NCBI RefSeq assembly: GCF_000013865.1
Contig: NC_007948.1
Span: forward strand, 620,001 to 684,000
Direction of reading: 5' to 3'
DNA from: Polaromonas sp. JS666
GTDB lineage: Bacteria; Pseudomonadota; Gammaproteobacteria; Burkholderiales; Burkholderiaceae_C
DNA: 64,000 nucleotides
In this document: in pieces, positions 1-64,000 of the stretch
How the letters are laid out: each line of letters starts with the position of its first letter
Position numbering within the stretch: the stretch's first letter is position 1
Made by a program: the position numbers and the translations under genes
Notes under the pieces: generated by a model
Seen by the model: only the letters and a program-made list of their open reading frames with translations
What the model was told of the DNA's origin: nothing
The model's database searches: none

Positions 1-616
1 GGATGTAGCTGCCGCCCTCAAACCGCGCCAGCGCCTGGTCGCCGCGCATGACCGCGGCCTCGCGGATCTGCGCATAGGCGGTGCCGCTGTTGCTGCACTG
101 CAGACTGATGGTTTTGGCGTCCGCACGGCCGGTGTTGCAGTTCATCTGGCGCTTGGCGGCCGGGGGCGTGATGAAGACGGGCATGCTCAGGGCCAGCGCA
201 ATGGGGACCTGAATGCCCGATGCGGGCAGGGCTTCAGGTACTTCGCGGATGATCATGCGGTAAGTCAGTTGCCGGCTCGCATCGGCCGGCTTCAGCAACG
301 CGAGCCGCACCACCTGCCTGGCTTTGGGCGCCAGCTTGATGATGGGAGGAGCCAGAATCAGGTCCTCGGTGAGCACCAGTTCATCGGTCCCGTCCGGTTT
401 CTGGCTCCAGGTATTGATGTCGGCCTGCAGCACGACTTCGGTATCGGCTTCGTTGGTCAGCGTCACGGCGATGGCCCGGTCGCGGGGCTTCATGTAAAGC
501 CGAACGGGGGTCACGGAAAAAACACCAGCAGCGGCAGGGGCCCAGGGGGCCATGAGACTTAACAGGAGGAGGAAGCTGACAAGGTGAAGGTGGCTTCGGC
601 GCTGCAGGACGTTCAT
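1..616 (-). CDS. Fimbrial (chaperone-usher) periplasmic chaperone, 3' end beyond window
   Basis: This gene reads leftward from an ATG at 616 and is still open at base 1, so about 205 codons are visible and the C-terminus is missing. The first 31 or so residues form a signal peptide ending in AAAG. The mature part begins FSVTPVRLYM and contains the repeated beta-strand pattern of PapD-like chaperones, including VTLTNEADTEVVLQADINTW and LAPKARQVVRLA, the segment that holds the conserved strand G/F edge. Such chaperones cap pilin subunits in the periplasm and deliver them to an outer-membrane usher. It starts 2 bp after the stop of the upstream secreted protein, so the two are in one operon with the pilin at 1257-1709. 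The usher is presumably further left, outside the window. Confidence 0.85.
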   Translation of the reverse strand, partial: MNVLQRRSHLHLVSFLLLLSLMAPWAPAAAGVFSVTPVRLYMKPRDRAIAVTLTNEADTEVVLQADINTWSQKPDGTDELVLTEDLILAPPIIKLAPKARQVVRLALLKPADASRQLTYRMIIREVPEALPASGIQVPIALALSMPVFITPPAAKRQMNCNTGRADAKTISLQCSNSGTAYAQIREAAVMRGDQALARFEGGSYI

Positions 617-618
617 CC

Positions 619-1191
619 TCAGAAGGATACCAGCATCTCAACGGGGCCCGAGCGGCCATCCGCACTGGCCAGACGTATGGAAGTCAGGGTGCCGTGGTCG
701 TCTTCAACGCGTGAGCGCGCCTGCATTTGCAGCGGCGTGTCTTCGGTATTCACCGCGTAGAGCCGGCTCTCAAAAGCCCAGCCCTCGTCCCCTTCATCGC
801 CGGCTGCGGCAAACTGGCGCCGGTCATCGAGGCGGCAGGTCAGGCCGGCGACCCGATCGGCGCGGGACAGCTCGCTGCGGCAATAGTCCGGCAGCAGGGA
901 ATCGCGGGCCGGCCGATAGCCGGGCATGAACCTGCTGGTGCTGGTGCTGGTGGTACTGGTGCTGGTGCTGGTGGTTGTGCGTGCTGCAATCTCGACAAAC
1001 ACGTTCGTCGTGCACCGCACCTGGACCGAAGAACTGGCCGTGCCTGAATCGCTCGCACTGGTGCAGCTGTTACTGCCGGCACTGTTCAGCGTGATCTGCA
1101 CGCTGAACTGTCCACTGGCGCCACCCGCAAGGCTGCTTGCGGCTGCCAGCATCAGCGAAACCCCGAGGATGAGCTTGTTGGACATATGCAT
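619..1191 (-). CDS. Secreted pilin-like protein with a Thr/Ser linker
   Basis: The 190-residue product has a signal peptide (about residues 1-24) and then ASGQFSVQITLNSAG, which parallels the mature N-terminus of the neighbouring pilin (ASGQFDVSISLTG), so it is probably a related minor or tip subunit of the spore-coat-U/archaic pilus type. Residues about 71-86 are an almost pure Thr/Ser tract encoded by a short tandem repeat. The C-terminus (GPVEMLVSF) looks like a pilin terminal strand used in donor-strand exchange. Two in-frame ATGs (1191 and 1185) are possible; neither has a strong ribosome site. It lies between the pilin and the chaperone. The middle part (about 90-150) is rich in charged residues and I do not recognise it, so a degenerate subunit is possible. 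Confidence 0.6.
   Translation of the reverse strand: MHMSNKLILGVSLMLAAASSLAGGASGQFSVQITLNSAGSNSCTSASDSGTASSSVQVRCTTNVFVEIAARTTTSTSTSTTSTSTSRFMPGYRPARDSLLPDYCRSELSRADRVAGLTCRLDDRRQFAAAGDEGDEGWAFESRLYAVNTEDTPLQMQARSRVEDDHGTLTSIRLASADGRSGPVEMLVSF
932..978. repeat. (CTGGTG)n imperfect microsatellite inside a secreted protein gene
   Basis: A run of CTGGTG units, interrupted by GGTGGTA, covers about 47 bp. On the coding (minus) strand it encodes alternating Thr and Ser. The unit length is a multiple of three, so copy-number change would lengthen or shorten the linker without breaking the frame. Confidence 0.8.
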
Positions 1192-1256
1192 TGACGCCGG
1201 GAGCGGGCGATCCTGCGGTCTATATTAGTTAGATAGCGGCCAGGTAGATCAGCTTC

Positions 1257-1709
1257 TTAGTAGGTGATGGTCAGGGTACGGGTTTTGTTGGTCGCCGCGC
1301 TGTTGGTACAGGCGCCGCCGGCGGTGGCACATTTACCGGCCTGGTTAGCGGCGATAGAGCCGGTCACGCTGTAAGCCTGGGCAGCGCCGGAGCCGGTGGC
1401 ACCGGAGCCGCTCAGTGCCAGCGTGTAGGCGAGGTCAACGGCATCATCGGTAACCGAGGTTGAGTCCAGGGCCAGGGTATAAACCAGGTCTTTCGTGCAC
1501 TGGACGGTGAAGCCGCCTGCGGTGGTTTGTGCCTGGGCGCCAGTCTGGAGCGAGGTGTAAGTAAAGGCAACGTCCGAGGTTTTGACGTATTTGCAGGTGC
1601 CGGTCAGGCTGATGGAAACATCGAACTGGCCGGATGCGGTGGCGGCCTGAACGGGCAGGGTTGCAACGCTGACAAGGGCCAGGGCAAGCAGTGCGAGAAG
1701 TTTTTTCAT
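1257..1709 (-). CDS. Major pilin-like secreted protein (spore coat U / Csu-type)
   Basis: The 150-residue product starts at the ATG at 1709, chosen because it is preceded by a GGAG ribosome site and begins the signal peptide MKKLLALLALALVSVATLPVQA. The mature protein is small, rich in Thr, Ser, Ala and Gly, with two cysteine pairs (TCKYV, VQCTK, and KCATAGGACTN) and a C-terminal beta-strand TRTLTITY typical of subunits assembled by donor-strand complementation. It is first in a minus-strand operon with a second subunit and the PapD-like chaperone. An upstream in-frame ATG at 1802 would hide the signal peptide and is less likely. The exact pilus class is inferred from the overall pattern. Confidence 0.75.
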   Translation of the reverse strand: MKKLLALLALALVSVATLPVQAATASGQFDVSISLTGTCKYVKTSDVAFTYTSLQTGAQAQTTAGGFTVQCTKDLVYTLALDSTSVTDDAVDLAYTLALSGSGATGSGAAQAYSVTGSIAANQAGKCATAGGACTNSAATNKTRTLTITY

Positions 1710-1984
1710 GAGGATCTCCGGTTGAATGAAGCGAAAATAAGAAAGGGTTGAATCTGTATGTGACTGAACTGTAACCAGACATTTCACAATTTTCCAGTTC
1801 AAGGGCGGTTAAAACCCGCATATGTCGGGAATTTGTCACGCTAAACCATTGAAATTATTGGGTTTATGCCAAATTACGACAGAACAGGCCGGCGCCAGGA
1901 GTTGTAAATAATCCCCAACCCCGTGCGCATCACCCAGATTCTGCCATTCAACATGTAACAAGCTAATTACATTTAATCCTGACC

Positions 1985-3865
1985 ATGCACAAACAAACCT
2001 TGTCCTTTCAAGCCGAAGTTGCCCAGCTCCTGAACCTGGTCACGCATTCGCTGTATTCGAACCCAGACATCTTCCTGCGTGAACTGATCTCCAATGCCTC
2101 CGACGCCTGCGACAAGCTGCGTTTTGAGGCGCTCAATGACGCCGCACTGTATGAGGGTGACTCCGAGCTCCAGGTGCGCCTGCGCTACAACAAGACGGCC
2201 AATACCCTGACCATTACCGACAACGGCATCGGCCTGTCCGAAAGGGAGGCGATCGAGAACCTCGGCACGATTGCCAAGAGCGGCACGCGGGATTTCATGG
2301 CCAAGCTGTCCGGCGACCAGAAAAACGATGCGCAGCTGATCGGGCAGTTCGGCGTGGGCTTTTATTCGGGCTTCATCGTGGCCGACCGGATCACCGTGGA
2401 AAGCCGCCGTGCCGGCCTGCCGGCGACTCAAGGCGTGCGCTGGAGCAGCGAGGGCACCGGCGAGTTCGAGGTGAGCGAGATGGAGCGCGCCGAACGGGGC
2501 ACCAGCATCATCCTGCACCTCAAGGACGACGCCCGCGACTACCTGAACGCCTGGAAGCTCAAGGGCATCATCAACAAATACTCCGACCACATCTCGCTGC
2601 CCATCCTGATGCAGAAAGAAGAGTGGAAAGAAGGCGAAAACGGCCAGCCCGGCGAAATGGTCGTCACGGGTGAATGGGAAACCGTCAACCAGGCCGCCGC
2701 GCTCTGGACCCGTGCCAAGAAAGACATCACGCCCGAGCAGTACGACGAGTTTTACAAGCAGATCAGCTACGACAGCCAGGCGCCGCTGGCCACCACCCAT
2801 AACCGGGTGGAGGGCGGGACCGAATACACCCAGCTGCTGTTCATTCCGGCCAAGGCGCCCATGGACCTGTTCAATCGCGACAAGGCCGCGGGCGTGAAGC
2901 TGTATGTACGCCGTGTTTTCATCATGGACGACGCGCAGGCGCTCATGCCGACCTACCTGCGTTTTGTGAAGGGCGTGGTGGATTCCGCGGATCTGCCCCT
3001 GAATGTGTCACGCGAGCTGTTGCAGGAAAGCCGCGCCGTCAAGGCGATTCGCGAAGGCAACACCCGGCGCGTGCTGTCGATGATTGAAGACCTGGCCGCC
3101 AATGACGCCGACAAGTTCAAGGCGTTTTATGCCGAGTTTGGCGCCGTCCTCAAGGAGGGCCTGGGCGAGGATTTTGCCAACCGCGAGCGCCTGGCCAAGC
3201 TGCTGCGCTTTGCCAGCTCGACGACCGACACCGTCAGCGTGGGCTTTGCCGACTACAAGGCCCGCATGAAGGAGGGGCAGGACGCGATTTACTACGTCAC
3301 GGCCGACACCCTGGCTGCCGCAAAGAGCAGCCCGCAACTCGAGATCTTTCGCAAGAAGGGCATTGAGGTCCTGCTGATGGCCGACCGCGTGGACGAGTGG
3401 GCGCTGAACTACCTGCACGAATTCGACGGCACGCCGCTGCAGTCGGTGGCCAAGGGAGCGGTAGACCTGGGCAAGCTGCAGGATGAAGACGAGAAGAAAG
3501 CCGCCGAAGAAGCGCAAACCCACTTCAAGCCCATCCTCGACAAGCTCAAGGAAGCCCTAAAAGACAAGGCCAAGGACGTGCGTGCCACCACGCGCCTGGT
3601 GGATTCGCCCGCCTGCCTGGTCGTGCAGGATGGCGACATGTCGACCCAGCTGGCCCGCATGCTGAAGCAGGCCGGCCAGGCTGTGCCGGAGGTCAAGCCG
3701 ATCCTGGAGGTCAACGCACAGCATCCGCTGGTGAAAAAGCTGGAGGCCGGTGAGCACTTTGACGATCTGGCCCACATCCTGTTCGACCAGGCCTTGCTGG
3801 CCGAGGGCGGCATGCCGGAAGATCCGGCTGCGTATGTGAAGCGGGTCAACGCGCTGCTGGTTTGA
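1985..3865 (+). CDS. htpG: Molecular chaperone HtpG (bacterial Hsp90)
   Basis: The 626-residue protein matches HtpG along its length. The N-terminal GHKL ATPase domain shows [18 protein letters not shown] (motif with the catalytic Glu and Asn), [23 protein letters not shown] and [15 protein letters not shown]. The middle domain includes [11 protein letters not shown] and the catalytic-loop Arg in [14 protein letters not shown]. The C-terminal dimerisation domain ends VKRVNALLV. HtpG is a homodimeric, ATP-driven cytosolic chaperone that acts with DnaK on stressed proteins. The gene stands alone, divergent from the pilin genes across 275 bp. No strong ribosome site and no clear heat-shock promoter were seen upstream. 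Confidence 0.98.
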
Positions 3866-3913
3866 CCTTGGTTTAAGGCTCGCCCAGGGCTGGTTTAATT
3901 GCCGGATGCTTAC

Positions 3914-3948
3914 TGGTGAATGGTGAATGGTGAATGGTGAATGGTGAA
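3914..3948 (+). repeat. Heptamer tandem repeat, TGGTGAA x5
   Basis: Five perfect copies of the 7-bp unit TGGTGAA run straight into the start codon and first codons of the hsdM remnant; each copy carries an ATG. Reading from the two upstream ATGs ends at TGA after six codons, so only the ATG at 3934 opens the long frame. Confidence 0.9.
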
Positions 3949-4262
3949 CTTAAATCAAAAATAGACCAAATCTGGAATGCCTTCTGGTTGGGAGGCATTG
4001 CCAACCCGCTGAAGGTGATTGAGCAGATCACCTACTGCTGTTTCTGCGCTGGCTTGACGACCTGCACACGCTCGAAGAAAACAAGGCCAACCGACTCAAG
4101 CGGCCCATGGAGCGCCGCGTCTTTCCTGAAGGCACCCACCGCGCCGCGCTGGCCGAACTCGATGCGCTGTTCGCCTCGCTCCAGCGGCGAGCGTTCAGTG
4201 GTGAATTGACCCGGCCTGTTGCATCGGCCATCTCGGAGCGCGAAGCTCTAAAGCATGTTTGA
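3934..4262 (+). pseudogene. hsdM'-'hsdS fusion scar of a type I restriction-modification locus
   Basis: The first 33 codons read MVNGELKSKIDQIW...VIEQITY, which is the canonical N-terminus of the HsdM methyltransferase subunit. At about 4032 one base has been lost; in the next frame the sequence continues LLFLRWLDDLHTLEENKANR, the expected HsdM continuation. At about 4130 the HsdM match stops and is joined to RAALAELDALFASLQRRAF, the usual C-terminus of the HsdS specificity subunit, followed by a short unrelated tail to a TGA at 4260. So one frameshift plus an internal deletion removed nearly all of hsdM and hsdS, and no hsdR is present. The product cannot be functional. The fusion reading is my inference from remembered family ends. 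Confidence 0.8.
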
Positions 4263-4320
4263 CGGAGCCCGTCAAAAACGCTGCAGCATTAAAACGTTTA
4301 ATAGTTGTTCTTATGAGCTC

Positions 4321-4357
4321 AAAAATATCTCTGTTTGACTTGCTAAGAGATATTTTT
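4321..4357. terminator. 12-bp inverted repeat, hairpin with T-rich end
   Basis: AAAAATATCTCT (4321-4332) and AGAGATATTTTT (4346-4357) are perfect inverted repeats around a 13-bp loop in an AT-rich patch between the restriction scar and hipB. It could be a bidirectional terminator isolating hipBA or part of its control region; the stem is AT-rich and so weak as a terminator. Confidence 0.45.
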
Positions 4358-4367
4358 GTTCTTTAAG

Positions 4368-4432
4368 GAACAGTTTCTCTACTCGTAGGAATTTCTAATG
4401 CTGGCAAAAACTCTAAGCAATAGAAACTGTTC
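4368..4432. promoter_or_regulatory. Long-spaced 11-bp inverted repeat upstream of hipB
   Basis: GAACAGTTTCT (4368-4378) and AGAAACTGTTC (4422-4432) are exact inverted copies separated by 43 bp, upstream of the HipB start. Two such half-sites on the same side of the promoter could be distal HipB contacts; no experimental consensus is available for this family member. Confidence 0.4.
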
Positions 4433-4477
4433 TTAGGAGGTCAAAATTCTAGACAAGGACTGAAATTTACAGTAAAG

Positions 4478-4493
4478 TGACCTTATAGGGTCA
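4478..4493. promoter_or_regulatory. Candidate HipB operator overlapping the hipB ribosome site
   Basis: TGACC-TTATAG-GGTCA is a 5-6-5 palindrome ending four bases before the hipB ATG and overlapping its only ribosome-site-like AGGG. An XRE-family antitoxin dimer bound here would block both transcription start and translation, the usual autorepression of hipBA operons. Confidence 0.5.
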
Positions 4494-4497
4494 AATA

Positions 4498-4767
4498 ATG
4501 CAGCTTAAGGTTCAAAATCTTTCCGAATTGGCGCAAGGGCTCATCGTGGAGCGAAAGCGCCAGGGCTTGTCTCGGGAGCAGGCTGCCGCAGTGTGCAATG
4601 TGAGTGAGTCTTTTATTCGCGACGCTGAAAGCGACCCGGGCCGCTGTTCGCTGACGAAGTTATTGCAGCTGACCCAAGGGCTGGGCCTGACGCTGACGCT
4701 GACAGGCTGGCAGATTGGGGGAACTACCAGTGATTCCCACCCCAATACCAAAGTCAGCACCTCATGA
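4498..4767 (+). CDS. hipB: HipB-like antitoxin, XRE-family DNA-binding protein
   Basis: The 89-residue protein is almost entirely one helix-turn-helix domain: LSELAQGLIVERKRQGLSRE is the first two helices, AAAVCNVSESFIRDAESDPG the recognition helix region, and SLTKLLQLTQGLGLTLTLTG the closing helices and strand of the HipB fold. It overlaps the kinase gene by 4 bp (ATGA), so toxin translation depends on antitoxin translation. HipB proteins bind HipA and autorepress the operon; palindromes just upstream fit this role. The surrounding bases are richer in A+T than the rest of the window, which suggests recent acquisition. The symbol is assigned by family, not by demonstrated function. Confidence 0.85.
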   Translation: MQLKVQNLSELAQGLIVERKRQGLSREQAAAVCNVSESFIRDAESDPGRCSLTKLLQLTQGLGLTLTLTGWQIGGTTSDSHPNTKVSTS

Positions 4768-6014
4768 TCCGCCTGCGCGTCTGGGCCAACGTCAGGCCCA
4801 TGGGCTGGTTTGGCCATGAAGCTGGCGAATACTTTTTCGAGTATGACGCGCAGTGGCTGGAGCAGCCGGGTGCTTATGTGCTTGCACCGCAATTTACGCT
4901 GGTTGGCACTCGCTTCACAGGGCCGCTGGTCCGCAGTTTTTTTGAAAATCTGCTGCCCGAGGGCACTGCACTGGACGACGTCATCGCCGCTTTGGCCTTG
5001 CGTGACCCTTCGCCGTTTGAGCTATTAGGTCAATTGGGCAAGGAGTTGCCGGGCGTTTTGTCCTTGCTGCCTGAAGATGGGCAGTCTGCCATGCTTCAGC
5101 AATATCGTCCCTTGCCCTATGAGGAGTTGAGTGAACGCATCCGTGGCCAGAAGCCACTGCTGGTGTCCAACGAGCAGACCACCATGTCGCTGGCCGGTGC
5201 GCAGGAAAAGATGGGGTTGCGCTTTGACAAGCGCACAAACCAACTGTCTGAAAGTGTGGGTACGTCGCACACCACCCACATACTCAAACCCGATACACGT
5301 CAGAAGCGCTACCAGCCCAGCGCGCTGAATGAATACGCGTGCATGAAGCTGGCGCGGGCCCTGAAGTTGCCGGTGAATGACGTCTGGTTCCTGCGTGTGC
5401 CTGAACCCGTGTACCTCGTGGAGCGCTATGACCGCGTGAATCTGGCCGGCAACATCGTTGGCCTGCATCAGTTTGACGGTTGCCAATTGCTGGGCCATGG
5501 GTCGGGCTGGAAATATGAGCGGCAGGGTGGCCTGGCGAGTGTCCCCAAACTGGTAGCCGCCTTGCGCGCTTTACCGGTCCGCGGCAGCGATCTGCTCAAG
5601 CTGCAGCAGTGGGTCATGTTCAATTACCTGATCGGCAATGCCGACGCGCATGCCAAAAATCTGTCGGTGCTGGTGGACGAAAAAGGTTTCCGCCTGGCTC
5701 CGTTTTACGACCTGCTGTGCGTGCGGGCGTACGGCGACACGGGTCTTGCGCTGCATATTGGTGACGAGGACGCGTTCGATGCGGTGGGCGCGCACTCATG
5801 GGAAGCCCTTTGCAAAGACTGCGGGTTTCGCCTGCCCGAGACATTAAAAGGTTTCCGCAAAATGGCGCAAGATCTTTTGCCGGCCTGGCAAAAGACAAAA
5901 GCGGCCATCATCAAGGACGTTGCACCCGAAAAACGTGAGCTTGAGTTGCTGGAAAAAATGACAGACGTCTTTGAAATGCACAGTGCGCATGCGATCTCGA
6001 TGACAGGCGGCTGA
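4764..6014 (+). CDS. hipA: HipA-like serine/threonine kinase toxin
   Basis: The 416-residue protein has the HipA N-terminal subdomain (FFENLLPEGTALDDVIAAL, about 55-75) and the HipA C-terminal kinase domain. MSLAGAQEKMGLRF places a serine at about 142, the counterpart of the autophosphorylated Ser150 of Escherichia coli HipA. HILKPD holds the ATP-binding lysine, and GNADAHAKNLS (Asp about 294) is the catalytic loop, followed by LAPFYDLLC, the metal-binding aspartate. In E. coli HipA phosphorylates glutamyl-tRNA synthetase and triggers persistence; the target here is unknown. All catalytic residues are present, so the toxin should be active. It is translationally coupled to the HipB-like antitoxin upstream. 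Confidence 0.93.
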   Translation: MIRLRVWANVRPMGWFGHEAGEYFFEYDAQWLEQPGAYVLAPQFTLVGTRFTGPLVRSFFENLLPEGTALDDVIAALALRDPSPFELLGQLGKELPGVLSLLPEDGQSAMLQQYRPLPYEELSERIRGQKPLLVSNEQTTMSLAGAQEKMGLRFDKRTNQLSESVGTSHTTHILKPDTRQKRYQPSALNEYACMKLARALKLPVNDVWFLRVPEPVYLVERYDRVNLAGNIVGLHQFDGCQLLGHGSGWKYERQGGLASVPKLVAALRALPVRGSDLLKLQQWVMFNYLIGNADAHAKNLSVLVDEKGFRLAPFYDLLCVRAYGDTGLALHIGDEDAFDAVGAHSWEALCKDCGFRLPETLKGFRKMAQDLLPAWQKTKAAIIKDVAPEKRELELLEKMTDVFEMHSAHAISMTGG

Positions 6015-6200
6015 GTTCACGGCACAAAAGAACGGGAAAAGAGTGAAAACAAAACCATGGCAAGCTCCAATTTGCCTCACCCCCTAGACGTCCGCAGCGC
6101 CCCGCAGGTGAAACTTGTCCGGTGAGTACCCGGCGAGTGTCCGGCGACCCATGCGTCAGCACCGCGCGGTGCAGGGGGCATGCCGGCTTATCGGCTTATC

Positions 6201-6224
6201 GTGAAAGTGAAAGTGAAAGTGAAA
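6201..6224. repeat. Hexamer tandem repeat, GTGAAA x4
   Basis: Four perfect GTGAAA units lie in the 236-bp gap between hipA and the next gene. The rest of that gap (6015-6250) shows nothing I can identify. Confidence 0.85.
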
Positions 6225-6250
6225 GCACTCGTTAAATCACTCGGGTCGAG

Positions 6251-6946
6251 TCACTCAAAGCCGCACAGCTGGCGTGCGGAAGCGGCCTCCGGGCTCGCCA
6301 GCAGGCTGATCAGGTCACGCGCGGCCTGCGGCTGCCGTGCCCTGGCGCAAAGCGCGGCGGTATAGGTGGTGGCCAGCTCGAGCGCCTTGGGCAGGGGCGC
6401 CACCAGCATGACGCCCGGCGTATAAATGATCTCGGTGATCTGCGTGCAGCCGAGCAGCCCCGGCTCGTTGGTGTCGGCCATCGCGCGCATGGCGGTCGCG
6501 CCGTTGGGAAACACGCGCAGCCGGTCGGCCAGCTCGGTGTCCAGGCCCAGTTGCTTAAGGACGTTCATGACGTGAATGCCCGCCGTCGCCTTGACCGGGT
6601 CGGGAAAGTAGATGCCGCGGGCCGCGCGCAGTGCGGTCTTGAGTGCCGCTGGATTGTCGACGTCGGGTACGTCCTCGCCGTTTTTCACGGCAATGCCGGT
6701 CTTCACCACCCCCAGTGTCAGCGCGCTGCCGGGCACCACCTCGCCGCTCGCCATCAGCTGGGCGATCAGCGCTTCGGTGAGTATCAGCACATCACAGGGC
6801 GTGCCCGCCAGCAGGTTGTCCCTCATCATCCCGACCGCACCGAAGCATGCGTCTATGCTGACCTGGTGCTGCGTCTCGAAGCGTTGTTCCAGTTGCGTGA
6901 CCAGGCCCTGGGCTGCGCCACCGCTCAACAGGTGAAGGATTGTCAT
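6251..6946 (-). CDS. ModA-like substrate-binding protein without signal peptide
   Basis: The 231-residue protein begins directly with the first beta-strand of a type 2 periplasmic-binding-protein fold (MTILHLLSGGAAQGL) and continues with features of the molybdate-binding-protein family: FGAVGMMRDNLLAGTPCDVLILTE, GIAVKNGEDVPDVDNPAAL, and YFPDPVKATAGIHVMNVL. No export signal precedes the fold and no in-frame start upstream adds one, so it probably works in the cytoplasm as an enzyme or sensor, or is a remodelled receptor. It is the last gene of a minus-strand run after two Bug receptors, 78 bp downstream of the second. No ABC permease is next to it, which argues against a classical molybdate transporter. 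Confidence 0.75.
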   Translation of the reverse strand: MTILHLLSGGAAQGLVTQLEQRFETQHQVSIDACFGAVGMMRDNLLAGTPCDVLILTEALIAQLMASGEVVPGSALTLGVVKTGIAVKNGEDVPDVDNPAALKTALRAARGIYFPDPVKATAGIHVMNVLKQLGLDTELADRLRVFPNGATAMRAMADTNEPGLLGCTQITEIIYTPGVMLVAPLPKALELATTYTAALCARARQPQAARDLISLLASPEAASARQLCGFE

Positions 6947-7024
6947 GGTTCGCTTGCCTTGAAGTCCAATGAGGGAGTCCGGGCCATCGGGCGCATCTCG
7001 CCCTGTGCAGTTTTTTCCGCCTTT

Positions 7025-8002
7025 TCAGTCTACCTTGATGTTGGCGCTCTTGATCACGCCCGCCCATTTGGCAATGTCGTCGCGGGCATATTTGTCAAAC
7101 GCCTCGGGTGTCATCACCAGGGGCACGGCGCCCTGCTTGCCCCAGAGCTGCCGGATCTCCGGCTGGCCCACAATTTTGGAGATCGCGCCGTTGAGCTGGT
7201 CCACCACCGCCCTGGGCGTGCCGCGGGGCGCCATCAGGCCGAGCCAGATGGTGGCCTCGTAACCCGGCACGCCCGCCTCGTTCAGGGTGGGCACATCGGG
7301 CAGCACCTCGGAGCGCTGCCTGCCGGTGGTGGCCAGGGCCTTGACCTTGCCGGCCTTCACCTGTTCCGACATGGTGGTGACCGCGTCAAACATCACATCG
7401 ACCTGGCCGCCAATCACGTCGGTACGCGCGCCTGAACTGCCGCGGTAGGGAATGTGCACCAGGTAGACGCCCGCCATGCTTTTGAACAGCTCGCCGGCCA
7501 TGTGATAGGGCGTACCCGGGCCCGACGATGCGTAGTTGAGCTTGCCGGGCCTGGCCTTGGCGTCCCTGAGCAGGGCTTGCAGCGTGGATGCCGGCAAGGC
7601 CGGGTGGGCCACCAGCACGAGGTCGGAGTAGTTCAGGGGTGCAATCGCCACAAAGTCGCGCATCAGCTGAAACGGCTTGTTCGGAATCAGCGACTCGTTG
7701 ACGGTGTGGGCATTGGACATCAGCAGCAGCGTGTAGCCGTCGGGTGCCGACTTCGCCACGGTATCGGTGCCAATCACCGAGCCCGCACCGGGCCGGTTGT
7801 CGACCACAAAGGACTGCCCCAGCGCATCCTGCAGCCGCTGGGCCATGAAACGCCCATACACGTCGGCCGGGCCGCCCGCTGCAAAGGGCACCACGATGCG
7901 GACTGGTTTGGCCGGGTAGGTCTGGGCCAGCAGCGGCGCGGTGGCCACGGCAGACGCCAGGCCGATGCCCAGCGCCAGGAAGCGGATGAAATCACGACGC
8001 AT
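7025..8002 (-). CDS. Tripartite tricarboxylate transporter receptor (Bug/TctC family)
   Basis: The 325-residue protein has a Tat-like or Sec signal (MRRDFIRFLALGIGLASAVATAPLLAQ) and then YPAKPVRIVVPFAAGGPADVYGR, the classic Bug N-terminus in which the loop after VPFAAGG binds a carboxylate group. GAGSVIGTDTVAKSAPDGYTLL and NYASSGPGTPYHMAGELF are further family hallmarks. It is a periplasmic solute receptor; most members are orphan receptors of the TctABC system or signal carboxylate availability. A strong GGAG ribosome site precedes the ATG at 8002. It sits between another Bug protein and the ModA-like protein on the same strand. The ligand cannot be told from sequence. Confidence 0.92.
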   Translation of the reverse strand: MRRDFIRFLALGIGLASAVATAPLLAQTYPAKPVRIVVPFAAGGPADVYGRFMAQRLQDALGQSFVVDNRPGAGSVIGTDTVAKSAPDGYTLLLMSNAHTVNESLIPNKPFQLMRDFVAIAPLNYSDLVLVAHPALPASTLQALLRDAKARPGKLNYASSGPGTPYHMAGELFKSMAGVYLVHIPYRGSSGARTDVIGGQVDVMFDAVTTMSEQVKAGKVKALATTGRQRSEVLPDVPTLNEAGVPGYEATIWLGLMAPRGTPRAVVDQLNGAISKIVGQPEIRQLWGKQGAVPLVMTPEAFDKYARDDIAKWAGVIKSANIKVD

Positions 8003-8052
8003 GAACTTCTCCAGTGGGAAAACAGGGCCGGGAATGGCGGGGCGGGGGCGAG

Positions 8053-8080
8053 GTGAAAAGTGAACAGTGAACAGTGAGAC
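8053..8080. repeat. Heptamer tandem repeat, GTGAACA-type x4
   Basis: Units GTGAAAA, GTGAACA, GTGAACA and GTGAGAC follow each other between two Bug genes. The unit is a relative of the 7-bp repeat at 3914-3948 (GTGAATG in rotated form). Confidence 0.75.
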
Positions 8081-8104
8081 GGAGAAAGCAGGGGCAGGGT
8101 AGCT

Positions 8105-9073
8105 CTATTCCACCTTGCCGATGCGCTTGACGACCTCCGCCATGCGCTTGGCATCTTCCTTTACATACATTTCGAAGTCCGGGCTGTCCTGGTACAGCAC
8201 CGGGCTGCCCGCACCCAGAATCACTTCCTTGACGCGGGCGTCCTGTGCGGCGGCCTTCGCCGCGGCGCGCAGGCGCTGGGCAATCGGCTCCGGCGTGGCC
8301 TGCGGGATGAACAGCCCCGACCACTGCGCATACTCGGCGTTGAAGCCGGCGTCCTTCAGGCTGGGTACCTCGGGCAGCGTGCTCAGCGCGCCGTTGCCCC
8401 AATGCGCCAGCACGCGCAGCTTGCCGGCCTTGACCTGCTGCAGCACGGTGGCGGGCCCGGATGACACCGCATCAATCTGGCCGCCCAGCAGCGCCACCAC
8501 GGCCGGGCCGGCGCCGGTAAACGGCACGTGCGTCATTTTTATGCCGGCCGTTTGCGCCAGGATTTCCATCGGCACATGCATGGTGCCGTAGTTGCCCGAG
8601 GAGCCGTAGTTGATGGCGCCGGGGCGTTTTTTGGCATCGTCAATGAACTGCTGCGCGGTTTTCCAGGGCGCATCGGCACGCACGGCCAGTACCGTGGGGT
8701 CGGCCGTGAAGCGGGCAATCGGCCGCAGGTCGGGCAGGGCAAACATGGCGGGCCGACCCAGCAGGGTATCGGCTTCGGGGATGACGGTCAGCGACGACAG
8801 CGCCAGCAGGACGGTGTAGCCATCGGGTTTGGCCTTGGCGGCCATGCCCATGCCAATGCCGCCGCCGGCGCCGGCCTTGTTCTCGATCACCACCGGCTGC
8901 CCCAGCTCCCGCGACATCGCTTCAGCCACAGGCCGCGCCACCAGGTCGGCCAGACCGCCAGGCGGGAAGGGCACGATCATGGTGATGGGTTTGGCGGGCC
9001 AGGCACCCTGCGCCGCGCACCACCCGGCTGCAGACATGAGAAGGCTGGCGAGCAGCAGCGACCGACGTTTCAT
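8105..9073 (-). CDS. Tripartite tricarboxylate transporter receptor (Bug/TctC family)
   Basis: The start at 9073 is chosen because AAGGAA precedes it and because the product then opens with a signal peptide (MKRRSLLLASLLMSAAGWCAAQ); the 322-residue protein continues WPAKPITMIVPFPPGGLADLVARPV and GAGGGIGMGMAAKAKPDGYTVL, both Bug signatures. It is a periplasmic receptor for an unidentified carboxylate or aromatic acid. It is first of a three-gene minus-strand run (Bug, Bug, ModA-like). Paired Bug genes without TctA/TctB permease genes are common in Burkholderiales, and these may feed a permease elsewhere. The gap of 102 bp to the next gene carries a heptamer repeat. Confidence 0.9.
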   Translation of the reverse strand: MKRRSLLLASLLMSAAGWCAAQGAWPAKPITMIVPFPPGGLADLVARPVAEAMSRELGQPVVIENKAGAGGGIGMGMAAKAKPDGYTVLLALSSLTVIPEADTLLGRPAMFALPDLRPIARFTADPTVLAVRADAPWKTAQQFIDDAKKRPGAINYGSSGNYGTMHVPMEILAQTAGIKMTHVPFTGAGPAVVALLGGQIDAVSSGPATVLQQVKAGKLRVLAHWGNGALSTLPEVPSLKDAGFNAEYAQWSGLFIPQATPEPIAQRLRAAAKAAAQDARVKEVILGAGSPVLYQDSPDFEMYVKEDAKRMAEVVKRIGKVE

Positions 9074-9185
9074 GCAATGTTCCTTGTAGAGCGGCAAGCT
9101 CCGACGGATTCGGAGGGGCTAATGGAAGCATGCTAACGTCTGACCGCGGTTTTGGCCTCATCGCAATCCCTAGGAGTCCGATTGG

Positions 9186-10259
9186 CTAAATCATCAGCGG
9201 TGTCTCCTGCATCGCTTCGGTCTGCTCTTCCAGCATGTCGACCTGGCCTTTCCAGTAGTCGCTGGAGCCAAACCAGGGGAAGTTGATGGGAAAGATCGGG
9301 TCGTGCCAGCGCTGTGCCAGCCAGGCGCTGTAATGCACCAGACGCAGCGTGCGCAGCGGCTCTATCAGGGCCAGTTCACGCCGGTCGAATTCGCGAAACT
9401 CTTCGTAGCCATCCACCAGGGCGCCGAGTTGCCGGGTGCATTGCGCGCGGTCTCCCGACAGCAGCATCCACAAGTCCTGCACGGCGGGGCCGGAGCGGGC
9501 GTCGTCCAGGTCGACAAAATGCGGCCCCGCCAGCGGCAGGCCCTCGGGCGTCCACAGGATGTTGCCGGGATGACAGTCACCGTGCAGGCGCAGGCTTCGC
9601 GCGTCGCCCACGCTTTCAAACACGGTTTGTGCCACCAGCATGGCTTCTTCAAAGGCCTTGCGCCAGCGTGACTCCATGTCCAGGGGCAAATAACCATGGG
9701 AGCCATGAGAGCCGTGGGCGCCACCCGCCAGCAGAATATCGCGTGAGGCGTAGCCAAAGGTCTGCAGGTTCAGCGCGGGCCGGTGCACGAATGGCTGGGC
9801 GCTGCCCACGGTGTGGATGCGCGCGAGGAAGCGGCCTATCCATTCCAGCACCTCGAGGTTGTCGAGTTCGGGCCGGCGCCCGCCGCGGCTGGGCGAGACG
9901 CTGAAACTGAAGCCGCCGAAGCGGTGCAGCGTGGCGCCTTCCAGCACCAGCGGGCCGACCACCGGAATTTCGGCCGCCATCAGCTCGGCGGCGAAGGTGT
10001 GCTCTTCGACAATCTGCGCATCGCTCCAGCGCCCGGGCCGGTAAAACTTGACAACCACGATGTCGCCGGCCAGGTCGTCGGAGCCGACCGTGTTTTCCAG
10101 ATGGACCTGGTAGACCCGGTTTTCATAGCTGGACAGCGCCATCAGGCGTCCATCGCCGGCCAGGCCCACGCTGGCCAGTGCGTCCAGCACCAGATCGGGG
10201 GTCAAGGGCTCATAGGCGTGCAGCGCTGCGGGAGCCGTGGCCTTGCTTTTTTCAGTCAT
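9186..10259 (-). CDS. srkA: Stress response kinase A (YihE/RdoA family)
   Basis: The 357-residue protein has the YihE-type eukaryotic-like kinase fold: SYENRVYQVHLE (glycine-loop equivalent), VVVKFYRPGRWS with the ATP-binding lysine, LHGDCHPGNILW as the catalytic loop (Asp and Asn), and HFVDLDDARSGP as the metal-binding aspartate. SrkA is a cytosolic Ser/Thr kinase that in Escherichia coli counteracts the MazF-linked stress death pathway; the role here is inferred from family. A small His/Gly/Ser repeat (GAHGSHGSHG) near residue 185 is unusual. It stands alone between the Bug genes and ohr, with the ohr terminator just upstream of its start. Confidence 0.9.
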   Translation of the reverse strand: MTEKSKATAPAALHAYEPLTPDLVLDALASVGLAGDGRLMALSSYENRVYQVHLENTVGSDDLAGDIVVVKFYRPGRWSDAQIVEEHTFAAELMAAEIPVVGPLVLEGATLHRFGGFSFSVSPSRGGRRPELDNLEVLEWIGRFLARIHTVGSAQPFVHRPALNLQTFGYASRDILLAGGAHGSHGSHGYLPLDMESRWRKAFEEAMLVAQTVFESVGDARSLRLHGDCHPGNILWTPEGLPLAGPHFVDLDDARSGPAVQDLWMLLSGDRAQCTRQLGALVDGYEEFREFDRRELALIEPLRTLRLVHYSAWLAQRWHDPIFPINFPWFGSSDYWKGQVDMLEEQTEAMQETPLMI

Positions 10260-10357
10260 ACCGCATTGTCGGCGCAGATCGTGGTGCGGGAAAGTGACCG
10301 GTTTGGGAGTCCGCTATTCCTGCCTGCCGGCAGCCCAAATGAAGGTGGAGCCGGTTA

Positions 10358-10402
10358 CAAAAGAAAAAAGAAAAGCGGCGAGGCTCGGGAGAGCCACGCC
10401 GC
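10358..10402 (-). terminator. Rho-independent terminator of ohr
   Basis: Read on the minus strand, GCGGCG (outer) and GGCTC (inner) arms pair across a TCCC loop, with one symmetric mismatch, and are followed by a T-rich tail (10358-10374). A second GC-rich hairpin (CCGCCGCGC / GCGCGGCGG, 10413-10438) lies between it and the ohr stop codon. Both sit just after ohr, so they end the ohr transcript before srkA. Confidence 0.85.
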
Positions 10403-10450
10403 CTGCAGCTTGCCGCCGCGCTGGATCACGCGCGGCGGTTGACGCGCGAA

Positions 10451-10876
10451 TCAGACCACCTTCAGCGTCACGTCGATGTTGCCGCGCGTGGCATTGGAGT
10501 AAGGGCATACCACGTGTGCTTTTTCAACCAGCGCTTGGGCTGCGGCATGGTCCATGCCGGGGATGTGCACGGACAGTTGAACCGCGATGTTGAAGCCGGT
10601 CGGAATTGGGCCGATACCGACCGCACCTTCCACCGTGGCATCGGCCGGGACGGTGATTTTTTCCTGACCGGCCACGAACTTCAGCGCGCCGAGGAAACAG
10701 GCGGAGTAGCCGGCGGCAAACAGCTGTTCGGGGTTCACGCCGCCGCCGGCGCCGCCCATTTCCTTGGGCAGCACGAGCTTGACGTCAAGCAGGCCGTCAG
10801 ACGACCTGGCCTGGCCTTCGCGGCCGCCGGTGGCGCTGGCGTGGGCGGTGTAAACGATTTTTTCGGGTTTGGTCAT
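10451..10876 (-). CDS. ohr: Organic hydroperoxide resistance protein Ohr
   Basis: The 141-residue protein has both redox cysteines of the Ohr/OsmC family: Cys60 in FAAGYSACFLGAL and Cys124 in HVVCPYSNATRGN, plus Arg19 and Glu50 that support the reactive cysteine. Ohr is a cytosolic, lipoyl-dependent thiol peroxidase that reduces organic hydroperoxides and peroxynitrite. The ATG at 10876 has an AAGGA ribosome site. The gene lies on the same strand as ohrR, 269 bp downstream of it, but the interval is occupied by a palindromic mobile element, so co-transcription may be affected. Eight-base repeats AGAAATAC x2 (about 10920-10940) lie just upstream of the start. Confidence 0.97.
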   Translation of the reverse strand: MTKPEKIVYTAHASATGGREGQARSSDGLLDVKLVLPKEMGGAGGGVNPEQLFAAGYSACFLGALKFVAGQEKITVPADATVEGAVGIGPIPTGFNIAVQLSVHIPGMDHAAAQALVEKAHVVCPYSNATRGNIDVTLKVV

Positions 10877-10996
10877 GGTGGTTCCTTTGAAAGATGCCCC
10901 GGAATTGAGGCGGGTTGAAAAGTCAGAAATACAGAAATACAAAAATCAACAATACGGAGGGGGTCTCGGGGTGCTTGAAAGGGGTCGGGGTTTAGG

Positions 10997-11144
10997 CCCA
11001 ATACTGTTCAGTCAAGTTAGTCACCCTGAATCGGAATGAGCAAAACCTTGACTTGTCATTGCGGGCCTGACCCGCAATCCATGGATCCCGGATCAAGTCC
11101 GGGATGACAAACCAGGGGCAAGGGCTTGACTGAACCGTATTGGG
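10997..11144. mobile_element. MITE-like palindromic element between ohrR and ohr
   Basis: 20-bp ends (10997-11016 and 11125-11144) are inverted copies with a single mismatch. Inside are two stems: TTGCGGGCC..GACCCGCAA and TCCCGGA-TCAAG-TCCGGGA. Direct copies of TTTAGGCC (10991-10998 and 11145-11152) abut the ends, like an 8-bp target duplication that overlaps the ohrR stop codon. No protein is encoded. The inner stem pair resembles a dispersed palindrome found in many proteobacteria. Confidence 0.75.
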
Positions 11145-11145
11145 T

Positions 11146-11601
11146 TTAGGCCACCAGCCGCTGGCGCAGAGCCTGCATCTGCTGTGTCAGGGCCATCAGC
11201 TCGGGGATGGAGCACTGGCTGGCGCTGAGGATGCAGCCCGGGATTTTGGCCGCCTGTGCCTTGAGCTTGCGGCCCGCGGCGGTCAGGGTGATGTGCACGC
11301 GCCGTTCGTCTTCCACGGCCCGGATGCGGGAAATAAAACCCGACGTCTCAAGGCGCTTGAGCAAGGGCGTGAGCGTGCCCGAATCCAGGTAGAGCCGCTG
11401 GCCGAGTTCCGAGACCGTCAGGCCGTCCTGCTCCCACAGCACCAGCATCGTCAGGTACTGCGGATAGGTCAGCCCCAGCTCATCCAGCAGTGGTTTGTAC
11501 AGCCTGGTCATGGCCAGCGAGGTGGAATACAGCGCAAAGCACAGCTGGTTGTCCAGCAGCAGCATCGCGTCGGCTGATGGGGGGGCGGTTTTGTTGGGCA
11601 T
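11146..11601 (-). CDS. ohrR: MarR-family peroxide sensor OhrR
   Basis: The 151-residue regulator has the MarR winged helix (LTYPQYLTMLVLWEQDGLTVSELGQRLYLDSGTLTPLLKRLE is the DNA-binding core; RDERR-like VEDERRVHITLT is the wing). Cys21 in LDNQLCFALYS matches the peroxide-sensing cysteine of OhrR, whose oxidation releases DNA. It lies upstream of ohr on the same strand, the usual pairing. A perfect CGCAATT-A-AATTGCG palindrome 16 bases before its start codon is the probable autoregulatory site. Its TAA stop falls inside the direct repeat flanking a MITE-like element, so the insertion left the coding sequence intact. Confidence 0.95.
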   Translation of the reverse strand: MPNKTAPPSADAMLLLDNQLCFALYSTSLAMTRLYKPLLDELGLTYPQYLTMLVLWEQDGLTVSELGQRLYLDSGTLTPLLKRLETSGFISRIRAVEDERRVHITLTAAGRKLKAQAAKIPGCILSASQCSIPELMALTQQMQALRQRLVA

Positions 11602-11616
11602 GGTTGAATTGTAGCG

Positions 11617-11631
11617 CGCAATTAAATTGCG
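11617..11631. promoter_or_regulatory. Candidate OhrR operator
   Basis: CGCAATT-A-AATTGCG is a perfect 7-1-7 palindrome, close in design to the AATT-centred OhrR sites known from several bacteria, placed just upstream of ohrR. No comparable site was found directly before ohr. Confidence 0.6.
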
Positions 11632-11744
11632 TGCAAGTTAATTGGTTGAAAGATGTTTCAGCGGCTTCATACGGGCTGGGTAGGGCGCTGCCAGCTTGCG
11701 CTGGTGCGCAGTGTGTCCGGCCTGCAGGTCCAGGTGCAGCCATC

Positions 11745-11783
11745 CAAAAAGAAAAGGCTTCAAAACCGAAGTTTCGAAGCCTT
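11745..11783 (-). terminator. Rho-independent terminator of the RRM gene
   Basis: On the minus strand AAGGCTTC and GAAGCCTT form an 8-bp stem around a 14-base loop, followed by TTCTTTTTGG. It lies 76 bp beyond the stop of the RRM protein gene and before ohrR. Confidence 0.75.
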
Positions 11784-11858
11784 ACAGGCTTTGCTCAGCG
11801 CAAGGCTGAGACAGCTGGTTTGCAACGGCATCTCTGCCGTTGACGGGGTTTGCAGGGC

Positions 11859-12263
11859 TTAGTAGCCGCCGCGGCCACCACCGCTGCCGCCGCCATAGCC
11901 ACCACCGCCAGAACGGCCACCACCGCCGCCGCCGTAGCCACCGCCGCCAGAGCGATCGCCACCGCCGCCGTAACCACCACCACCGCCAAAGCCGCCGGTG
12001 CGGGGAGGGCGTGCTTCCATGGGGCGTGCTTCGTTCACGGTGATGCTACGGCCGCCAAGAGACTGGCCATTCATGCCGGCAATTGCGGCTTGCGCTTCGG
12101 CATCGCTGCCCATTTCGACAAAACCAAAGCCTTTGGAGCGACCCGTGTCGCGTTCCATCATGACTTTGGCGCTGGTGATGGAGCCGAAAGCGCCAAAAGA
12201 TTGTTGCAGATCTTCGTCGCGCACTGTGTAAGGCAGGTTGCCGACGTAAAGTTTGTTGCCCAT
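11859..12263 (-). CDS. Glycine-rich RRM RNA-binding protein
   Basis: The 134-residue protein has one RNA-recognition motif (residues about 3-82) with RNP2 KLYVGNLP and RNP1 SKGFGFVE, both with intact aromatic residues, and a C-terminal tail of Gly-Gly-Tyr/Arg/Ser repeats (about 93-134). This is the domain plan of bacterial cold-inducible RNA-binding proteins of cyanobacteria and beta-proteobacteria, thought to act as RNA chaperones. The tail is encoded by a GC-rich near-repeat (CCGCCG/ACCACC units at 11865-11990). The gene has its own terminator and a 288-bp leader region upstream (12264-12551) in which I see no identifiable element. Cold induction is inferred from family only. Confidence 0.93.
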   Translation of the reverse strand: MGNKLYVGNLPYTVRDEDLQQSFGAFGSITSAKVMMERDTGRSKGFGFVEMGSDAEAQAAIAGMNGQSLGGRSITVNEARPMEARPPRTGGFGGGGGYGGGGDRSGGGGYGGGGGGRSGGGGYGGGSGGGRGGY

Positions 12264-12551
12264 AAGGACTCCTCAAAAACACATAAAAACAAAAGCGATG
12301 GGGTCCCGAAAGCACAACAAACTCAAAAGTACCGCCGTAGCGCGCGAAACTGACCGATCACTAACCTGTGCGGGTGCTTTGACACCCGGACTGCTGGATT
12401 ATGCGCCCAGAACCGCGGGAGTGCCTTTTTTTCATCCCCTCGCCCTTAATAAAAGGGGTTATGCCGTCATGCGCGCCGGTCTGGTGCTGCGCCAGAAGGG
12501 CTTTGCACTGCGGCAGACAAGGCCCGAGGCGCTCCCACTAAACTGGAGGCC

Positions 12552-13502
12552 ATGCAAATCCCCAGCACCGCGCGCACCGCAAAACCTTCAAAAGGCACTG
12601 GAAAGCCTGCGCCCGCCGCGCAGGTCATTGAAGAGCTGCGCCCGGGCCAGTCGATTGAGCTGCTCAAGGAGCTGCACATCCTGACGCGCGAGGGCAAGCT
12701 CAACCAGGACACCCGGCGCAAGCTCAAGCAGGTTTACCACCTCTACCAGTTCATCGAGCCCCTGCTCAATGAGGTGTCGGCCAACAATCCCGCACCCACC
12801 CTGGCCGACCATGGTGCCGGCAAGTCCTATCTGGGTTTCATCCTCTATGACCTGTTTTTCAACGTCGCGCACCAGGGCCGCAAAGACGCCGGACACATCT
12901 ACGGGATTGAAACCCGCACCGAACTGGTCGACAAGTCCCGCGCGCTGGCGGCCCGGCTGGGCTTTGAACGCATGTCGTTCCTCAACCTCTCGGTGCAGCA
13001 GGCTACCGCCTCGGCCGACCTGCCCGAGCGCATTGACATCGTGACGGCGCTGCATGCCTGCGACACAGCCACCGACGACGCCATTGCATTTGGCCTGGCC
13101 AAGCAGGCGCGGCACATGGTGCTGGTGCCGTGCTGTCAGGCCGAGGTAGCGGGTGTGCTCAGGAAGAGCCGGGCGCTGAACCTGGCCAAAACCCCGCTGG
13201 CCGAGCTGTGGCGGCATCCGCTGCACACGCGCGAGTTCGGCAGCCAGATCACCAACGTGCTGCGCTGCCTGCAGCTGGAGGCCAGCGGCTACCAGGTCAC
13301 GGTGACCGAGCTGGTGGGCTGGGAGCATTCGATGAAAAACGAACTCATCCTGGCCAGCCGGCCCGCCACGCCCAGCGCGGCCAAAACCCGGGCCGCCCAG
13401 GCGCGCCTGCAGGAGGTTTTGCAGACCCTGGGGCTGGACGAGCTGACGGCGCGTTTTGCGGTGACCCCCGTGACCCCGCCGGACGCCGCCGTGTCGGCCT
13501 GA
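12552..13502 (+). CDS. Class I SAM-dependent methyltransferase-like protein
   Basis: The 316-residue protein starts with a Pro/Ala-rich N-terminus, then a helical stretch (LLKELHILTREGKLNQDTRRKLKQVYHLYQFIEPLL), followed by a Rossmann-like methyltransferase core: LADHGAGKSYLGFILYDLFF (motif I), IYGIETRTELVDKSRALA (motif II acidic end), IDIVTALHACDTATDDAI (motif IV-like) and MVLVPCCQAEVA. The HACDTATD and PCCQ pattern is typical of the Methyltransf_32 group seen in proteins similar to GSTCD. The substrate is unknown. It stands alone and convergent to pcaQ. Confidence 0.75.
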   Translation: MQIPSTARTAKPSKGTGKPAPAAQVIEELRPGQSIELLKELHILTREGKLNQDTRRKLKQVYHLYQFIEPLLNEVSANNPAPTLADHGAGKSYLGFILYDLFFNVAHQGRKDAGHIYGIETRTELVDKSRALAARLGFERMSFLNLSVQQATASADLPERIDIVTALHACDTATDDAIAFGLAKQARHMVLVPCCQAEVAGVLRKSRALNLAKTPLAELWRHPLHTREFGSQITNVLRCLQLEASGYQVTVTELVGWEHSMKNELILASRPATPSAAKTRAAQARLQEVLQTLGLDELTARFAVTPVTPPDAAVSA

Positions 13503-13522
13503 GCCCAGGCTTTCCGACCCGC

Positions 13523-14500
13523 CTACCCCGCGGCCGCGTCCAGGCCGCGGTGTGCCGCTGCCAGCAGGCGCAGGGCGCCAATCACTTCCGCCTGGGCCAC
13601 GGTGGGCGCCATGTCGGCGCGCAGGCTCATGCCGACCAGTTCCTCGGTGCCCGCCATGCTCACGGGCAGGGCCGCCAGCAGGCCGCTGTCGAGGTCCTGC
13701 TGCACCGCGCCCCGGGGCGCAAACCAGACCGCATCGCTGCGTACCGTGTAATTGCGCGCCCCGGTCACCGACAGCGTCTCCACCGTGCGCACCAGCGGGC
13801 CCAAGCCGCGCGTCAGCAGAAAGCTGTCGGCCGTGTGTCGGATCGCCGTGCCCAGCGTGGGCAGGATCGCGGTGAAGGCCGGCAAGTGCGCCAGCGCATC
13901 GGAACTCAGGGCGGCGTCCCGGAGCAGGGGGTGATCGGGCCGCACGGCCAGCACCAGCGGGTCGGCATACAGGTGCTCAAAGGTCAGGCCCACCATGTGG
14001 ACCGGCTCGGCAAAGCGGCCAATCACCAGATCCAGCTCGCGCTGGCGCAGTTGCGTGAGCAGGGCCGGATTCGGCGCGGTATGAATGCGCAGGCTGATAG
14101 CCAGGTCCGCCAGGCCCGCCGGGCGGCTGGCGCCGTTCCCCGCATCCAGTTGCAGTAGCAGCGCCGGTATGAGTTGCGGCGCCACCGTCGGCAGCACGCC
14201 CAGTGTCACCACTTCGCTGCCATGCGGGCGGGTGGGCGCAACGCTGGCCACCGCTTCGCGCAGCGCACTCACGCTGGCGCCGGCGTGGCGCGCGAAGGCA
14301 TCGCCGCTTCGCGTCAGCACCGCGCCACGGCGGCCCCGCTCAAAGAGGCGCACCGCCAGCAGGGCCTCCAGTTCTTTCAGCGTTTTCGAGACCGCCGGCT
14401 GCGTGATCGACAGCACCCCCGCCGCCTTCTGCAAACTGCCATGCTGGGCCACCGCCAGAAAGCACTGCAGGTGCCGGAATTTAATGCGTTCATCAATCAT
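13523..14500 (-). CDS. pcaQ: LysR-type regulator of protocatechuate catabolism, PcaQ
   Basis: The 325-residue protein has an N-terminal winged helix (IKFRHLQCFLAVAQHGSLQKAAGVLSITQPAVSKTLKELE) and a LysR effector-binding domain (about 95-310). The opening IKFRHLQCF and FERGRRGAVLT are typical of PcaQ/GbpR-type regulators. It is divergent from pcaHG, and a perfect ATAACC-N3-GGTTAT palindrome lies between them, close to the PcaQ site described in Sinorhizobium meliloti. PcaQ activates the protocatechuate pathway in response to a pathway intermediate such as beta-carboxy-cis,cis-muconate. Confidence 0.88.
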   Translation of the reverse strand: MIDERIKFRHLQCFLAVAQHGSLQKAAGVLSITQPAVSKTLKELEALLAVRLFERGRRGAVLTRSGDAFARHAGASVSALREAVASVAPTRPHGSEVVTLGVLPTVAPQLIPALLLQLDAGNGASRPAGLADLAISLRIHTAPNPALLTQLRQRELDLVIGRFAEPVHMVGLTFEHLYADPLVLAVRPDHPLLRDAALSSDALAHLPAFTAILPTLGTAIRHTADSFLLTRGLGPLVRTVETLSVTGARNYTVRSDAVWFAPRGAVQQDLDSGLLAALPVSMAGTEELVGMSLRADMAPTVAQAEVIGALRLLAAAHRGLDAAAG

Positions 14501-14508
14501 GCTTAACT

Positions 14509-14523
14509 ATAACCATTGGTTAT
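14509..14523. promoter_or_regulatory. PcaQ-type operator
   Basis: ATAACC-ATT-GGTTAT is a perfect inverted repeat 8 bp before the pcaQ start codon and 79 bp before pcaH. A second, weaker AT-rich repeat (ATAACTATTGATAT, around 14550) follows and could be the activation subsite near the -35 region. Confidence 0.75.
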
Positions 14524-14601
14524 GCAAAAGTGCAATAAATATCAATATACATAACTATTGATATTGACTAAAGTCACCCAATCACTTGAACAGGAGACCC
14601 C

Positions 14602-15315
14602 ATGAGCACCGAACTTGACAGCAGCTATCTCGCCCCGCGCGACTGGACCGGCCACCCGTCGCATATTTACCCGTACTACAAATCAACCATGCTGCGCGGC
14701 CCCAAGCAGCCGCTGGTGCCCATCAAGCAGGCGCTGGCCCAGCTCAACGCGCCGGTCTACGGTAGCGATCAGCTCGGCCCGCTCGACCATGACCTGACCA
14801 AAAACGCGGTCAAAAATGGCGAGCCGCTGGGCGAACGCATCATCGTCACCGGCCGCGTGTCGGACGAAGACGGCCGCCCCGTGCGCAACACGCTGGTTGA
14901 AGTCTGGCAGGCCAATGCCGCCGGCCGCTATGTGCACAAGGTGGACCAGCACCACGCGCCTCTGGACCCCAATTTCCTGGGCGCCGGCCGCTGCATGACC
15001 GATAGCGATGGCCGCTACACCTTCATGACCATCAAGCCCGGCGCCTACCCCTGGGGCAACCATCCCAACGCCTGGCGGCCGCAGCATATTCACTTCTCGC
15101 TGTTCGGCGACTACTTTGCCAGCCGCCTGGTGACGCAGATGTATTTCCCCGGCGACCCGCTGTTTGCCTACGACCCGATGTACCAGGGCGTGCCGCCCGA
15201 CTCGCGCGAATTGATGGTGGCCAAGTTCAGCCTCGACGTCACCCAGCCCGACTTTGCGCTGGGCTATGTGTTTGACATCGTGCTGCGCGGCCCCAAGGCT
15301 ACGCGTTTCGAATAA
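14602..15315 (+). CDS. pcaH: Protocatechuate 3,4-dioxygenase beta subunit
   Basis: The 237-residue subunit carries the four ligands of the non-haem Fe(III): Tyr110 (WQANAAGRY), Tyr149 (KPGAYPWG), and His162 and His164 (WRPQHIHFSLFG). It opens the ring of protocatechuate between its two hydroxyls to give beta-carboxy-cis,cis-muconate, together with PcaG. The N-terminal PcaH arm (ELDSSYLAPRDWTGHPSHIYP) is complete. A GGAG ribosome site precedes the ATG. It lies 32 bp before pcaG and is divergent from pcaQ, which should activate it. No other pca genes are in the window. Confidence 0.98.
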   Translation: MSTELDSSYLAPRDWTGHPSHIYPYYKSTMLRGPKQPLVPIKQALAQLNAPVYGSDQLGPLDHDLTKNAVKNGEPLGERIIVTGRVSDEDGRPVRNTLVEVWQANAAGRYVHKVDQHHAPLDPNFLGAGRCMTDSDGRYTFMTIKPGAYPWGNHPNAWRPQHIHFSLFGDYFASRLVTQMYFPGDPLFAYDPMYQGVPPDSRELMVAKFSLDVTQPDFALGYVFDIVLRGPKATRFE

Positions 15316-15347
15316 GCAGGAACAGCAGCAATAGCAGGAACGCAACC

Positions 15348-15938
15348 ATGACCCAACTCAAGCAAACCCCCTCGCAAACCGTCGGCCCCTACTTTGCCTA
15401 CGGCCTCACCCCCACACAGTACGGCTACGACCTCAAAAGCCTGTTCACCCCCGTGCTGGCCCAGCCGCATGCGCAGGGCGAACACATCCGCATCACAGGC
15501 CAGGTGTTCGACGGCGCAGGCCAGAGCGTCCTTGACGCCCTGGTCGAGATCAGCCAGCCTGATGCCAGCGGCCAGCCCGTGACCTCGGTGGCTGATGCCC
15601 AAGCCAAAGGCTTCACCGGCTTTGGCCGCTGCGGCACCGGCACCCTGGCGGACCACCACTTTGCCTTTGACACCGTGAAGCCGGGTGTTGCCGCCCCGGG
15701 GCAGGCGCCTTTCATCAACGTCTGCGTCACCATGCGCGGCCTGCTGGTGCACACCTTCAGCCGCATTTATTTTGACGATGAAGCCGCCGCCAACAGCAAA
15801 GACGCCGTGTTGAATAGCGTGCCCGCCGAGCGCCGCAACACGCTGATTGCCAGGCGCACCATGACCGGCGCCGGGCCGGTTTATCGCTTTGACATCCACA
15901 TGCAGGGTGACAAGGAAACGGTGTTCTTCGACCTTTGA
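15348..15938 (+). CDS. pcaG: Protocatechuate 3,4-dioxygenase alpha subunit
   Basis: The 196-residue protein begins LKQTPSQTVGPYFAYGLTP, the alpha-subunit signature, and has the same beta-sandwich fold as PcaH (ISQPDASGQP, GFGRCGTGTL, FINVCVTMRGLLVHTFSRIYF) but lacks the iron ligands, as expected for alpha. It pairs with PcaH in the oligomeric enzyme and contributes to the substrate pocket through the arm around Thr/Pro at the N-terminus. It is co-transcribed with pcaH. The 271 bp after it (15939-16209) hold no gene I can support. Confidence 0.97.
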   Translation: MTQLKQTPSQTVGPYFAYGLTPTQYGYDLKSLFTPVLAQPHAQGEHIRITGQVFDGAGQSVLDALVEISQPDASGQPVTSVADAQAKGFTGFGRCGTGTLADHHFAFDTVKPGVAAPGQAPFINVCVTMRGLLVHTFSRIYFDDEAAANSKDAVLNSVPAERRNTLIARRTMTGAGPVYRFDIHMQGDKETVFFDL

Positions 15939-16209
15939 CGGAGCGTTTTGAAAGGGCGGTGCCGGGACGCGGCTGGCGGCGGGAGCCACCGGGAACACTG
16001 GCGAGCGCAGCGCCGCCCCTGCTGCCTCTGCCCTGCATCTGCCTTTACCTGAGGCGGCTTAAGGTTTTTTTAGGGTTGCCGTAGGCAATTTTTAGCAATG
16101 CCGGCAGGTGCATCTTTCTAGACTTTGGCATGGTTTTTCGGTACTGCTGGCGCGTGGCGCTACGCCGGGGAGCCTCCAAGCAGGCAGTCGCCTGAGAAAG
16201 AAAAGCCCC

Positions 16210-16944
16210 ATGAATATCAACTCCCAGGAAATGCAACAGGTCGCCGCGCAGGAGGCGCCGCGCCTGGACCTGTACGCCGGCATTCACAAGGCCTTGCGTG
16301 CACTGATGGCCGATACCCTGCTGGCGCTGGGCCGCACGGACACCGACGATGCGCTGGAGCTGGCCCAGGCCAGCCAGCGCGTGATGGAGCTGCTGGATTT
16401 TTGCGCCTCGCACCTCCAGCACGAGAACGACTTCATTCACGCGGCCATGGAGGCGCGCGCCCCCGGCGCCAGCGAGGTCATCGCCCATGAGCACGAGGAG
16501 CATGAGCGGCACATTGGCGAGCTGGGCGGCCTGGCCTGCGCCCTGCTCAAGCTGGAGGCGAAACAGCGCGCCGGCGCGACGCTGGAGCTGTACCGGCAAC
16601 TGGCGCTGTTCATTGCCAGCAACTTCCAGCATATGCACGTGGAGGAAACGGCCCATAACGCCGTGCTCTGGTCGCGCTACACCGACGCCGAACTGGCCGA
16701 GCTCCACGCCGCCCTGGTCGCCTCCATCCCGCCGCAGGAAATGATGTACGTCGTGCGCTGGCTGGTGCCCTTCATGAACCCGGCCGAGCGCATCGCCATG
16801 ATGGCCGATATGCGGGCGCACGCACCGGCGCCGGCTTTTGCCGCGGCACTGGACACCGTCAGGCCGCACCTGAGCGGTCAGGAATGGGCCAAGCTCACCC
16901 GCGGCCTCGGCCTGCCGGCCGTACCGGGGCTGGTTCAGGCCTGA
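16210..16944 (+). CDS. Hemerythrin-like cation-binding protein
   Basis: The 244-residue protein is all-helical in appearance and carries hemerythrin HHE-type motifs: LDLYAGIHKALRALM (first His), FCASHLQHENDFIHAAME (HxxxE), EHEEHERHIGEL (HEEH), and NFQHMHVEETAHN (HxxxE). These can bind a di-iron centre used for oxygen or nitric oxide sensing or storage. The start at 16210 fits the family length; an upstream in-frame ATG at 16108 would add a 34-residue arm without family support. It converges on two FMN-binding-type proteins on the opposite strand, which may share a redox or NO-related role, but that is inference. Confidence 0.8.
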   Translation: MNINSQEMQQVAAQEAPRLDLYAGIHKALRALMADTLLALGRTDTDDALELAQASQRVMELLDFCASHLQHENDFIHAAMEARAPGASEVIAHEHEEHERHIGELGGLACALLKLEAKQRAGATLELYRQLALFIASNFQHMHVEETAHNAVLWSRYTDAELAELHAALVASIPPQEMMYVVRWLVPFMNPAERIAMMADMRAHAPAPAFAAALDTVRPHLSGQEWAKLTRGLGLPAVPGLVQA

Positions 16945-16959
16945 AGCTGGGCGGCTGGT

Positions 16960-18381
16960 TCAGGCCGCCACGTCCGCCAGCACCAGCGGACGCTGCACCG
17001 CCAGCCTGAAGCGGCCACGCCCGGTTTTCTCGATGCGGATGTGCGGGCCGCGCTCAGCCAGGCGGCGCTGCAGCAGCAGCAGGCGCGCTTCGAGGTTGTC
17101 TGTCACATCGGGCAGGTGAATGGCGGGGTCCAGCCGCAACTCGCGGTTGGAAAACTCGGTCCGGCCCTGCCGGACATGGTCTGTCACCAGCTTCCAGAAG
17201 ATCGCGCCCGCCACGCCCTTGATCAGGTAGCTGTCGTTGACAAACACGCTGTCGTTGCTTGTGAAGCGCCGCAACTGCAGGGCCGCACCACCTGCCTTGG
17301 CGCCGGGGCCTTCAGCCTGCCTGTTCACCGCTGCCGCTGGCGGTGCGGCGTCCGCCAGCTCGGCGGCCTCCGGGCCGGCCTGCATCAGGTCGATGGCCGC
17401 CCCCAGATGGCCGGCCAGCGCGACCAGCGCGTCCTCCTCTTCAAAGCCAAACTGCAGGTCGTTCGGGCTCTCGGCAAACAGCACGCCCAGCAGCCGGCCA
17501 ACAGAAACGATGGGCACCGCCACCTGGCTGTGCGGCTCGGCCAGGCCCGGGTAGGGAATGTCGGTCTCCAGCATCAGCTCAGGCGCGCTGGCGCCCAGGC
17601 TGGTTTTAATGGCCCGGTTGTAGGCGTAGGCGCTGCTCATGTGCACGATGCGAACCGGAGTGCGTTCCCGCGCGGCCACGCCAATCACGCCCTGGCCCAT
17701 TTCAATTTCCGAGCCCACGCCCGAAGTGGCATAACCGCAGCTGGCCACGGTGTAGAGCCGTTGGGTGGCCGGATCCAGCATCAGCACCATCGCATGCTGA
17801 ATGCCCACAAAGTCGGTCAGCGTCGCCAGCGCGGCATTGAGCAGCTCCCCCAGCCCGGTGCAGCGCGACAGCCGCTCGCTGCCGCGGCGCAGCCCCGTCA
17901 GCATGCTGGCGCGCGGTGGGGCGGCGGGCAGGGGCTCGCCGGCAATGCACTCGATCGCCTGCACTTCGTAGATGTCCGAGCCCTGCAGCCTGAACACGCC
18001 CGCCATGCCGCTGTGCGACGCGATGCCGGCCAGCTGGGCCTTCATGCCCTCAAATACCGGGCCTTCGGTTTCGGTGCGCAGGTAGCGGATGTGCATGCGG
18101 AAAAACGCCGCCGTGACCGGGTGCAACACCAGCACCGTGGCGTAAGGATTGGCCAGGATGTTTTTTCGCGTCTTGTTGAAGAACTGGAAAGACAGCGCCA
18201 CGTGGCGCTCGTCCACATAAAACACCTGCGAGATATAGGCCACGTTGGGCGTGCCGTCCATCGCGCAGGTGGCCATGACGGCCGGGATGGCGCCCTCCAG
18301 ACAGGGGCGTATGTCCGCGAGGCAGGGTTCCGGGGCCAACTGCGCCAACTGTGACAATTGCGCCGATTGAGCCGCGTTCAT
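16960..18381 (-). CDS. FMN-binding split-barrel + GAF + winged-helix-like multidomain protein
   Basis: The 473-residue protein appears to have three parts. Residues about 20-150 resemble the pyridoxamine-5'-phosphate-oxidase-like FMN-binding barrel (AVMATCAMDGTPNVAYISQVFYVDERHVALSFQFFNKTRKNI). Residues about 175-330 form a GAF domain (GLGELLNAALATLTDFVGIQHAMVLMLD, MGQGVIGVAARERTPVRI, QVAVPIVSVGRLLGVLFAES). Residues about 375-465 (ELRLDPAIHLPDVTDNLEARLLLLQRRLAERG) look like a small DNA-binding-like module. This suggests a flavin- or ligand-sensing regulator. It overlaps the next upstream gene, another PNPOx-like protein, by 4 bp. I do not know its target. Confidence 0.65.
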   Translation of the reverse strand: MNAAQSAQLSQLAQLAPEPCLADIRPCLEGAIPAVMATCAMDGTPNVAYISQVFYVDERHVALSFQFFNKTRKNILANPYATVLVLHPVTAAFFRMHIRYLRTETEGPVFEGMKAQLAGIASHSGMAGVFRLQGSDIYEVQAIECIAGEPLPAAPPRASMLTGLRRGSERLSRCTGLGELLNAALATLTDFVGIQHAMVLMLDPATQRLYTVASCGYATSGVGSEIEMGQGVIGVAARERTPVRIVHMSSAYAYNRAIKTSLGASAPELMLETDIPYPGLAEPHSQVAVPIVSVGRLLGVLFAESPNDLQFGFEEEDALVALAGHLGAAIDLMQAGPEAAELADAAPPAAAVNRQAEGPGAKAGGAALQLRRFTSNDSVFVNDSYLIKGVAGAIFWKLVTDHVRQGRTEFSNRELRLDPAIHLPDVTDNLEARLLLLQRRLAERGPHIRIEKTGRGRFRLAVQRPLVLADVAA

Positions 18382-18899
18382 GACGGGCTCCCGGGGCCAT
18401 GGGGCAGCGGCGCACCGGCTTGGGGGCCGGGCGTCTGGTCAAACGCCTGCGCCGGCTCAAAGCTGATGGCCACCAGGTCATCCAGCCGGCGCGCCAGCAT
18501 GGCCCGGGTAAACACCGGCGCGTAGCCGACCCGCTGGATTTCTTCTTCCATGGACGCCACATAGCACTCCAGCGCCGGCTCGTCCGAAGCCTCGGCGCAG
18601 CGGATGCGCGCACGCGCGGCCTTGACCTGAACCGTGCGGTGCGAACTCGGCTCGGAAAACACCACGGCGATGCGTCCGGTGCTGGCAATGTCCTGGATCA
18701 ATTGCCGCGACTGCTGCCGCGACAGATACACCGTGATGCTGTGCCCCCTCGGCGCGATCGTGCAGCCCACCGCGCGCATGATGCTGGGCCGCATGTCGAG
18801 GCTGCAGGCGCTCACGATGACGGACACGCCCTTGCCCATCATGGTGACGAGCTCTGGCGGCAGCAGCGGCGCCGGTGTATCGGGCATGGCAGCGTTCAT
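18378..18899 (-). CDS. Pyridoxamine 5'-phosphate oxidase-like FMN-binding protein
   Basis: The 173-residue protein resembles the small split-barrel flavin-binding family: VSVIVSACSLDMRPSIMRAVGCTIAPRGHSITVYLSRQQSRQLIQDIASTGRIAVVFSEPSSHRTVQVKA is the barrel core, followed by a helical part (ECYVASMEEEIQRVGYA) and a Pro-rich tail. It is not the PdxH enzyme, lacking that family's C-terminal motif. It is translationally coupled (TCATGA overlap) to the multidomain FMN/GAF protein downstream on the same strand. Function unknown; a haem- or flavin-dependent reductase or sensor partner is possible. Confidence 0.65.
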   Translation of the reverse strand: MNAAMPDTPAPLLPPELVTMMGKGVSVIVSACSLDMRPSIMRAVGCTIAPRGHSITVYLSRQQSRQLIQDIASTGRIAVVFSEPSSHRTVQVKAARARIRCAEASDEPALECYVASMEEEIQRVGYAPVFTRAMLARRLDDLVAISFEPAQAFDQTPGPQAGAPLPHGPGSPS

Positions 18900-18938
18900 G
18901 CGGCCAAATTGTAGGAGCGTTGAGGTGCCACCACCTGC

Positions 18939-19766
18939 TTAGTTACGAAACCGCTTGCGCGTCAGCACCAGCGCAACCCAGAAACCCGCCACCGCATACC
19001 CCACCAGCAACGCCAGGTGCGACAACCCCTGCGTGGGCCATTGGCCCAGAAACAAGGGGCGCACCAGCTCCACCGCCGCCGTCAGCGGCAGCCAGTCCGA
19101 GATCACCCGCATCACGCCCGGCAACTGGTCGCGTGGGAAAAACACGCCGCTCAGGAACATCGTCGGCGTGAGAAACAGCGTGAAGTAGTAGGTGAAAAAG
19201 TCATAGCCCTTGGCCAGTGCGTTGAAGATCAGCGCAATGCTGGAGAAGGTAATGCCCACTAAGCCGAGCAGCGGCCAGGCCAGCAGCAGCATGGGGCTGT
19301 GGCTGATGCCCAGCGCCAGCATCACCACCAGGATGATGCTGGTGGTGAACAGCGACTTGAAGGCGGCCCACAGCATTTCGGCAAACACCACGTCATCGAG
19401 CCGCACCGGCGCATTCATGATGCCGTCCCAGGTGCGCTGCACCTGCATGCGCGAAAACGCCGAATACAGCGCCTCAAACGACGCGGCGTTCATCGCACTC
19501 ATGCAAATCGAACCGCTGGCCAGGAACAGGATGTAGGGCACGGTCGTGCCGTTGAGCTGCACCTGCCCGACCAGTGCGCCGAGCCCGTAGCCGAAGGCCA
19601 CCAGCGTGATCAGCGGCTCGGCGATGTTGCCGACGAGGCTGGGAATGGCCAGCTTGCGCCAGACCAGCAGGTTGCGGCGGAAGACGGGCAGCCAGCGCAG
19701 GCCGATTTGCGGTGGTCTGAACAGCGCCTGTCCTCTCGTTGGGGTGTGGGGTACGGCAGACATCAC
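18939..19766 (-). CDS. ABC-2-type exporter permease, NodJ-like
   Basis: The 275-residue membrane protein has about six hydrophobic segments and family motifs of the ABC-2/NodJ group: ITLVAFGYGLGALVGQV, SFEALYSAFSRMQVQRTWDGIMNAPVRLDDVVFAEMLWAAFKSL, and FLSGVFFPRDQLPGVMRVISDWLPLTAAVELVRPLFLGQW, the last being the amphipathic gate region. It pairs with the ATPase gene that overlaps its start by 4 bp. NodIJ exporters release lipo-chitin oligosaccharides in rhizobia; in beta-proteobacteria close relatives occur without nod genes, and the substrate here is unknown. Confidence 0.9.
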   Translation of the reverse strand: MMSAVPHTPTRGQALFRPPQIGLRWLPVFRRNLLVWRKLAIPSLVGNIAEPLITLVAFGYGLGALVGQVQLNGTTVPYILFLASGSICMSAMNAASFEALYSAFSRMQVQRTWDGIMNAPVRLDDVVFAEMLWAAFKSLFTTSIILVVMLALGISHSPMLLLAWPLLGLVGITFSSIALIFNALAKGYDFFTYYFTLFLTPTMFLSGVFFPRDQLPGVMRVISDWLPLTAAVELVRPLFLGQWPTQGLSHLALLVGYAVAGFWVALVLTRKRFRN

Positions 19767-20707
19767 GCATCCTCCCTGATTTGCCGGCCGGTGAGCTTCA
19801 GGAACAGGTCCTCAAGATTGGCCGGGCGGTGCAGCGTGCGCAACTGCGGAAAGTCTGTCAGCGCGTTCAGCAGGCGCTTGGCATCCAGCGTGTAAAAGAA
19901 CACCGTCTCACCGCTGACTTCGGTGCGCGCCGCCAGCGCTTTGAGGGGCGAATCGGCCAGCGCCAGGGCGCCGTTTCCATAAACCTCCACCACATCGGGT
20001 TCGAGGTTCTGTGCAATCAGTTCGCGCGGCGTGCCTTCGGTCATTTTCTTGCCGTGGTCCAGCACCAGCAGGCGGTTGCACAGGCGTTCGGCTTCGTCCA
20101 TGAAGTGGGTCGTCAGCAAAATCGATTTGCCCTGCTGAACCAGCCGCTGCAGGCGCTCCCACATCAGGTGCCGGGCCTGCGGGTCCAGGCCGGTGGTGGG
20201 CTCGTCGAGCATCAGCAACTGCGGGTCATTGACCAGCGCGCGCGCCAGGCTCAGGCGCCGTTTCATGCCGCCGGAGAGTTCACTGAGCTTGGCATTGGCC
20301 TTGTGCGTCAGCGCTGCAAACTCCAGCAGCCGTGGAATCCGCTCCCGGATCACCGCGTCCTTGAGACCGAAATAGCGGCCGAACACCAGCAGGTTTTCCG
20401 CGCAGCTGAAATCCGGGTCCAGGCTGTCGAACTGGCTAACGATGCCCAGGCGCGCCTTGATGGCCAGAGCGTCCTGCGGCATCTGCAGCGTGCCTGCCGC
20501 ATGACCGTTGGAATAATAGGAAACACTGCCGGCATCGGGGGCGGTCAGTCCCAGGCACATGCGTATGGTGGTGGTCTTTCCGGCGCCGTTGGGGCCTATG
20601 ACCCCCAGGCATTCGCCCGGTGCGATGTTGAAAGACAGCTGGTTGACGACGATGGCATCGCCGTAATGCTTGCTCAGGCCGGCGACTTCAAACAGGGGCT
20701 TGCTCAT
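19763..20707 (-). CDS. ABC exporter ATP-binding protein, NodI-like
   Basis: The 314-residue ATPase contains Walker [10 protein letters not shown], signature [15 protein letters not shown], Walker [14 protein letters not shown] and the H-loop [13 protein letters not shown]. The C-terminal extension ([43 protein letters not shown]) is typical of NodI/DrrA-type exporter ATPases. It is first in a two-gene operon with the permease. It drives export across the inner membrane; the cargo cannot be deduced. Confidence 0.95.
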
Positions 20708-20767
20708 GCGGCCATTGTGCCCACTCTATAACCACACCCCCGTCCAGGCTCACTGCGTGTAGCCTGT

Positions 20768-20960
20768 TCCCCCCTCAAGGGGGCGGCGCCTGGGGCCGGC
20801 AAAGCCGGACCCGCGGCCTCCACTGGTGAAATACCCTACTGGGTTACGCCACTGAACTCTTGAACCAAGCATGAGCCGCGGGACTGGCTTTGCCAGACCG
20901 CAGGCGGGCGGCCCCCTCGGGGGGGCAGCGACCCACACGAAGTGGGGGAGCGTGGGGGCT
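20768..20960. repeat. Dispersed GC-rich intergenic repeat (two segments) next to the sip stop codon
   Basis: A first part (about 20773-20818) and a second part (20873-20960) carry the pattern CCGCGGGACTGGCTTTGCC, CCGCAGGCG, CCCCCTCGGGGG, CACACGAAGTGGGG and GCGTGGGGGC. The same ordered blocks recur at 56284-56371 and 56390-56469. Here the repeat ends exactly at the stop codon of the siderophore-interacting protein gene. It contains short palindromes (CCCCCTCGGGGG) and no gene. Confidence 0.8.
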
Positions 20961-21784
20961 CAATCTTCGCCGTAGTCGTGGTCCGGGTGATTGACCGTGC
21001 CCAGCTTCCAGTAGCCGCGGCCCACGATGCGGCTGCGCTCCACGCCAAGTTCTTCAATGAGCAACTGGCGTATGCGGCGCATGGCGGCGGCTTCGCAGGC
21101 CAGGTAGATGCGGGCATCCGCGGCGGGCGCGCCGGCTTTGCGCAAGGCGGCTTCCAGCGCCTGGCCGGCCCGGGTGTTGTCGGCGCCGCGCGCCACCCAG
21201 CGTGCGTCCACTTTCGCGGCGCTCTGCAGCGGGCGCTCTTCGGCGGCATCGACCACTTCGACCAGCACCTCCGCCTGAGCGCTTGCGGGCAAGCTCGCCA
21301 GAATGGTTTCAAACGCGGGCAGGGCGCTGTCGTCGCCTATCAGCACGTGCACGGGCGCGTCCAGCGCGAGTTTGTAGCCGGGGCCGGGCCCCATCAAAAA
21401 CAGCACCTGGCCCGTCTGCGCCTGCGCGACCCAGGTGGACGCGGGGCCGTCGCCGTGCAGCACAAAGTCCACGTCGACTTCGTGCACGTCCGCACGCACG
21501 GCCAGCGGCGTGTAAGTGCGCATGGACTTCGGCTTCGGGCCGTCGGGCAGTGGGCGCTCCGGCTCGGTCTGCCCAGGCTCGGGAAAAATCAGCTTCATAT
21601 AGCTGGCTGGGTCGCCCACCTCAAAGCCTTCAAGCTCCGCGCCTTGCAAGGTGATGCGGCGCATCAGCGGGCTCAGGGTCTGCACGCGGGTGACCTGCAC
21701 GCGGCGCGGCGGCCGGCGCTTGCGCGGCGCGGCCTCGGATACAGGGGCGGCGGGTGTGGAGGGTGAAGTGGGTGTGGTGGACAT
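20960..21784 (-). CDS. Siderophore-interacting protein (ferric-siderophore reductase family)
   Basis: The 274-residue protein starts at the ATG at 21784. An N-terminal basic stretch (RKRRPPRRVQVTRVQTLSPLMRRITLQG) leads into the FAD-binding barrel with RTYTPLAVRADVHEVDVDFVLHGDGPASTWVAQAQTGQ, the siderophore-interacting protein signature, then a NAD(P)-binding-like domain with LIGDDSALPAFETILASLP and the C-terminal YWKLGTVNHPDHDYGED. It reduces Fe(III)-siderophores in the cytoplasm so that iron is released. A 7-1-7 Fur box lies 65 bp upstream, so iron probably represses it. The C-terminus abuts a dispersed repeat. Confidence 0.93.
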   Translation of the reverse strand: MSTTPTSPSTPAAPVSEAAPRKRRPPRRVQVTRVQTLSPLMRRITLQGAELEGFEVGDPASYMKLIFPEPGQTEPERPLPDGPKPKSMRTYTPLAVRADVHEVDVDFVLHGDGPASTWVAQAQTGQVLFLMGPGPGYKLALDAPVHVLIGDDSALPAFETILASLPASAQAEVLVEVVDAAEERPLQSAAKVDARWVARGADNTRAGQALEAALRKAGAPAADARIYLACEAAAMRRIRQLLIEELGVERSRIVGRGYWKLGTVNHPDHDYGED

Positions 21785-21848
21785 TCTGTCTTTCAGAGGA
21801 GCGGCGCATCGTGCGCTGCTTGAGGGAGAAACGGAGAAACGTTCTAAT

Positions 21849-21863
21849 TGAGAATTATTATCA
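21849..21863. promoter_or_regulatory. Fur box upstream of the siderophore-interacting protein gene
   Basis: TGAGAAT-T-ATTATCA matches the 7-1-7 Fur motif TGATAATNATTATCA with one mismatch. It lies in the only AT-rich patch of this interval, between the sip start codon and purT. Confidence 0.8.
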
Positions 21864-22028
21864 TTTGATTGCAATGACCGGTGCTTTGCAGGGGCAAAGC
21901 GGGCCGGCGTCCTACCCGGGGCCGCGTGGCTGGTGCAGTAAAGTAAGCCCAGGCGGTGCCCAGGCGCCCAGCCTTGCGGCCGCCGTTCCCCTTTTCTCCC
22001 ATTTCTCCCACTTCTACCTTCAGCGCTT

Positions 22029-23237
22029 ATGACCACTTTCGGAACCCCTTTGTCCCCCCATGCCACCAAAGTCATGCTGCTCGGCTCCGGCGAGCTGGGC
22101 AAGGAAGTGCTGATCGCGCTGCAGCGCCTGGGCGTGGAAACGATTGCCACCGACCGCTACGACAATGCGCCCGGCCAGCAGGTCGCCCACCATGCGCGCA
22201 CCATCACCATGAGCGACCCGGCGCAGCTTAAAAGCCTGATTGAAAAGGAAAGGCCGCACCTGGTCGTTCCCGAGATCGAGGCCATCGCCACGGCCATGCT
22301 CGAGGAACTCGAAGCCGCTGGCACGGTGCGCGTGATTCCCACGGCCCGCGCCGCCCGCCTGACCATGGACCGCGAAGGCATACGCCGGCTGGCCGCCGAG
22401 ACCCTGGGCCTGCCGACCAGCCCCTATGTGTTCTGCGATTCGCTGCAGGAGCTGCAGGCCGCCATCGACACCAACATCGGCTACCCCTGCATCGTCAAGC
22501 CCGTCATGAGTTCCTCGGGCAAGGGCCAGAGCAAGATCGCCGGCCCCGCCGACGTGAAAACCGCCTGGGACTACGCGATGGCCGGTGGCCGCGTGAGCCA
22601 CGGCCGGGTGATCGTCGAGGGCTTCATCGACTTTGACTACGAGATCACGCAGCTCACCGTGCGCGCCCTCGGCGCTGACGGCCAGGTGGAAACGCATTTT
22701 TGCGAACCGATTGGCCACATCCAGGTCAGTGGCGACTACGTGGAGAGCTGGCAGCCGCATCCCATGCGCGAGGCCGCCCTGCAGAAAAGCCGCGCCATCG
22801 CCAAGGCCGTGACCGACGACCTCGGCGGCCAGGGGCTCTTTGGCGTCGAGCTGTTCGTCAAGGGTGACGAGGTCTGGTTCAGCGAAGTCAGCCCGCGCCC
22901 GCACGACACTGGCATGGTGACGATGTGTACGCAATGGCAAAACGAATTTGAACTGCATGCACGCGCCATCCTGGGCCTGCCGGTCAACACCGCGCTCAAG
23001 AGCTCCGGGGCCAGCGCGGTGATTTACGGCGGTGTGGACGCCAAAGGCATTGTGTTCGACGGCGTGGCCGACGCGCTGCGCGTGCCCAACACCGACATTC
23101 GCCTGTTCGGCAAGCCCGAGAGTTTCGTCAAGCGCCGCATGGGCGTGGCACTGGCGTTTGATGCCGATGTCGAGGTGGCGCGTGCCAACGCCAAGCTGGC
23201 CGCGTCCCGGGTCAAGCCCCGGGTGGCGAAGGGCTGA
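22029..23237 (+). CDS. purT: Formate-dependent phosphoribosylglycinamide formyltransferase
   Basis: The 402-residue ATP-grasp enzyme matches PurT throughout: [31 protein letters not shown] (N-terminal nucleotide-binding domain), [34 protein letters not shown] (ATP-grasp loop), and [21 protein letters not shown] with [18 protein letters not shown] (metal-binding acids). It makes formyl-GAR from GAR, formate and ATP in purine synthesis, bypassing folate. It is a single gene followed by the MscS channel gene 35 bp later on the same strand; the two may be co-transcribed. Confidence 0.97.
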
Positions 23238-23272
23238 TGCATGCTGACAGGGCTGCGGTATGAGGCTGCGGT

Positions 23273-24367
23273 ATGAACCTGTCTGAGCTCGTCGCCTGGA
23301 TGGACGACTCGTCGCTGCGCATCGTGCTGGCAGCCGGTGTCAGCGTTGTGCTGGCGCTGGTGGTGGCCCGCATCGGTGCCGCCATCGTGCTGCGCGTGAC
23401 GCGTTCCATGCCGGTGCTGGCCAAGGTGGCGGAGCAATGCCGGTCCCCTGCACAGTTCCTGCTGCCATTGATTGCCTTGCAGGCCGTGTGGCACAGCGCA
23501 CCCGATGCCTTCCCGCTGATCGGCGGAATACGCCATGCCAATGGCCTGTTGCTGCTGGCAACCCTGACCTGGGCGGGCATGCGCGCGGCACGCGGGGCAG
23601 CGCTGGGTGTGATCGGCTTGCACCCGGTCGATGTGGCTGACAACCTCAACGCCCGCCGCATCCACACGCAAACCCGCATGCTGGCTCGCACCCTCATGTT
23701 CGTCGTGCTGCTGGCCGGGCTGGCCCTGATGTTGATGACCTTTCCCGGCGCCCGGCAGTTTGGGGCCAGCCTGCTGGCATCGGCCGGTGTGGCGGGGCTG
23801 GTGGTCGGCATTGCCGCGCGCCCCGTCTTCAGCAACCTGATCGCCGGCTTGCAGATTGCGCTGGCGCAGCCCATCCGCATTGACGACGTCCTGATCGTTC
23901 AGGGCGAGTGGGGGCGGGTCGAGGAAATCACCGGTGCCTATGTGGTGCTGAAGATCTGGGATGAGCGGCGCATGATCGTTCCGCTGCAATGGTTTATTGA
24001 AAACCCCTTCCAGAACTGGACGCGCAGCAGCGCGCAAATCATCGGCACCGTGCTGCTCTGGGTGGATTACCGCATGCCGATGGAGCCGCTGCGCCACGCC
24101 GCACTGCGGGCCTGCGAAGCGGCCCCTGAATGGGACAAGCGGCTGTGCCTGCTGCAGGTGGTGGAGGCGGGCGAGCACAGCATGCAGTTGCGCCTGCTGG
24201 TCACGTCGGCCAACTCCAGCCTGAACTGGGATTTGCGCTGCAAGGTGCGCGAGGCGCTGGTGGATTTCATGCAGCGCGAGTACCCGCAATACCTGCCCCG
24301 CATGCGGGCAGAGCTGGCGCAAGCGCCGCAGCCCGGGCAGAACGCGGCGGGCGGGCTGGCCGGCTGA
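23273..24367 (+). CDS. MscS-family mechanosensitive channel
   Basis: The 364-residue protein has four predicted membrane segments (about 17-38, 60-75, 88-106, 133-160) and then the MscS pore-lining helix and beta domain: SLLASAGVAGLVVGIAARPVFSNLIAGLQIALAQPIRIDDVLIV, GEWGRVEEITGAYVVLKIWDERRMIVPLQWFIENPFQNWT. The Gly/Ala-rich helix packing of the pore is retained. The C-terminal domain (LLVTSANSSLNWDLRCKVREALVDFM) is also of the family. It releases solutes on hypo-osmotic shock. Length and short N-terminus match the small YnaI/YbdG-like beta-proteobacterial group. Confidence 0.92.
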   Translation: MNLSELVAWMDDSSLRIVLAAGVSVVLALVVARIGAAIVLRVTRSMPVLAKVAEQCRSPAQFLLPLIALQAVWHSAPDAFPLIGGIRHANGLLLLATLTWAGMRAARGAALGVIGLHPVDVADNLNARRIHTQTRMLARTLMFVVLLAGLALMLMTFPGARQFGASLLASAGVAGLVVGIAARPVFSNLIAGLQIALAQPIRIDDVLIVQGEWGRVEEITGAYVVLKIWDERRMIVPLQWFIENPFQNWTRSSAQIIGTVLLWVDYRMPMEPLRHAALRACEAAPEWDKRLCLLQVVEAGEHSMQLRLLVTSANSSLNWDLRCKVREALVDFMQREYPQYLPRMRAELAQAPQPGQNAAGGLAG

Positions 24368-24455
24368 GCCAAAGCCCGCGGGCCCGCAGCCCAAGGCAGG
24401 CAAAGCGGGCAGGCAGGGTGCGCATGCGATGATCAGGGGCATCACGAAAGGTGAT

Positions 24456-24787
24456 GGTTGAACCTAGAAACAGCAGTTGACCGCTCACAAACTTCAGGAA
24501 AGCCGCATGCCCATTGACTTTCCCCTCTTCGATCGCGTTCACCTTCTGGGTGACAGCGCTATGCGTCCGATTGCACCATGCCGGGCGCGCCATGCGGCGT
24601 TGTTCCGCCTTGCGGGCAAGAGCCCACTGCGTTGTCACCCTTGCAGGGCGCGGCTCAGTCGCAGTCTGAGCCCGTTCGCGCTGTCCACGGGCACGCAGGT
24701 GCCAGCGGAGCCGCAGCGCTCACCCTTGCCTGGCACGCCGATCACGGCGCACTCAGACGCATCCAACTGCCGTTTCTAGGTTGAACC
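24456..24787. mobile_element. MITE-like element with 25-bp terminal inverted repeats upstream of tcuR
   Basis: The ends (24456-24480 and 24763-24787) are inverted copies matching at 22 of 25 bases, starting GGTTGAACCTAGAAAC. The 332-bp unit fills most of the 436-bp gap between the channel gene and tcuR. Open frames inside (for example 24477-24779) have no recognisable domain and are probably not genes. Its right end lies 16 bp from the tcuR start codon, so the tcuR promoter lies in or across it. Confidence 0.65.
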
Positions 24788-24803
24788 CACCGGAGGATTT
24801 TGC

Positions 24804-25736
24804 ATGGAACTGCGCCAACTGCGTTACCTGGTCCGGGTGATCGAGCTGGGCAGCATCAGCCGCGCCGCACTGGATATGGACCTCGTGCAATCGGCCTTGA
24901 GCCAGCAGATCAGCCGGCTGGAGAGCGAGCTCTCCACCCGTTTGCTCCAGCGCAGCCCCAAGGGCGTGACCCCGACCGAGGCCGGCATGGCGTTTTTCCG
25001 CGAGGCGCAACTGGTGCTGCGCCACGCCGAGCAGGCGGCGCGCGCGGCGCAGCAGTCGCGCCTGTCGGGCAGTGTCAGCGTGGGCATGGCGCCCACCACG
25101 GCAGCCGTGCTGGGGCTGCCGCTGCTTCGCGCCATGCGTGAACGTTACCCAGATGTGCGCCTGCACATGGTGGAAAGCCTGTCGGGCCATCTCACCACCA
25201 TGCTCAATGCCCGTCAGCTGGACCTGGCCATGCTGTTCAACACCCAGGCGGGGCGCCGCTGGAGCGTGATGCCCCTGCTCGAGGAAAAGCTGTTCCTGAT
25301 CCGGTCACGCCGCACGCTGGCGGGCCAACCCGCCGACCGCATCCGTGTCGCGCAGCTGGCGGGCCTGCCGCTGATACTGCCCACCGGCACGCACGGCTTG
25401 CGCAGCACGATCGAAAGCGCCTTTGCCCGGGCCAAATGCAAGCCCACGCTGGTGGCCGAAATCGACTCACTGGCCATGTTGATGGATGCGGTTGACAGCG
25501 GCCTCGGCTGCACGCTGCAGCCCTGGGCCGCGGTGAGCCGGTTCAGCGATGCGGCGCAGCGCTTTCATCTGGCGCAAATCACCGACACGCTGGCACGCCG
25601 CGTCAATTCACTGTGCAGCCTGTCGGACGACGAACTCTCGCCCGCCGCCCTGGCTGCGCGCGTGGTGCTGGCCGATTGCGCGACCGAGGCCGTGCGCTCC
25701 GGCCGCTGGCTGGGTGCCCGGCTGGTGGACGCCTGA
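24804..25736 (+). CDS. tcuR: LysR-type regulator, TcuR-like
   Basis: The 310-residue protein has the LysR winged helix (MELRQLRYLVRVIELGSISRAALDMDLVQSALSQQISRLESELS) and an effector domain with SVSVGMAPTTAAVLGLPLL and GLPLILPTGTHGLRSTIE. The position directly upstream of tctC-tcuA-tcuB on the same strand parallels TcuR of Salmonella, which activates the tcuABC genes for tricarballylate use; the symbol rests on that context rather than on sequence alone. A GGAG ribosome site precedes the ATG. A palindromic element occupies the region just upstream. 218 bp separate it from tctC. Confidence 0.75.
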   Translation: MELRQLRYLVRVIELGSISRAALDMDLVQSALSQQISRLESELSTRLLQRSPKGVTPTEAGMAFFREAQLVLRHAEQAARAAQQSRLSGSVSVGMAPTTAAVLGLPLLRAMRERYPDVRLHMVESLSGHLTTMLNARQLDLAMLFNTQAGRRWSVMPLLEEKLFLIRSRRTLAGQPADRIRVAQLAGLPLILPTGTHGLRSTIESAFARAKCKPTLVAEIDSLAMLMDAVDSGLGCTLQPWAAVSRFSDAAQRFHLAQITDTLARRVNSLCSLSDDELSPAALAARVVLADCATEAVRSGRWLGARLVDA

Positions 25737-25954
25737 GGCCATCCCAGGTCTTGGCCATCACGGTTTGTGATGCCCCCATGCCGCCGACCCGCTAGGCGTG
25801 CCGGTGTTTTGGGGCTAAATTCCAGCGTGGCTGACAAACCGGCCGGTTGATCAACGCCGGCGCTCCCGGCGTCACGGGTGCCCCAGGTGTCACAGGCGTC
25901 ATTTCCTGATGACGTTCGCCGCGCTTCAGCTTCAATTACTACAAGGAGACCGTC

Positions 25955-26947
25955 ATGATGAGCCCTTCAATTTCCCGGCGTATGCTGTTGCAGGTCGCTG
26001 GCCTTGGCGCCTCGGCGCTGGCCTTGCCGCATGCACTGGGGCAGTCGACATGGCCGTCGCGGCCGGTTCGCTTTGTGGTGCCGTTTGCACCGGGGGGCAC
26101 CTCCGAAATCGTCGCGCGCTCGGTGGCCGCCGAGCTCAGCAAGCAGCTTGGGCAAAGTGTCTATGTCGAAAACAAGCCGGGCGGGGCGGGCACGGTGGCG
26201 ATGCAGGAGGTGGCCAAGTCCCCGGCCGACGGGCACACCATCATCCTCGGGCATGTGGGCACGCTGGCCGTCAATCCCTACATGCTGAAAAACCAGCCCT
26301 ATGACGTGAACAAGGATTTCATTCCGGTGACCCTGCTGGCCAAGGTGCCCAATGTCTTTGTGATCCACCCGGATGTACCGGCCAAGAATTTCCAGGAGTT
26401 TGTCGCCTATGTGAAGAAAAACCCGGGCCAACTCAACTATGGCTCGGCCGGCAATGCCAGCGCCGGGCATCTGGCCATGGAGTATCTGAAGCTGGTCACC
26501 GGCATGTTCATCACGCACATTCCTTACCGCGGCACCGGCCCGCAGCTGACCGATCTGATTTCGGGCCGTACCCAGGCCTCGTCAGCCGGCCTGCCGGCCC
26601 TGAGCGCGCACATCAAGAGCGGCAAATTGCGCGCTATCGCGGTGGGCACCGCGCAGCGTATTTCCGGCCTGCCCGATGTGCCCACCGTGGCCGAGATGGG
26701 CTTCAAGAACTTTGAGACCTCGCAGTGGTACGGCATTCTGGCGCCGGCCGGCACGCCCGCGGACGTCGTCAGGCATCTGCAGGAAGAGTCGCTGAAGGCG
26801 CTCAAGTCCTCGGCCGTCACCGCCCGCTTCGCCACCGACAATGCGGTCGGCGGCGGCGGGCCGTCCAGCGAATTTGCCGCGTTTATCGCGAGCGAACAAA
26901 AGATCTGGAGCGATATCGTCAAGCGCGCCGGCATCCATGCTGATTAA
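25955..26947 (+). CDS. Tripartite tricarboxylate transporter receptor (Bug/TctC) of the tcu cluster
   Basis: The 330-residue receptor has a signal peptide (MSPSISRRMLLQVAGLGASALALPHALGQ), then WPSRPVRFVVPFAPGGTSEIVARSVAAELS and GAGTVAMQEVAKSPADGHTIILG, both Bug hallmarks, and NYGSAGNASAGHLAMEYL. It is likely the periplasmic receptor for a tricarboxylate such as tricarballylate or citrate, given the dehydrogenase genes that follow and overlap it by 11 bp. No TctA/TctB genes are present here, so the receptor would need a permease elsewhere. An AAGGAG ribosome site precedes the start. Confidence 0.9.
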   Translation: MMSPSISRRMLLQVAGLGASALALPHALGQSTWPSRPVRFVVPFAPGGTSEIVARSVAAELSKQLGQSVYVENKPGGAGTVAMQEVAKSPADGHTIILGHVGTLAVNPYMLKNQPYDVNKDFIPVTLLAKVPNVFVIHPDVPAKNFQEFVAYVKKNPGQLNYGSAGNASAGHLAMEYLKLVTGMFITHIPYRGTGPQLTDLISGRTQASSAGLPALSAHIKSGKLRAIAVGTAQRISGLPDVPTVAEMGFKNFETSQWYGILAPAGTPADVVRHLQEESLKALKSSAVTARFATDNAVGGGGPSSEFAAFIASEQKIWSDIVKRAGIHAD

Positions 26948-28376
26948 ACGTCAAAGGGAGTCGCAAGAGACGCTGGATGTCCTGGTGATTGGCGGGGGCA
27001 ATGCCGCGCTGTGCGCCGCGTTGATGGCGCGGGAGGCCGGCGCCAGCGTGCTGGTGCTGGAGTCGGCGCCGCGCGAGTGGCGTGGCGGCAATTCCAGCCA
27101 CACGCGCAACCTGCGCTGCATGCATGAGTCGCCGCAGGACGTGCTGACAGACGCCTACCCCGAAGAAGAGTACTGGCAAGACCTGCTCAAGGTCACAGGA
27201 GGGCAGACCAACGAGCAGCTGGCGCGCCTGGCGATACGCGAATCGTCGCGCTGCCGCGACTGGATGCGCCGGCACGGGGTGCGCTTTCAGCCTTCGTTGT
27301 CGGGCACGCTGCACCTGTCGCGCACCAATGCCTTTTTCATGGGCGGCGGCAAGGCCTTGATGAACGCCTACTACCGCAGTGCCGGGCGCCTCGGTGTACA
27401 GGTCCGCTACGACGCGCCCGCCGATCGCCTGGAGCTGCGCGATGGCCGCTTCGTGGCCGCGCACTGCGGCGCCGAGCGGATTGAGGCCCGCGCCTGCGTG
27501 GTGGCCAGTGGCGGCTTCGAGTCCAACCGGGAGTGGCTGCGCGAAGCCTGGGGCCAGAATGAAGCGGGCGAGTGGCCGGCCGACAACTTTGCCATCCGCG
27601 GCACGCGCTTTAACCAGGGCGTGCTGCTGCGCGACCTGATGGCCCAGGGGGCGGACACCATTGGCGATCCGACGCAAAGCCACTCGGTCGCCATTGACGC
27701 GCGCGCACCGCTGTACGACGGCGGCATCTGCACCCGCGTCGACTGTGTGTCGCTCGGTGTGGTGGTCAACAAACACGCCCAGCGTTTTTACGACGAGGGC
27801 GAGGACTTCTGGCCCAAGCGCTACGCCATCTGGGGCCGGCTGGTGGCGATGCAGCCCGGGCAGCTGGCTTACTCGGTGATCGACGCCAAGGCCGTGGGCC
27901 GCTTCATGCCGCCGGTGTTCCCCGGCGAAAAAGCCGATTCATTGGAGCAACTGGCGCGCCAGCTGGGCCTGGAGGTGCAGGCGTTTATGCGCACGGTGAA
28001 TGACTACAACGCGGCCTGCCACGTTGGCAGCTTCGACCATGCCGTGCTCGACGATTGCCATACCGAAGGCTTGTCCCCGGCCAAGACCCATTGGGCCCGG
28101 CCCCTGGATACGGCCCCGTTTTACGGCTATGCGCTCAAGCCCGGCATCACCTTCACCTACCTGGGCATGAAGGTCAACGAACAGGCTGCCGTGCACTTTG
28201 GCGGCCAGCCCAGTCCCAACCTGTTTGCCGCCGGTGAAATCATGGCCGGCAACGTGCTGGGCAAGGGCTACACCGCCGGCGTCGGCATGACCATAGGCAC
28301 AGCGTTTGGCCGGATTGCCGGCACCCAGGCCGCCCGTGCGGCGCTGAACCACGGAGCGCGACATGCAGCAGCTTGA
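26937..28376 (+). CDS. tcuA: FAD-dependent tricarballylate dehydrogenase-like, TcuA
   Basis: The 479-residue flavoprotein begins at the ATG at 26937, which overlaps the end of the receptor gene. [30 protein letters not shown] is the FAD-binding Rossmann motif; [33 protein letters not shown] and [19 protein letters not shown] are typical of TcuA, and the fumarate-reductase-like C-terminus ends with [41 protein letters not shown]. In Salmonella TcuA oxidises tricarballylate to cis-aconitate, with TcuB passing on the electrons. It overlaps tcuB by 14 bp. The substrate in this organism is inferred. Confidence 0.9.
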
Positions 28377-29550
28377 AGCCCTGACCCGCGAAGCGTGCGC
28401 GCTGGCGGTCGGTGACCTGCCATTGACCCCTGTCGAGGCCGAAGTCGGTCGGCAAATGCAGATCTGCAACGCCTGCCGCTACTGCGAAGGTTTTTGCGCG
28501 GTGTTCCCGGCCATGACACGCCGGCTGGAGTTTGGCAAGGCCGACATCCACTACCTGGCCAACCTCTGCCACAACTGCGGCGCCTGCCTGCACGCCTGCC
28601 AGTACGCGCCGCCGCACGAGTTTGCCGTCAACGTGCCGCAGGCCATGGCGCAGGTGCGCGCCCAGACCTATGCCGACTACGCCTGGCCGCCGGCCCTGGG
28701 CGCCCTGTACAAGCGCAACGGCCTGACGCTGGCATTGGCGCTGGCCACCGGACTGGCACTGTTCCTGGTGCTCGCCCTGGTGATGAAGGGCACGCTGCTG
28801 CATGAACCGCTGGCGGGCAACTTCTACGCGATCTTCCCGCACAAGCTGCTGGTCTCCATGTTCGCGCCGATCTTCCTGTTTGCCGCGCTGGCGCTGGGTT
28901 TGGGCGTGCGCAGGTTCTGGCGCGATGTGTCGCCGGGCGACGCATCGGGGGCCACCGCGGTTGATGCCATGACGCGGGAAGCGGCAGTCGAGGCCGCCAC
29001 GGATGCACTGCGCCTGAAGTACCTCGACGGCGGGCATGGCGAAGGCTGCAATGAAACAGACGATGCCTTCACCTTGTGGCGCCGGCGTTTTCACCACCTC
29101 ACGTTTTACGGTTTCATGCTGTGTTTTGCAGCCACCTGCGTGGCCACGCTTTACCACTACCTGTTGGGCCTGCAGGCGCCTTATGCGCTGAACAGCCTGC
29201 CGGTATTGCTGGGGACAGTGGGGGGCGTGGGCCTGCTGCTGGGTCCGGCGGGTTTGTTGTGGCTCAACCTGCGGCGCCACCCGATGCACGGCGATGGCGC
29301 CCAGAAGCCGATGGACCGCGGCTTCATCGCCCTGCTGTTTCTCACCAGCCTGACCGGCCTGGCCCTGCTGGCCTGGCGCGATACATCGGCCATGGCCCTG
29401 CTGCTGGCGGTTCACCTGGGCGCGGTGATGGCCCTGTTTGCCACCCTGCCGTACGGAAAATTTGCGCATGGGGTGTACCGCTGTGCCGCCCTGCTGAAGT
29501 GGGCGACGGAAAAACGCCTGCCGACCGGGCTGCGGCTCGGCGAAGACTGA
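28363..29550 (+). CDS. tcuB: TcuB-like membrane iron-sulfur protein
   Basis: The 395-residue protein has two [4Fe-4S]-type cysteine clusters near the N-terminus ([19 protein letters not shown] and [21 protein letters not shown]) followed by about six membrane segments with conserved histidines ([18 protein letters not shown] [21 protein letters not shown]). This matches TcuB/CitB, which reoxidises TcuA and passes electrons to the quinone pool. It is last of the tcu genes. Immediately after its stop begins a long palindrome that may terminate the transcript. Confidence 0.92.
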
Positions 29551-29709
29551 GAGGCTGAGAGTCTTTTGTTCCTACCCGCTTATCACGCCAAAACGCACCC
29601 ACTCGTCGTTGCAAATGCGCGCCATAGCCCAAGCTATGGCTGTGCTTTGCGCCTCGATTGGGCACGTTTTGACGCGCTACTCGGGCACGACCAAAAAACT
29701 CTCAGCCTC
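29551..29709. repeat. 159-bp imperfect palindrome after tcuB
   Basis: Outer arms GAGGCTGAGAGT (29551-29562) and ACTCTCAGCCTC (29698-29709) pair perfectly, the centre is GCCATAGC-CCAA-GCTATGGC (29621-29640), and the two centres of symmetry coincide at 29630. The arms between them are related but diverged. It directly follows the tcuB stop codon and could act as a terminator for both neighbouring directions or be a remnant of a small mobile element. It has no gene. Confidence 0.8.
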
Positions 29710-29772
29710 TGAGCGCCCCATCAACGAAACGGCAGTTTGGATGGACGGGGGATGCGGGATATAGTCCAGCCC

Positions 29773-30978
29773 ATGACTGATGCCGTTCCCCGTCATGTGC
29801 TGCCCGTGCTGGTGCTGGCGCAGTTTGCCGGCACCTCGCTGTGGTTTGCGGTCAATGCGGTGATGCCCGACCTGCAGCGTGAACTCGGCTGGCCGGCATC
29901 CGCCGTCGGCACCCTGACCTCGTCCCTGCAGCTCGGTTTTATTGTGGGTACGCTGGTTTTTGCCGTGCTGGCCGTCGCCGACCGCTTTCCGGCCCGGCGG
30001 GTCTTTCTGGTGTGCTCACTGTCCGGTGCCCTCTGCACCGTGGGTGCCTGGTGGATGGTGCGCGAGTTCACGGCCCTGCTGGTCTGGCGAACGGCGACCG
30101 GGTTTTTTCTGGCGGGCATTTACCCGGTGGGGATGAAGATCGCCGCGCAGTGGTACACCCGGGGTCTGGGTGGGGCGCTGGGCCTGCTCATTGGCGCGCT
30201 GGTGCTCGGCTCCGCCAGCGCCCATGCGCTGCGTGGGCTGAGCGGTGAATTGCCCTGGCCCAGCGTCATGCTGGGTGTCGCTGCTTTGGCCGCTACCGGC
30301 GGTGTGCTGCTGTACGGCCTGTTGCCCGAGCCGCCTGCGGGCCCAGTGCGGCGCAGCACACTGGAATGGCGCGCGTTGGCCACGCTGTGGACCGACTGGC
30401 GCGTGCGGTCCTCGGTGCTGGGCTATTTTGGCCACATGTGGGAGCTCTACACCATGTGGGTACTGGTGCCCCTGATTCTGGCCAGCCGGCTCAACGGCGC
30501 GGCGCTGTCGCTGGCTGCGTTTGGCGTCGTGGGTGCCGGTGCCATCGGTTGCATGGGTGGCGGATGGGTCGCACAAAGAGTCGGCAGTGCGCGGGTCGCG
30601 TGCGGCCAACTGGCGGTCAGCGGCCTGTGCTGCCTGCTTGCGCCCTGGCTGTTTGACGCGCCGGCCGTATGGTTCGCGCTGTGGCTGCTGGTGTGGGGCA
30701 TCACCGTGGCGGGAGACTCGCCGCAGTTTTCCGCGCTCACCGCCAGCAATGCGCCGCGCCAGGCGGTGGGCAGCGTCCTGACGCTGACCAACAGCATAGG
30801 CTTTGCGATTTCCATCGTCAGCATCGAGCTGTTCACCGGCCTGTCGCAGCGGCATGCGCTGGCATCGCTGCTGCCCTGGCTGGGCCTGGGGCCGGTGCTG
30901 GGCCTGCTGGCCATGCGACCCCTGTTGCGCCGGCAGCCGGTTCCCGTTACTGAAACGCCACCTCGGCAAAGCTCCTGA
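29773..30978 (+). CDS. Major facilitator superfamily transporter
   Basis: The 401-residue protein, starting at 29773, has about 12 membrane segments with the MFS halves: PVLVLAQFAGTSLWFAVNAVMPDLQRELGWPASAVGTLTSSLQLGFIVGTLVF and FPARRVFLVCSLSGALCTVG (motif A-like), then VRSSVLGYFGHMWELYTMWVLVPL in the second half. The N-terminal pattern resembles CynX/NimT-type transporters (cyanate/nitroimidazole group). Its 3' end overlaps the convergent amn gene by 32 bp. Substrate unknown. Confidence 0.9.
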   Translation: MTDAVPRHVLPVLVLAQFAGTSLWFAVNAVMPDLQRELGWPASAVGTLTSSLQLGFIVGTLVFAVLAVADRFPARRVFLVCSLSGALCTVGAWWMVREFTALLVWRTATGFFLAGIYPVGMKIAAQWYTRGLGGALGLLIGALVLGSASAHALRGLSGELPWPSVMLGVAALAATGGVLLYGLLPEPPAGPVRRSTLEWRALATLWTDWRVRSSVLGYFGHMWELYTMWVLVPLILASRLNGAALSLAAFGVVGAGAIGCMGGGWVAQRVGSARVACGQLAVSGLCCLLAPWLFDAPAVWFALWLLVWGITVAGDSPQFSALTASNAPRQAVGSVLTLTNSIGFAISIVSIELFTGLSQRHALASLLPWLGLGPVLGLLAMRPLLRRQPVPVTETPPRQSS

Positions 30979-32443
30979 GCTTGCGGCTGTGCAGCTGGTC
31001 GATGCCTTCGCCGCGCAGCAGTTCCACCGCGCGGATGCCGATGCGCAGGTGCTGATCGACCCGCTCGCGGTAAAAGTGGTTGGCCATGCCGGGCAGTTTG
31101 ATCTCGCCGTGTAGCGGCTTGTCGCTCACGCACAGCAGGGTGCCATAAGGGACGCGAAAGCGGAAGCCGTTCGCGGCAATCGTGGCGCTTTCCATGTCAA
31201 GCGCAATGGCCCGGCTCTGGCTGAAGCGGCGCTGCGGCTGGTTGGCTGGCAGCAGCTCCCAGTTGCGGTTGTCGGTCGAGGCCACGGTACCGGTGCGCAT
31301 GATGCTTTTGAGCGCCGAGCCCTTGACTTGGGTCACGTCGGCCACGGCGCGCTCCAGCGCGACCTGGATTTCGGCCAGCGCCGGGATCGGCACCCACAGC
31401 GGCAGCTCTTCGTCCAGCACATGGTCTTCGCGCACATAGCCATGGGCCAGCACGTAGTCGCCCAGCTGCTGGCTGTTGCGCAGGCCCGCGCAGTGGCCCA
31501 GCATGATCCAGGTGTGAGGTCGCAGCACGGCAATGTGGTCGGTGATGGTCTTGGCGTTGGCCGGGCCCACGCCGATGTTGACCATGGTGATGCCGCTGCG
31601 GTCGGCGCGCATCAGGTGGTAGCCCGGCATTTGCGGCAGCCGGGGCGGTGGTGTTCCCAGCGCGTCACCTGCTTCAACGGGCAGGCCGGTGCGGCGCGTC
31701 ACCACATTGCCGGGCTCGACAAAGGCGATGTACTCGCTGTCGGGCTTGGCCATCTCTTCGTGGCCAAGCCGAACGAACTCGTCAATGTAGAACTGGTAAT
31801 TGGTGAACAGCACAAAGTTCTGGAACCAGTCGGGCGATGTGCCGGTGTAGTGGCGCAGCCGCTGCAAGGAGTAATCGACCCGGGCCGCCGTGAACAGCGA
31901 CAAGGGCTGGGGTTCGCCAGGCTTGGGCTCGTGCGTCCCATTGGCAATGCCGTCATCCATCGCCGCCAGATCGGGCAGGTCAAACACATCGCGCATCAGC
32001 ATGCGGCGCGCCACGCTCAGGTTGCCTTCGATGTGGTCGTGTTCGGCAAACGAAAAATGCACCGGAATCGGCTGCGTGCTGGTGCCTATTTCCAGCTCGA
32101 CCCGGTGGTTTTGCAGCAGCAGGCGGAACTGCTCCAGGTAGTAGTCGCCATAGAGGTCGGGGCGTGTCAGCGTGGTTTCAAAACGGCCGGGGCCGGCGAC
32201 AAAACCGTAACTCAGCCGGGCGCTGTCGGGGGCGGCCGGGGTGCGCGCCACCGTGTCGGTGTGGACGCGCACAAAGGGGTAGCAGGCGCGCACATGGCCG
32301 GGCAGCGTTTCACCGGCCACATAGCGCTGCATGGCATCGCGCAGGTGCGCAATCTGCTGGTCGTAGATGGCACACACCTGCGCCAGCGCGGCAGCGGGGT
32401 CGGAGTAGCGGGTCGGGGCAATGAAGGGGGGCAGGTAGGGCAT
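30947..32443 (-). CDS. amn: AMP nucleosidase
   Basis: The 498-residue protein matches AMP nucleosidase: an N-terminal AMP-nucleosidase domain (YPFVRVHTDTVAR, LSYGFVAGPGRFETTLTRPDLYGDYYLEQFRLLLQNH) and a C-terminal purine-nucleoside-phosphorylase-like domain (ITMVNIGVGPANAKTITDHIAVLRPHTWIMLGHCAGLRNSQQLGDYVLAHGYVREDHVLDEELPLWVPIPALAEIQ). It hydrolyses AMP to adenine and ribose 5-phosphate, controlling adenylate pools. Length (about 484 in Escherichia coli) fits. It stands divergent from no close gene and is followed on its strand by nothing before the MFS gene. Confidence 0.96.
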   Translation of the reverse strand: MPYLPPFIAPTRYSDPAAALAQVCAIYDQQIAHLRDAMQRYVAGETLPGHVRACYPFVRVHTDTVARTPAAPDSARLSYGFVAGPGRFETTLTRPDLYGDYYLEQFRLLLQNHRVELEIGTSTQPIPVHFSFAEHDHIEGNLSVARRMLMRDVFDLPDLAAMDDGIANGTHEPKPGEPQPLSLFTAARVDYSLQRLRHYTGTSPDWFQNFVLFTNYQFYIDEFVRLGHEEMAKPDSEYIAFVEPGNVVTRRTGLPVEAGDALGTPPPRLPQMPGYHLMRADRSGITMVNIGVGPANAKTITDHIAVLRPHTWIMLGHCAGLRNSQQLGDYVLAHGYVREDHVLDEELPLWVPIPALAEIQVALERAVADVTQVKGSALKSIMRTGTVASTDNRNWELLPANQPQRRFSQSRAIALDMESATIAANGFRFRVPYGTLLCVSDKPLHGEIKLPGMANHFYRERVDQHLRIGIRAVELLRGEGIDQLHSRKLRSFAEVAFQ

Positions 32444-32494
32444 GGCGGGGGATTCTTGATTTCATTCCATCATAGAGCTATCGCCCGCAGGCTC

Positions 32495-33874
32495 TCAGGC
32501 CTTGACCGGCTCCCGCATGGTCACAAACTCTTCGGCGGCCGTCGGGTGGATGCCAATGGTGCTGTCAAACACGGCCTTGGTGGCCCCGGCCTTCATGGCC
32601 ACGGCAAAGCCCTGCACGATCTCGCCTGCGTCCGGTCCCACCATGTGCAGGCCCACCACGCGGTCGGTGGCATCTTCAACCAGCAGCTTCATCAGTGTGC
32701 GCTCGGTGCTGCCGCTCAAGGTATGTTTGAGCGCCTTGAAATCGGTGCGGTACACACGGATGGCGCCGAATTGTTCGCGGGCATCGGCTTCCGAATACCC
32801 GACCGTCCCGATATTGGGATGGGTGAACACGGCGGTGGGAACGAAGTCGTAGCTCATGCCCCTGGGCTTCTTGCCGTCGGTCGGGCCAAACAGATGGTCC
32901 ACCACCACCATCGCCTCGCCCAGCGCCACGGGCGTCAGCTGCAGGCGCGCGGTCACGTCCCCGAGCGCGTAGATGGACGGCACGGAGGTCTGGTACTGCG
33001 CATTCACCTGGATCGCGCCCACCCTGTTCACCGCCACACCCACGGTTTCCAGCCCGATCCCGCTGGCATTGGGCACGCGGCCGGTGGCATACAGCACGCT
33101 GTCCACCAGGAAGCTGGCCGGCTTGTCCTGCGAGTCTTTCACCTCCACCTGCAGCCCGTCGTCTGTTTTGGTGATGGCGCTGATATGCGTGCCCAGTTGC
33201 AGATTGATGCCGGTTTTGCTCATTTCCCCGGCAATGAAGCGGCGCACGTCGTCGTCAAAGCCCGTCAGAAGCTTGTCTCGGCGATGGACCTGGGTGACCT
33301 GGGAGCCCAGGCCGTTGAAGATCGAGGCGAACTCGCAGGCGATATAACCGCCGCCCACCACCAGCAGGCGCTTGGGGAAGGGGCTGAGGTCGAACATCTG
33401 GTCGGAGGTCACCACATGCTCACGGCCGGTGATGGCGGGCACGGTGGGGGTGCCGCCGGTCGAGACCAGGACGTTTTTGGCCGTGAATCGCCTGCCGTCG
33501 ACTTCCACTGTGTGCGCATCCAGCAGGCGGGCCCAGCCCTCGATGATGGTCACTTCGGCGCTCGTGAGCAGCTGCACATAGACGCCGTTGAGCCGTGAAA
33601 TCTCGCGGGCCCGGTTGGCCTTGAGGAGGTCCCAGTCGAAGGTGGGGGCCTCGCCGACCCAGCCAAAGCCATGCGACTCTTCAAAACTGTCGCCGTAATG
33701 GGCGGCGTAGCTGTAGAGCTTTTTCGGGATGCAGCCCACATTTACGCAGGTGCCGCCCATGGCGGCGACTTCGGCCAGCGCCACGCGGGCACCGCGCTGT
33801 GCCGACATGCGGGCGGCGCGCACGCCGCCGCTGCCGCCGCCGATGACGAAAAGGTCAAAATCAAAAGTTTGCAT
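32495..33874 (-). CDS. gor: Glutathione-disulfide reductase
   Basis: The 459-residue FAD enzyme has the N-terminal FAD loop (FDLFVIGGGSGGVRAARMSAQRG), redox disulfide Cys43-Cys48 (GTCVNVGCIPKKLY), the NAD(P)-binding loop (LLVVGGGYIACEFASIFNGLG) with RR nearby (VHRRDKLL), indicating NADPH, and the C-terminal catalytic His-Glu (GIHPTAAEEFVTMREP). It keeps glutathione reduced in the cytosol. The nearest neighbour on the left, amn, is on the same strand 51 bp downstream. A LysR gene starts on the same strand upstream. The assignment as Gor rather than another disulfide reductase rests on the GGTCVNVGCIPKKLY and NADPH motifs. Confidence 0.95.
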   Translation of the reverse strand: MQTFDFDLFVIGGGSGGVRAARMSAQRGARVALAEVAAMGGTCVNVGCIPKKLYSYAAHYGDSFEESHGFGWVGEAPTFDWDLLKANRAREISRLNGVYVQLLTSAEVTIIEGWARLLDAHTVEVDGRRFTAKNVLVSTGGTPTVPAITGREHVVTSDQMFDLSPFPKRLLVVGGGYIACEFASIFNGLGSQVTQVHRRDKLLTGFDDDVRRFIAGEMSKTGINLQLGTHISAITKTDDGLQVEVKDSQDKPASFLVDSVLYATGRVPNASGIGLETVGVAVNRVGAIQVNAQYQTSVPSIYALGDVTARLQLTPVALGEAMVVVDHLFGPTDGKKPRGMSYDFVPTAVFTHPNIGTVGYSEADAREQFGAIRVYRTDFKALKHTLSGSTERTLMKLLVEDATDRVVGLHMVGPDAGEIVQGFAVAMKAGATKAVFDSTIGIHPTAAEEFVTMREPVKA

Positions 33875-33896
33875 GCGCTCTTTCCTTTTTCAGTCT

Positions 33897-34787
33897 TCAG
33901 GACTGGAAGTCCTTGAGTTCCTTCTTGATCCACTCGATGAACACCCGGGTGCGCATGGGCAACAGCCGGGCGTGCGGGTAGACCACGTTGATCGGGCGAA
34001 CCGCCGGCTCAAAATCCTCCAGCACGGTGCACAGTTGTTTGCTTTGCAGAAACGGCGCCACCTGGTAGGACAGAAACATGCCCAGGCCCGCGCCGGCCAC
34101 GCAAGCCGCAACGGCCGGCGCATTCTGGTTGAACTCCAGATTACCACTGACGGCCAGGCGCAGTGGCCGGCCCTGGTCATTGAACGGCCCCCATGTGAGG
34201 GCATGCTCGGTCACGCGCACGCAGTTGGCCTTCAGCAGGTCTTTGGGATGCCGCGGCGTGCCATGGCGTTTCAGCCAGTCGGGGCTGGCTACCACCAGGC
34301 GCCGGATGTGGCCGACCGTCTGCGCGACCAGCGTGGAGTCTTCGGGCTCGCCAATGCGGATGCCTACGTCAATGCCTTCTTCCAGCAGGTTGACCACGCG
34401 GTCCAGCAGCACCATGCTGCAGCGCATCTTTTCGTATTGCTGCACAAAGCGCGTCACGGCAGGGGCAACATGCATTTGCCCGAACAGCACGGGCGCGGTG
34501 ATGGTCAGGTGGCCCGTTGGTTCGCCGGCCTCCGCCGTGAGCGCTGCTTCCGCATCGTCCAGCGCGGCCAGCAATTGCCGGCAACTCTCCAGGTGCCGCC
34601 GGCCTTCCTCGGTCAGCGAAATGCGTCGCGTGGTCCGGTTGAACAGGCGCACGCCCAGTTGCGCTTCGAAGCCGGCCAGCGTGCGCACCATGGCGGGCAG
34701 CGACGACTCCATGACGCGGGCCGCAGCGGTCAGGCTGCCTTCTTCGGCAATATGAATGAAGGCCTGCATGGCCCTGAGCTTGTCCAT
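33897..34787 (-). CDS. LysR-type regulator divergent from GST operon
   Basis: The 296-residue protein begins MDKLRAMQAFIHIAEEGSLTAAARVMESSLPAMVRTLAGFEAQLGVRLFNRTTRRISLTEEG, a CrgA/DhcR-type winged helix, followed by an effector domain. It is divergent from the glutathione S-transferase gene and probably controls it; an AATCC-N7-GGATT palindrome (34817-34833) lies in the 150-bp interval. No specific ligand can be assigned. Confidence 0.85.
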   Translation of the reverse strand: MDKLRAMQAFIHIAEEGSLTAAARVMESSLPAMVRTLAGFEAQLGVRLFNRTTRRISLTEEGRRHLESCRQLLAALDDAEAALTAEAGEPTGHLTITAPVLFGQMHVAPAVTRFVQQYEKMRCSMVLLDRVVNLLEEGIDVGIRIGEPEDSTLVAQTVGHIRRLVVASPDWLKRHGTPRHPKDLLKANCVRVTEHALTWGPFNDQGRPLRLAVSGNLEFNQNAPAVAACVAGAGLGMFLSYQVAPFLQSKQLCTVLEDFEPAVRPINVVYPHARLLPMRTRVFIEWIKKELKDFQS

Positions 34788-34816
34788 GGCGCCATGGTAA
34801 CCCCGTGCTTGAAATT

Positions 34817-34833
34817 AATCCGATTTAAGGATT
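34817..34833. promoter_or_regulatory. Candidate LysR operator (AATCC-N7-GGATT)
   Basis: A 5-7-5 inverted repeat of the T-N11-A class lies 30 bp upstream of the LysR start codon, followed by another ATCC half-site (34840s), the usual layout of LysR recognition and activation sites. Confidence 0.5.
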
Positions 34834-34937
34834 AGTTAAATCCTATGTCAGCTATTTATTCAAATTAACGGATCAAACAGAATCCACCGTAGTCGAATCC
34901 CTTGTTCCATTTCATTAACCCCCTTGAAAGACCCCGC

Positions 34938-35615
34938 ATGAACGCAGTTGCCGCCTCCACCCCCAACGCAAGCCTCAAGGCGCTCCCGGCGCAGCCCATC
35001 AAGCTTTACCGTGTCGCCATTTCCGGCCACGCGCACCGGGTGGAGCTGTTCCTGTCGCTGCTGGGCCTGCCGTTTGAACGGGTGGAGATTGACCTGGCGG
35101 CCAAGGCGCATAAAACACCTGAATTCCTGGCCATGAACGCATTCGGTCAGGTACCCGTGATCCAGGATGGCGATGTGACCCTGGCCGACTCCAACGCCAT
35201 CCTGGTGTACCTCGCCCGGCGCTATGCGCAGGACGCAGACGCGTGGATGCCGACCGAGCCCGTGGCTGCGGCCGCCGTGCAGCGCTGGCTGTCGGTAGCC
35301 GCCGGCCCGCTGGCATTCGGGCCTGCCGCGGCACGCGTCATCCAGCTGTTCAAGCGGCCCGACAGCCCGGACGCCGCCATAGCTCGCGCGCATGCCCTGT
35401 TTGCCGTGATGGAGCAGCAGCTCGGGCAGTCCGCATTTCTCGCCGGCAACACGCCCACGCTGGCCGATATTGCCAACTACAGCTATACCGCCCATGCGCC
35501 CGAGGGCAATGTTTCGCTGGAACCTTACCCCAGGCTGCGCGCCTGGCTGGCCCGCATCGAAGCCCTGCCGCGCTTTGTCCCCATGGTCAAAACGCCCACC
35601 GGGCTGGCAGCATGA
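34938..35615 (+). CDS. Glutathione S-transferase
   Basis: The 225-residue protein has an N-terminal thioredoxin-like domain (KLYRVAISGHAHRVELFLSLLGLPFERVEIDLAAKAHKTPEFLAMNAFGQVPVIQDGDVTLADSNAILVYLAR, with the cis-proline VPV and glutathione-binding DS motif) and a helical C-terminal domain (FLAGNTPTLADIANYSYT). It conjugates glutathione to electrophiles or acts as a peroxidase. The start at 34938 is favoured by the family start and a weak AAAGA site. Its stop overlaps the next gene's ATG (ATGA), so they are co-translated. A LysR regulator is divergent. Confidence 0.93.
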   Translation: MNAVAASTPNASLKALPAQPIKLYRVAISGHAHRVELFLSLLGLPFERVEIDLAAKAHKTPEFLAMNAFGQVPVIQDGDVTLADSNAILVYLARRYAQDADAWMPTEPVAAAAVQRWLSVAAGPLAFGPAAARVIQLFKRPDSPDAAIARAHALFAVMEQQLGQSAFLAGNTPTLADIANYSYTAHAPEGNVSLEPYPRLRAWLARIEALPRFVPMVKTPTGLAA

Positions 35616-36562
35616 GCGTATCCGCGTTTCACGAGGGCGAGCGTGCGGTGCAGGCCCGGGTGGGCGTGCAGGAGCGGATGGCGCAGCTCGGCCCGCGCGT
35701 CATCCGGGACTTCATGCCCGATCAGCACCGCGAGTTTTTTGGGCAGCTGCCTTTTGTGATTGCCGGCACGGCGGACGCGTCCGGCCAGCCTTGGGCCTCG
35801 GTGCTCGCGGCACCACCCGGTTTCATTCACTCGCCCCATCCGCAGCGGCTGGTGCTGCAGGCGCAGCCCCTGCCGGGCGATCCGCTGCAGGACACTTTGG
35901 CGGAAGGCGCGGCCATCGGCCTGCTGGGCATGGAGCCGCACACGCGGCGGCGCAACCGCATGAATGGGGTGGTGCAGGGCCTGGGTGCTGCGGGTTTTTC
36001 GGTGCAGGTGAGCCAGAGCTTTGGCAACTGCCCCAAGTACATCCAGGCCCGTGAGCCGGTGTATGACGCGGGCCTTGCGCCTGTACCGCCCGTGGTGCAC
36101 CAGGCGGGCCAGCTCGACGATGCGGCGCGCGCCATGATCGCGGCGGCCGATACCCTCTTCATCGCGACGGCCTATATGGGTGACGGTGACGACGCGGGGC
36201 GGGCCGGCGGGGTGGATGTGTCGCACCGCGGTGGCAAACCCGGCTTTGTGCGGGTGGGCGCCGACGGCACGCTCACGGTGCCGGATTTCATGGGCAACTT
36301 TTTTTTCAACACGCTGGGCAATATTGCGGTCAATCCGCGGGCCGGCCTGCTGTTCATCGACTTTGACAATGGCGACCTGCTCTATCTGGCCGTTACGGCA
36401 GACATCATCTGGGACGGCCCTGAGGTGCAGGCCTTTGCCGAGGCGCAGCGCCTGCTGCGGTTCAAGGTGGGATCGATGCGCTTGGTGAAGGGCTCATTGC
36501 CCCTGCGCTGGGGCGAGGCGGAGCTGTCGCCGGTGCTTGAGACCACGGGCACCTGGGCCTGA
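35612..36562 (+). CDS. Pyridoxamine 5'-phosphate oxidase-like FMN-binding protein
   Basis: The 316-residue protein contains a large PNPOx-like split barrel: FFGQLPFVIAGTADASGQPWASVLAAPPGFI, and a second barrel half with FIATAYMGDGDDAGRAGGVDVSHRGGKPGFVRVGADGTLTVPDFMGNFFFNTLGNIAVNPRAGLLFIDFDNGDLLYLAV, which is the strongest family match. The pairing of this protein with a glutathione S-transferase, coupled by an ATGA overlap, recurs in beta-proteobacteria (my recollection, not checked). FMN-dependent reduction of an electrophilic compound is plausible. Terminal residues do not identify a substrate. Confidence 0.78.
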   Translation: MSVSAFHEGERAVQARVGVQERMAQLGPRVIRDFMPDQHREFFGQLPFVIAGTADASGQPWASVLAAPPGFIHSPHPQRLVLQAQPLPGDPLQDTLAEGAAIGLLGMEPHTRRRNRMNGVVQGLGAAGFSVQVSQSFGNCPKYIQAREPVYDAGLAPVPPVVHQAGQLDDAARAMIAAADTLFIATAYMGDGDDAGRAGGVDVSHRGGKPGFVRVGADGTLTVPDFMGNFFFNTLGNIAVNPRAGLLFIDFDNGDLLYLAVTADIIWDGPEVQAFAEAQRLLRFKVGSMRLVKGSLPLRWGEAELSPVLETTGTWA

Positions 36563-36582
36563 TCTGTAGCGTTGACACGAGC

Positions 36583-37506
36583 TCAGCCGATGGCTTCCAG
36601 CGCGAGCTCTCGCTCCAGCCATGCGCGAAATTTCTGCACAGCCGGCCGATCCGCGCTGTGGGCTGAGGTGACGATGCGGTAAGCCATGCCCTCGACCGTC
36701 TGGCCGGGCAAGACCACCTTGAGCTGGCCGCTGCCCAGCAGGGGCAGCACCAGCGGCGTGCGCCCTATGGCGATGCCGGCGCCCTGAACGGCGGCGGTCA
36801 GCACATGCTCGTACTGCGAAAAATACAGGCAGGGCTGCTGGGTCGACTGCTTCAGCTCCAGCCGTTCGTACCAGGCCGTCCACGACATCCACGAAAAGCG
36901 CGTGGCCGGGTCGTAATAAACAAGCAGCGGCGTGTGCAGGATGTCGGCGACAGCGCTGATGCGCGCCGCGACGGCCGGCGCGGCCACCAGCAGGGCTTGT
37001 TCTTGCAGCAAGGGCGGCGGGCCTTCGCCTCCGGGCGGAGGCGGGCTTAGCCGCACGGCCAGGTCGATGCCTTCGCGCTCCAGGTTCACCTTGGCTTCCG
37101 AGGCGTCGACGCGCACGTCAATGGCGGGCTCCAGCAGCTGGAACTTCGCCAGCTTGGGCGCCAGCCACAGCGCGGCGAAAGACGGCGTGGTGGTGATCGA
37201 CACCGACACCCGGTCTACGGCCAGCAGGCGGTCGACGGCCGAGGCCAGTTGCGCCAGCGACGCACGGGCCGCTTCATAAAGCTGCCGGCCCTCGGGCGTC
37301 AGGCTCAGCCCCTTGCCGCCGCGCAAGAACAGCGCTGCGCCCAGCGCGTCTTCCAGGCTCTTGACCTGCTTGCTCACGGCCGATTGCGTGATGAACAGCT
37401 CTTCGGCCGCAGCGGTGAAGCTCAGGTGACGCGCGGCCGCTTCGAAGCCGCGTATCGCATCAAGCGACATGGCGCGCAGCGCGCTGGAGGAAGAACTGTT
37501 CAGCAT
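36583..37506 (-). CDS. LysR-type regulator (GcvA-like), divergent from DUF2917 gene
   Basis: The 307-residue protein starts at 37506, where a polyserine N-terminus (LNSSSSSALRAMSLDAIRGFEAAARHLSFTAAAEELFITQSAVSKQVKSLEDALGAALFLRGGKG) leads into a GcvA-type winged helix. The effector domain contains VSVSITTTPSFAALWLAPKLAKF and EREGIDLAVRLSPPPPG. It is divergent from a DUF2917 protein (95 bp between start codons), the same arrangement found again at 56470-58197. Confidence 0.88.
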   Translation of the reverse strand: MLNSSSSSALRAMSLDAIRGFEAAARHLSFTAAAEELFITQSAVSKQVKSLEDALGAALFLRGGKGLSLTPEGRQLYEAARASLAQLASAVDRLLAVDRVSVSITTTPSFAALWLAPKLAKFQLLEPAIDVRVDASEAKVNLEREGIDLAVRLSPPPPGGEGPPPLLQEQALLVAAPAVAARISAVADILHTPLLVYYDPATRFSWMSWTAWYERLELKQSTQQPCLYFSQYEHVLTAAVQGAGIAIGRTPLVLPLLGSGQLKVVLPGQTVEGMAYRIVTSAHSADRPAVQKFRAWLERELALEAIG

Positions 37507-37601
37507 GGCATGAATGATTGGAATACCCCGGATGACAAACCATCCGGCCGCGCGGGCCGGGTACAGGGAAGAATCAAACCACACTTTCCAAGGAGTCCGC
37601 C

Positions 37602-37880
37602 ATGCATGCCCTGCAAACCCCGCTCAAGCTCGGGCCCATCCCCAAACCCCTGCGCCTGCGGCGCGGCCAGGCTCTGACCTGCACCGAGGGCTGCCTCTGG
37701 ATCACCAGCGACGCGCTGGCCGGGCGCGGCCGGGACAGCGACGTCGTGCTGGAGAGCGGCCAGTCCTTTGTCACGCCGCAAGCCGCGACCTACTTTGTTG
37801 GCGCCCCGCGTGGTTGCGGCGTCCTGTCATTTTTATCCCCGGACACCCCTGCCCGAAACCCTCTGGAGGCTACATGCTGA
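37602..37880 (+). CDS. DUF2917 domain protein
   Basis: The 92-residue protein contains the DUF2917 pattern: LRLRRGQALTCTEGCLWITSDALAGRGRDSDVVLESGQSFVTPQAATYFVGAPRGCGVLSFL, a small cupin-like beta sheet. The family has no known function. It overlaps the enoyl-CoA hydratase start by 7 bp and so is co-translated with it. A GcvA-like LysR gene is divergent. A GGAG-type ribosome site (AAGGAG) precedes its ATG. Confidence 0.82.
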   Translation: MHALQTPLKLGPIPKPLRLRRGQALTCTEGCLWITSDALAGRGRDSDVVLESGQSFVTPQAATYFVGAPRGCGVLSFLSPDTPARNPLEATC

Positions 37881-38659
37881 TAGAAGCCGAGCGCCGCGGC
37901 CAGCACGTGGTGCTGACGCTGAACCGCCCCGAAAAACTCAACGCCCTGAGCTACGAACTCATCGATGAGCTGATGGACCGGCTCGATGCGCTGGAGCGCG
38001 ACGAGAGCGTGCGCTGCCTGGTGCTGACCGGGCGGGGCGACAAGGCCTTCAGCGCCGGCGCCGACATCGCGGGCTTTGCGCCGGATGTTGCCGCATCGCC
38101 CGAAACAGCAGCGCGCCGCTTCGTCGCGCGCGGCCAGGCCATGACGCGCCGCGTCGAGAACTACCCCAAGCCCATCATCGCGGCTGTGAACGGGATTGCC
38201 TTTGGCGGCGGCTGCGAAACCATGGAGGCCTGCAGCCTGGCGATTGCGGCGGAACATGCGACTTTTGCCAAGCCTGAAATCCGGCTGGGCTTTCCGCCGC
38301 CGTTCGGCGGTACACAGCGCCTGCCGCGCCATATAGGCCGCAAGCGCGCCAACGAAATGATCCTGACGGGGGAGGCCATCAGCGCGGAAGAGGCATTGCT
38401 GATCGGGCTCATCAACCACGTGGTGCCTGCCAGCGACCTGTTGCCTGCCTGCCTGCGCATGGCGGACCTGATCGCCGCCAATTCGGCCGTAGCCGTCACG
38501 GCCTCGCTGCGTGCGGTCACACGCGGGTTGAACGTCTCCATCGACGAAGGCCTGGCCATCGAAGCCGCGCAGTTCATGATCGCCGCGGCCTCGCCTGATG
38601 CGAAGGAGGGCACGGCGGCCTTTGTGGAGAAGCGCCAGCCGGTGTTTTGCCATCGCTGA
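37874..38659 (+). CDS. Enoyl-CoA hydratase/isomerase family protein
   Basis: The 261-residue crotonase-fold protein starts at 37874 after a GGAGG site. RRGQHVVLTLNRPEKLNALSYELIDELMDRLDALERDESVRCLVLTGRGDKAFSAGADI is the N-terminal core with the oxyanion hole; VNGIAFGGGCETMEACSLAIAAEHATFAKPEIRLGFPPPFGGTQRLPRHIGRKRANEMILTG is the second oxyanion segment and catalytic region, including the Glu of ICDE-type (KPEIRLG). It probably hydrates or isomerises enoyl-CoA in a fatty- or aromatic-acid route. It is coupled to the DUF2917 gene; dbpA follows on the same strand 92 bp later. Confidence 0.92.
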   Translation: MLIEAERRGQHVVLTLNRPEKLNALSYELIDELMDRLDALERDESVRCLVLTGRGDKAFSAGADIAGFAPDVAASPETAARRFVARGQAMTRRVENYPKPIIAAVNGIAFGGGCETMEACSLAIAAEHATFAKPEIRLGFPPPFGGTQRLPRHIGRKRANEMILTGEAISAEEALLIGLINHVVPASDLLPACLRMADLIAANSAVAVTASLRAVTRGLNVSIDEGLAIEAAQFMIAAASPDAKEGTAAFVEKRQPVFCHR

Positions 38660-38751
38660 GGCCACCGGCCCGTGGGGCCACAGTAGGGCCACAGTGGGGC
38701 AATAGTGAGGTTATTGAGCGGCTGGCCGGGCCTCGCGCCGATAATCGGCGC

Positions 38752-40158
38752 ATGACTTCTTCTTCCTCCGACTTCAGCGCCCTGTCCCTTCCGGCCCATG
38801 TGCTGGCCAATCTGCAGCAGCTGGGCTACCTCAGCATGACGCCGATCCAGGCGGCCAGCCTGCCGGTGGCGCTGCTCGGCAAGGACCTGATTGCGCAGGC
38901 CAAAACCGGCAGCGGCAAGACCGCGGCGTTCGGGCTCGCGCTGCTGGCCAACCTCAATGCACGCCGCTTCGCCGTGCAGGCCATGGTGCTGTGCCCGACG
39001 CGCGAACTGGCCGACCAGGTGGCCACGGAAATCCGCCGGCTGGCGCGCGCCGAGGAAAACATCAAGGTCGTCACGCTGTGCGGCGGCGTGCCGCTGCGCA
39101 ACCAGGTGTCGAGCCTGCAGAACGGCGCACACATCGTGGTGGGCACGCCGGGCCGCATCATGGACCACCTGGAGCGGGAGACGCTGGACGTCGACGCGCT
39201 GAACACCCTGGTGCTGGACGAAGCCGACCGCATGCTGGACATGGGCTTTTACAACGACATCGCCACCGTGGCCAAACAGTGCCCCGACGAGCGGCAAACC
39301 CTGCTGTTTTCGGCCACCTACCCCGAGGGCATTGCCAAGCTCAGCCAGCAGTTCATGAAGGAGCCGCAAACCATCACCGTGCAGGCGCAGCACGAGAAAA
39401 GCAAAATCCGCCAGCGCTGGTATGAGGTGCCGGAGAGCGACCGCGACGAAGCGCGCCTGAACGCGGTGGCGCTGCTGCTCAACCATTACCGCCCGGCCAG
39501 CACCCTGGCTTTTTGCAATACCAAATCGCAGTGCCGCGCGCTGGTCGCCTATTTGAAGAACAAGGGCTTCAGCGCGCTGGCGCTGTACGGCGAGCTCGAG
39601 CAGCGTGAGCGCGACCAGGTGCTGGTGCAGTTTTCCAACCGCAGCTGCTCGGTGCTGGTGGCCACCGACGTGGCCGCGCGCGGCCTGGATATTTCGCAGC
39701 TGGAGATGGTGATCAATGTCGATGTCACGCCCGATGCCGAGGTGCACATTCACCGCATCGGCCGCACCGGCCGCGCCGATGAGGAGGGCTGGGCCATCAG
39801 CCTGGCCAGCATGGACGAGATGGGCTCGGTCGGCAAAATCGAGCAGTTGCAGAACGCCGAATCCGAATGGCACAAGCTGACTGAGCTCACACCCACCAGC
39901 ACCGAGCCGCTGCTGCCGCCCATGGTCACTTTGCAGATCGTCGGCGGGCGCAAGGAGAAAATTCGCGCCGGCGATGTGCTGGGAGCGTTGACCGGGGAAG
40001 CGGGTTTTACCCGCGAGCAGGTCGGCAAGATCAACGTCAACGAGTTCTCGACCTATGTGGCGGTGGACCGCGCCATCGCCAGCCAGGCGCAGCAAAAACT
40101 CGCCAGTGGCCGCGTCAAGGGCAAGAGCGTCAAGGTCCGCTTCATGGACGAGACCTGA
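38752..40158 (+). CDS. dbpA: ATP-dependent RNA helicase DbpA
   Basis: The 468-residue protein has all DEAD-box motifs: LIAQAKTGSGKT (I), PTRELADQVA (Ia), TPGRIMDHLE, VLDEADRMLDMGF (II), LFSATY (III), LVATDVAARGLDI (V) and VHIHRIGRTGRADEEG (VI). The C-terminal domain, LQIVGGRKEKIRAGDVLGALTGEAGFTREQVGKINVNEFSTYVAVDRAIASQAQQKL, is the DbpA RNA-binding domain that recognises 23S rRNA hairpin 92. It acts in 50S ribosome assembly. The ATG at 38752 is chosen because the family starts there; upstream in-frame codons add only Pro/Arg-rich sequence. Confidence 0.97.
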   Translation: MTSSSSDFSALSLPAHVLANLQQLGYLSMTPIQAASLPVALLGKDLIAQAKTGSGKTAAFGLALLANLNARRFAVQAMVLCPTRELADQVATEIRRLARAEENIKVVTLCGGVPLRNQVSSLQNGAHIVVGTPGRIMDHLERETLDVDALNTLVLDEADRMLDMGFYNDIATVAKQCPDERQTLLFSATYPEGIAKLSQQFMKEPQTITVQAQHEKSKIRQRWYEVPESDRDEARLNAVALLLNHYRPASTLAFCNTKSQCRALVAYLKNKGFSALALYGELEQRERDQVLVQFSNRSCSVLVATDVAARGLDISQLEMVINVDVTPDAEVHIHRIGRTGRADEEGWAISLASMDEMGSVGKIEQLQNAESEWHKLTELTPTSTEPLLPPMVTLQIVGGRKEKIRAGDVLGALTGEAGFTREQVGKINVNEFSTYVAVDRAIASQAQQKLASGRVKGKSVKVRFMDET

Positions 40159-40219
40159 AGCCCCGCGGGCAAGCTGCTCCTTACCTTGATTCCTGCCTGC
40201 TACTTTCCACTTTCCACTA

Positions 40220-41435
40220 GTGTGGTGCGCTCGAAGTTCTAGAACTTATGGGGGCGCCGGCAGTATCGGCGTTTGCGGGTGTCGAACTCACGCTCCCGGC
40301 CAGAAGGGGCCGCTCGTCAGCGACGGCTTAACGGCCGACTGACGCAGCGAGCGATCGTTGCCCAGAAGCAGTTAATAATTGGAACAATCATGCGCCAGCG
40401 CGTAATCTTCACGAACAGTCCCGCAGTCAGCGAGTTATACCGTTGCTTCGAGATCTCCCACGGGGCGCTTCACCACTACACGACAGCATATGCCGCTGCT
40501 TCCATCTCAAGTAATGGGGAACTGTGGCTTACGCGTGCCGACTCGTTCCTAGATCAAAGCGAAGTGGACTACGGGACCAGTATCTTGAAGGCGGCCGTCA
40601 AAGCGATCTTGACGGGTGAGGACCAAGCACGCCTCCTTGACCTTCTCGCACACATGAACGGCTCACTCCGCAAGTGTTATGTGCTTTCCCTCTCGAGCAA
40701 TTCGTCATCTACTTACCTAGCCAACACATACGGACCAAGCAATCTTGAGCTTCGAGAAAACTTTCCAATCGATCTCACGTACTCCGCGCGGCACTGCGTT
40801 CCTGACGGGGACGGATTTCTCCTCCACCATTTTTCCCAGCTGTATGAGGCGGTAGAAGGCTATGTCGTCTACGACGAAGACGAGCAATTGAGGATTGCTG
40901 GAAAGGCGATTGCCGCGGTTCAGGAGTTGGCCCATGCGAACGCGGACGTTGGGGATCTATTCCACATGCGTCAATTACTGATCGCTTGCATCACCCTCTT
41001 CAAACAGAAGCACTATGAGCAGGAAGAGGAGTACCGGATCGTCCTGCATCGCCTTGGCGAGATCGAGGTCCCTGACTTCGACGAACAGAGAGTCACCAAC
41101 GGTCGAACGATCAGCTACATCAGGGCGCAAGTTCCATGGTTCGAGCGCGACTGTGTCGTTGCCGTTCATGCCGCGACGTCAAATGCACACCATCCCGTCA
41201 TTTCAGCGGATCAGTAGTCGAGGCGGCTTCGGGTAGCACCGCAAAGCCGCTTGGAGGAGCGCTTTGGGTCGTGATTGACTGTTCGATCCGACGCCGGAAA
41301 GCCGACTATTCTTGCCAAGTCTGACGCGGCAGCGGGGCCTGTCAGCGGTTGTCATTCCGGGAGCGCCGGCTGATCAGCGACGAGGCCCACGGGCCTCGCC
41401 ATCATATAAGTACAGAATAGAGTGGCGCACCACAC
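40220..41435. mobile_element. Non-autonomous transposon-like unit with IS630-like ends and DUF2971 cargo
   Basis: The ends GTGTGGTGCGC (40220-40230) and GCGCACCACAC (41425-41435) are perfect inverted repeats, extended inward by a shared TTCT and ACTTAT motif. Each end is flanked by TA (40218-40219 and 41436-41437), the target duplication used by IS630/Tc1-mariner elements. The 1216-bp unit has lower GC than its neighbours and carries one gene (DUF2971) but no transposase. Left of it is a short CTTTCCA heptamer repeat. Confidence 0.7.
40390..41217 (+). CDS. DUF2971 domain protein, cargo of the TA-flanked element
   Basis: The 275-residue protein begins at the ATG at 40390 (weak GGA site); EISHGALHHYTTAYAAASISSNGELWLTRADSFLDQSEVDYGTSIL is the N-terminal signature of DUF2971, and LFKQKHYEQEEEYRIVLHRLGEI in the C-terminal half carries the paired Tyr/Glu residues of that family. 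DUF2971 proteins have no settled function; some occur in defence-related or mobile contexts. The base composition is near 50 percent GC, lower than the surrounding genes, and it is the only gene between the element's inverted repeats. An upstream start at 40273 is possible but would give an arm rich in Arg with no family match. Confidence 0.7.
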   Translation: MRQRVIFTNSPAVSELYRCFEISHGALHHYTTAYAAASISSNGELWLTRADSFLDQSEVDYGTSILKAAVKAILTGEDQARLLDLLAHMNGSLRKCYVLSLSSNSSSTYLANTYGPSNLELRENFPIDLTYSARHCVPDGDGFLLHHFSQLYEAVEGYVVYDEDEQLRIAGKAIAAVQELAHANADVGDLFHMRQLLIACITLFKQKHYEQEEEYRIVLHRLGEIEVPDFDEQRVTNGRTISYIRAQVPWFERDCVVAVHAATSNAHHPVISADQ

Positions 41436-41449
41436 TAGCTACTTTCTGA

Positions 41450-43573
41450 TCAGGGCAAATCCTTGTTCACCTCGGGCAGCGACGCATCGCGTGGCCCGAC
41501 CATGCCCAGCCGCGCTTTCAGGGACTGTGGCTGCCCCGTCAGGATGGCCGCGTAGTTGGTGGTGTTTGAAAGCACTTTCTTGACATAGTCGCGGGTCTCG
41601 CCGAAGGGCACATTCTCGGCCCAGATGGCGGCATCGAGCACCGGGCTGCCGGGTTGCCCGCGCCAGACGCGGGGCCGGCCCGGCCCGGCGTTGTAGGCGG
41701 CTGCAGCCATGGCCATCGAGCCCTCGAAGGCGTCCAGGGCGAGCTTCAGGTAGCCGGTGCCTATCGTGATGTTGGTGTCGCGGTCATTGATCTGGTCGGG
41801 CGTGAAACCCGCCAGGCCGATTCGGCGTGCGGTTTCGCGCGCCGTGGCGGGCATGATCTGCATCAGGCCCGAGGCCCCCGGGCCGGAACGGGCATCCATG
41901 ATGAAACGGCTTTCCTGGCGGATCAGCCCATAAACGTAGGCCGGGTCGAGGCCGACTTCGCGGCTGCGCTTGACCACGGCCTCGCGGAACGGCACGGGGA
42001 AGCGCTGATCGAAATCGGTCTCGGTTCTGGTGCGCTCGCTGGTGTTGATGCAGCGGTCCCAGATCTGCCGGTCACAGGCAAACTGGGCGGCTGCCAGCAG
42101 TTCGCGGTCGCCCATCCCGGCGCGTTCGCCCTCGCCGTTGCGCTTGTGCAGGTTGGTGCTGTAGTTCCATTCGCGCACGCCCTCCGGCCGCAAACCTATC
42201 GTGATGGCATAGGCGGCGCGGTTCAGCCCGGGGTTGAGCCGTGCGGCTTCCTTTTCTGCCGCCGTGAGTGGCGCCGGCTGGGCCGGCACCGTGATCTTCT
42301 GGCCCAGTTCCTCCAGTGCCAGCTGCTCATAAAAGCCGCGCGGGGAGGCCAGAGCCTGCAGCATCGCCAGCGCCTCGGCGCGCTGGGGCGCGATGCTGAT
42401 GGTCTGCGTGACACCCTGTGGCGTGCTGACCGCGGTGGGAATGTTGGGCGGCGCCGTGGCCAGCAGCGCGCGCGCCTTCCAGTAGCTCCAGGCCGGGTCC
42501 TTGCGGGCCTCCTCGCTCATTGCGTTGATGGCCGCCAGCACCTGCGGCCATTGGGCCTGGGTGCCCGCGCGCAGCGCTGCACGGGCCTTCCAGGCCAGCA
42601 TGTCATCCGTCAGGTCGCTGTCGTTGTTGACCCTGGCAAAGTACTGCAGCGCATCGCTGCCCGGCACCGTGCCCAGGCGGGTTGCCGCCTGTTTGCCGAT
42701 CACGCCCCAGACCCAGTTGCGCTCCTCGGCGTTGAGCTGGACGGCCCACTTGCTTTCCAGCTGGAAAGCGGCACCTTCCACGTCGGTGGTGGCCATCTTG
42801 ATCAGTGCCAGCGTGATGATTTCCTTGCGCACTTTCCGCAGGGCCAAGTGTTTGCCGGCAAGAAACCTGATGGGGCTGCTGTTCAGCTCGGTCAGCAGGT
42901 CCATGGCCTCCGGAGCAATGATCTGCACCGCACCCGCTGCGGCCCGTGGCCGGTTGGCCTCGGTGGCGATGCGGGCTTTTTGCCAGACATCCTGCGTCGT
43001 GAGGTTTTGGGCGCCGACCAGCCGGTCGGCGGCGGCGGTGCAGCCGTCGTCGGCGTCGCGCTGCGCGTACCAGTTTTTTCGCACTTCGTCCGACAGGCGC
43101 GCATCGAGCGCCGGATTCTTCAGGTGCTCCACCAGCAGGGCATAGCAACGCACTTCCCTGTCGTCGTTCATGCGGTAGTTCGGGTACTCGGCCGCAAAGG
43201 CGGCCCAGTCGCGGCGCTGGCCCAGCAGCAGCAGCCAGTCATTGCGCAGGCGGTCTTCCTGGTAGGTGCCGGCGTAGCGGGCGAGAAAGTCCTGCACCTC
43301 CTGCGCGCTGGCCTCGCCCAGACGCGTTTTCAGCTCCCAGTAGGCCGCCCAGGGCTCCAGCGCATGGCCTCTGGCCTGGGGCAGCATCTGGGCCAGCCGG
43401 CCCTTGTCGCTGCGCCTGAAGGCCTTGTTCATTTCGAGAATCAGGTTGTCGCCATTGCTGCCGTTGCCGTTTGAGGAGGTGTTTTGGGCGGCGGCGGGGA
43501 CCAGCAAACTGAGCGAGAGGGTGGCATACGCCGCAGCAAAGAACGCGGCGTTGAAATTTTTTTTGTATAGCAT
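41450..43573 (-). CDS. slt: Soluble lytic murein transglycosylase
   Basis: The 707-residue protein has a signal peptide (MLYKKNFNAAFFAAAYATLSLSLLVPAAAQ), a long alpha-helical superhelical region (about 50-520), and the SLT catalytic domain with the acid Glu at about 554 (VYGLIRQESRFIMDARSGPGASGLMQIMPATARETARR) and AYNAGPGRPRVW. It cleaves peptidoglycan glycan strands to 1,6-anhydro ends in the periplasm. The gene is divergent from the 5-formyl-THF cyclo-ligase gene with only 9 bp between start codons. The right end of the 1.2-kb element lies about 15 bp past its stop codon. Confidence 0.95.
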   Translation of the reverse strand: MLYKKNFNAAFFAAAYATLSLSLLVPAAAQNTSSNGNGSNGDNLILEMNKAFRRSDKGRLAQMLPQARGHALEPWAAYWELKTRLGEASAQEVQDFLARYAGTYQEDRLRNDWLLLLGQRRDWAAFAAEYPNYRMNDDREVRCYALLVEHLKNPALDARLSDEVRKNWYAQRDADDGCTAAADRLVGAQNLTTQDVWQKARIATEANRPRAAAGAVQIIAPEAMDLLTELNSSPIRFLAGKHLALRKVRKEIITLALIKMATTDVEGAAFQLESKWAVQLNAEERNWVWGVIGKQAATRLGTVPGSDALQYFARVNNDSDLTDDMLAWKARAALRAGTQAQWPQVLAAINAMSEEARKDPAWSYWKARALLATAPPNIPTAVSTPQGVTQTISIAPQRAEALAMLQALASPRGFYEQLALEELGQKITVPAQPAPLTAAEKEAARLNPGLNRAAYAITIGLRPEGVREWNYSTNLHKRNGEGERAGMGDRELLAAAQFACDRQIWDRCINTSERTRTETDFDQRFPVPFREAVVKRSREVGLDPAYVYGLIRQESRFIMDARSGPGASGLMQIMPATARETARRIGLAGFTPDQINDRDTNITIGTGYLKLALDAFEGSMAMAAAAYNAGPGRPRVWRGQPGSPVLDAAIWAENVPFGETRDYVKKVLSNTTNYAAILTGQPQSLKARLGMVGPRDASLPEVNKDLP

Positions 43574-43582
43574 CGGGACATT

Positions 43583-44221
43583 ATGGACAAATTAAGCACA
43601 CGAAAAGCACTGGTGCAAGCCCGCCTCGATATGCCCGACCGCCTGCAGCGAGCCGATTTGCTGCAGCGGGTGATGCGCATCTGGCTGGTGGGCTCCCCCC
43701 ATGAGGTGATAGGCGCCTATTGGCCCATCAAGGGGGAGTTTGATCCGTTGCCCGCGCTGTACCGCTGGCAGGAAGACGCCATCCTGAGCCGGGATTCCCA
43801 ATCAAACCAGGGTTCGGACCTTGAGGAACCGGCACAAATTGCGACGGAAAGCATAGCGAGCCGCTCGCCCCGCAAGATCGGCCTGCCGGTTGTCAACAAA
43901 CTGCACAAGACCCTGACCTTCCATGCCTGGTACCCGGGCTGCCCCATGGAAGAGGACGCCTACGGCATTCCCAAGCCCAAGGACACGGAAGTGATCGTGC
44001 CCACACTGCTGTTTGTGCCCTGCGTGGGCTACGGCCCGGGGGGTTACCGGCTGGGCTACGGCGGCGGCTTTTATGACCGCACGCTGGCGACGCTGCAGCC
44101 CCGGCCCGTGACGGTGGGGCTGGGCTTTACCAACGGGTGGCTGCCCGATATGGAGCCTGAGGCGCATGACATTCCGCTGGATGCGATTCTTAATGACAAT
44201 GGGGTGGTTTGGCCGGTTTGA
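43583..44221 (+). CDS. 5-formyltetrahydrofolate cyclo-ligase, with an unusual insertion
   Basis: The 212-residue protein has the family signature: the N-terminal helix (KLSTRKALVQARLDMPD), AYWPIKGEFDPLP and the substrate/ATP region FHAWYPGCPMEEDAYGIPKPK, ending with VGYGPGGYRLGYGGGFYDRTLA. It makes 5,10-methenyl-THF from 5-formyl-THF using ATP. Between RWQEDAI (about 67) and the conserved RKIGLPVVNKLHKTLTFHAW (about 97) lies a segment (SRDSQSNQGSDLEEPAQ...) that I do not recognise as part of the family and that is less GC-rich; it may be an insertion. Its start lies 9 bp from the divergent slt gene. Confidence 0.92.
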   Translation: MDKLSTRKALVQARLDMPDRLQRADLLQRVMRIWLVGSPHEVIGAYWPIKGEFDPLPALYRWQEDAILSRDSQSNQGSDLEEPAQIATESIASRSPRKIGLPVVNKLHKTLTFHAWYPGCPMEEDAYGIPKPKDTEVIVPTLLFVPCVGYGPGGYRLGYGGGFYDRTLATLQPRPVTVGLGFTNGWLPDMEPEAHDIPLDAILNDNGVVWPV

Positions 44222-44626
44222 ATGGGTTGGTGGCGGCTTAGGGCGCTGTTGAATTGATAGCCTGCTGGCTTTTCTGAGGGCGGCTGGCCGGGGGTAGCCC
44301 GGCGGCTAGTAACTTTCTTTTGCTTCGCCAAAAGAAAGTCACCAAAGAAAAGGCGACCCGCAGTCTGGGTCCCTTCGCTGCGCTACGGGCAACCTGCGCT
44401 GCTCGACTCCGGCGGGGGTCCGCAGAACTCGCTACGTTGCACTTCGCTCAAACAACTGCGGCCCTGATCCCGCCTCCATCTGCGCTGCTCGGCCCAGCCA
44501 GAACGGGGCAGTCCGAATACCAAAATGCCGAACCCCAAGACAAAGATGACCAAGACAAACAAGGACACGCCATGGCGTGTCCTTGTGGTTTCAGGTATTC
44601 GGGTTTGGTATTCCTTGCCCCATCCC

Positions 44627-45811
<1,185 letters not shown>

Positions 45812-46169
45812 AATTTCATTCAAAATCGTTTGACTTTGAACACAGTTGCTTCTGTCTGCGCCGAGGAGCGGAGGTTCAGGCGGATCAGGGATCGCGATTG
45901 TCTGAGCGAAGTGCAACGTAGCGAGTTCGAGCGAGACCCCGCCTGGACGGAGCACCGCAGGCTGCCCGTAGCGAAGCGAAGGGACGCAGACAGCAGGGTC
46001 GCCTTCTCTTTGCTTACTTTCTCTTGGCGACGCAAGAGAAAGTGAGTCGCCCGCCGGGGCGAGTCCCGGTCAGCAGCCCCAGAGAAGCTAACTCGCTACC
46101 AATTGAATAGCAGATGGGGCAGGTGACCAATGGGCTGTCACTCGAAAGCCCCAAGCCCCTCGAGGCGTT

Positions 46170-46562
46170 CTATCCACGCGGCTTGTAAGCCACCACATCA
46201 ATCTCCACCCGCGCATCCACCATCAACCGCGCCTCGGTCGTAGAGCGCGCCGGCTTTTTATCACCGAAGTAACTCATGTAGACCCGGTTGAAGCTGCCAA
46301 AGTCACGTGCGTCCTGCAGCCACACCGTGGTCTTGCAGACATCGTCCAGCGTGCAGCCGGCCAGCGCCAGGGCCGCAGAGAGGTTTTTCATGACCTGGCG
46401 CGTCTGCACCTCAATCCCGCCCTGCACGATTTCGCCCTTTTCATCGGCCGGCACCTGGCCCGAGACATAAACAAAGTCCCCGGCGCGCACGGCGGGTGAA
46501 AACGGACGCGGCTGGTGGTCGGAGGCCATCGGGGGGTTGCCAAAGTATTCAAGTGCGGACAT
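46170..46562 (-). CDS. ridA: RidA-family enamine/imine deaminase
   Basis: The 130-residue protein has the RidA (YjgF) pattern: PFSPAVRAGDFVYVSGQVPADEKGEIVQGGIEVQTRQVMKNLSAALALAGCTLDDVCKTTVWLQDARDFGSFNRVYMSYFGDKKPARSTTEARLMVDARVEIDVVAYKP, including the conserved Arg near the C-terminus (DARVEID). RidA hydrolyses reactive enamines and imines such as 2-aminoacrylate formed by PLP enzymes. It is divergent from a peptide transporter and a D-amino-acid deaminase locus, which fits a detoxifying role for the deaminase product. Its promoter shares the interval with dppA-like gene and two candidate operators. Confidence 0.9.
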   Translation of the reverse strand: MSALEYFGNPPMASDHQPRPFSPAVRAGDFVYVSGQVPADEKGEIVQGGIEVQTRQVMKNLSAALALAGCTLDDVCKTTVWLQDARDFGSFNRVYMSYFGDKKPARSTTEARLMVDARVEIDVVAYKPRG

Positions 46563-46671
46563 GTGAAAAGCTCCTGGTTAGGGTGAACAGGGGTAAACAG
46601 CAGAAAACACCAGACTGGTGCGAAGGGGGGAGGGCGCCGCGCCCCAAGGTCATGCAGCTTAAACCCAAAAC

Positions 46672-46686
46672 TGAAATATATTTTCA
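46672..46686. promoter_or_regulatory. Candidate RpiR operator, site 1 (TGAAA-N5-TTTCA)
   Basis: TGAAA-TATAT-TTTCA is a perfect 5-5-5 palindrome in the ridA-dppA interval. RpiR-family sites often contain TGAAA..TTTCA. The same motif recurs 84 bp away. Confidence 0.6.
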
Positions 46687-46755
46687 TATTTATAGATTTA
46701 ACCTAGGGTTTTTACCGATTTTCTGCGAATTATTGCTGGCATATTCTTTGCAAGT

Positions 46756-46770
46756 TGAAAAATACTTTCA
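46756..46770. promoter_or_regulatory. Candidate RpiR operator, site 2 (TGAAA-N5-TTTCA)
   Basis: TGAAA-AATAC-TTTCA is a second perfect copy of the motif, 17 bp before the start of the binding-protein gene and 84 bp (about eight helical turns) from site 1. It lies just before the ribosome site, so a bound repressor would block transcription of the transporter operon. Confidence 0.6.
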
Positions 46771-46787
46771 CTTTTAAGGAGATCGGC

Positions 46788-48353
46788 ATGCTGCAAAAAT
46801 TCTGGATCAGCCGTCGCAAGGCGGTGGCTTTGGCGCTGGTGGTGGGCGGTTCGGCCTTGTTGCCGATGGGTATGGGTGCCCAGGCGCAGGCGCTTTCAAA
46901 AGCGCCTCTCAATCTGGCGATGATCGCCGAGCCGCAGACGCTGGACCCGATGGCGTCCACCGCCGACCTGGTGGGCACCATCATGCAGCATGTCTACGAG
47001 CCGCTCTACACCTTTGATGCGAACTGGAAAATGGTGCCCATGCTCGCCGAGAGCCTGCCCAAGGTGTCGGCCGACGGCAAGCGCTACAGCATCACGCTGC
47101 GCAAAGGCGTGCAGCTGCACAATGGCCGCGAACTCAATGCCGACGACGTGGTGGCCAGCCTGAAACGCTGGATGGACGTGTCGCCGCGTGGCAAGGCGCT
47201 GTCCAAGGAAATTGCCGACCTGTCGGCCAACGGCAGCCACGGTGTCGAGATCACCCTCAAGGCGCCGTATGCCCCCCTGTTGCCGCAGCTGGCGATGCCC
47301 TCCGGCATGGCCGCCATCATGGCCAAGGAGTCGATCGCCACGCCGCTGAAGGAATACGTCGGCACCGGCCCCTACAAGTTCAAGGAGCGCCGTCCCGACC
47401 AGTATGTACTGCTCACACGCTTTGACCAGTACAGTGCGCGCAAGGAAGCGCCCAGCGGCTACGGCGGCAAGAAAACCGCGATTGCCGACGAGCTGCGTTT
47501 CATTCCCGTGCCCAATGCGAATACGCGTGTCGAGGGCTCGCTGGCCGGCCAGTACCACTTTGCCGACCTGCTGCCCACCGAGGCGCTGAACCGCCTGGAG
47601 AAGTCGGCCGGCAAGACCGTTCCCATCCTGACGCCGTCGTTTGGCTTTCCGTATTTTGTGTTCAACACCAAGGAAGGCGTGATGGCCTCGCTGCCGGTGC
47701 GCAAGGCCGTGCAGACCAGCTTCGGCGAAGGCGAAATGCTGGCCGCCGGTTTTGGCGACACGCGTTTCTTTGTGGCCGAACCCAACCATTTCCCCAAGGG
47801 CACGCCGTTTTATTCGGCCGCCGGTTCGGCCAGCTACAACGAGCGGGATGCCGCCAAGGCCAAGGGCCAAGCCGCGCAGGCCGGCTACAAGGGCGAAACC
47901 ATCCGCATCCTGACCAGCCGCCAGTACGACTTTCACTACAACATGGCGCTGATCATGGCTGAGCAGCTCAAGCGCGCCGGCTTCAAGGCCGAGCTCAATG
48001 TGGTCGACTGGGCCACGCTGGTGCAGCGCCGCAACGACGCCAAGCTCTGGGACATCTACATCACCCATTCGGGCCAGTTCCCCGAGCCCATGCTGTCGCC
48101 GCCGCAACTCGGTGACGGTGCGCCGGGCTGGTGGTCGTCGCCGGCCAAGCAGGCCGCACTGGCCGCCCTCAACCAGGAAACCAACCCCGCCAAGCGCGGT
48201 GCCTTGTGGGGTGCCGTGCAGCAGGTGGTGTACGACGAAGTGCCTTACATCAATGTCGGCAAATTCAACAGCCTGTCGGCGAAGTCGCCGGCGCTGCAGG
48301 GCTATGTGCCGTCGACCTGGCCCTTCTTCTGGAATACCGGCCTGAAAAATTGA
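46788..48353 (+). CDS. Periplasmic peptide-binding protein (DppA/OppA-like)
   Basis: The 521-residue protein starts at the ATG at 46788, which follows a GGAG site, and has a signal peptide (ISRRKAVALALVVGGSALLPMGMGAQAQA). The mature protein follows the SBP_bac_5 pattern: NLAMIAEPQTLDPMASTADLVGTIMQHVYEPLYTFDANWKMVPMLAESL, VQLHNGRELNADDVVASLKRW and GTGPYKFKERRPDQY. It binds peptides or similar ligands for the downstream ABC transporter. It is first of an operon; 272 bp with many short hairpins follow before the permease gene. Confidence 0.93.
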   Translation: MLQKFWISRRKAVALALVVGGSALLPMGMGAQAQALSKAPLNLAMIAEPQTLDPMASTADLVGTIMQHVYEPLYTFDANWKMVPMLAESLPKVSADGKRYSITLRKGVQLHNGRELNADDVVASLKRWMDVSPRGKALSKEIADLSANGSHGVEITLKAPYAPLLPQLAMPSGMAAIMAKESIATPLKEYVGTGPYKFKERRPDQYVLLTRFDQYSARKEAPSGYGGKKTAIADELRFIPVPNANTRVEGSLAGQYHFADLLPTEALNRLEKSAGKTVPILTPSFGFPYFVFNTKEGVMASLPVRKAVQTSFGEGEMLAAGFGDTRFFVAEPNHFPKGTPFYSAAGSASYNERDAAKAKGQAAQAGYKGETIRILTSRQYDFHYNMALIMAEQLKRAGFKAELNVVDWATLVQRRNDAKLWDIYITHSGQFPEPMLSPPQLGDGAPGWWSSPAKQAALAALNQETNPAKRGALWGAVQQVVYDEVPYINVGKFNSLSAKSPALQGYVPSTWPFFWNTGLKN

Positions 48354-48530
48354 GCCCCCACGCTTGTCGCTTCGCGTACTGCGCGAGGCCGTGCAGGCCG
48401 CGGCTCGCGAGACGCTTCGCCTCTGTCGCCTGTCCAAAGCTGCTCAAGCAGCTTTGGAGCCGCAGGCTCCAGCCCCTCGGGGCCGCCCGCCTGCGGCCCG
48501 GCAGAGCCGGTTCCGCGGCTTGACTGGCTT
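48354..48530. repeat. Hairpin-rich dispersed repeat between the binding-protein and permease genes
   Basis: Begins GAGCCCCCACGCTTGTCGC right at the dppA-like stop codon and carries CCAAAGCTGCTCAAGCAGCTTTGG-type stem (48434-48457), GAGCC-GCA-GGCTC and GGCCGCCCGCCTGCGGCC. It shares blocks with the repeats at 20873 and 56284, here a more diverged copy. Confidence 0.7.
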
Positions 48531-48625
48531 TTGTTTCGCTTCGTTTTGGGCCGGGTTTAGTGATGTTGACGGGGACACCCTCGAATGGATAAAAAGCATT
48601 CCCCCCTTTTGGATAGAACAAGGTT

Positions 48626-49567
48626 ATGACCCGATATTTGTTGTCACGCATCATGGGCATGCTGGTCGTCATGGCGCTCGTGGCGGTCCTCGTGTTTGTG
48701 CTCACGCGCGCCGCGTCGGGTGACCCCGTCACGGTGCTGCTGGGCGACCAGGCCACGGCCGAAGACATTGCCCGCGTACAAAAAGAGTATGGCCTGGACA
48801 AACCGCTGCCGGTGCAGTTCGGCTACTGGCTCAAGGAGCTGTCGCAGGGCAACCTCGGGCAGTCCATTTTTTTGCAGCGCCCGGTCACGCAGGCGCTGTG
48901 GGAGCGGGCCGAGCCCACGACCCTGCTGGCGCTGCTGTCCCTCTTCATCGCCGCGGCGATTGGTGTGCCTTGCGGCATTGTCTCGGCGGTCTTTCGCGGC
49001 AAGTTCATCGACCAGCTGCTCACCGGTTTTGCCATGCTGGGTGCCAGCATTCCCAGCTTCTGGTTCGGCTTGGTGCTGATGCAGATTTTTGCGGTGTCCA
49101 TGGGCTGGTTTCCGGTGTCCGGCTACGGTGACCCGGGTGCCACCTTGATGGCGCGCATCCATTACCTGGTGCTGCCTTCGGTGGTGCTGGGCGTGCTCAA
49201 CTCCGCGCTGATCATCCGCTTCACGCGCGCTTCCATGCTCGACGTGCTGGGTGAAGACTATGTGCGCACGGCCCGGGCCAAGGGCCTGTCTGAAAAAGTC
49301 GTCGTGCTCAAGCATGCGCTGCGCAACGCGCTGGTGCCCATCGTCACGGTGTTGGGCCTGACCGTGGCGCTGCTGATCGGCGGCGCGGTGGTGACCGAAA
49401 CCGTGTTTGGCCTGCCGGGTGTCGGCAACCTGGTGGTGAGCGCCGTGCTGCGCCGCGATTACCCGGTGATTCAGGGTGCCCTGCTGGTCGTTTCCATGAT
49501 TTATGTGGTGATCAATTTCCTGACCGACCTGCTTTATATGGTGGTCGATCCCCGCGTCAAATACTGA
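48626..49567 (+). CDS. Peptide ABC transporter permease (DppB-like)
   Basis: The 313-residue protein has six membrane segments and the DppB/OppB pattern: TRYLLSRIMGMLVVMALVAVLVFVLTRAASGDPVTVLLGDQA, the permease EAA-type loop (LDVLGEDYVRTARAKGLSEKVVVLKHALRNALVPIVTVLGL) that contacts the ATPases, and LPGVGNLVVSAVLRRDYPVIQGALLV. It forms the membrane channel with DppC. It follows the binding-protein gene after a hairpin-rich gap and lies 6 bp before the DppC-like gene. Confidence 0.95.
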   Translation: MTRYLLSRIMGMLVVMALVAVLVFVLTRAASGDPVTVLLGDQATAEDIARVQKEYGLDKPLPVQFGYWLKELSQGNLGQSIFLQRPVTQALWERAEPTTLLALLSLFIAAAIGVPCGIVSAVFRGKFIDQLLTGFAMLGASIPSFWFGLVLMQIFAVSMGWFPVSGYGDPGATLMARIHYLVLPSVVLGVLNSALIIRFTRASMLDVLGEDYVRTARAKGLSEKVVVLKHALRNALVPIVTVLGLTVALLIGGAVVTETVFGLPGVGNLVVSAVLRRDYPVIQGALLVVSMIYVVINFLTDLLYMVVDPRVKY

Positions 49568-49572
49568 TCGCC

Positions 49573-50412
49573 ATGAAAATTCCGCTCACTCTCAAAAAAC
49601 TGTTCCGGCGCCGCATCGTGCTGGCCGCCGGCATCTGCCTGCTGGTCGTGGTGGCGGTCGCCCTGCTGGCCAACGTGATCACGGGCTACGACCCGAATGA
49701 AACCGCGGTGCGCGAGCGCCTGTCGGTGCCGACGGTCAGCCATCTGATGGGCACCGACGAGCTGGGCCGCGACCTGTTTGCGCGCATTGCCTTCGGCGGC
49801 CGCTATTCGCTCACGATTGCCGCGCTGACCGCCATGGGCGCTATTGTGTTCGGCACGCTGTTCGGCCTGGTGGCGGGTTTTTTCCGGCGGCTGGACGCGC
49901 CCATCATGCGGGTCGTGGACGCCATGATGTCTTTGCCCGACATCCTGCTGGCCATTGCCCTGGTGGCCATTTTGGGCCCCTCCATGCTCAATGTGGTGCT
50001 GGCTCTGGTGCTGGTGTACTCGCCGCGCGTCGCCCGCGTGGTCCGCGCCTCGACGCTGGTCGTGCGTGAACTGCTGTTTGTCGAAGCGGCGCGGGCCGTG
50101 GGTGTGTCGACGCCCCGCATCCTGTGGCGCCACATCCTGCCCAACCTGATGTCGCCCATCCTGGTGCAGGCCTCGTTCATCTTTGCCTATGCCATTTTGG
50201 CGGAGGCCGCCCTGTCTTTCCTCGGTGTGGGTGTGCCGCCCGAGATTCCGACCTGGGGCACCATGGTGGCCGGCAGCCAGCAGTATGCGCATGAAGCGCT
50301 CTGGATCGTTTTATTTCCCGGCCTCGCCATCATCCTGACCGCGCTGTCGCTGCAGTTGCTGGGCGACGGTGTGCGCGACCTGCTGGATCCGCGGCTCAAG
50401 AAGTCGCTGTGA
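49573..50412 (+). CDS. Peptide ABC transporter permease (DppC-like)
   Basis: The 279-residue protein has the DppC/OppC pattern: MGTDELGRDLFARIAFGGRYSLTIAALTAMGAIVFGTLFGLVAGFFRRLDAPIMRVVDAMMSLPDILLAIALVAILG, the EAA loop LFVEAARAVGVSTPRILWRHILPNLMSPILVQ, and ILAEAALSFLGVGVPPEIPTWGTM. It pairs with DppB. It overlaps the possible GTG start of the ATPase gene, and the ATPase ATG follows 20 bp later. Confidence 0.95.
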   Translation: MKIPLTLKKLFRRRIVLAAGICLLVVVAVALLANVITGYDPNETAVRERLSVPTVSHLMGTDELGRDLFARIAFGGRYSLTIAALTAMGAIVFGTLFGLVAGFFRRLDAPIMRVVDAMMSLPDILLAIALVAILGPSMLNVVLALVLVYSPRVARVVRASTLVVRELLFVEAARAVGVSTPRILWRHILPNLMSPILVQASFIFAYAILAEAALSFLGVGVPPEIPTWGTMVAGSQQYAHEALWIVLFPGLAIILTALSLQLLGDGVRDLLDPRLKKSL

Positions 50413-50432
50413 ACAATCAGAGGCCAGACCCC

Positions 50433-51527
50433 ATGAATTCGCCCATCACCTCTTCCAATGCGCCGTCTACCGCGTCGATTACCCCGCGGCTCGATGTCCG
50501 CCATCTGAGCACCTTTTTCGACACCGACGAGGGCCTGATCCGTTCGGTGGCCGACGTCAGCTTCAGCATTCGCCCCGGCAAGACCACGGCGCTGGTGGGC
50601 GAGTCTGGCTCCGGCAAATCGGTGACCAGCCTGACCCTGATGCGCCTGCTGTCACGCACCGCCGCCACGCAGGTCAGCGGTCAGGCGCTCTTCACCAACC
50701 GCGCCGGCGAAACCCTGGACCTGCTGGCCCTGCCCGAGCCGGCCATGCGCCGCATCCGCGGCAATGAAATCGCCATGATCTTCCAGGAGCCCATGACCAG
50801 CCTGAACCCCGTCTTCACGGTGGGCGAGCAGATTGCCGAGTCGGTGCGCCTGCACATGGGGCTGGACCGCAGCGCCGCGCTGGCCCATGCCCTGCGCATG
50901 CTGGAGCTGGTGGAGATTCCGGCCGCCGCGCAGCGCCTGCACGAGTACCCGCACCAGCTGTCGGGCGGCATGCGCCAGCGCGTCATGATTGCGCTGGCCA
51001 TGGCTTGCAACCCCACGCTGCTGATTGCCGACGAGCCGACCACGGCGCTGGATGTGACCATCCAGGCGCAGATCCTGGAGCTGATGCGGCGCCTGCAGGC
51101 CGAGACCGGCATGAGTATTTTGTTCATCACGCACAACCTCGGCGTCGTCGCGCACCATGCCGATGACGTGGCGGTGATGTATGCGGGCCGCATCGTCGAG
51201 TCGGCGCCCGTGCGCGAGCTGTTTGCCTTGCCGCGCCATCCCTACACGCAGGGCCTGCTGGCCTGCCTGCCGGCGCAGCAGCGCAAGCGCGAACTGGCCG
51301 CCGGTGAGGTGGGTTCCAGGCGCCGCTTGTACGCCATTCGGGGCCAGGTCTCCAGCCCGCTCGCGCCGCCGCCCGGCTGCGCGTTCGAGCCCCGCTGCGA
51401 CCATGCCCTGGCGGCCTGCCGCGAGGCCATGCCGGCGCTGGAAAGTGCCGGCCCGCACCGCAGCGCACGCTGCATTCTGGTCCGCGAGCCTGCAACTGTT
51501 CCAACTCTTCCCGTGGAGACCGCATGA
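50433..51527 (+). CDS. Peptide ABC transporter ATPase (DppD-like)
   Basis: The 364-residue ATPase has Walker A GESGSGKSVTSL, the signature LSGGMRQRVMIALAMACNPTLLIADEPTTALDVT (including Walker B), and the OppD/DppD C-terminal extension with the Cys-rich loop GCAFEPRCDHALAACREAMP, which binds an iron-sulfur cluster in related proteins. The ATG at 50433 follows AGAGG; a GTG at 50409 that overlaps the DppC stop codon is an alternative. It couples ATP hydrolysis to peptide import together with the DppF-like protein, whose ATG overlaps its stop. Confidence 0.95.
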   Translation: MNSPITSSNAPSTASITPRLDVRHLSTFFDTDEGLIRSVADVSFSIRPGKTTALVGESGSGKSVTSLTLMRLLSRTAATQVSGQALFTNRAGETLDLLALPEPAMRRIRGNEIAMIFQEPMTSLNPVFTVGEQIAESVRLHMGLDRSAALAHALRMLELVEIPAAAQRLHEYPHQLSGGMRQRVMIALAMACNPTLLIADEPTTALDVTIQAQILELMRRLQAETGMSILFITHNLGVVAHHADDVAVMYAGRIVESAPVRELFALPRHPYTQGLLACLPAQQRKRELAAGEVGSRRRLYAIRGQVSSPLAPPPGCAFEPRCDHALAACREAMPALESAGPHRSARCILVREPATVPTLPVETA

Positions 51528-52504
51528 GTGCCCCGCTGATCGAAGTCAAGAACCTGCACCGCTATTTCGGTGCGCCGGCCAAACCCGTGCGCGCGGTGGA
51601 CGATGTGTCCTTCACGATCCAGCCCGGTGAAACGCTGGGGCTGGTCGGTGAATCCGGGTCCGGCAAAAGCACCATAGGCCGCACCCTGCTGCGCCTGATC
51701 GAGAGCACGTCGGGCCAGGTGCTGTACCGGGGCGAAGACCTCGGGGCCGCCTCCAGCAGCCGCATGCGCACGCTGCGCAGCAAGCTGCAGATGATTTTTC
51801 AGGACCCCTACGCCAGCCTGAACCCCAAGATGCGCGTCAAGGACATCCTTGGGGAGGCGCTGCAGGTGCATGGCCTGGCCAAAGGCAAGGCGGCGCGCGA
51901 GCGGCGGATTGCCGAGTTGCTGGCCCTGGTCGGCCTGCGCGCCGAACACGCCGACCGTTACCCGCATGAGTTCTCCGGCGGCCAGCGCCAGCGTATCGGC
52001 GTGGCGCGCGCCCTGGCCGTCGAGCCTGAATTCATCGTGGCCGACGAGCCCCTGTCCGCGCTGGACGTGTCCATCCAGGCGCAGGTGGTCAACCTGCTGT
52101 GCGACCTGCGCGACCGGCTCTCGCTGACCATGCTGTTCATCTCGCATGACCTGGACGTGGTGGAGTATTTGTGCGACCGCGTGGTGGTGCTGTACCTCGG
52201 CCGCGTGATGGAAGTGGCGCCCACCGCCGAGCTGTTCGCGCGGCCGCTGCATCCCTACACGCAGGCGCTGCTGGCTGCCTCGCCCAAGCCCGATCCGGAG
52301 CACAAGAGCGAGCGCGTCGCGCTCAAGGGCGACATTCCCAGCCCCGTGAATCCGCCTTCCGGCTGCGTGTTCCGTACCCGCTGCCCGCACGCAATCGAGG
52401 CTTGCGCGGGCGCCCGCCCCGAGTTGCGCGACATGGGGCAGGGCCGCTTCAAGGCCTGCATCCGCGACGACATCGTTATCAACGCATCGTTGATGGCCGC
52501 CTGA
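51524..52504 (+). CDS. Peptide ABC transporter ATPase (DppF-like)
   Basis: The 326-residue ATPase has Walker A GESGSGKSTIGRTLLRLIE, the signature FSGGQRQRIGVARALAVEPEFIVADEPLSALDVSIQAQ and a DppF-type C-terminus (SGCVFRTRCPHAIEACAGARPELRDMGQGRFKACI). It overlaps the DppD gene by 4 bp. With the binding protein, DppB, DppC and DppD it forms a complete dipeptide-type importer, here followed by a D-amino-acid deaminase gene. Confidence 0.95.
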   Translation: MSAPLIEVKNLHRYFGAPAKPVRAVDDVSFTIQPGETLGLVGESGSGKSTIGRTLLRLIESTSGQVLYRGEDLGAASSSRMRTLRSKLQMIFQDPYASLNPKMRVKDILGEALQVHGLAKGKAARERRIAELLALVGLRAEHADRYPHEFSGGQRQRIGVARALAVEPEFIVADEPLSALDVSIQAQVVNLLCDLRDRLSLTMLFISHDLDVVEYLCDRVVVLYLGRVMEVAPTAELFARPLHPYTQALLAASPKPDPEHKSERVALKGDIPSPVNPPSGCVFRTRCPHAIEACAGARPELRDMGQGRFKACIRDDIVINASLMAA

Positions 52505-52520
52505 TAATCTGGATTGATTC

Positions 52521-53819
52521 ATGACCACACTGCAAGACATTCTCGATCCGCAGATCGACCGCTCCTTCAAGGGATTTCCGCACACCAGCCCTGCGCTGCG
52601 CCGTTCGCAGATTGCCGCCCAGCACTGGCGCGTGCTCGACGGCGACCTGCCGCTGCCCGTGGCGCTGGTCAAGCAGCAGGCCCTGCAGCACAACCTGTCC
52701 TGGATGCAGCGCTTCGCCACCGACCGGGGCATCGACATGGCGCCGCATGGCAAGACCACCATGTCGCCGCAACTGCTCAAGCGCCAGCTCGATGCGGGCG
52801 CCTGGGGCCTGACCTTTGCCACCGTCGCCCAGTTGCGTGCCGGCGTCTTGGCGGGCGCGCGCCGCTGCATGATTGCCAACCAGGTCTTCACCGCGGCAGA
52901 CCTCGCCGGCATTCAGGACATGCAGCGCGAGTACGCAGGCTTGCGCATTGCCTTTCTGGTGGATTCGGCGGCACAGCTGGAGCTTATTGAGGCCTGGCAT
53001 GCGTCGCAACAGGATGCGCAAACGCCGGTGCGGCCTTTTGAGGTGCTGCTGGAAATCGGTGTCGAGGGCGGCCGCACCGGCTGCCGCAACCAGCACGATG
53101 CCCTGACGCTGGCCCAACGCGTTCATGCCAGCCCGGCTTGCCGCCTGGTCGGCATCGAGTGTTACGAAGGCCTGGGCGCGACCGGTCAGTCCGACCCGGA
53201 CGAGGCCTATGCGGGGGCGCTGATGCAGCGCGTGTGCGACATCGCCATTGCCTGCGACCAGCAGCATTTTTTTGACAATGAGGAAGTGCTGGTCTCGGCC
53301 GGCGGTTCGGCGATTTTTGACCTGGTGGCCAACCGCCTCAAACCCGAACTCTCGCAACCTGTGCGCGGCCTGTTGCGCTCGGGCTGCTACGTCACGCATG
53401 ACCACGGTTTTTACAAACGCATGGTGAGCACGGTCAATTCACGCCTCGGCTGCGGCGATGGCCTGCAGGCCGCGCTGGAAGTCTGGGCGGCGGTGCAGTC
53501 CTGCCCCGAGCCGGGTCTGGCGATTCTTGCGGTCGGCAAGCGCGACATTTCCTACGATCTGGATTTGCCCGTGCCGCTGGGCTTTTGCAAACCCGGCGAC
53601 CGCGGCGTTACCGGTGCACCCGCCGACTGGAAGATCGGCGGCCTGAACGACCAGCATGCCTACTTGCGCGGCACCGGCCCCGAGCATGCGGCGCTCAAGG
53701 TGGGCGACCTGGTGGCGCTGGGCATTTCGCACCCCTGCACCACGTTTGACAAATGGCGCTGGATGCCCGTGGTGGATGAGAACTACACCGTGTGCGATGC
53801 CCTCGTAACCTGTTTCTGA
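52521..53819 (+). CDS. PLP-dependent D-amino-acid deaminase / D-threonine-aldolase-fold enzyme
   Basis: The 432-residue protein starts with an N-terminal arm and then the alanine-racemase-like barrel with Lys78 in IDMAPHGKTTMSPQLLK, the PLP Schiff-base lysine of the D-serine dehydratase/D-threonine aldolase family, and GVEGGRTGCRNQHDALTLAQ. The C-terminal D-serine-dehydratase-like domain has CYVTHDHGFYKRMVS and ISHPCTTFDKWRWMPVVDENYTV (metal-ligand His and Cys). It probably removes the amino group of D-serine or other D-amino acids, giving an enamine that RidA could hydrolyse. It follows the transporter and precedes an RpiR regulator and a D-aminoacylase. Confidence 0.88.
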   Translation: MTTLQDILDPQIDRSFKGFPHTSPALRRSQIAAQHWRVLDGDLPLPVALVKQQALQHNLSWMQRFATDRGIDMAPHGKTTMSPQLLKRQLDAGAWGLTFATVAQLRAGVLAGARRCMIANQVFTAADLAGIQDMQREYAGLRIAFLVDSAAQLELIEAWHASQQDAQTPVRPFEVLLEIGVEGGRTGCRNQHDALTLAQRVHASPACRLVGIECYEGLGATGQSDPDEAYAGALMQRVCDIAIACDQQHFFDNEEVLVSAGGSAIFDLVANRLKPELSQPVRGLLRSGCYVTHDHGFYKRMVSTVNSRLGCGDGLQAALEVWAAVQSCPEPGLAILAVGKRDISYDLDLPVPLGFCKPGDRGVTGAPADWKIGGLNDQHAYLRGTGPEHAALKVGDLVALGISHPCTTFDKWRWMPVVDENYTVCDALVTCF

Positions 53820-53872
53820 TTTTTTGATGTTCCCCTGCTTTTGATGTTCCCCTACCTTTCCTACCTCACGCC

Positions 53873-54784
53873 ATGACTTCCAAAGTGCTTGCCAAAATTG
53901 CCGAGGTCATCGCAATCGCGCCCACCTCCCGGCGCAAGGTGCTGGCGCTGATCCTGCAAGACCCGCAACGGGTGCTCGATGAAAGTTTTGAGCAGCTGGC
54001 GCAGCGCGCCGGCAGCTCGGTGCCCACGGTGATGCGCACCTGCCGCGATCTGGGCTACCCGGGCCTGCGCGAGTTCAAGCTCGCGCTGGCGCAGGAAATG
54101 GCCGTCAGCGGCTCGCCCCTGCACCGCCGGGTGCAGCTGCATGACGACGCAGAGGAGGTCATCTCCAAGGTCATCAAGGGTGCGGCCACGGCCGTCAGCG
54201 GCGTGCAGGCCCAGCTCAGCGTGGCTGCGGTGGAGGCGGCGGCCGACGCCATCGTGCGTGCCAGCCGGGTCGATTGCTACAGCGTCGGCGTGACCTCCAG
54301 CTTCATGGCCTCCGACATGCAGGCCCGGCTGTTCCGGCTGGGGCTGGTGTCCAACGCCTACCTCGACATTCATTTGCAGCTGGTGTCCGCGGCCACCATC
54401 GGCAAGCAGGGCGTGGTGTTTGCCATCTCGCACGTGGGCGGCATGCCGTCGTTGCTCGAAGCGGTAGACGTGGCCCGCTCGCAAGGCGCCACGGTGATCG
54501 CCCTGACCCAGCAGGGGACCGCGCTGGCCGAGCGGGCCGACATTGTGCTCGGCATCCATGTGCCGGAAGACCCGGTCATGCATGTGGGCACCGAGGCCTA
54601 CCTGGTCCACCTCACCGTGATTGAAATCGTCACCGTGCTGGTGGCGCAGCGCCTGGGTGACCTGGCCGTCAAACGCCTGGGCGGCGTGCGCGACGTGCTC
54701 AGCACGCGCGGCGTGGACATGCGGCACTATCCCAGGCTCGATTGGGACACGGTCACCGCCGTCAAGGAAAGCAAACTCAAATGA
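53873..54784 (+). CDS. MurR/RpiR-family regulator
   Basis: The 303-residue protein has an N-terminal RpiR-type HTH (KIAEVIAIAPTSRRKVLALILQDPQRVLDESFEQLAQRAGSSVPTVMRTCRDLGYPGLREFKLALAQE) and a SIS sugar-isomerase-like domain (about 125-260: DAIVRASRVDCYSVGVTSSFMASDMQARLFRLGL, KQGVVFAISHVGGMPSLLEAVDVARSQGATVIALTQQGTALAERADIVLGI). The SIS domain usually binds a phosphosugar or amino-sugar ligand, though here the ligand may be an amino acid derivative. It overlaps the D-aminoacylase by 4 bp and probably controls the locus through two TGAAA-N5-TTTCA sites. Confidence 0.92.
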   Translation: MTSKVLAKIAEVIAIAPTSRRKVLALILQDPQRVLDESFEQLAQRAGSSVPTVMRTCRDLGYPGLREFKLALAQEMAVSGSPLHRRVQLHDDAEEVISKVIKGAATAVSGVQAQLSVAAVEAAADAIVRASRVDCYSVGVTSSFMASDMQARLFRLGLVSNAYLDIHLQLVSAATIGKQGVVFAISHVGGMPSLLEAVDVARSQGATVIALTQQGTALAERADIVLGIHVPEDPVMHVGTEAYLVHLTVIEIVTVLVAQRLGDLAVKRLGGVRDVLSTRGVDMRHYPRLDWDTVTAVKESKLK

Positions 54785-56262
54785 CACGTGCGACCCTGCT
54801 TGAAAGCGGGCTGGTGATTGACGGTACCGGTGCTGAAGGCTGGATTGGCGACGTTCTGCTGATGGACGGCCGTATTGCGGCGCTGGGCAAAAATCTCAGT
54901 GACCAGCTGCCCGAAGGCCTGAAGCCCGAAGAGGTGGCCCGTATCGATTGCACGGGCCTGGCCATCGCCCCGGGCTTTATCGATGTGCACACGCACGACG
55001 ATGCGATCGTGCTCAAGCAGCCCGACATGCTGCCCAAGGTGTCGCAGGGCATCACCACCGTCATCACCGGCAACTGCGGCATTTCGCTGCTGCCTTTCAT
55101 CGTCGACAACCCCGAACCCCCGCTGAATCTGCTCGGGGCCGATTCGTTTCGCTTTGACTCCGTTCAAAGCTATGAGCGCGCCATCATCCAGGCGCAGCCG
55201 GCAGTGAATGTCGCCGTGCTGATTGGCCACACCACCCTGCGCTTTGCCTGCATGGGCGACCTGACCCGCGCCGCCAGCGCCAGCGAGCTCGACGCCATGT
55301 GCGCGCTGCTCACGCAGTGCATGGAGAGCGGCGCCACCGGCATGTCGTCAGGCCTTTTTTACGAACCGGCCTTTGCCGCGCCGGCGCAGGAAGTGGTGCG
55401 CCTGGCCCAGGTGGTGTCGCGTTTCGGCGGGGTGTACAGCACCCACCTGCGCGATGAAATGGCGACCATCGTGGAAGCGCTGCACGAGGCGGGCGATACC
55501 GCTTTCAGCGCCGGCGTGCCGCTGATCGTGTCGCACCACAAATGCGCCGGGCCCGCCAACTGGGGTCGCACGCAGCAGACCCTGCCGCTGATTGAATCGC
55601 TCGCCCGCCGCCAGCCGGTGGCCATGGACGTCTACCCCTATGTGGCCGGCTCCACCGTGCTGCGTGAAGACCTGGTCGATGGCGTGATCGACGTGCTGGT
55701 GAGCTGGTCCACGCCGCACCCCGAAATGACGGGCCGCACGCTGGCCTCGATTGCGGCCGAGTGGGGCGTTGACCAGAAGGCGGTGTGCCGCCGCCTGCAG
55801 CCCGGAGGCGCCTGTTATTTCCAGATGCACGAAGACGACGTGCGGCGCGTCGTGGCCCACCCGCTGACCATGATCGGCTCGGACGGCTTGCCGCATGACC
55901 AGCATCCGCATCCGCGCCTGTGGGGCGCGTTTCCGCGCGTGCTGGCGCGCTACTGGCGCGAGGAGAAACTGTTTTCGCTGGAAACCGCCATCTACAAAAT
56001 GACCGGCCTGTCGGCCCGCAATTTCCGCCTGCACCAGCGCGGCCAGCTGCAGCCCGGCTGGCATGCCGATGTAGTGGTGCTGGATCCGGCCCGCGTGCGC
56101 GACGTGGCCACCTACGAGAACCCGATCGCGCTGTCTGAAGGCATCGAGAAGGTGTTTGTCAACGGCGAACTGGCCTATGTGGCCGGCTCCGCCGATGCGG
56201 CCAACGCCAAGGTGCAGGCGCGCGCTGGCCGGTTGCTAAAACGGCACGTAACCCAGCCCTGA
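54781..56262 (+). CDS. N-acyl-D-amino-acid deacylase
   Basis: The 493-residue protein matches D-aminoacylases of the amidohydrolase superfamily: GLAIAPGFIDVHTHDDAIVLKQPDMLPKVSQGITTVITGNCGISLLP holds His70 and His72 (metal site) and the GNCG motif, GMSSGLFYEPAFAAPAQEVVRLA, then YSTHLRDEM, SHHKCAGPANWGRT and MIGSDGLPHDQHPHPRLWGAFPRVL with the essential Asp. It releases free D-amino acids from N-acyl-D-amino acids. It is the last gene of the locus and is translationally coupled to the RpiR regulator. A dispersed repeat follows its stop codon. Confidence 0.94.
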   Translation: MTRATLLESGLVIDGTGAEGWIGDVLLMDGRIAALGKNLSDQLPEGLKPEEVARIDCTGLAIAPGFIDVHTHDDAIVLKQPDMLPKVSQGITTVITGNCGISLLPFIVDNPEPPLNLLGADSFRFDSVQSYERAIIQAQPAVNVAVLIGHTTLRFACMGDLTRAASASELDAMCALLTQCMESGATGMSSGLFYEPAFAAPAQEVVRLAQVVSRFGGVYSTHLRDEMATIVEALHEAGDTAFSAGVPLIVSHHKCAGPANWGRTQQTLPLIESLARRQPVAMDVYPYVAGSTVLREDLVDGVIDVLVSWSTPHPEMTGRTLASIAAEWGVDQKAVCRRLQPGGACYFQMHEDDVRRVVAHPLTMIGSDGLPHDQHPHPRLWGAFPRVLARYWREEKLFSLETAIYKMTGLSARNFRLHQRGQLQPGWHADVVVLDPARVRDVATYENPIALSEGIEKVFVNGELAYVAGSADAANAKVQARAGRLLKRHVTQP

Positions 56263-56283
56263 AAAGGTTCCCCGCCCAGCAGG

Positions 56284-56371
56284 GGCCGCGGGACTGGCTT
56301 TGCCAGACCGCAGGCGCAGCGCCCCCTCGGGGGGCAGCGAACCACACGAAGTGGGGAGCGTGGGGGCTGTA
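56284..56371. repeat. Dispersed GC-rich intergenic repeat, copy A
   Basis: CCGCGGGACTGGCTTTGCC, CCGCAGGCGCAGCGCCCCC, TCGGGGGGCAGCG, CACACGAAGTGGGGAGCG and TGGGGGC follow in order. A second copy follows directly (56390-56469) and a related one lies at 20873-20960. Confidence 0.85.
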
Positions 56372-56389
56372 TCTTCCCAGCCAGGGCCG

Positions 56390-56469
56390 CGGAACCGGCT
56401 TTGCCGGGCCGCAGGCGCAGCGCCCCCTCGGGGGGCAGCGAACCACACGAAGTGGGGAGCGTGGGGGCC
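56390..56469. repeat. Dispersed GC-rich intergenic repeat, copy B
   Basis: Tandem neighbour of the copy at 56284-56371, nearly identical from CCGCAGGCGCAGCGCCCC onward. It ends at the stop codon of the LysR gene. Both copies are oriented the same way and lie between converging genes, where a terminator is needed. Confidence 0.85.
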
Positions 56470-57447
56470 CTACTTCTCCACCGTGTCGGCGTCGGGCACA
56501 TCGCCAATGGCCTTGCGGGTCTGCGCGCCTTGCGCCTTGAGCCACTCGCAGAACGCCAGCACTTCGGGGCGCGCCACATTGCGTGGGCCGATGATCAGCC
56601 AGTAAGCCATGGGGGACTCCATGCGCAGGTGCGGCAGGGGCTCGACCAGGTCGCCCGAGGCCAGGCTTTCGGCAATCAGCGGCAGGCGTGCCAGCACCAC
56701 GCCCTGGCCCGTCAGCGCCGCCTGCACCATCTGGTAGGCGTAGTTGAAGTAAAGCCAGCGCTTGGCCTCCAGCTTGGGTGTGGCGTGTTGGTCCATCCAG
56801 CGGCGCCAGGTCAGCCATTCAAAGTGCGTGCGGTGCGCGTCGCCTGCTTCGATCAAGGTGAAATGCGCCAGGTCATCCGGCTTTTTCAGGCGCGGGCCGC
56901 TCTTGAGCAGCCAGGGGCTGATCACCGGCGTGATCTGCTCGCCAAACAGGCGGATGGCGTGCGGCGGCATGTGGCTGGCCGGGGCATAGCGCAGAGCCAG
57001 GTCCAGGTCCGAAACATCGAGGTCCACCGCCACGTCCGACGCATCAATCCGGATGTCGATGTCGGGGTTCTCGCGCTGAAAAACCTCGAGCCGGGGAATC
57101 AGCCACATCGAGGCAAACGACGCAAAGGTGGTGAGCGCAACGCTTTTGCGCCCGGCGCTCTGGCGGATCTGCCGCACCGCGCCGTCAATGCGCTCCAGCG
57201 ACGGTGTGACCGCCCGCAGCAGGGTGCCGCCCGCACCGGTGAGCTCCACCGCCCGGGTGTGACGGTGAAACAGGCTGACGCCGACATCTTCTTCCAGCGC
57301 CTGGATCTGGCGGCTCACGGCCGACTGCGTGAGCGCCAGCTCTTCGGAGGCGGCGCGGAAATTGAGGTGGCGGGCGACTGCCTCGAAGGCGCGCAGCTGG
57401 CCGGCTGAAATCGGCCGGGAGCGTAAATGGGTTTGCGAATGCAGCAT
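56470..57447 (-). CDS. LysR-type regulator (GcvA-like), divergent from a second DUF2917 gene
   Basis: The 325-residue protein has a GcvA-type winged helix (ISAGQLRAFEAVARHLNFRAASEELALTQSAVSRQIQALEEDVGVSLFHRHTRAVELT) and an effector domain with VALTTFASFASMWLIPRLEVFQRENPDIDIRIDASDVAVDLDVSDLDLALRY. The arrangement, a LysR gene divergent from a DUF2917 gene, is the same as at 36583-37880, and the two LysR proteins belong to the same subfamily. Its stop codon lies at the edge of a dispersed repeat. Confidence 0.88.
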   Translation of the reverse strand: MLHSQTHLRSRPISAGQLRAFEAVARHLNFRAASEELALTQSAVSRQIQALEEDVGVSLFHRHTRAVELTGAGGTLLRAVTPSLERIDGAVRQIRQSAGRKSVALTTFASFASMWLIPRLEVFQRENPDIDIRIDASDVAVDLDVSDLDLALRYAPASHMPPHAIRLFGEQITPVISPWLLKSGPRLKKPDDLAHFTLIEAGDAHRTHFEWLTWRRWMDQHATPKLEAKRWLYFNYAYQMVQAALTGQGVVLARLPLIAESLASGDLVEPLPHLRMESPMAYWLIIGPRNVARPEVLAFCEWLKAQGAQTRKAIGDVPDADTVEK

Positions 57448-57594
57448 GCGGAGTGGGGTGGGGGTGGGTGGGAGGTGGGGTGATTGATGCGTTTATGGAA
57501 TGAATAGCGTACCGCGATTTCATTGGACGGGGAAGCCCCCCGGCGAGATCATTCATTCCCGTCAACGAATTCAGGTCTTTTTCTGGAGAACACC

Positions 57595-58197
57595 ATGGAC
57601 CACGCAATTGCTCATCATTCAGGCAACCACTACCTGCCCCAGGCGACCGATGCCGCGGCGGCCCGGGCTGAAGGACTGCCCGGCTGCTGGAAGCTGGGCG
57701 CGGGCCGCGTGCTGACCCTGCATGCCCGCCAGGCCGGCGTGCTGCGCATCGCGCACGGCCGGGTATGGGTGACCTTCAACAACGCCGGCGACGACCTGCG
57801 TGTGCGCGCCGGCGACCATTTTCTCAGCCGCGGTGAAAGCCTGCCACTGTCGGCTGGCGAGGCCGTGGTGATGGAATCTTTTGGCGTGGGGCATGCGTCG
57901 TCGGCCTACTTCAACTGGGAGCCCGCGGCGGCCGCCCACCCCGTGCCGGCGAAGGCCACAGGCTGGCGCGCGGGCGTGGTTCAGCCCCTGCTTGACTTGC
58001 GCCTGGCGCTCGGCCTGGTGGGCGGTGCGGTGGGCCGGCTGGCCCGTGGCCTGGCCGGCGGTGTGGCGGCGGCGGTCGAGGTTGCGCTGACCGGTTTTGC
58101 GGTGGTTTTTCTGGCGACCCGGGCCCGCGGTGATTTGGCAGAACGCGCTTTCAACGCGCAATCGAGAGACACCCGCGCCCACTGCAGCATCAACTGA
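57595..58197 (+). CDS. DUF2917 domain protein with hydrophobic C-terminal extension
   Basis: The 200-residue protein starts at 57595 after a GGAG site. Residues about 35-115 are the DUF2917 domain (GCWKLGAGRVLTLHARQAGVLRIAHGRVWVTFNNAGDDLRVRAGDHFLSRGESLPLSAGEAVVMESFG). Residues about 140-180 are Gly/Ala/Val-rich and hydrophobic (LGLVGGAVGRLARGLAGGVAAAVEVALTGFAVVFLATRA), possibly membrane-associated. Its last 217 bp overlap the convergent TfoX-like gene in antiparallel. A GcvA-like LysR gene is divergent. The family is of unknown function. Confidence 0.75.
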   Translation: MDHAIAHHSGNHYLPQATDAAAARAEGLPGCWKLGAGRVLTLHARQAGVLRIAHGRVWVTFNNAGDDLRVRAGDHFLSRGESLPLSAGEAVVMESFGVGHASSAYFNWEPAAAAHPVPAKATGWRAGVVQPLLDLRLALGLVGGAVGRLARGLAGGVAAAVEVALTGFAVVFLATRARGDLAERAFNAQSRDTRAHCSIN

Positions 58198-58496
58198 GCG
58201 GACTCCATCGCCTCCTCGGGGGCGCTGTAATAATTCAGGCTGTGCGCCAAGCGCTCGCCGTTTCGGGTGATGTCATAGGTAAACCGTTCACAGCCCGCGG
58301 CTTCAAACCGGCCGCGGGTATCTGCATCGGCCTTGAGCCAGAGCTTTTCCCCGCCCCCGAGATCGGCCACCAGCGCCAGCGTCAGGCCTGAGGTGCTGAT
58401 GCCGTAGCCGCCAAACATGCGCCTGGCAACGCACGGCCCGACGCCGGACAGCAGTTCACAGCAGTAGATTGCAAAATCGTCTTTGGGAGTCGCCAT
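57981..58496 (-). CDS. TfoX/Sxy N-terminal-domain protein
   Basis: The 171-residue protein has a TfoX_N domain (FAIYCCELLSGVGPCVARRMFGGYGISTSGLTLALVADLGGGEKLWLKADADTRGRFEAAGCERFTYDI, residues about 5-75) and a helical stretch ending LMLQWARVSL. The last 60 residues are a Lys/Arg/Pro/Ala-rich tail typical of beta-proteobacterial TfoX-like proteins. TfoX/Sxy proteins take part in competence control in other bacteria; here the role is unknown. The tail region overlaps the DUF2917 protein gene on the opposite strand, so one of the two 3' ends may be misjudged. Confidence 0.8.
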   Translation of the reverse strand: MATPKDDFAIYCCELLSGVGPCVARRMFGGYGISTSGLTLALVADLGGGEKLWLKADADTRGRFEAAGCERFTYDITRNGERLAHSLNYYSAPEEAMESAQLMLQWARVSLDCALKARSAKSPRARVARKTTAKPVSATSTAAATPPARPRASRPTAPPTRPSARRKSSRG

Positions 58497-58610
58497 ACCG
58501 CAACCTTAGCGCAAGCCCGGCGAAACCGTGGCGAAACCTTCACGAAAGGGTGAGTGTTCGATGCTTTCCCATGTGGCCGCATGGGTAGTGGTTTAACAAT
58601 GCGTAACTGA

Positions 58611-58624
58611 TTACGTTTACGTAA
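58611..58624. promoter_or_regulatory. Palindrome TTACGT-TT-ACGTAA upstream of the MBL gene
   Basis: A 6-2-6 perfect inverted repeat in the interval 58497-58706 before the MBL-fold gene. Repeats of ACGTAA around a short spacer are typical operators of TetR- and MerR-family regulators of acyl-CoA or fatty-acid catabolism. No such regulator is encoded nearby. Confidence 0.5.
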
Positions 58625-58706
58625 AATGGCGTGCATTCGCCACCGCAGCGCCCTGGGCGGTATTGAGCAGCATTGAGCGGCCCCCACACCGGAAAACAGG
58701 AACCCC

Positions 58707-59696
58707 ATGTCCAAAGCCTTCGCCTCGCAGTCCGACCTGACGGACAAGACCATCACCTTTGAGCAGCTCAGCGCCCACTGCTGGGCCTACACCGCCGAGG
58801 GCGACCCGAACTCGGGCGTGATCATCGGCGACAAATTCATCATGGTGAGCGACGCCACGGCCACGCCCGCCATGGCGCAGGACCTGATCGCGCGCATCCG
58901 CACCATCAGCGACAAACCCATCAAGTACGTGCTGCTGACGCACTACCACGCCGTCCGCGTGCTGGGCGCCAGCGCCTACTTTGCCGAAGGCGCGACTGAA
59001 GTGATCGCGAGCCAGGGCACCTGTGAGCTGATTGCTGAGCGCGGCGCGCAGGACATGCAAAGCGAGATGGAGCGCTTTCCGCGCCTCTTTCGCAACGCCG
59101 AGAGCGTGCCCGGCCTGACCTGGCCCACCCTGGTCATTGCCGGCGGCAACCCCGCCAAAGGGGAGGTGCCGGGCAGGCTGGTGCTGGACCTCGGCGGCGT
59201 CAAGGTGCAGATCTGGCACCCGGGCCCGGGCCACACGCGCGGCGACACCATCGCCTGGGTCGAAGAAGAAAAAGTGCTGTTCTCGGGCGACCTGGTCGAA
59301 TACGAAGCCGGCGTGTACACCGGCGATGCGCAGCTGGAGGAATGGCCCGCCACACTCGAGGCCCTGCGTGCGCTGAAGGCCGAGGCCATCGTGCCCGGCC
59401 GCGGCGAGGCGATGAAGGGCGCCGCCAACGTCAACAAGGCGCTGGACTACACCAGGCGCTGGGTCGAGACCCTCTATCAGGCGGGCAAGGAGGCCGCCGC
59501 TGCCGGCATGGACCTGAAAGCGGCGATGGACCACACCCGCAGGAGCATGGACCCGGTGTTTGGCCACGTATTCATTTACGAACACTGCCTGCCGTTTGAT
59601 GTGAGCCGCGCCTTTGATGAAGCCAGCGGCATCAAGAACCCGCGCATCTGGACGGCCGAGCGGGACAGGGAGATGTGGGCTGCGCTGCAGGGGTGA
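58707..59696 (+). CDS. Metallo-beta-lactamase-fold protein with a variant active-site motif
   Basis: The 329-residue protein has the MBL fold (SHCWAYTAEGDPNSGVIIGDKFIMVSDATATPAMAQDLIARIRTISDKPIKYVLLTHYHAVRVLGASAYF...IWHPGPGHTRGDTIAWVEEEKVLFSGDLVEYEAGVYTGDAQLEEW). The usual HxHxDH motif appears as His-Tyr-His-Ala-Val-Arg: the two His remain but Asp and the third His are replaced by Val and Arg. The later metal ligands (GPGHTRGD and FSGDLVE) are present. It is either a mononuclear variant or a fold with altered function. It is preceded by a palindrome. Substrate unknown. Confidence 0.85.
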   Translation: MSKAFASQSDLTDKTITFEQLSAHCWAYTAEGDPNSGVIIGDKFIMVSDATATPAMAQDLIARIRTISDKPIKYVLLTHYHAVRVLGASAYFAEGATEVIASQGTCELIAERGAQDMQSEMERFPRLFRNAESVPGLTWPTLVIAGGNPAKGEVPGRLVLDLGGVKVQIWHPGPGHTRGDTIAWVEEEKVLFSGDLVEYEAGVYTGDAQLEEWPATLEALRALKAEAIVPGRGEAMKGAANVNKALDYTRRWVETLYQAGKEAAAAGMDLKAAMDHTRRSMDPVFGHVFIYEHCLPFDVSRAFDEASGIKNPRIWTAERDREMWAALQG

Positions 59697-59749
59697 GCTA
59701 CACCACAAGCCTGGCTTGTCAAGGCGCGGGCCCTGCGCCTGGGTCTGGT

Positions 59750-60157
59750 TCAGGAATCAAGATCCAGCGTGGAGAGAATTTCCACAAAGGCATCAACGGC
59801 GGCTTGCCCTTCCAGCTGTTCCAGCCTGCCCAGCACCTCGACATCCTCCACGGGTGCGTAACCCATGCTGAAGCTCTTGAATCTGCGTTCGGACAGGGGA
59901 CCATGATGCAGCAACTTGATACTGGTGTGCCGCGGGTCCTGGCGAATCCGCTCCAGTAGCGCCAGAGTGTCTTCTTCAAGGCCTTCGAGTTGCTCGCAAA
60001 AGCGGATGCCGTCAAAAATGAGCAGCCCCGTGATGTCGCGTGCCTTGTTGGCAATGCGCGCTTTGCCCGCGATCTGCGCGACGATGCTGATGGGCGCCTC
60101 GGGCGCGATGGTGCTGACGAAGAGAACTTCGTGCAAGGGGGCTGGTTTTTGCATCAT
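59750..60157 (-). CDS. BLUF-domain protein lacking the photochemical Tyr and Gln
   Basis: The 135-residue protein is a single BLUF domain: LHEVLFVSTIAPEAPISIVAQIAGKARIANKARDITGLLIFDGIRFCEQLEGLEEDTLALLERIRQDPRHTSIKLLHHGPLSERRFKSFSMGYAP. The FAD-binding Asn in ARIANKARD is retained. In known photoactive BLUF domains a Tyr sits where this protein has Phe13 (VLFVS) and a Gln where it has Glu55 (FCEQLEG), so the light reaction of the family is probably lost. It may still bind flavin as a redox or protein-interaction domain. It is divergent from the neighbouring Crp/Fnr pseudogene. Confidence 0.85.
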   Translation of the reverse strand: MMQKPAPLHEVLFVSTIAPEAPISIVAQIAGKARIANKARDITGLLIFDGIRFCEQLEGLEEDTLALLERIRQDPRHTSIKLLHHGPLSERRFKSFSMGYAPVEDVEVLGRLEQLEGQAAVDAFVEILSTLDLDS

Positions 60158-60234
60158 TGATGAAAAATGTAGCCGGTAGCAACAAACGGGGCAATGTCAA
60201 AAGACACAGGTCTCCTGCCTGAAATTCACCTCCT

Positions 60235-60732
60235 ATGGCCAGCGCGCCTTCACCCTCTTCAAGCTGCCCACCGGTTTGCAACGCCTGCCGCCTTCGCCAG
60301 ACGGGGGCCTTTCGCTACAAGACCCTGAGTGACGGTCGCCGGCAGATCCTGAATTTTCTTTTGCCGGGCGATCTCATCGGTTTGCAGCAAAAATTTTCGG
60401 ATGGCCCCATCCATGGCATTGAAGCGGTAACCGATGTGACATTGTGTGTGTTCCCCCCGCGATGGTCTTTGGGCGCTGTTTCGCCAATATCCCAGCCTGG
60501 GCTATGACATCACCTGGCTGTCGGCGCGCGAGGAAGGCATGGTGGACGACAACCTGCTGACCGCCGGCCGGCGCAACGCGACCGAGCGCGTTGCGATGCT
60601 GTTGATGCATCTGTACCGCAGGCTGGACCGCATCGGGCTGGCGCAGGGCGGCTGCGCCTGCTCAACACCAGGGCGCTGGAGCGCATTGCAGATTACTACG
60701 ACACGCCGCCCAGTAAAGTACCGCTGTTGTAG
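60235..60732 (+). pseudogene. Broken Crp/Fnr-family regulator
   Basis: Three reading frames in order carry pieces of one Crp/Fnr-type protein. Frame 1 (60235-60455): CNACRLRQTGAF, RYKTLSDGRRQILNFLLPGDLIGLQQKFSDGPIHGIEAVTDVTLCVFP, where the join GAF-RYK suggests a deletion of part of the sensor domain. A frameshift near 60455-60460 leads to DGLWALFRQYPSLGYDITWLSAREEGMVDDNLLTAGRRNATERVAMLLMHLYRRLD in frame 2. A third frame then has LNTRALERIADYYDTPPSKVPLL with the helix-turn-helix missing. It cannot bind DNA as a normal regulator. Relatives in the genome could show the intact form. Confidence 0.8.
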
Positions 60733-60904
60733 GCGCGGGCTGGCAGCGAGGGCCAAGGTGGATGCAGATGTGAAGTCAGATGCCAAAGCGGCCAGGCGGG
60801 CTACTCCCGAGGAAGCGGCGTGACAGCCAAGAGCAAAAAGCGAAGAGCGAAGAGCGGCGCGCGCCGGTCGCCAGCGTATCGCTGGAGCGCCTGCTGCTGG
60901 ATGG

Positions 60905-61810
60905 TCATGATTTCTGGACGCTTGACAAAGCCCTGAGGTCCTGCTCGTAAGCGTCAAGGGTCTCGACCGCCTGGGCGCGTTGGGCCGGGGTGGTGCTGTT
61001 GTGCAGGGCGGCAAATGTTTGGCAGCCTTCCCGCGTCAACCCTTCCAGATGGTCGCGATGTGCGGGGATGGGCGAGTGGAGCCATCGCTCCAGCAGCCCG
61101 CGTACGGCCAGCCGCGTTTTTTCCGCGCTGGGCCGCTCCGCAACCAGGACGCGCAAGGTCTGCAGGACATCCTGCTGGCGCCGCAGTTTCTCGGCATAAA
61201 ACAGGGCCGCATCAAAGCGCGACTGGTCGATCCGCTGGCCAATCACGGCGAGCTGTTTTTCCTCCAGGGTTCCATACAGCCGCTCGGCGCGGCTGACCGC
61301 CTGCTTGTAGCGCTTGTCGCGTCCTTTTTGGGGCGGGCCGTCGAGAAAGGTGTCCCGGTAATCTGCATTGCCCTTGGCCCACTGGCGCTCCAGTTGCGTC
61401 AGCTGGCTGGTTTGCAGCGTGCCCACGAGTGCCACAGCCACCGGCTCGGCCCGGTGAGAAACCGCGACCAGCTTGCTGCGCACATCGGCAAATACCGCGC
61501 AGGCCTGGGCGGCGTCCATGTCAGCGGGCATGCGCTGCCGCAGCTTGCGAAGGGTGTCGATATAAGCCGGCAACTGGGTCTGACGGTGCCAGGCCTGGAG
61601 CTTGCCAAGGTCGTCCTTGACCTGCAGGCTTTGCGCGCCGGTGAAGTCGATATAACCATCCAGGTACCAGTAGGCAAAGTCCGGCGCCTGGTTGTAGAAA
61701 ATTTTCAGGGCGCTGCAGGCCGGCAAGAGGCAGGCCAGTGCCAGCACACCGATAATCCGGATGAAACGGTTCAGCCTTGTCTGTGCCGCCGGGCCCGAAT
61801 GCCCCTTCAT
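60905..61810 (-). CDS. Lipoprotein of the DUF6279 type
   Basis: The 301-residue protein, starting at 61810, has a lipoprotein signal (RIIGVLALACLLPACSALK, lipobox LPAC) and a helical body starting FYNQAPDFAYWYLDGYIDFTGAQSLQVKDDLGKLQAWHRQTQL, typical of the DUF6279 family of outer-envelope proteins of unknown function. A start at 61834 would overlap the divergent glmU start. The region from it to the preceding pseudogene (60733-60904) shows nothing identifiable. Function unknown. Confidence 0.72.
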   Translation of the reverse strand: MKGHSGPAAQTRLNRFIRIIGVLALACLLPACSALKIFYNQAPDFAYWYLDGYIDFTGAQSLQVKDDLGKLQAWHRQTQLPAYIDTLRKLRQRMPADMDAAQACAVFADVRSKLVAVSHRAEPVAVALVGTLQTSQLTQLERQWAKGNADYRDTFLDGPPQKGRDKRYKQAVSRAERLYGTLEEKQLAVIGQRIDQSRFDAALFYAEKLRRQQDVLQTLRVLVAERPSAEKTRLAVRGLLERWLHSPIPAHRDHLEGLTREGCQTFAALHNSTTPAQRAQAVETLDAYEQDLRALSSVQKS

Positions 61811-61832
61811 CCCAAAATTAACAGGAAACTTC

Positions 61833-63275
61833 ATGGCAACCCCAATTGATGTCGTCATCATGGCCGCGGGCAAAGGCACGCGGATGAAAAGCGCCTTGCC
61901 CAAAGTGTTGCACCAATTGGGCGGTCGTGCCTTGCTGGCGCATGTGATCGATTGCGCTGCCCGATTATCGGCCCGCCAGGCGGTGGTCATCGCGGGGCAC
62001 GGCGCTGCAGATGTTGAGGCCGCCTGCGCCCACCTGACGCGGGCTGCAGGCGATGCGCGCCAGGACCTGAGCCTGAAGTTTGCGCGGCAGGAGCCGCAGC
62101 TCGGCACCGGCCACGCGGTGCAGCAGGCCCTGCCGCTGCTGGCCGACGACGGCGTCACGCTGGTGCTGTCGGGCGACGTTCCGCTGACGCAGCCCGCCAC
62201 GCTGCGGGCCCTGCTGGAGCAGTGCGACGGCCAGCGGCTGGCGCTGCTCACGCTGAACATGGCCGATCCCACCGGCTACGGGCGCATCGTGCGCGCCGGG
62301 ACGCAGGCCACTGCCCAGGCTTCATCACAGGTCAGGGCCATCGTCGAGCACAAGGATGCCACCGAGGCCCAGCGCGGTATCCATGAAATCTACAGCGGCA
62401 TCATGGCCGTGCCCACCCGCTTGCTGCGCGGCTGGATCCATCGGCTGGACAACAAGAATGTGCAAAGCGAGTACTACCTCACCGACATCGTGAAGTTCGC
62501 CGTGGCCGATGGGGTGGCTGTGGTGGCGCACCAGATCACCGATGCGGCGCAGGTCGCGGGCGTCAACAGCCCGGTGCAGCTGGCCGAACTGGAGCGCGTT
62601 TACCAGCTGAGGCAGGCCACGGCCCTGATGGAGCAGGGCGTGCGGCTGGCCGACCCGGCCCGTTTTGACGTGCGCGGTACGCTGCAATGCGGCCAGGATG
62701 TCGAGATTGATGTGAACTGCGTGTTCGCCGGCCAGGTCAGCCTGGGCGAAGGCGTGCGCATCGGCGCCAACTGCGTGATTGCCAACGCCACGATTGCGGC
62801 CGGCGCGGTGATCCACCCATTTACCCACATCGACGGTGAAAAGCTGGGCGTGCAGGTGGGCGAGGGTGCACTGATTGGCCCGTTTGCCCGGCTGCGGCCG
62901 GGTGCCCAGCTGGGCGCTGAAGTGCACATCGGCAACTTTGTCGAAGTGAAGAATTCCACCCTGGCCAAAGGCGCCAAGGCCAACCACCTGGCCTACCTGG
63001 GCGATGCCACCGTGGGCGAGCGCGTCAACTACGGCGCGGGCAGCATCACCGCCAACTACGACGGTGCCAACAAGCACCGCACGGTGATTGAGGCCGATGT
63101 GCATATCGGCAGCAACTGCGTGTTGGTGGCGCCGGTGACGATAGGGCAGGGCGGCACGGTGGGCGGCGGCTCCACCATCACCAAGGACACGCCCCCGGGC
63201 GCGCTCAGCGTGGCGCGCGGCAAGCAAGTCAGCCTGCCCAACTGGAAAAGGCCTGTGAAGGTTAGCAAGGGATAA
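61833..63275 (+). CDS. glmU: Bifunctional UDP-N-acetylglucosamine pyrophosphorylase / glucosamine-1-phosphate acetyltransferase
   Basis: The 480-residue enzyme has an N-terminal nucleotidyltransferase domain (VVIMAAGKGTRMKSALPKVLHQLGGRALLAHVI, QEPQLGTGHAVQQALPLL, LSGDVPLTQPATL) and a C-terminal left-handed beta-helix acetyltransferase (RIGANCVIANATIAAGAVIHPFTHIDG, LGAEVHIGNFVEVKNSTLAKGAKANHLAYLGDATVGERVNYGAGSITANYDGANKHRTVIEADVHIGSNC). It makes UDP-GlcNAc from glucosamine-1-phosphate, a precursor of peptidoglycan and lipopolysaccharide. The ATG at 61833 follows an AGGAAA site. It is divergent from the lipoprotein gene and followed by a structured repeat. Confidence 0.98.
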   Translation: MATPIDVVIMAAGKGTRMKSALPKVLHQLGGRALLAHVIDCAARLSARQAVVIAGHGAADVEAACAHLTRAAGDARQDLSLKFARQEPQLGTGHAVQQALPLLADDGVTLVLSGDVPLTQPATLRALLEQCDGQRLALLTLNMADPTGYGRIVRAGTQATAQASSQVRAIVEHKDATEAQRGIHEIYSGIMAVPTRLLRGWIHRLDNKNVQSEYYLTDIVKFAVADGVAVVAHQITDAAQVAGVNSPVQLAELERVYQLRQATALMEQGVRLADPARFDVRGTLQCGQDVEIDVNCVFAGQVSLGEGVRIGANCVIANATIAAGAVIHPFTHIDGEKLGVQVGEGALIGPFARLRPGAQLGAEVHIGNFVEVKNSTLAKGAKANHLAYLGDATVGERVNYGAGSITANYDGANKHRTVIEADVHIGSNCVLVAPVTIGQGGTVGGGSTITKDTPPGALSVARGKQVSLPNWKRPVKVSKG

Positions 63276-63343
63276 GGCTTCTTTCCTCTTCCTCAGTTCG
63301 GGCTGGGCTTGTCGAGGCTGTTTTGTTCTGGTGAGTGCGCTTT

Positions 63344-63943
63344 TTGCTGAGGGCTGCTGGCCGGGTCTCGCCCCGGCGGGCGACTCACTTTCTCTTGCTT
63401 CGCCAAGAGAAAGTAAGCAAAGAGAAGGCGACCCTGCTGTCTGCGTCCCCTGCGCTTCGCTTCGGGGCAACCTGCGGTGCTCGGGCCAGGCGGGGTCTCG
63501 CTCGAACTCGCTACGTTGCACTTCGCTCAGACAATCGCGATCCCTGATCCGCCTGGCCCTGCGCTCCTTGGCGCAGTCAGAAGGGCTGGAGAGAAAGAAA
63601 TACCTACAGCCAAATACCGAATACATAAATCCACAAGGACACGCCGCGGCGTGTCCTTGTTTGTCTTGGTGTTTTTCTGTGTGTATTCGGTATTGGTATT
63701 CATTCCCCACCCGTCCTGGCTGGGCCGAGCAGCGCAGATGGAGGCGGCCTAAAGGGGCCGCAGTTGTTTGAGCCGCAGGCGAGTTCTGCGGACCGCCGCC
63801 GTAATCGAGCAGCACAGGTTGCCCGTAGCGAAGCGCAGGGACCCAGACTGCGGGTCGCCTTTTCTTTGGGTACTTTCTTTTGGCGAAGCAAAAGTAAAGT
63901 GCCTCGCCCGCCGGGGCGAGTCCCGGCCAGCAGCCCTCAGCAA
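63344..63943. repeat. Structured palindromic repeat, copy 2 (intact, 600 bp)
   Basis: The ends (63344-63383 and 63904-63943) are inverted repeats of 40 bp with one mismatch, starting TTGCTGAGGGCTGCTGG. The left half has hairpin 63387-63414 (ACTTTCTCTTG / CAAGAGAAAGT), the centre a perfect 28-bp palindrome (63633-63660, middle CCGCGG), and the right half hairpin 63872-63900 (ACTTTCTTTTG / CAAAAGTAAAGT). Its centre of symmetry is near 63644. It is the uninterrupted relative of the repeat around the IS110 element, in opposite orientation. No gene is supported in 63276-64000; frames such as 63331-63771 have no domain. Confidence 0.85.
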
Positions 63944-64000
63944 CCTCAGCAACCCTCAGCAGCGAACCCACCGCCGGAGCAAACCAAAAGCCCGCAACAA

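Follow-up and report, generated by a model that had tools for sequence, protein, structure and literature searches.

A TA-bounded unit with one long gene, lying in the 64,000-nucleotide stretch of Polaromonas sp. JS666 DNA analyzed here (the window), is very probably a mobile insertion cassette (MIC) of the IS630/Tc1-mariner type that is moved in trans. Its ends match those of a known IS family, and it contains a passenger gene and no transposase gene. Since no DDE transposase was found inside it, we regard the unit as a derivative and not as an IS. An earlier note on this DNA had proposed a non-autonomous transposon with a cargo gene, and the combination of IS630-type ends, a passenger gene, and the lack of any match to the IS transposase in the interior agrees with that proposal. 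The unit is not a MITE, a class that is short and without coding sequence, as it measures 1222 bp and encodes a 275-aa protein. The coordinates of the unit, its parts, and the related cargo units are compiled in Table 1.

Table 1. Positions of the probable cassette, its component parts, and related cargo units (window positions unless a genome or contig is named)
Feature	Location	Strand	Size and remarks
Whole unit	40217..41438		1222 bp including flanking C-TA and TA-G; TA to TA, 40218-41437
Left TA, presumed target-site duplication	40218..40219		CTAG context
Right TA, presumed target-site duplication	41436..41437		TA-G context
IS630-type left end	40218..40249	+	32 bp, TA included
IS630-type right end	41406..41437	-	32 bp, TA included
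Left backbone common to second unit	40217..40303	+	87 bp, 97%; includes patch CTCACGCTCCCGGCCAG
Right backbone common to second unit	41266..41438	+	173 bp, 92%
Cargo gene	40390..41217	+	275 aa from ATG at 40390; sole long gene inside
Second unit, own genome	G000:C1:3568049-3571954 (L157:5050-8955)		3906 bp
Third unit	G831, another family of the same order		3075 bp
Fourth unit	G844 (L089, Burkholderiales bacterium Ga0077543)		6697 bp

The window unit reads C-TA-GTGTGGTGCGC at its left border and GCGCACCACAC-TA-G at its right border, with TA directly outside GTGTGGTGCGC at both ends and CTAG as both flanks. The 11-bp perfect inverted repeats reported earlier are present, and their length becomes 14 bp once the flanking C-TA and TA-G are counted (CTAGTGTGGTGCGC, 40217-40230 against 41425-41438, with a spacing of 1194 nt). 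Reading of the sequence also bears out the TA on both sides and the longer partial symmetry that had been noted, the two ends being alike at positions 1 to 13 and in part of 24 to 32 and unlike between. Both ends have their counterparts in the respective ends of one IS630-family IS. The existence of a TA-bounded unit ending in inverted repeats is thereby confirmed.

Taken alone, the 11-mer is a weak signal: GTGTGGTGCGC has 14 exact copies in the 5.9-Mb genome versus 8 for a reversed control, and at up to one mismatch it occurs at 7 places in the window versus 4.4 expected. The 14-mer is found exactly three times in the genome, every time at a unit end, and at up to two mismatches its 49 places are background when set against 48 for the reversed control. 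If only these short words were considered, an ordinary acquired gene that happens to be flanked by inverted repeats could be entertained, as the 11-mer barely exceeds its control and the relaxed 14-mer does not rise above background. The full 32-bp ends speak otherwise. When the window was scanned with the left end of one IS copy (G170:C40), the best place was 40218 on the forward strand, with 27 of 32 positions identical, and a scan with the right end of the same copy placed best at 41437 on the reverse strand, with 29 of 32; the next best place scored 19 of 32 in both scans, and the maxima over 40 first-order random windows were 21 (left end) and 22 (right end) of 32. The unit ends thus differ from those of the IS at five (left) and three (right) of 32 positions, and because these scores stand far above the rest, we equate the left end of the unit with the IS left end and the right end with the IS right end. 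These matches to the ends of an IS630-family IS substantiate the IS630-type ends named in the earlier note. Together with the IS ends, a second unit with the same ends, described below, speaks decisively against chance, to which we assign next to no probability.

The IS is 1.18 kb long, occurs in other genomes of the same bacterial family, and is likewise bordered by TA on both sides within CTAG. Among 399 family genomes, its right-end pattern matched in 10, counting the own genome, and the reversed control of the pattern had none among the matches listed for these 399 genomes. At 20 of the 29 right-end places outside the own genome, a left end follows 1174 to 1184 bp away; among the other nine, four are no more than about 125 bp from the end of a contig, one is without a locus, and four (L167, L169, L179, and L183) had no left end in the flanking DNA examined. 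Twenty-two pairs were listed, and omission of L253, whose left boundary is not TA, leaves 21 complete copies, namely, the 20 above and one in G273; they are partly dependent, as L181 and L195 share flanks and L186 and L188 abut. A C precedes the left TA in all 21 copies, and a G follows the right TA in 20 (the exception is L189). TA at both ends with CTAG preferred, which marks the IS630/Tc1-mariner type, was accordingly observed in the four cargo units and in 20 of 21 IS copies. The IS protein (L175) has 373 aa and matches DDE_3 and several helix-turn-helix families, and two plasmids of Variovorax sp. WDL1 carry IS copies with 78% identity over the full length that are annotated as "IS630 family transposase." In a Burkholderiales MAG (G846, via L056), a right end is identical to that of the window unit at 31 of 32 positions by manual count, and 22 residues near the end of the IS transposase adjoin the right end in L056, L058, and L104.

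In an alignment of the ends, positions 1 to 13 and about 24 to 33 are conserved in the units and the IS, and the positions between are less conserved. By analogy with the ISY100 transposase, which binds its ends via two helix-turn-helix motifs (PMC2170065), positions 1 to 13 and about 24 to 32 would be two transposase binding sites.

Several small elements have related ends. Four loci from MAGs labeled Rhodospirillales or Rhodospirillaceae (L047, L071, L084, and L121) contain MITE-like elements of 264 bp whose ends have the same 13-bp core, and in L071 two ends overlap, which looks like insertion of one element into the margin of another. A 38-bp palindrome in Streptomyces (L074:7374-7411) and a 20-bp palindrome in Aquabacterium (L069:6235-6254) consist of little beyond two facing ends. 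Small elements of G597 (L251, L253, L254, and L255) have related ends reading TAGTGTAGTGCTTTCGAATTATTGGAACTTAT, with C before TA on both sides and a size of 143 bp from TA to TA as measured in L254. In the window itself, two near-identical stretches, CCCCCACGCTCCCCACTTCGTGTGGTTCGCTGCCCCCCGAGGGGGCGC, lie about 101 bp apart at 56320 to 56460.

Other units with like ends and other cargo, which the earlier note had suggested looking for, do exist: the own genome has one more, and two other genomes have one each. The second unit carries an HxlR regulator, a carbon-nitrogen hydrolase (CN_hydrolase), and a FAD oxidase (FAD_binding_4 with BBE); the third, an AraC-type regulator, an alpha/beta hydrolase, and a SnoaL-like protein; and the fourth, a response regulator, a histidine kinase, and a mechanosensitive-channel protein in addition to other ORFs. 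All four units have CTAG at both sides, and in the second and fourth the neighboring ORF has its stop codon in the TAG of the left CTAG. In three pairwise comparisons (not every pair was taken, and the third unit was not compared with the fourth), the units were similar only at their ends, and the window unit and the second unit had no similarity beyond the end stretches at an E value of ≤0.01. The left end of the unit type is TAGTGTGGTGCGCTCGAARTYCTTGAACCTATCGG and near variants. A subterminal patch, CTCACGCTCCCGGCCAG, lies near positions 70 to 90 of the unit left ends, where it is clear in the window unit and in the second and fourth units and weaker in the third; its last letters fall at the edge of the stretch shared with the second unit. 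Two further left ends of the unit type (L099/L284 and L286, the latter with GA instead of TA) had no right end in the flanking DNA examined. The absence of a transposase from the interior, also claimed earlier, holds as well, the 275-aa gene having no Pfam transposase match and none to the IS transposase; a search inside all four units with this one IS transposase as the query gave a best match with an E value of 0.69.

It might be argued that the window unit is a decayed autonomous IS630 copy whose transposase was later replaced by cargo and that never moved as a cassette. The own genome, in which no helper transposase was found, would fit such a history, and the ends and the center of the unit could differ in their past. 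Against this, the stretches shared with the second unit (87 bp on the left and 173 bp on the right) exceed the 32 to 33 bp that resemble the IS, the interior showed no trace of the IS transposase, and the same layout recurs in four units with different cargo. We consider a decayed copy quite unlikely.

The relation of the units to the 1.18-kb IS may be less direct than the ends suggest. The IS is without the subterminal left-end patch CTCACGCTCCCGGCCAG, and the units may therefore have had a different parent. That parent could have been a larger autonomous family with transposase and cargo, of which the four units would be deletion derivatives, and the patch, absent from the IS, is in keeping with a different direct parent. 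The searches did not come upon such a parent. The pattern of the unit-type left end matched in 4 of 399 order genomes, none of them with a parent carrying transposase and cargo; the matches are the two units of the own genome, the third unit, an IS left end in G170, which belongs to the known IS with its transposase alongside, and four MITEs in G597. Nor was one noticed among 21 handles surveyed, for which part of the hits were opened. We therefore hold descent from a larger parent to be unlikely, if still worth reckoning with, and prefer the reading of the window unit as a cassette moved in trans.

Searches with the whole unit and its backbones delimit its distribution. Among the matches listed for 100 relatives, with up to four candidates per genome scored, the window unit as a whole occurs in the own genome only. 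A 175-bp query of the right backbone matched in 25 of 399 family genomes at an E value of ≤0.001, the own genome included, and the matches outside the own genome are partial, covering either the last 31 to 44 bp (the IS ends) or a G+C-rich stretch within positions 90 to 168; we take the latter, middle matches to be unrelated. The unit ends had no match or weak partial ones (E values of 0.2 to 0.8) in plasmids and phages, and two exact patterns had no match in viral contigs. No Rfam family matched the unit up to an E value of 0.5, no sigma-70-like site was found in it, and the fold of the right backbone was unremarkable (z score, -1.3).

Since both flanks are CTAG, they would fit equally an element family that duplicates this 4-bp sequence and not TA. 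The matching autonomous element, however, has an IS630-type DDE_3 transposase, and elements with the same 13-bp core (L071, L084, and L121) are flanked by C-TA and TA-A, which fits a 2-bp and not a 4-bp duplication. A 4-bp duplication is hence very improbable, and the TA dinucleotides would be the duplicated target. For the IS630 family, a preference for TA within CTAG is reportedly stated in the title of a 1991 paper by Tenzen and Ohtsubo, cited in PMC2170065.

The helper transposase was sought in the own genome, which has eight DDE_3 matches. The protein closest to the cognate transposase shares 40% identity with it, and the element of this relative appears in an inverted-repeat scan with other ends, GTGGACTGTAACGATTGAATCGG. 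Two fragments are 52 to 54% identical to the cognate transposase, and one of them adjoins a right end of related type that seems to have decayed. The own genome yielded no intact cognate transposase, and the unit is therefore probably stranded there and immobile today. The earlier suggestion that it is moved by a transposase elsewhere thus stands insofar as a cognate IS630-family transposase exists in other genomes, and it falls short in the own genome, where no intact one was found; the check for an IS630 transposase in the same genome turned up the 40% relative, with its apparently different ends, and two fragments above 50%. The three genomes with complete units had no matching end pair besides those of the units, and a complete unit was thus never met alongside a helper in this survey of 21 handles, which include the apparent same-genome pairs G350/G843 and G437/G848. 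In G350/G843, apparently the same MAG, an IS pair occurs along with a left end of the unit type that has no right-end partner. A different IS630-like element, with an end starting TAGTGTGGTGGTC, is located at about 3.782 Mb of G000:C1 (L162 and L164), and its DDE_3 match is in two parts, one with an internal stop codon.

The window unit lies between two ORFs that are open throughout (38647-40158, forward strand, and 41450-43573, reverse strand) and for which we use the names of the earlier note, dbpA and slt. Both have their 3' ends toward the unit, dbpA at 40158 and slt at 41450. The slt protein has a match in all 61 genus genomes, which is weak in four (G011, G027, G044, and G048). Among 30 loci, dbpA was found within the roughly 1.5 kb of DNA examined beside slt in the own genome only, with L245 being without the slt 3' end. 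Before insertion, the dbpA-slt interval is expected to have contained a single CTAG, as in ...CCACTAGCTACT..., and no empty site was found for the window unit or the second unit in the relatives examined. Counting the own genome, 15 of 87 genus genomes have a relative of the gene that flanks the second unit. In 13 of 15 non-own loci, this gene runs on for Asp-Pro and a stop codon past the start of the unit, where the query ended by construction; in L288 it has two other codons and a stop past that point, and L301 is not alignable there. Given where the query ended, this pattern hints faintly at an insertion junction. The right flank of the second unit had no match better than an E value of 0.049 in the 15 loci.

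The start of the cargo gene at 40390 was chosen by us with the help of an alignment with relatives. Its G+C content, lower than that of its surroundings as described earlier, is 54.5% versus 64.0% for the window, and a value that low occurs in 37 of 1264 windows of equal size. The gene had been called a DUF2971 gene; the resemblance survives as a borderline one, the match of the protein to DUF2971 (PF11185) having an E value of 0.026 and 16.3 bits, below the Pfam cutoff of 22. Four of nine members of the cargo family match DUF2971 at an E value of ≤0.1, the best at 4e-4. Eight relatives, 39 to 95% identical, were found among 5.8 billion proteins, on contigs of 0.9 to 8.1 kb, and in 399 order genomes there was a weak match in one other genome (30% over 69 residues; E value, 4e-6). 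The cargo is a rare, borderline DUF2971-like protein. In the literature searched, the word DUF2971 occurs in one paper, a genome reannotation. One PHROGs family without an assigned role, the distant phage-protein family phrog_1762, matched the cargo with an E value of 4e-5; the protein had no match in plasmids and no confirmed relative in viral contigs. The suggestion of a defense function gained no support, as no model of PADLOC-DB or NCBIfam matched up to an E value of 1. Members of the family share conserved HYT and E-EYR motifs, which might point to an ADP-ribosyltransferase-like fold, and a sequence search of solved structures returned one match that is not significant (E value, 0.54).

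A single gene in a unit of about 1.2 kb, with several cargo relatives on contigs of about 1 kb, also calls to mind an integron-type gene cassette. The ends are of the IS630 type, though, and canonical attC core sites were not seen next to the gene on inspection by eye, which makes an integron cassette extremely improbable.

Taken as a cassette of the IS630/Tc1-mariner type, the unit would have derived its ends from the 1.18-kb IS630-family (Tc1/mariner superfamily) IS and would hold the passenger where the IS has its transposase. Acting in trans, an IS630-family transposase would bind the two-part ends, cut the unit out, and insert it at a TA, preferably within CTAG; in the own genome the unit would now be immobile. 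More tentatively, and with somewhat less than even confidence, we suggest that the four units may belong to a lineage, within this order, of cargo units with IS630 ends and no transposase. This lineage would have its own conserved subterminal left-end sequence, swap its interior while keeping its ends, spread to genomes without a helper, and land at CTAG. The interiors in such a lineage would range from a single orphan gene to a regulator with enzymes and a two-component system with a channel, and in two of the four units landing within a stop codon would have done little damage. Units of this type need only TA and have from one to several accessory genes enclosed by like ends. Because they have no transposase to annotate, they are easy to miss, and their end sequences allow a direct search for further units.

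Elements of the same general design have been described before. With IS630-family members (IS630 and ISY100) the window unit shares the TA boundaries, which in it are a presumed duplication, and it differs from them in that no transposase was found in it. MITEs of the IS630 type, such as MITEPlu5 of Photorhabdus, have IS630-like ends and a TA duplication and are said to be mobilized in trans (PMC6267812); MITEs are too short for a transposase gene, whereas the present units carry one to several genes. ISsaga names MITEs, MICs, and transporter ISs (PMC3129680), the last of which have passenger genes inside an IS, as the present units have between IS ends; a transporter IS is an IS copy with added passenger genes, whereas in the window unit no transposase was found. 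The closest likeness is to MICs such as MIC231, mic-qnrD, and mic-qnrS2 (PMC4444841 and PMC5444012 for the last), which also have inverted repeats around a passenger and no transposase, along with a target duplication, presumed in the window unit from the TA on both sides. MIC231A1, of the MIC231 group of Bacillus cereus, is described as mobilized in trans by the IS231A transposase (PMC3913671). The published cassettes of the MIC kind that were consulted have IS231-type or unassigned ends and often resistance genes, and no passenger unit with IS630 ends was described in the literature searched, mainly open-access titles and the beginnings of abstracts. By comparison, the present units have IS630/Tc1-mariner ends with TA and cargo of up to 6.7 kb with several genes. 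MICs as such are already known, for example, with IS231 ends, and, within the literature searched, IS630-type ends are what is new.
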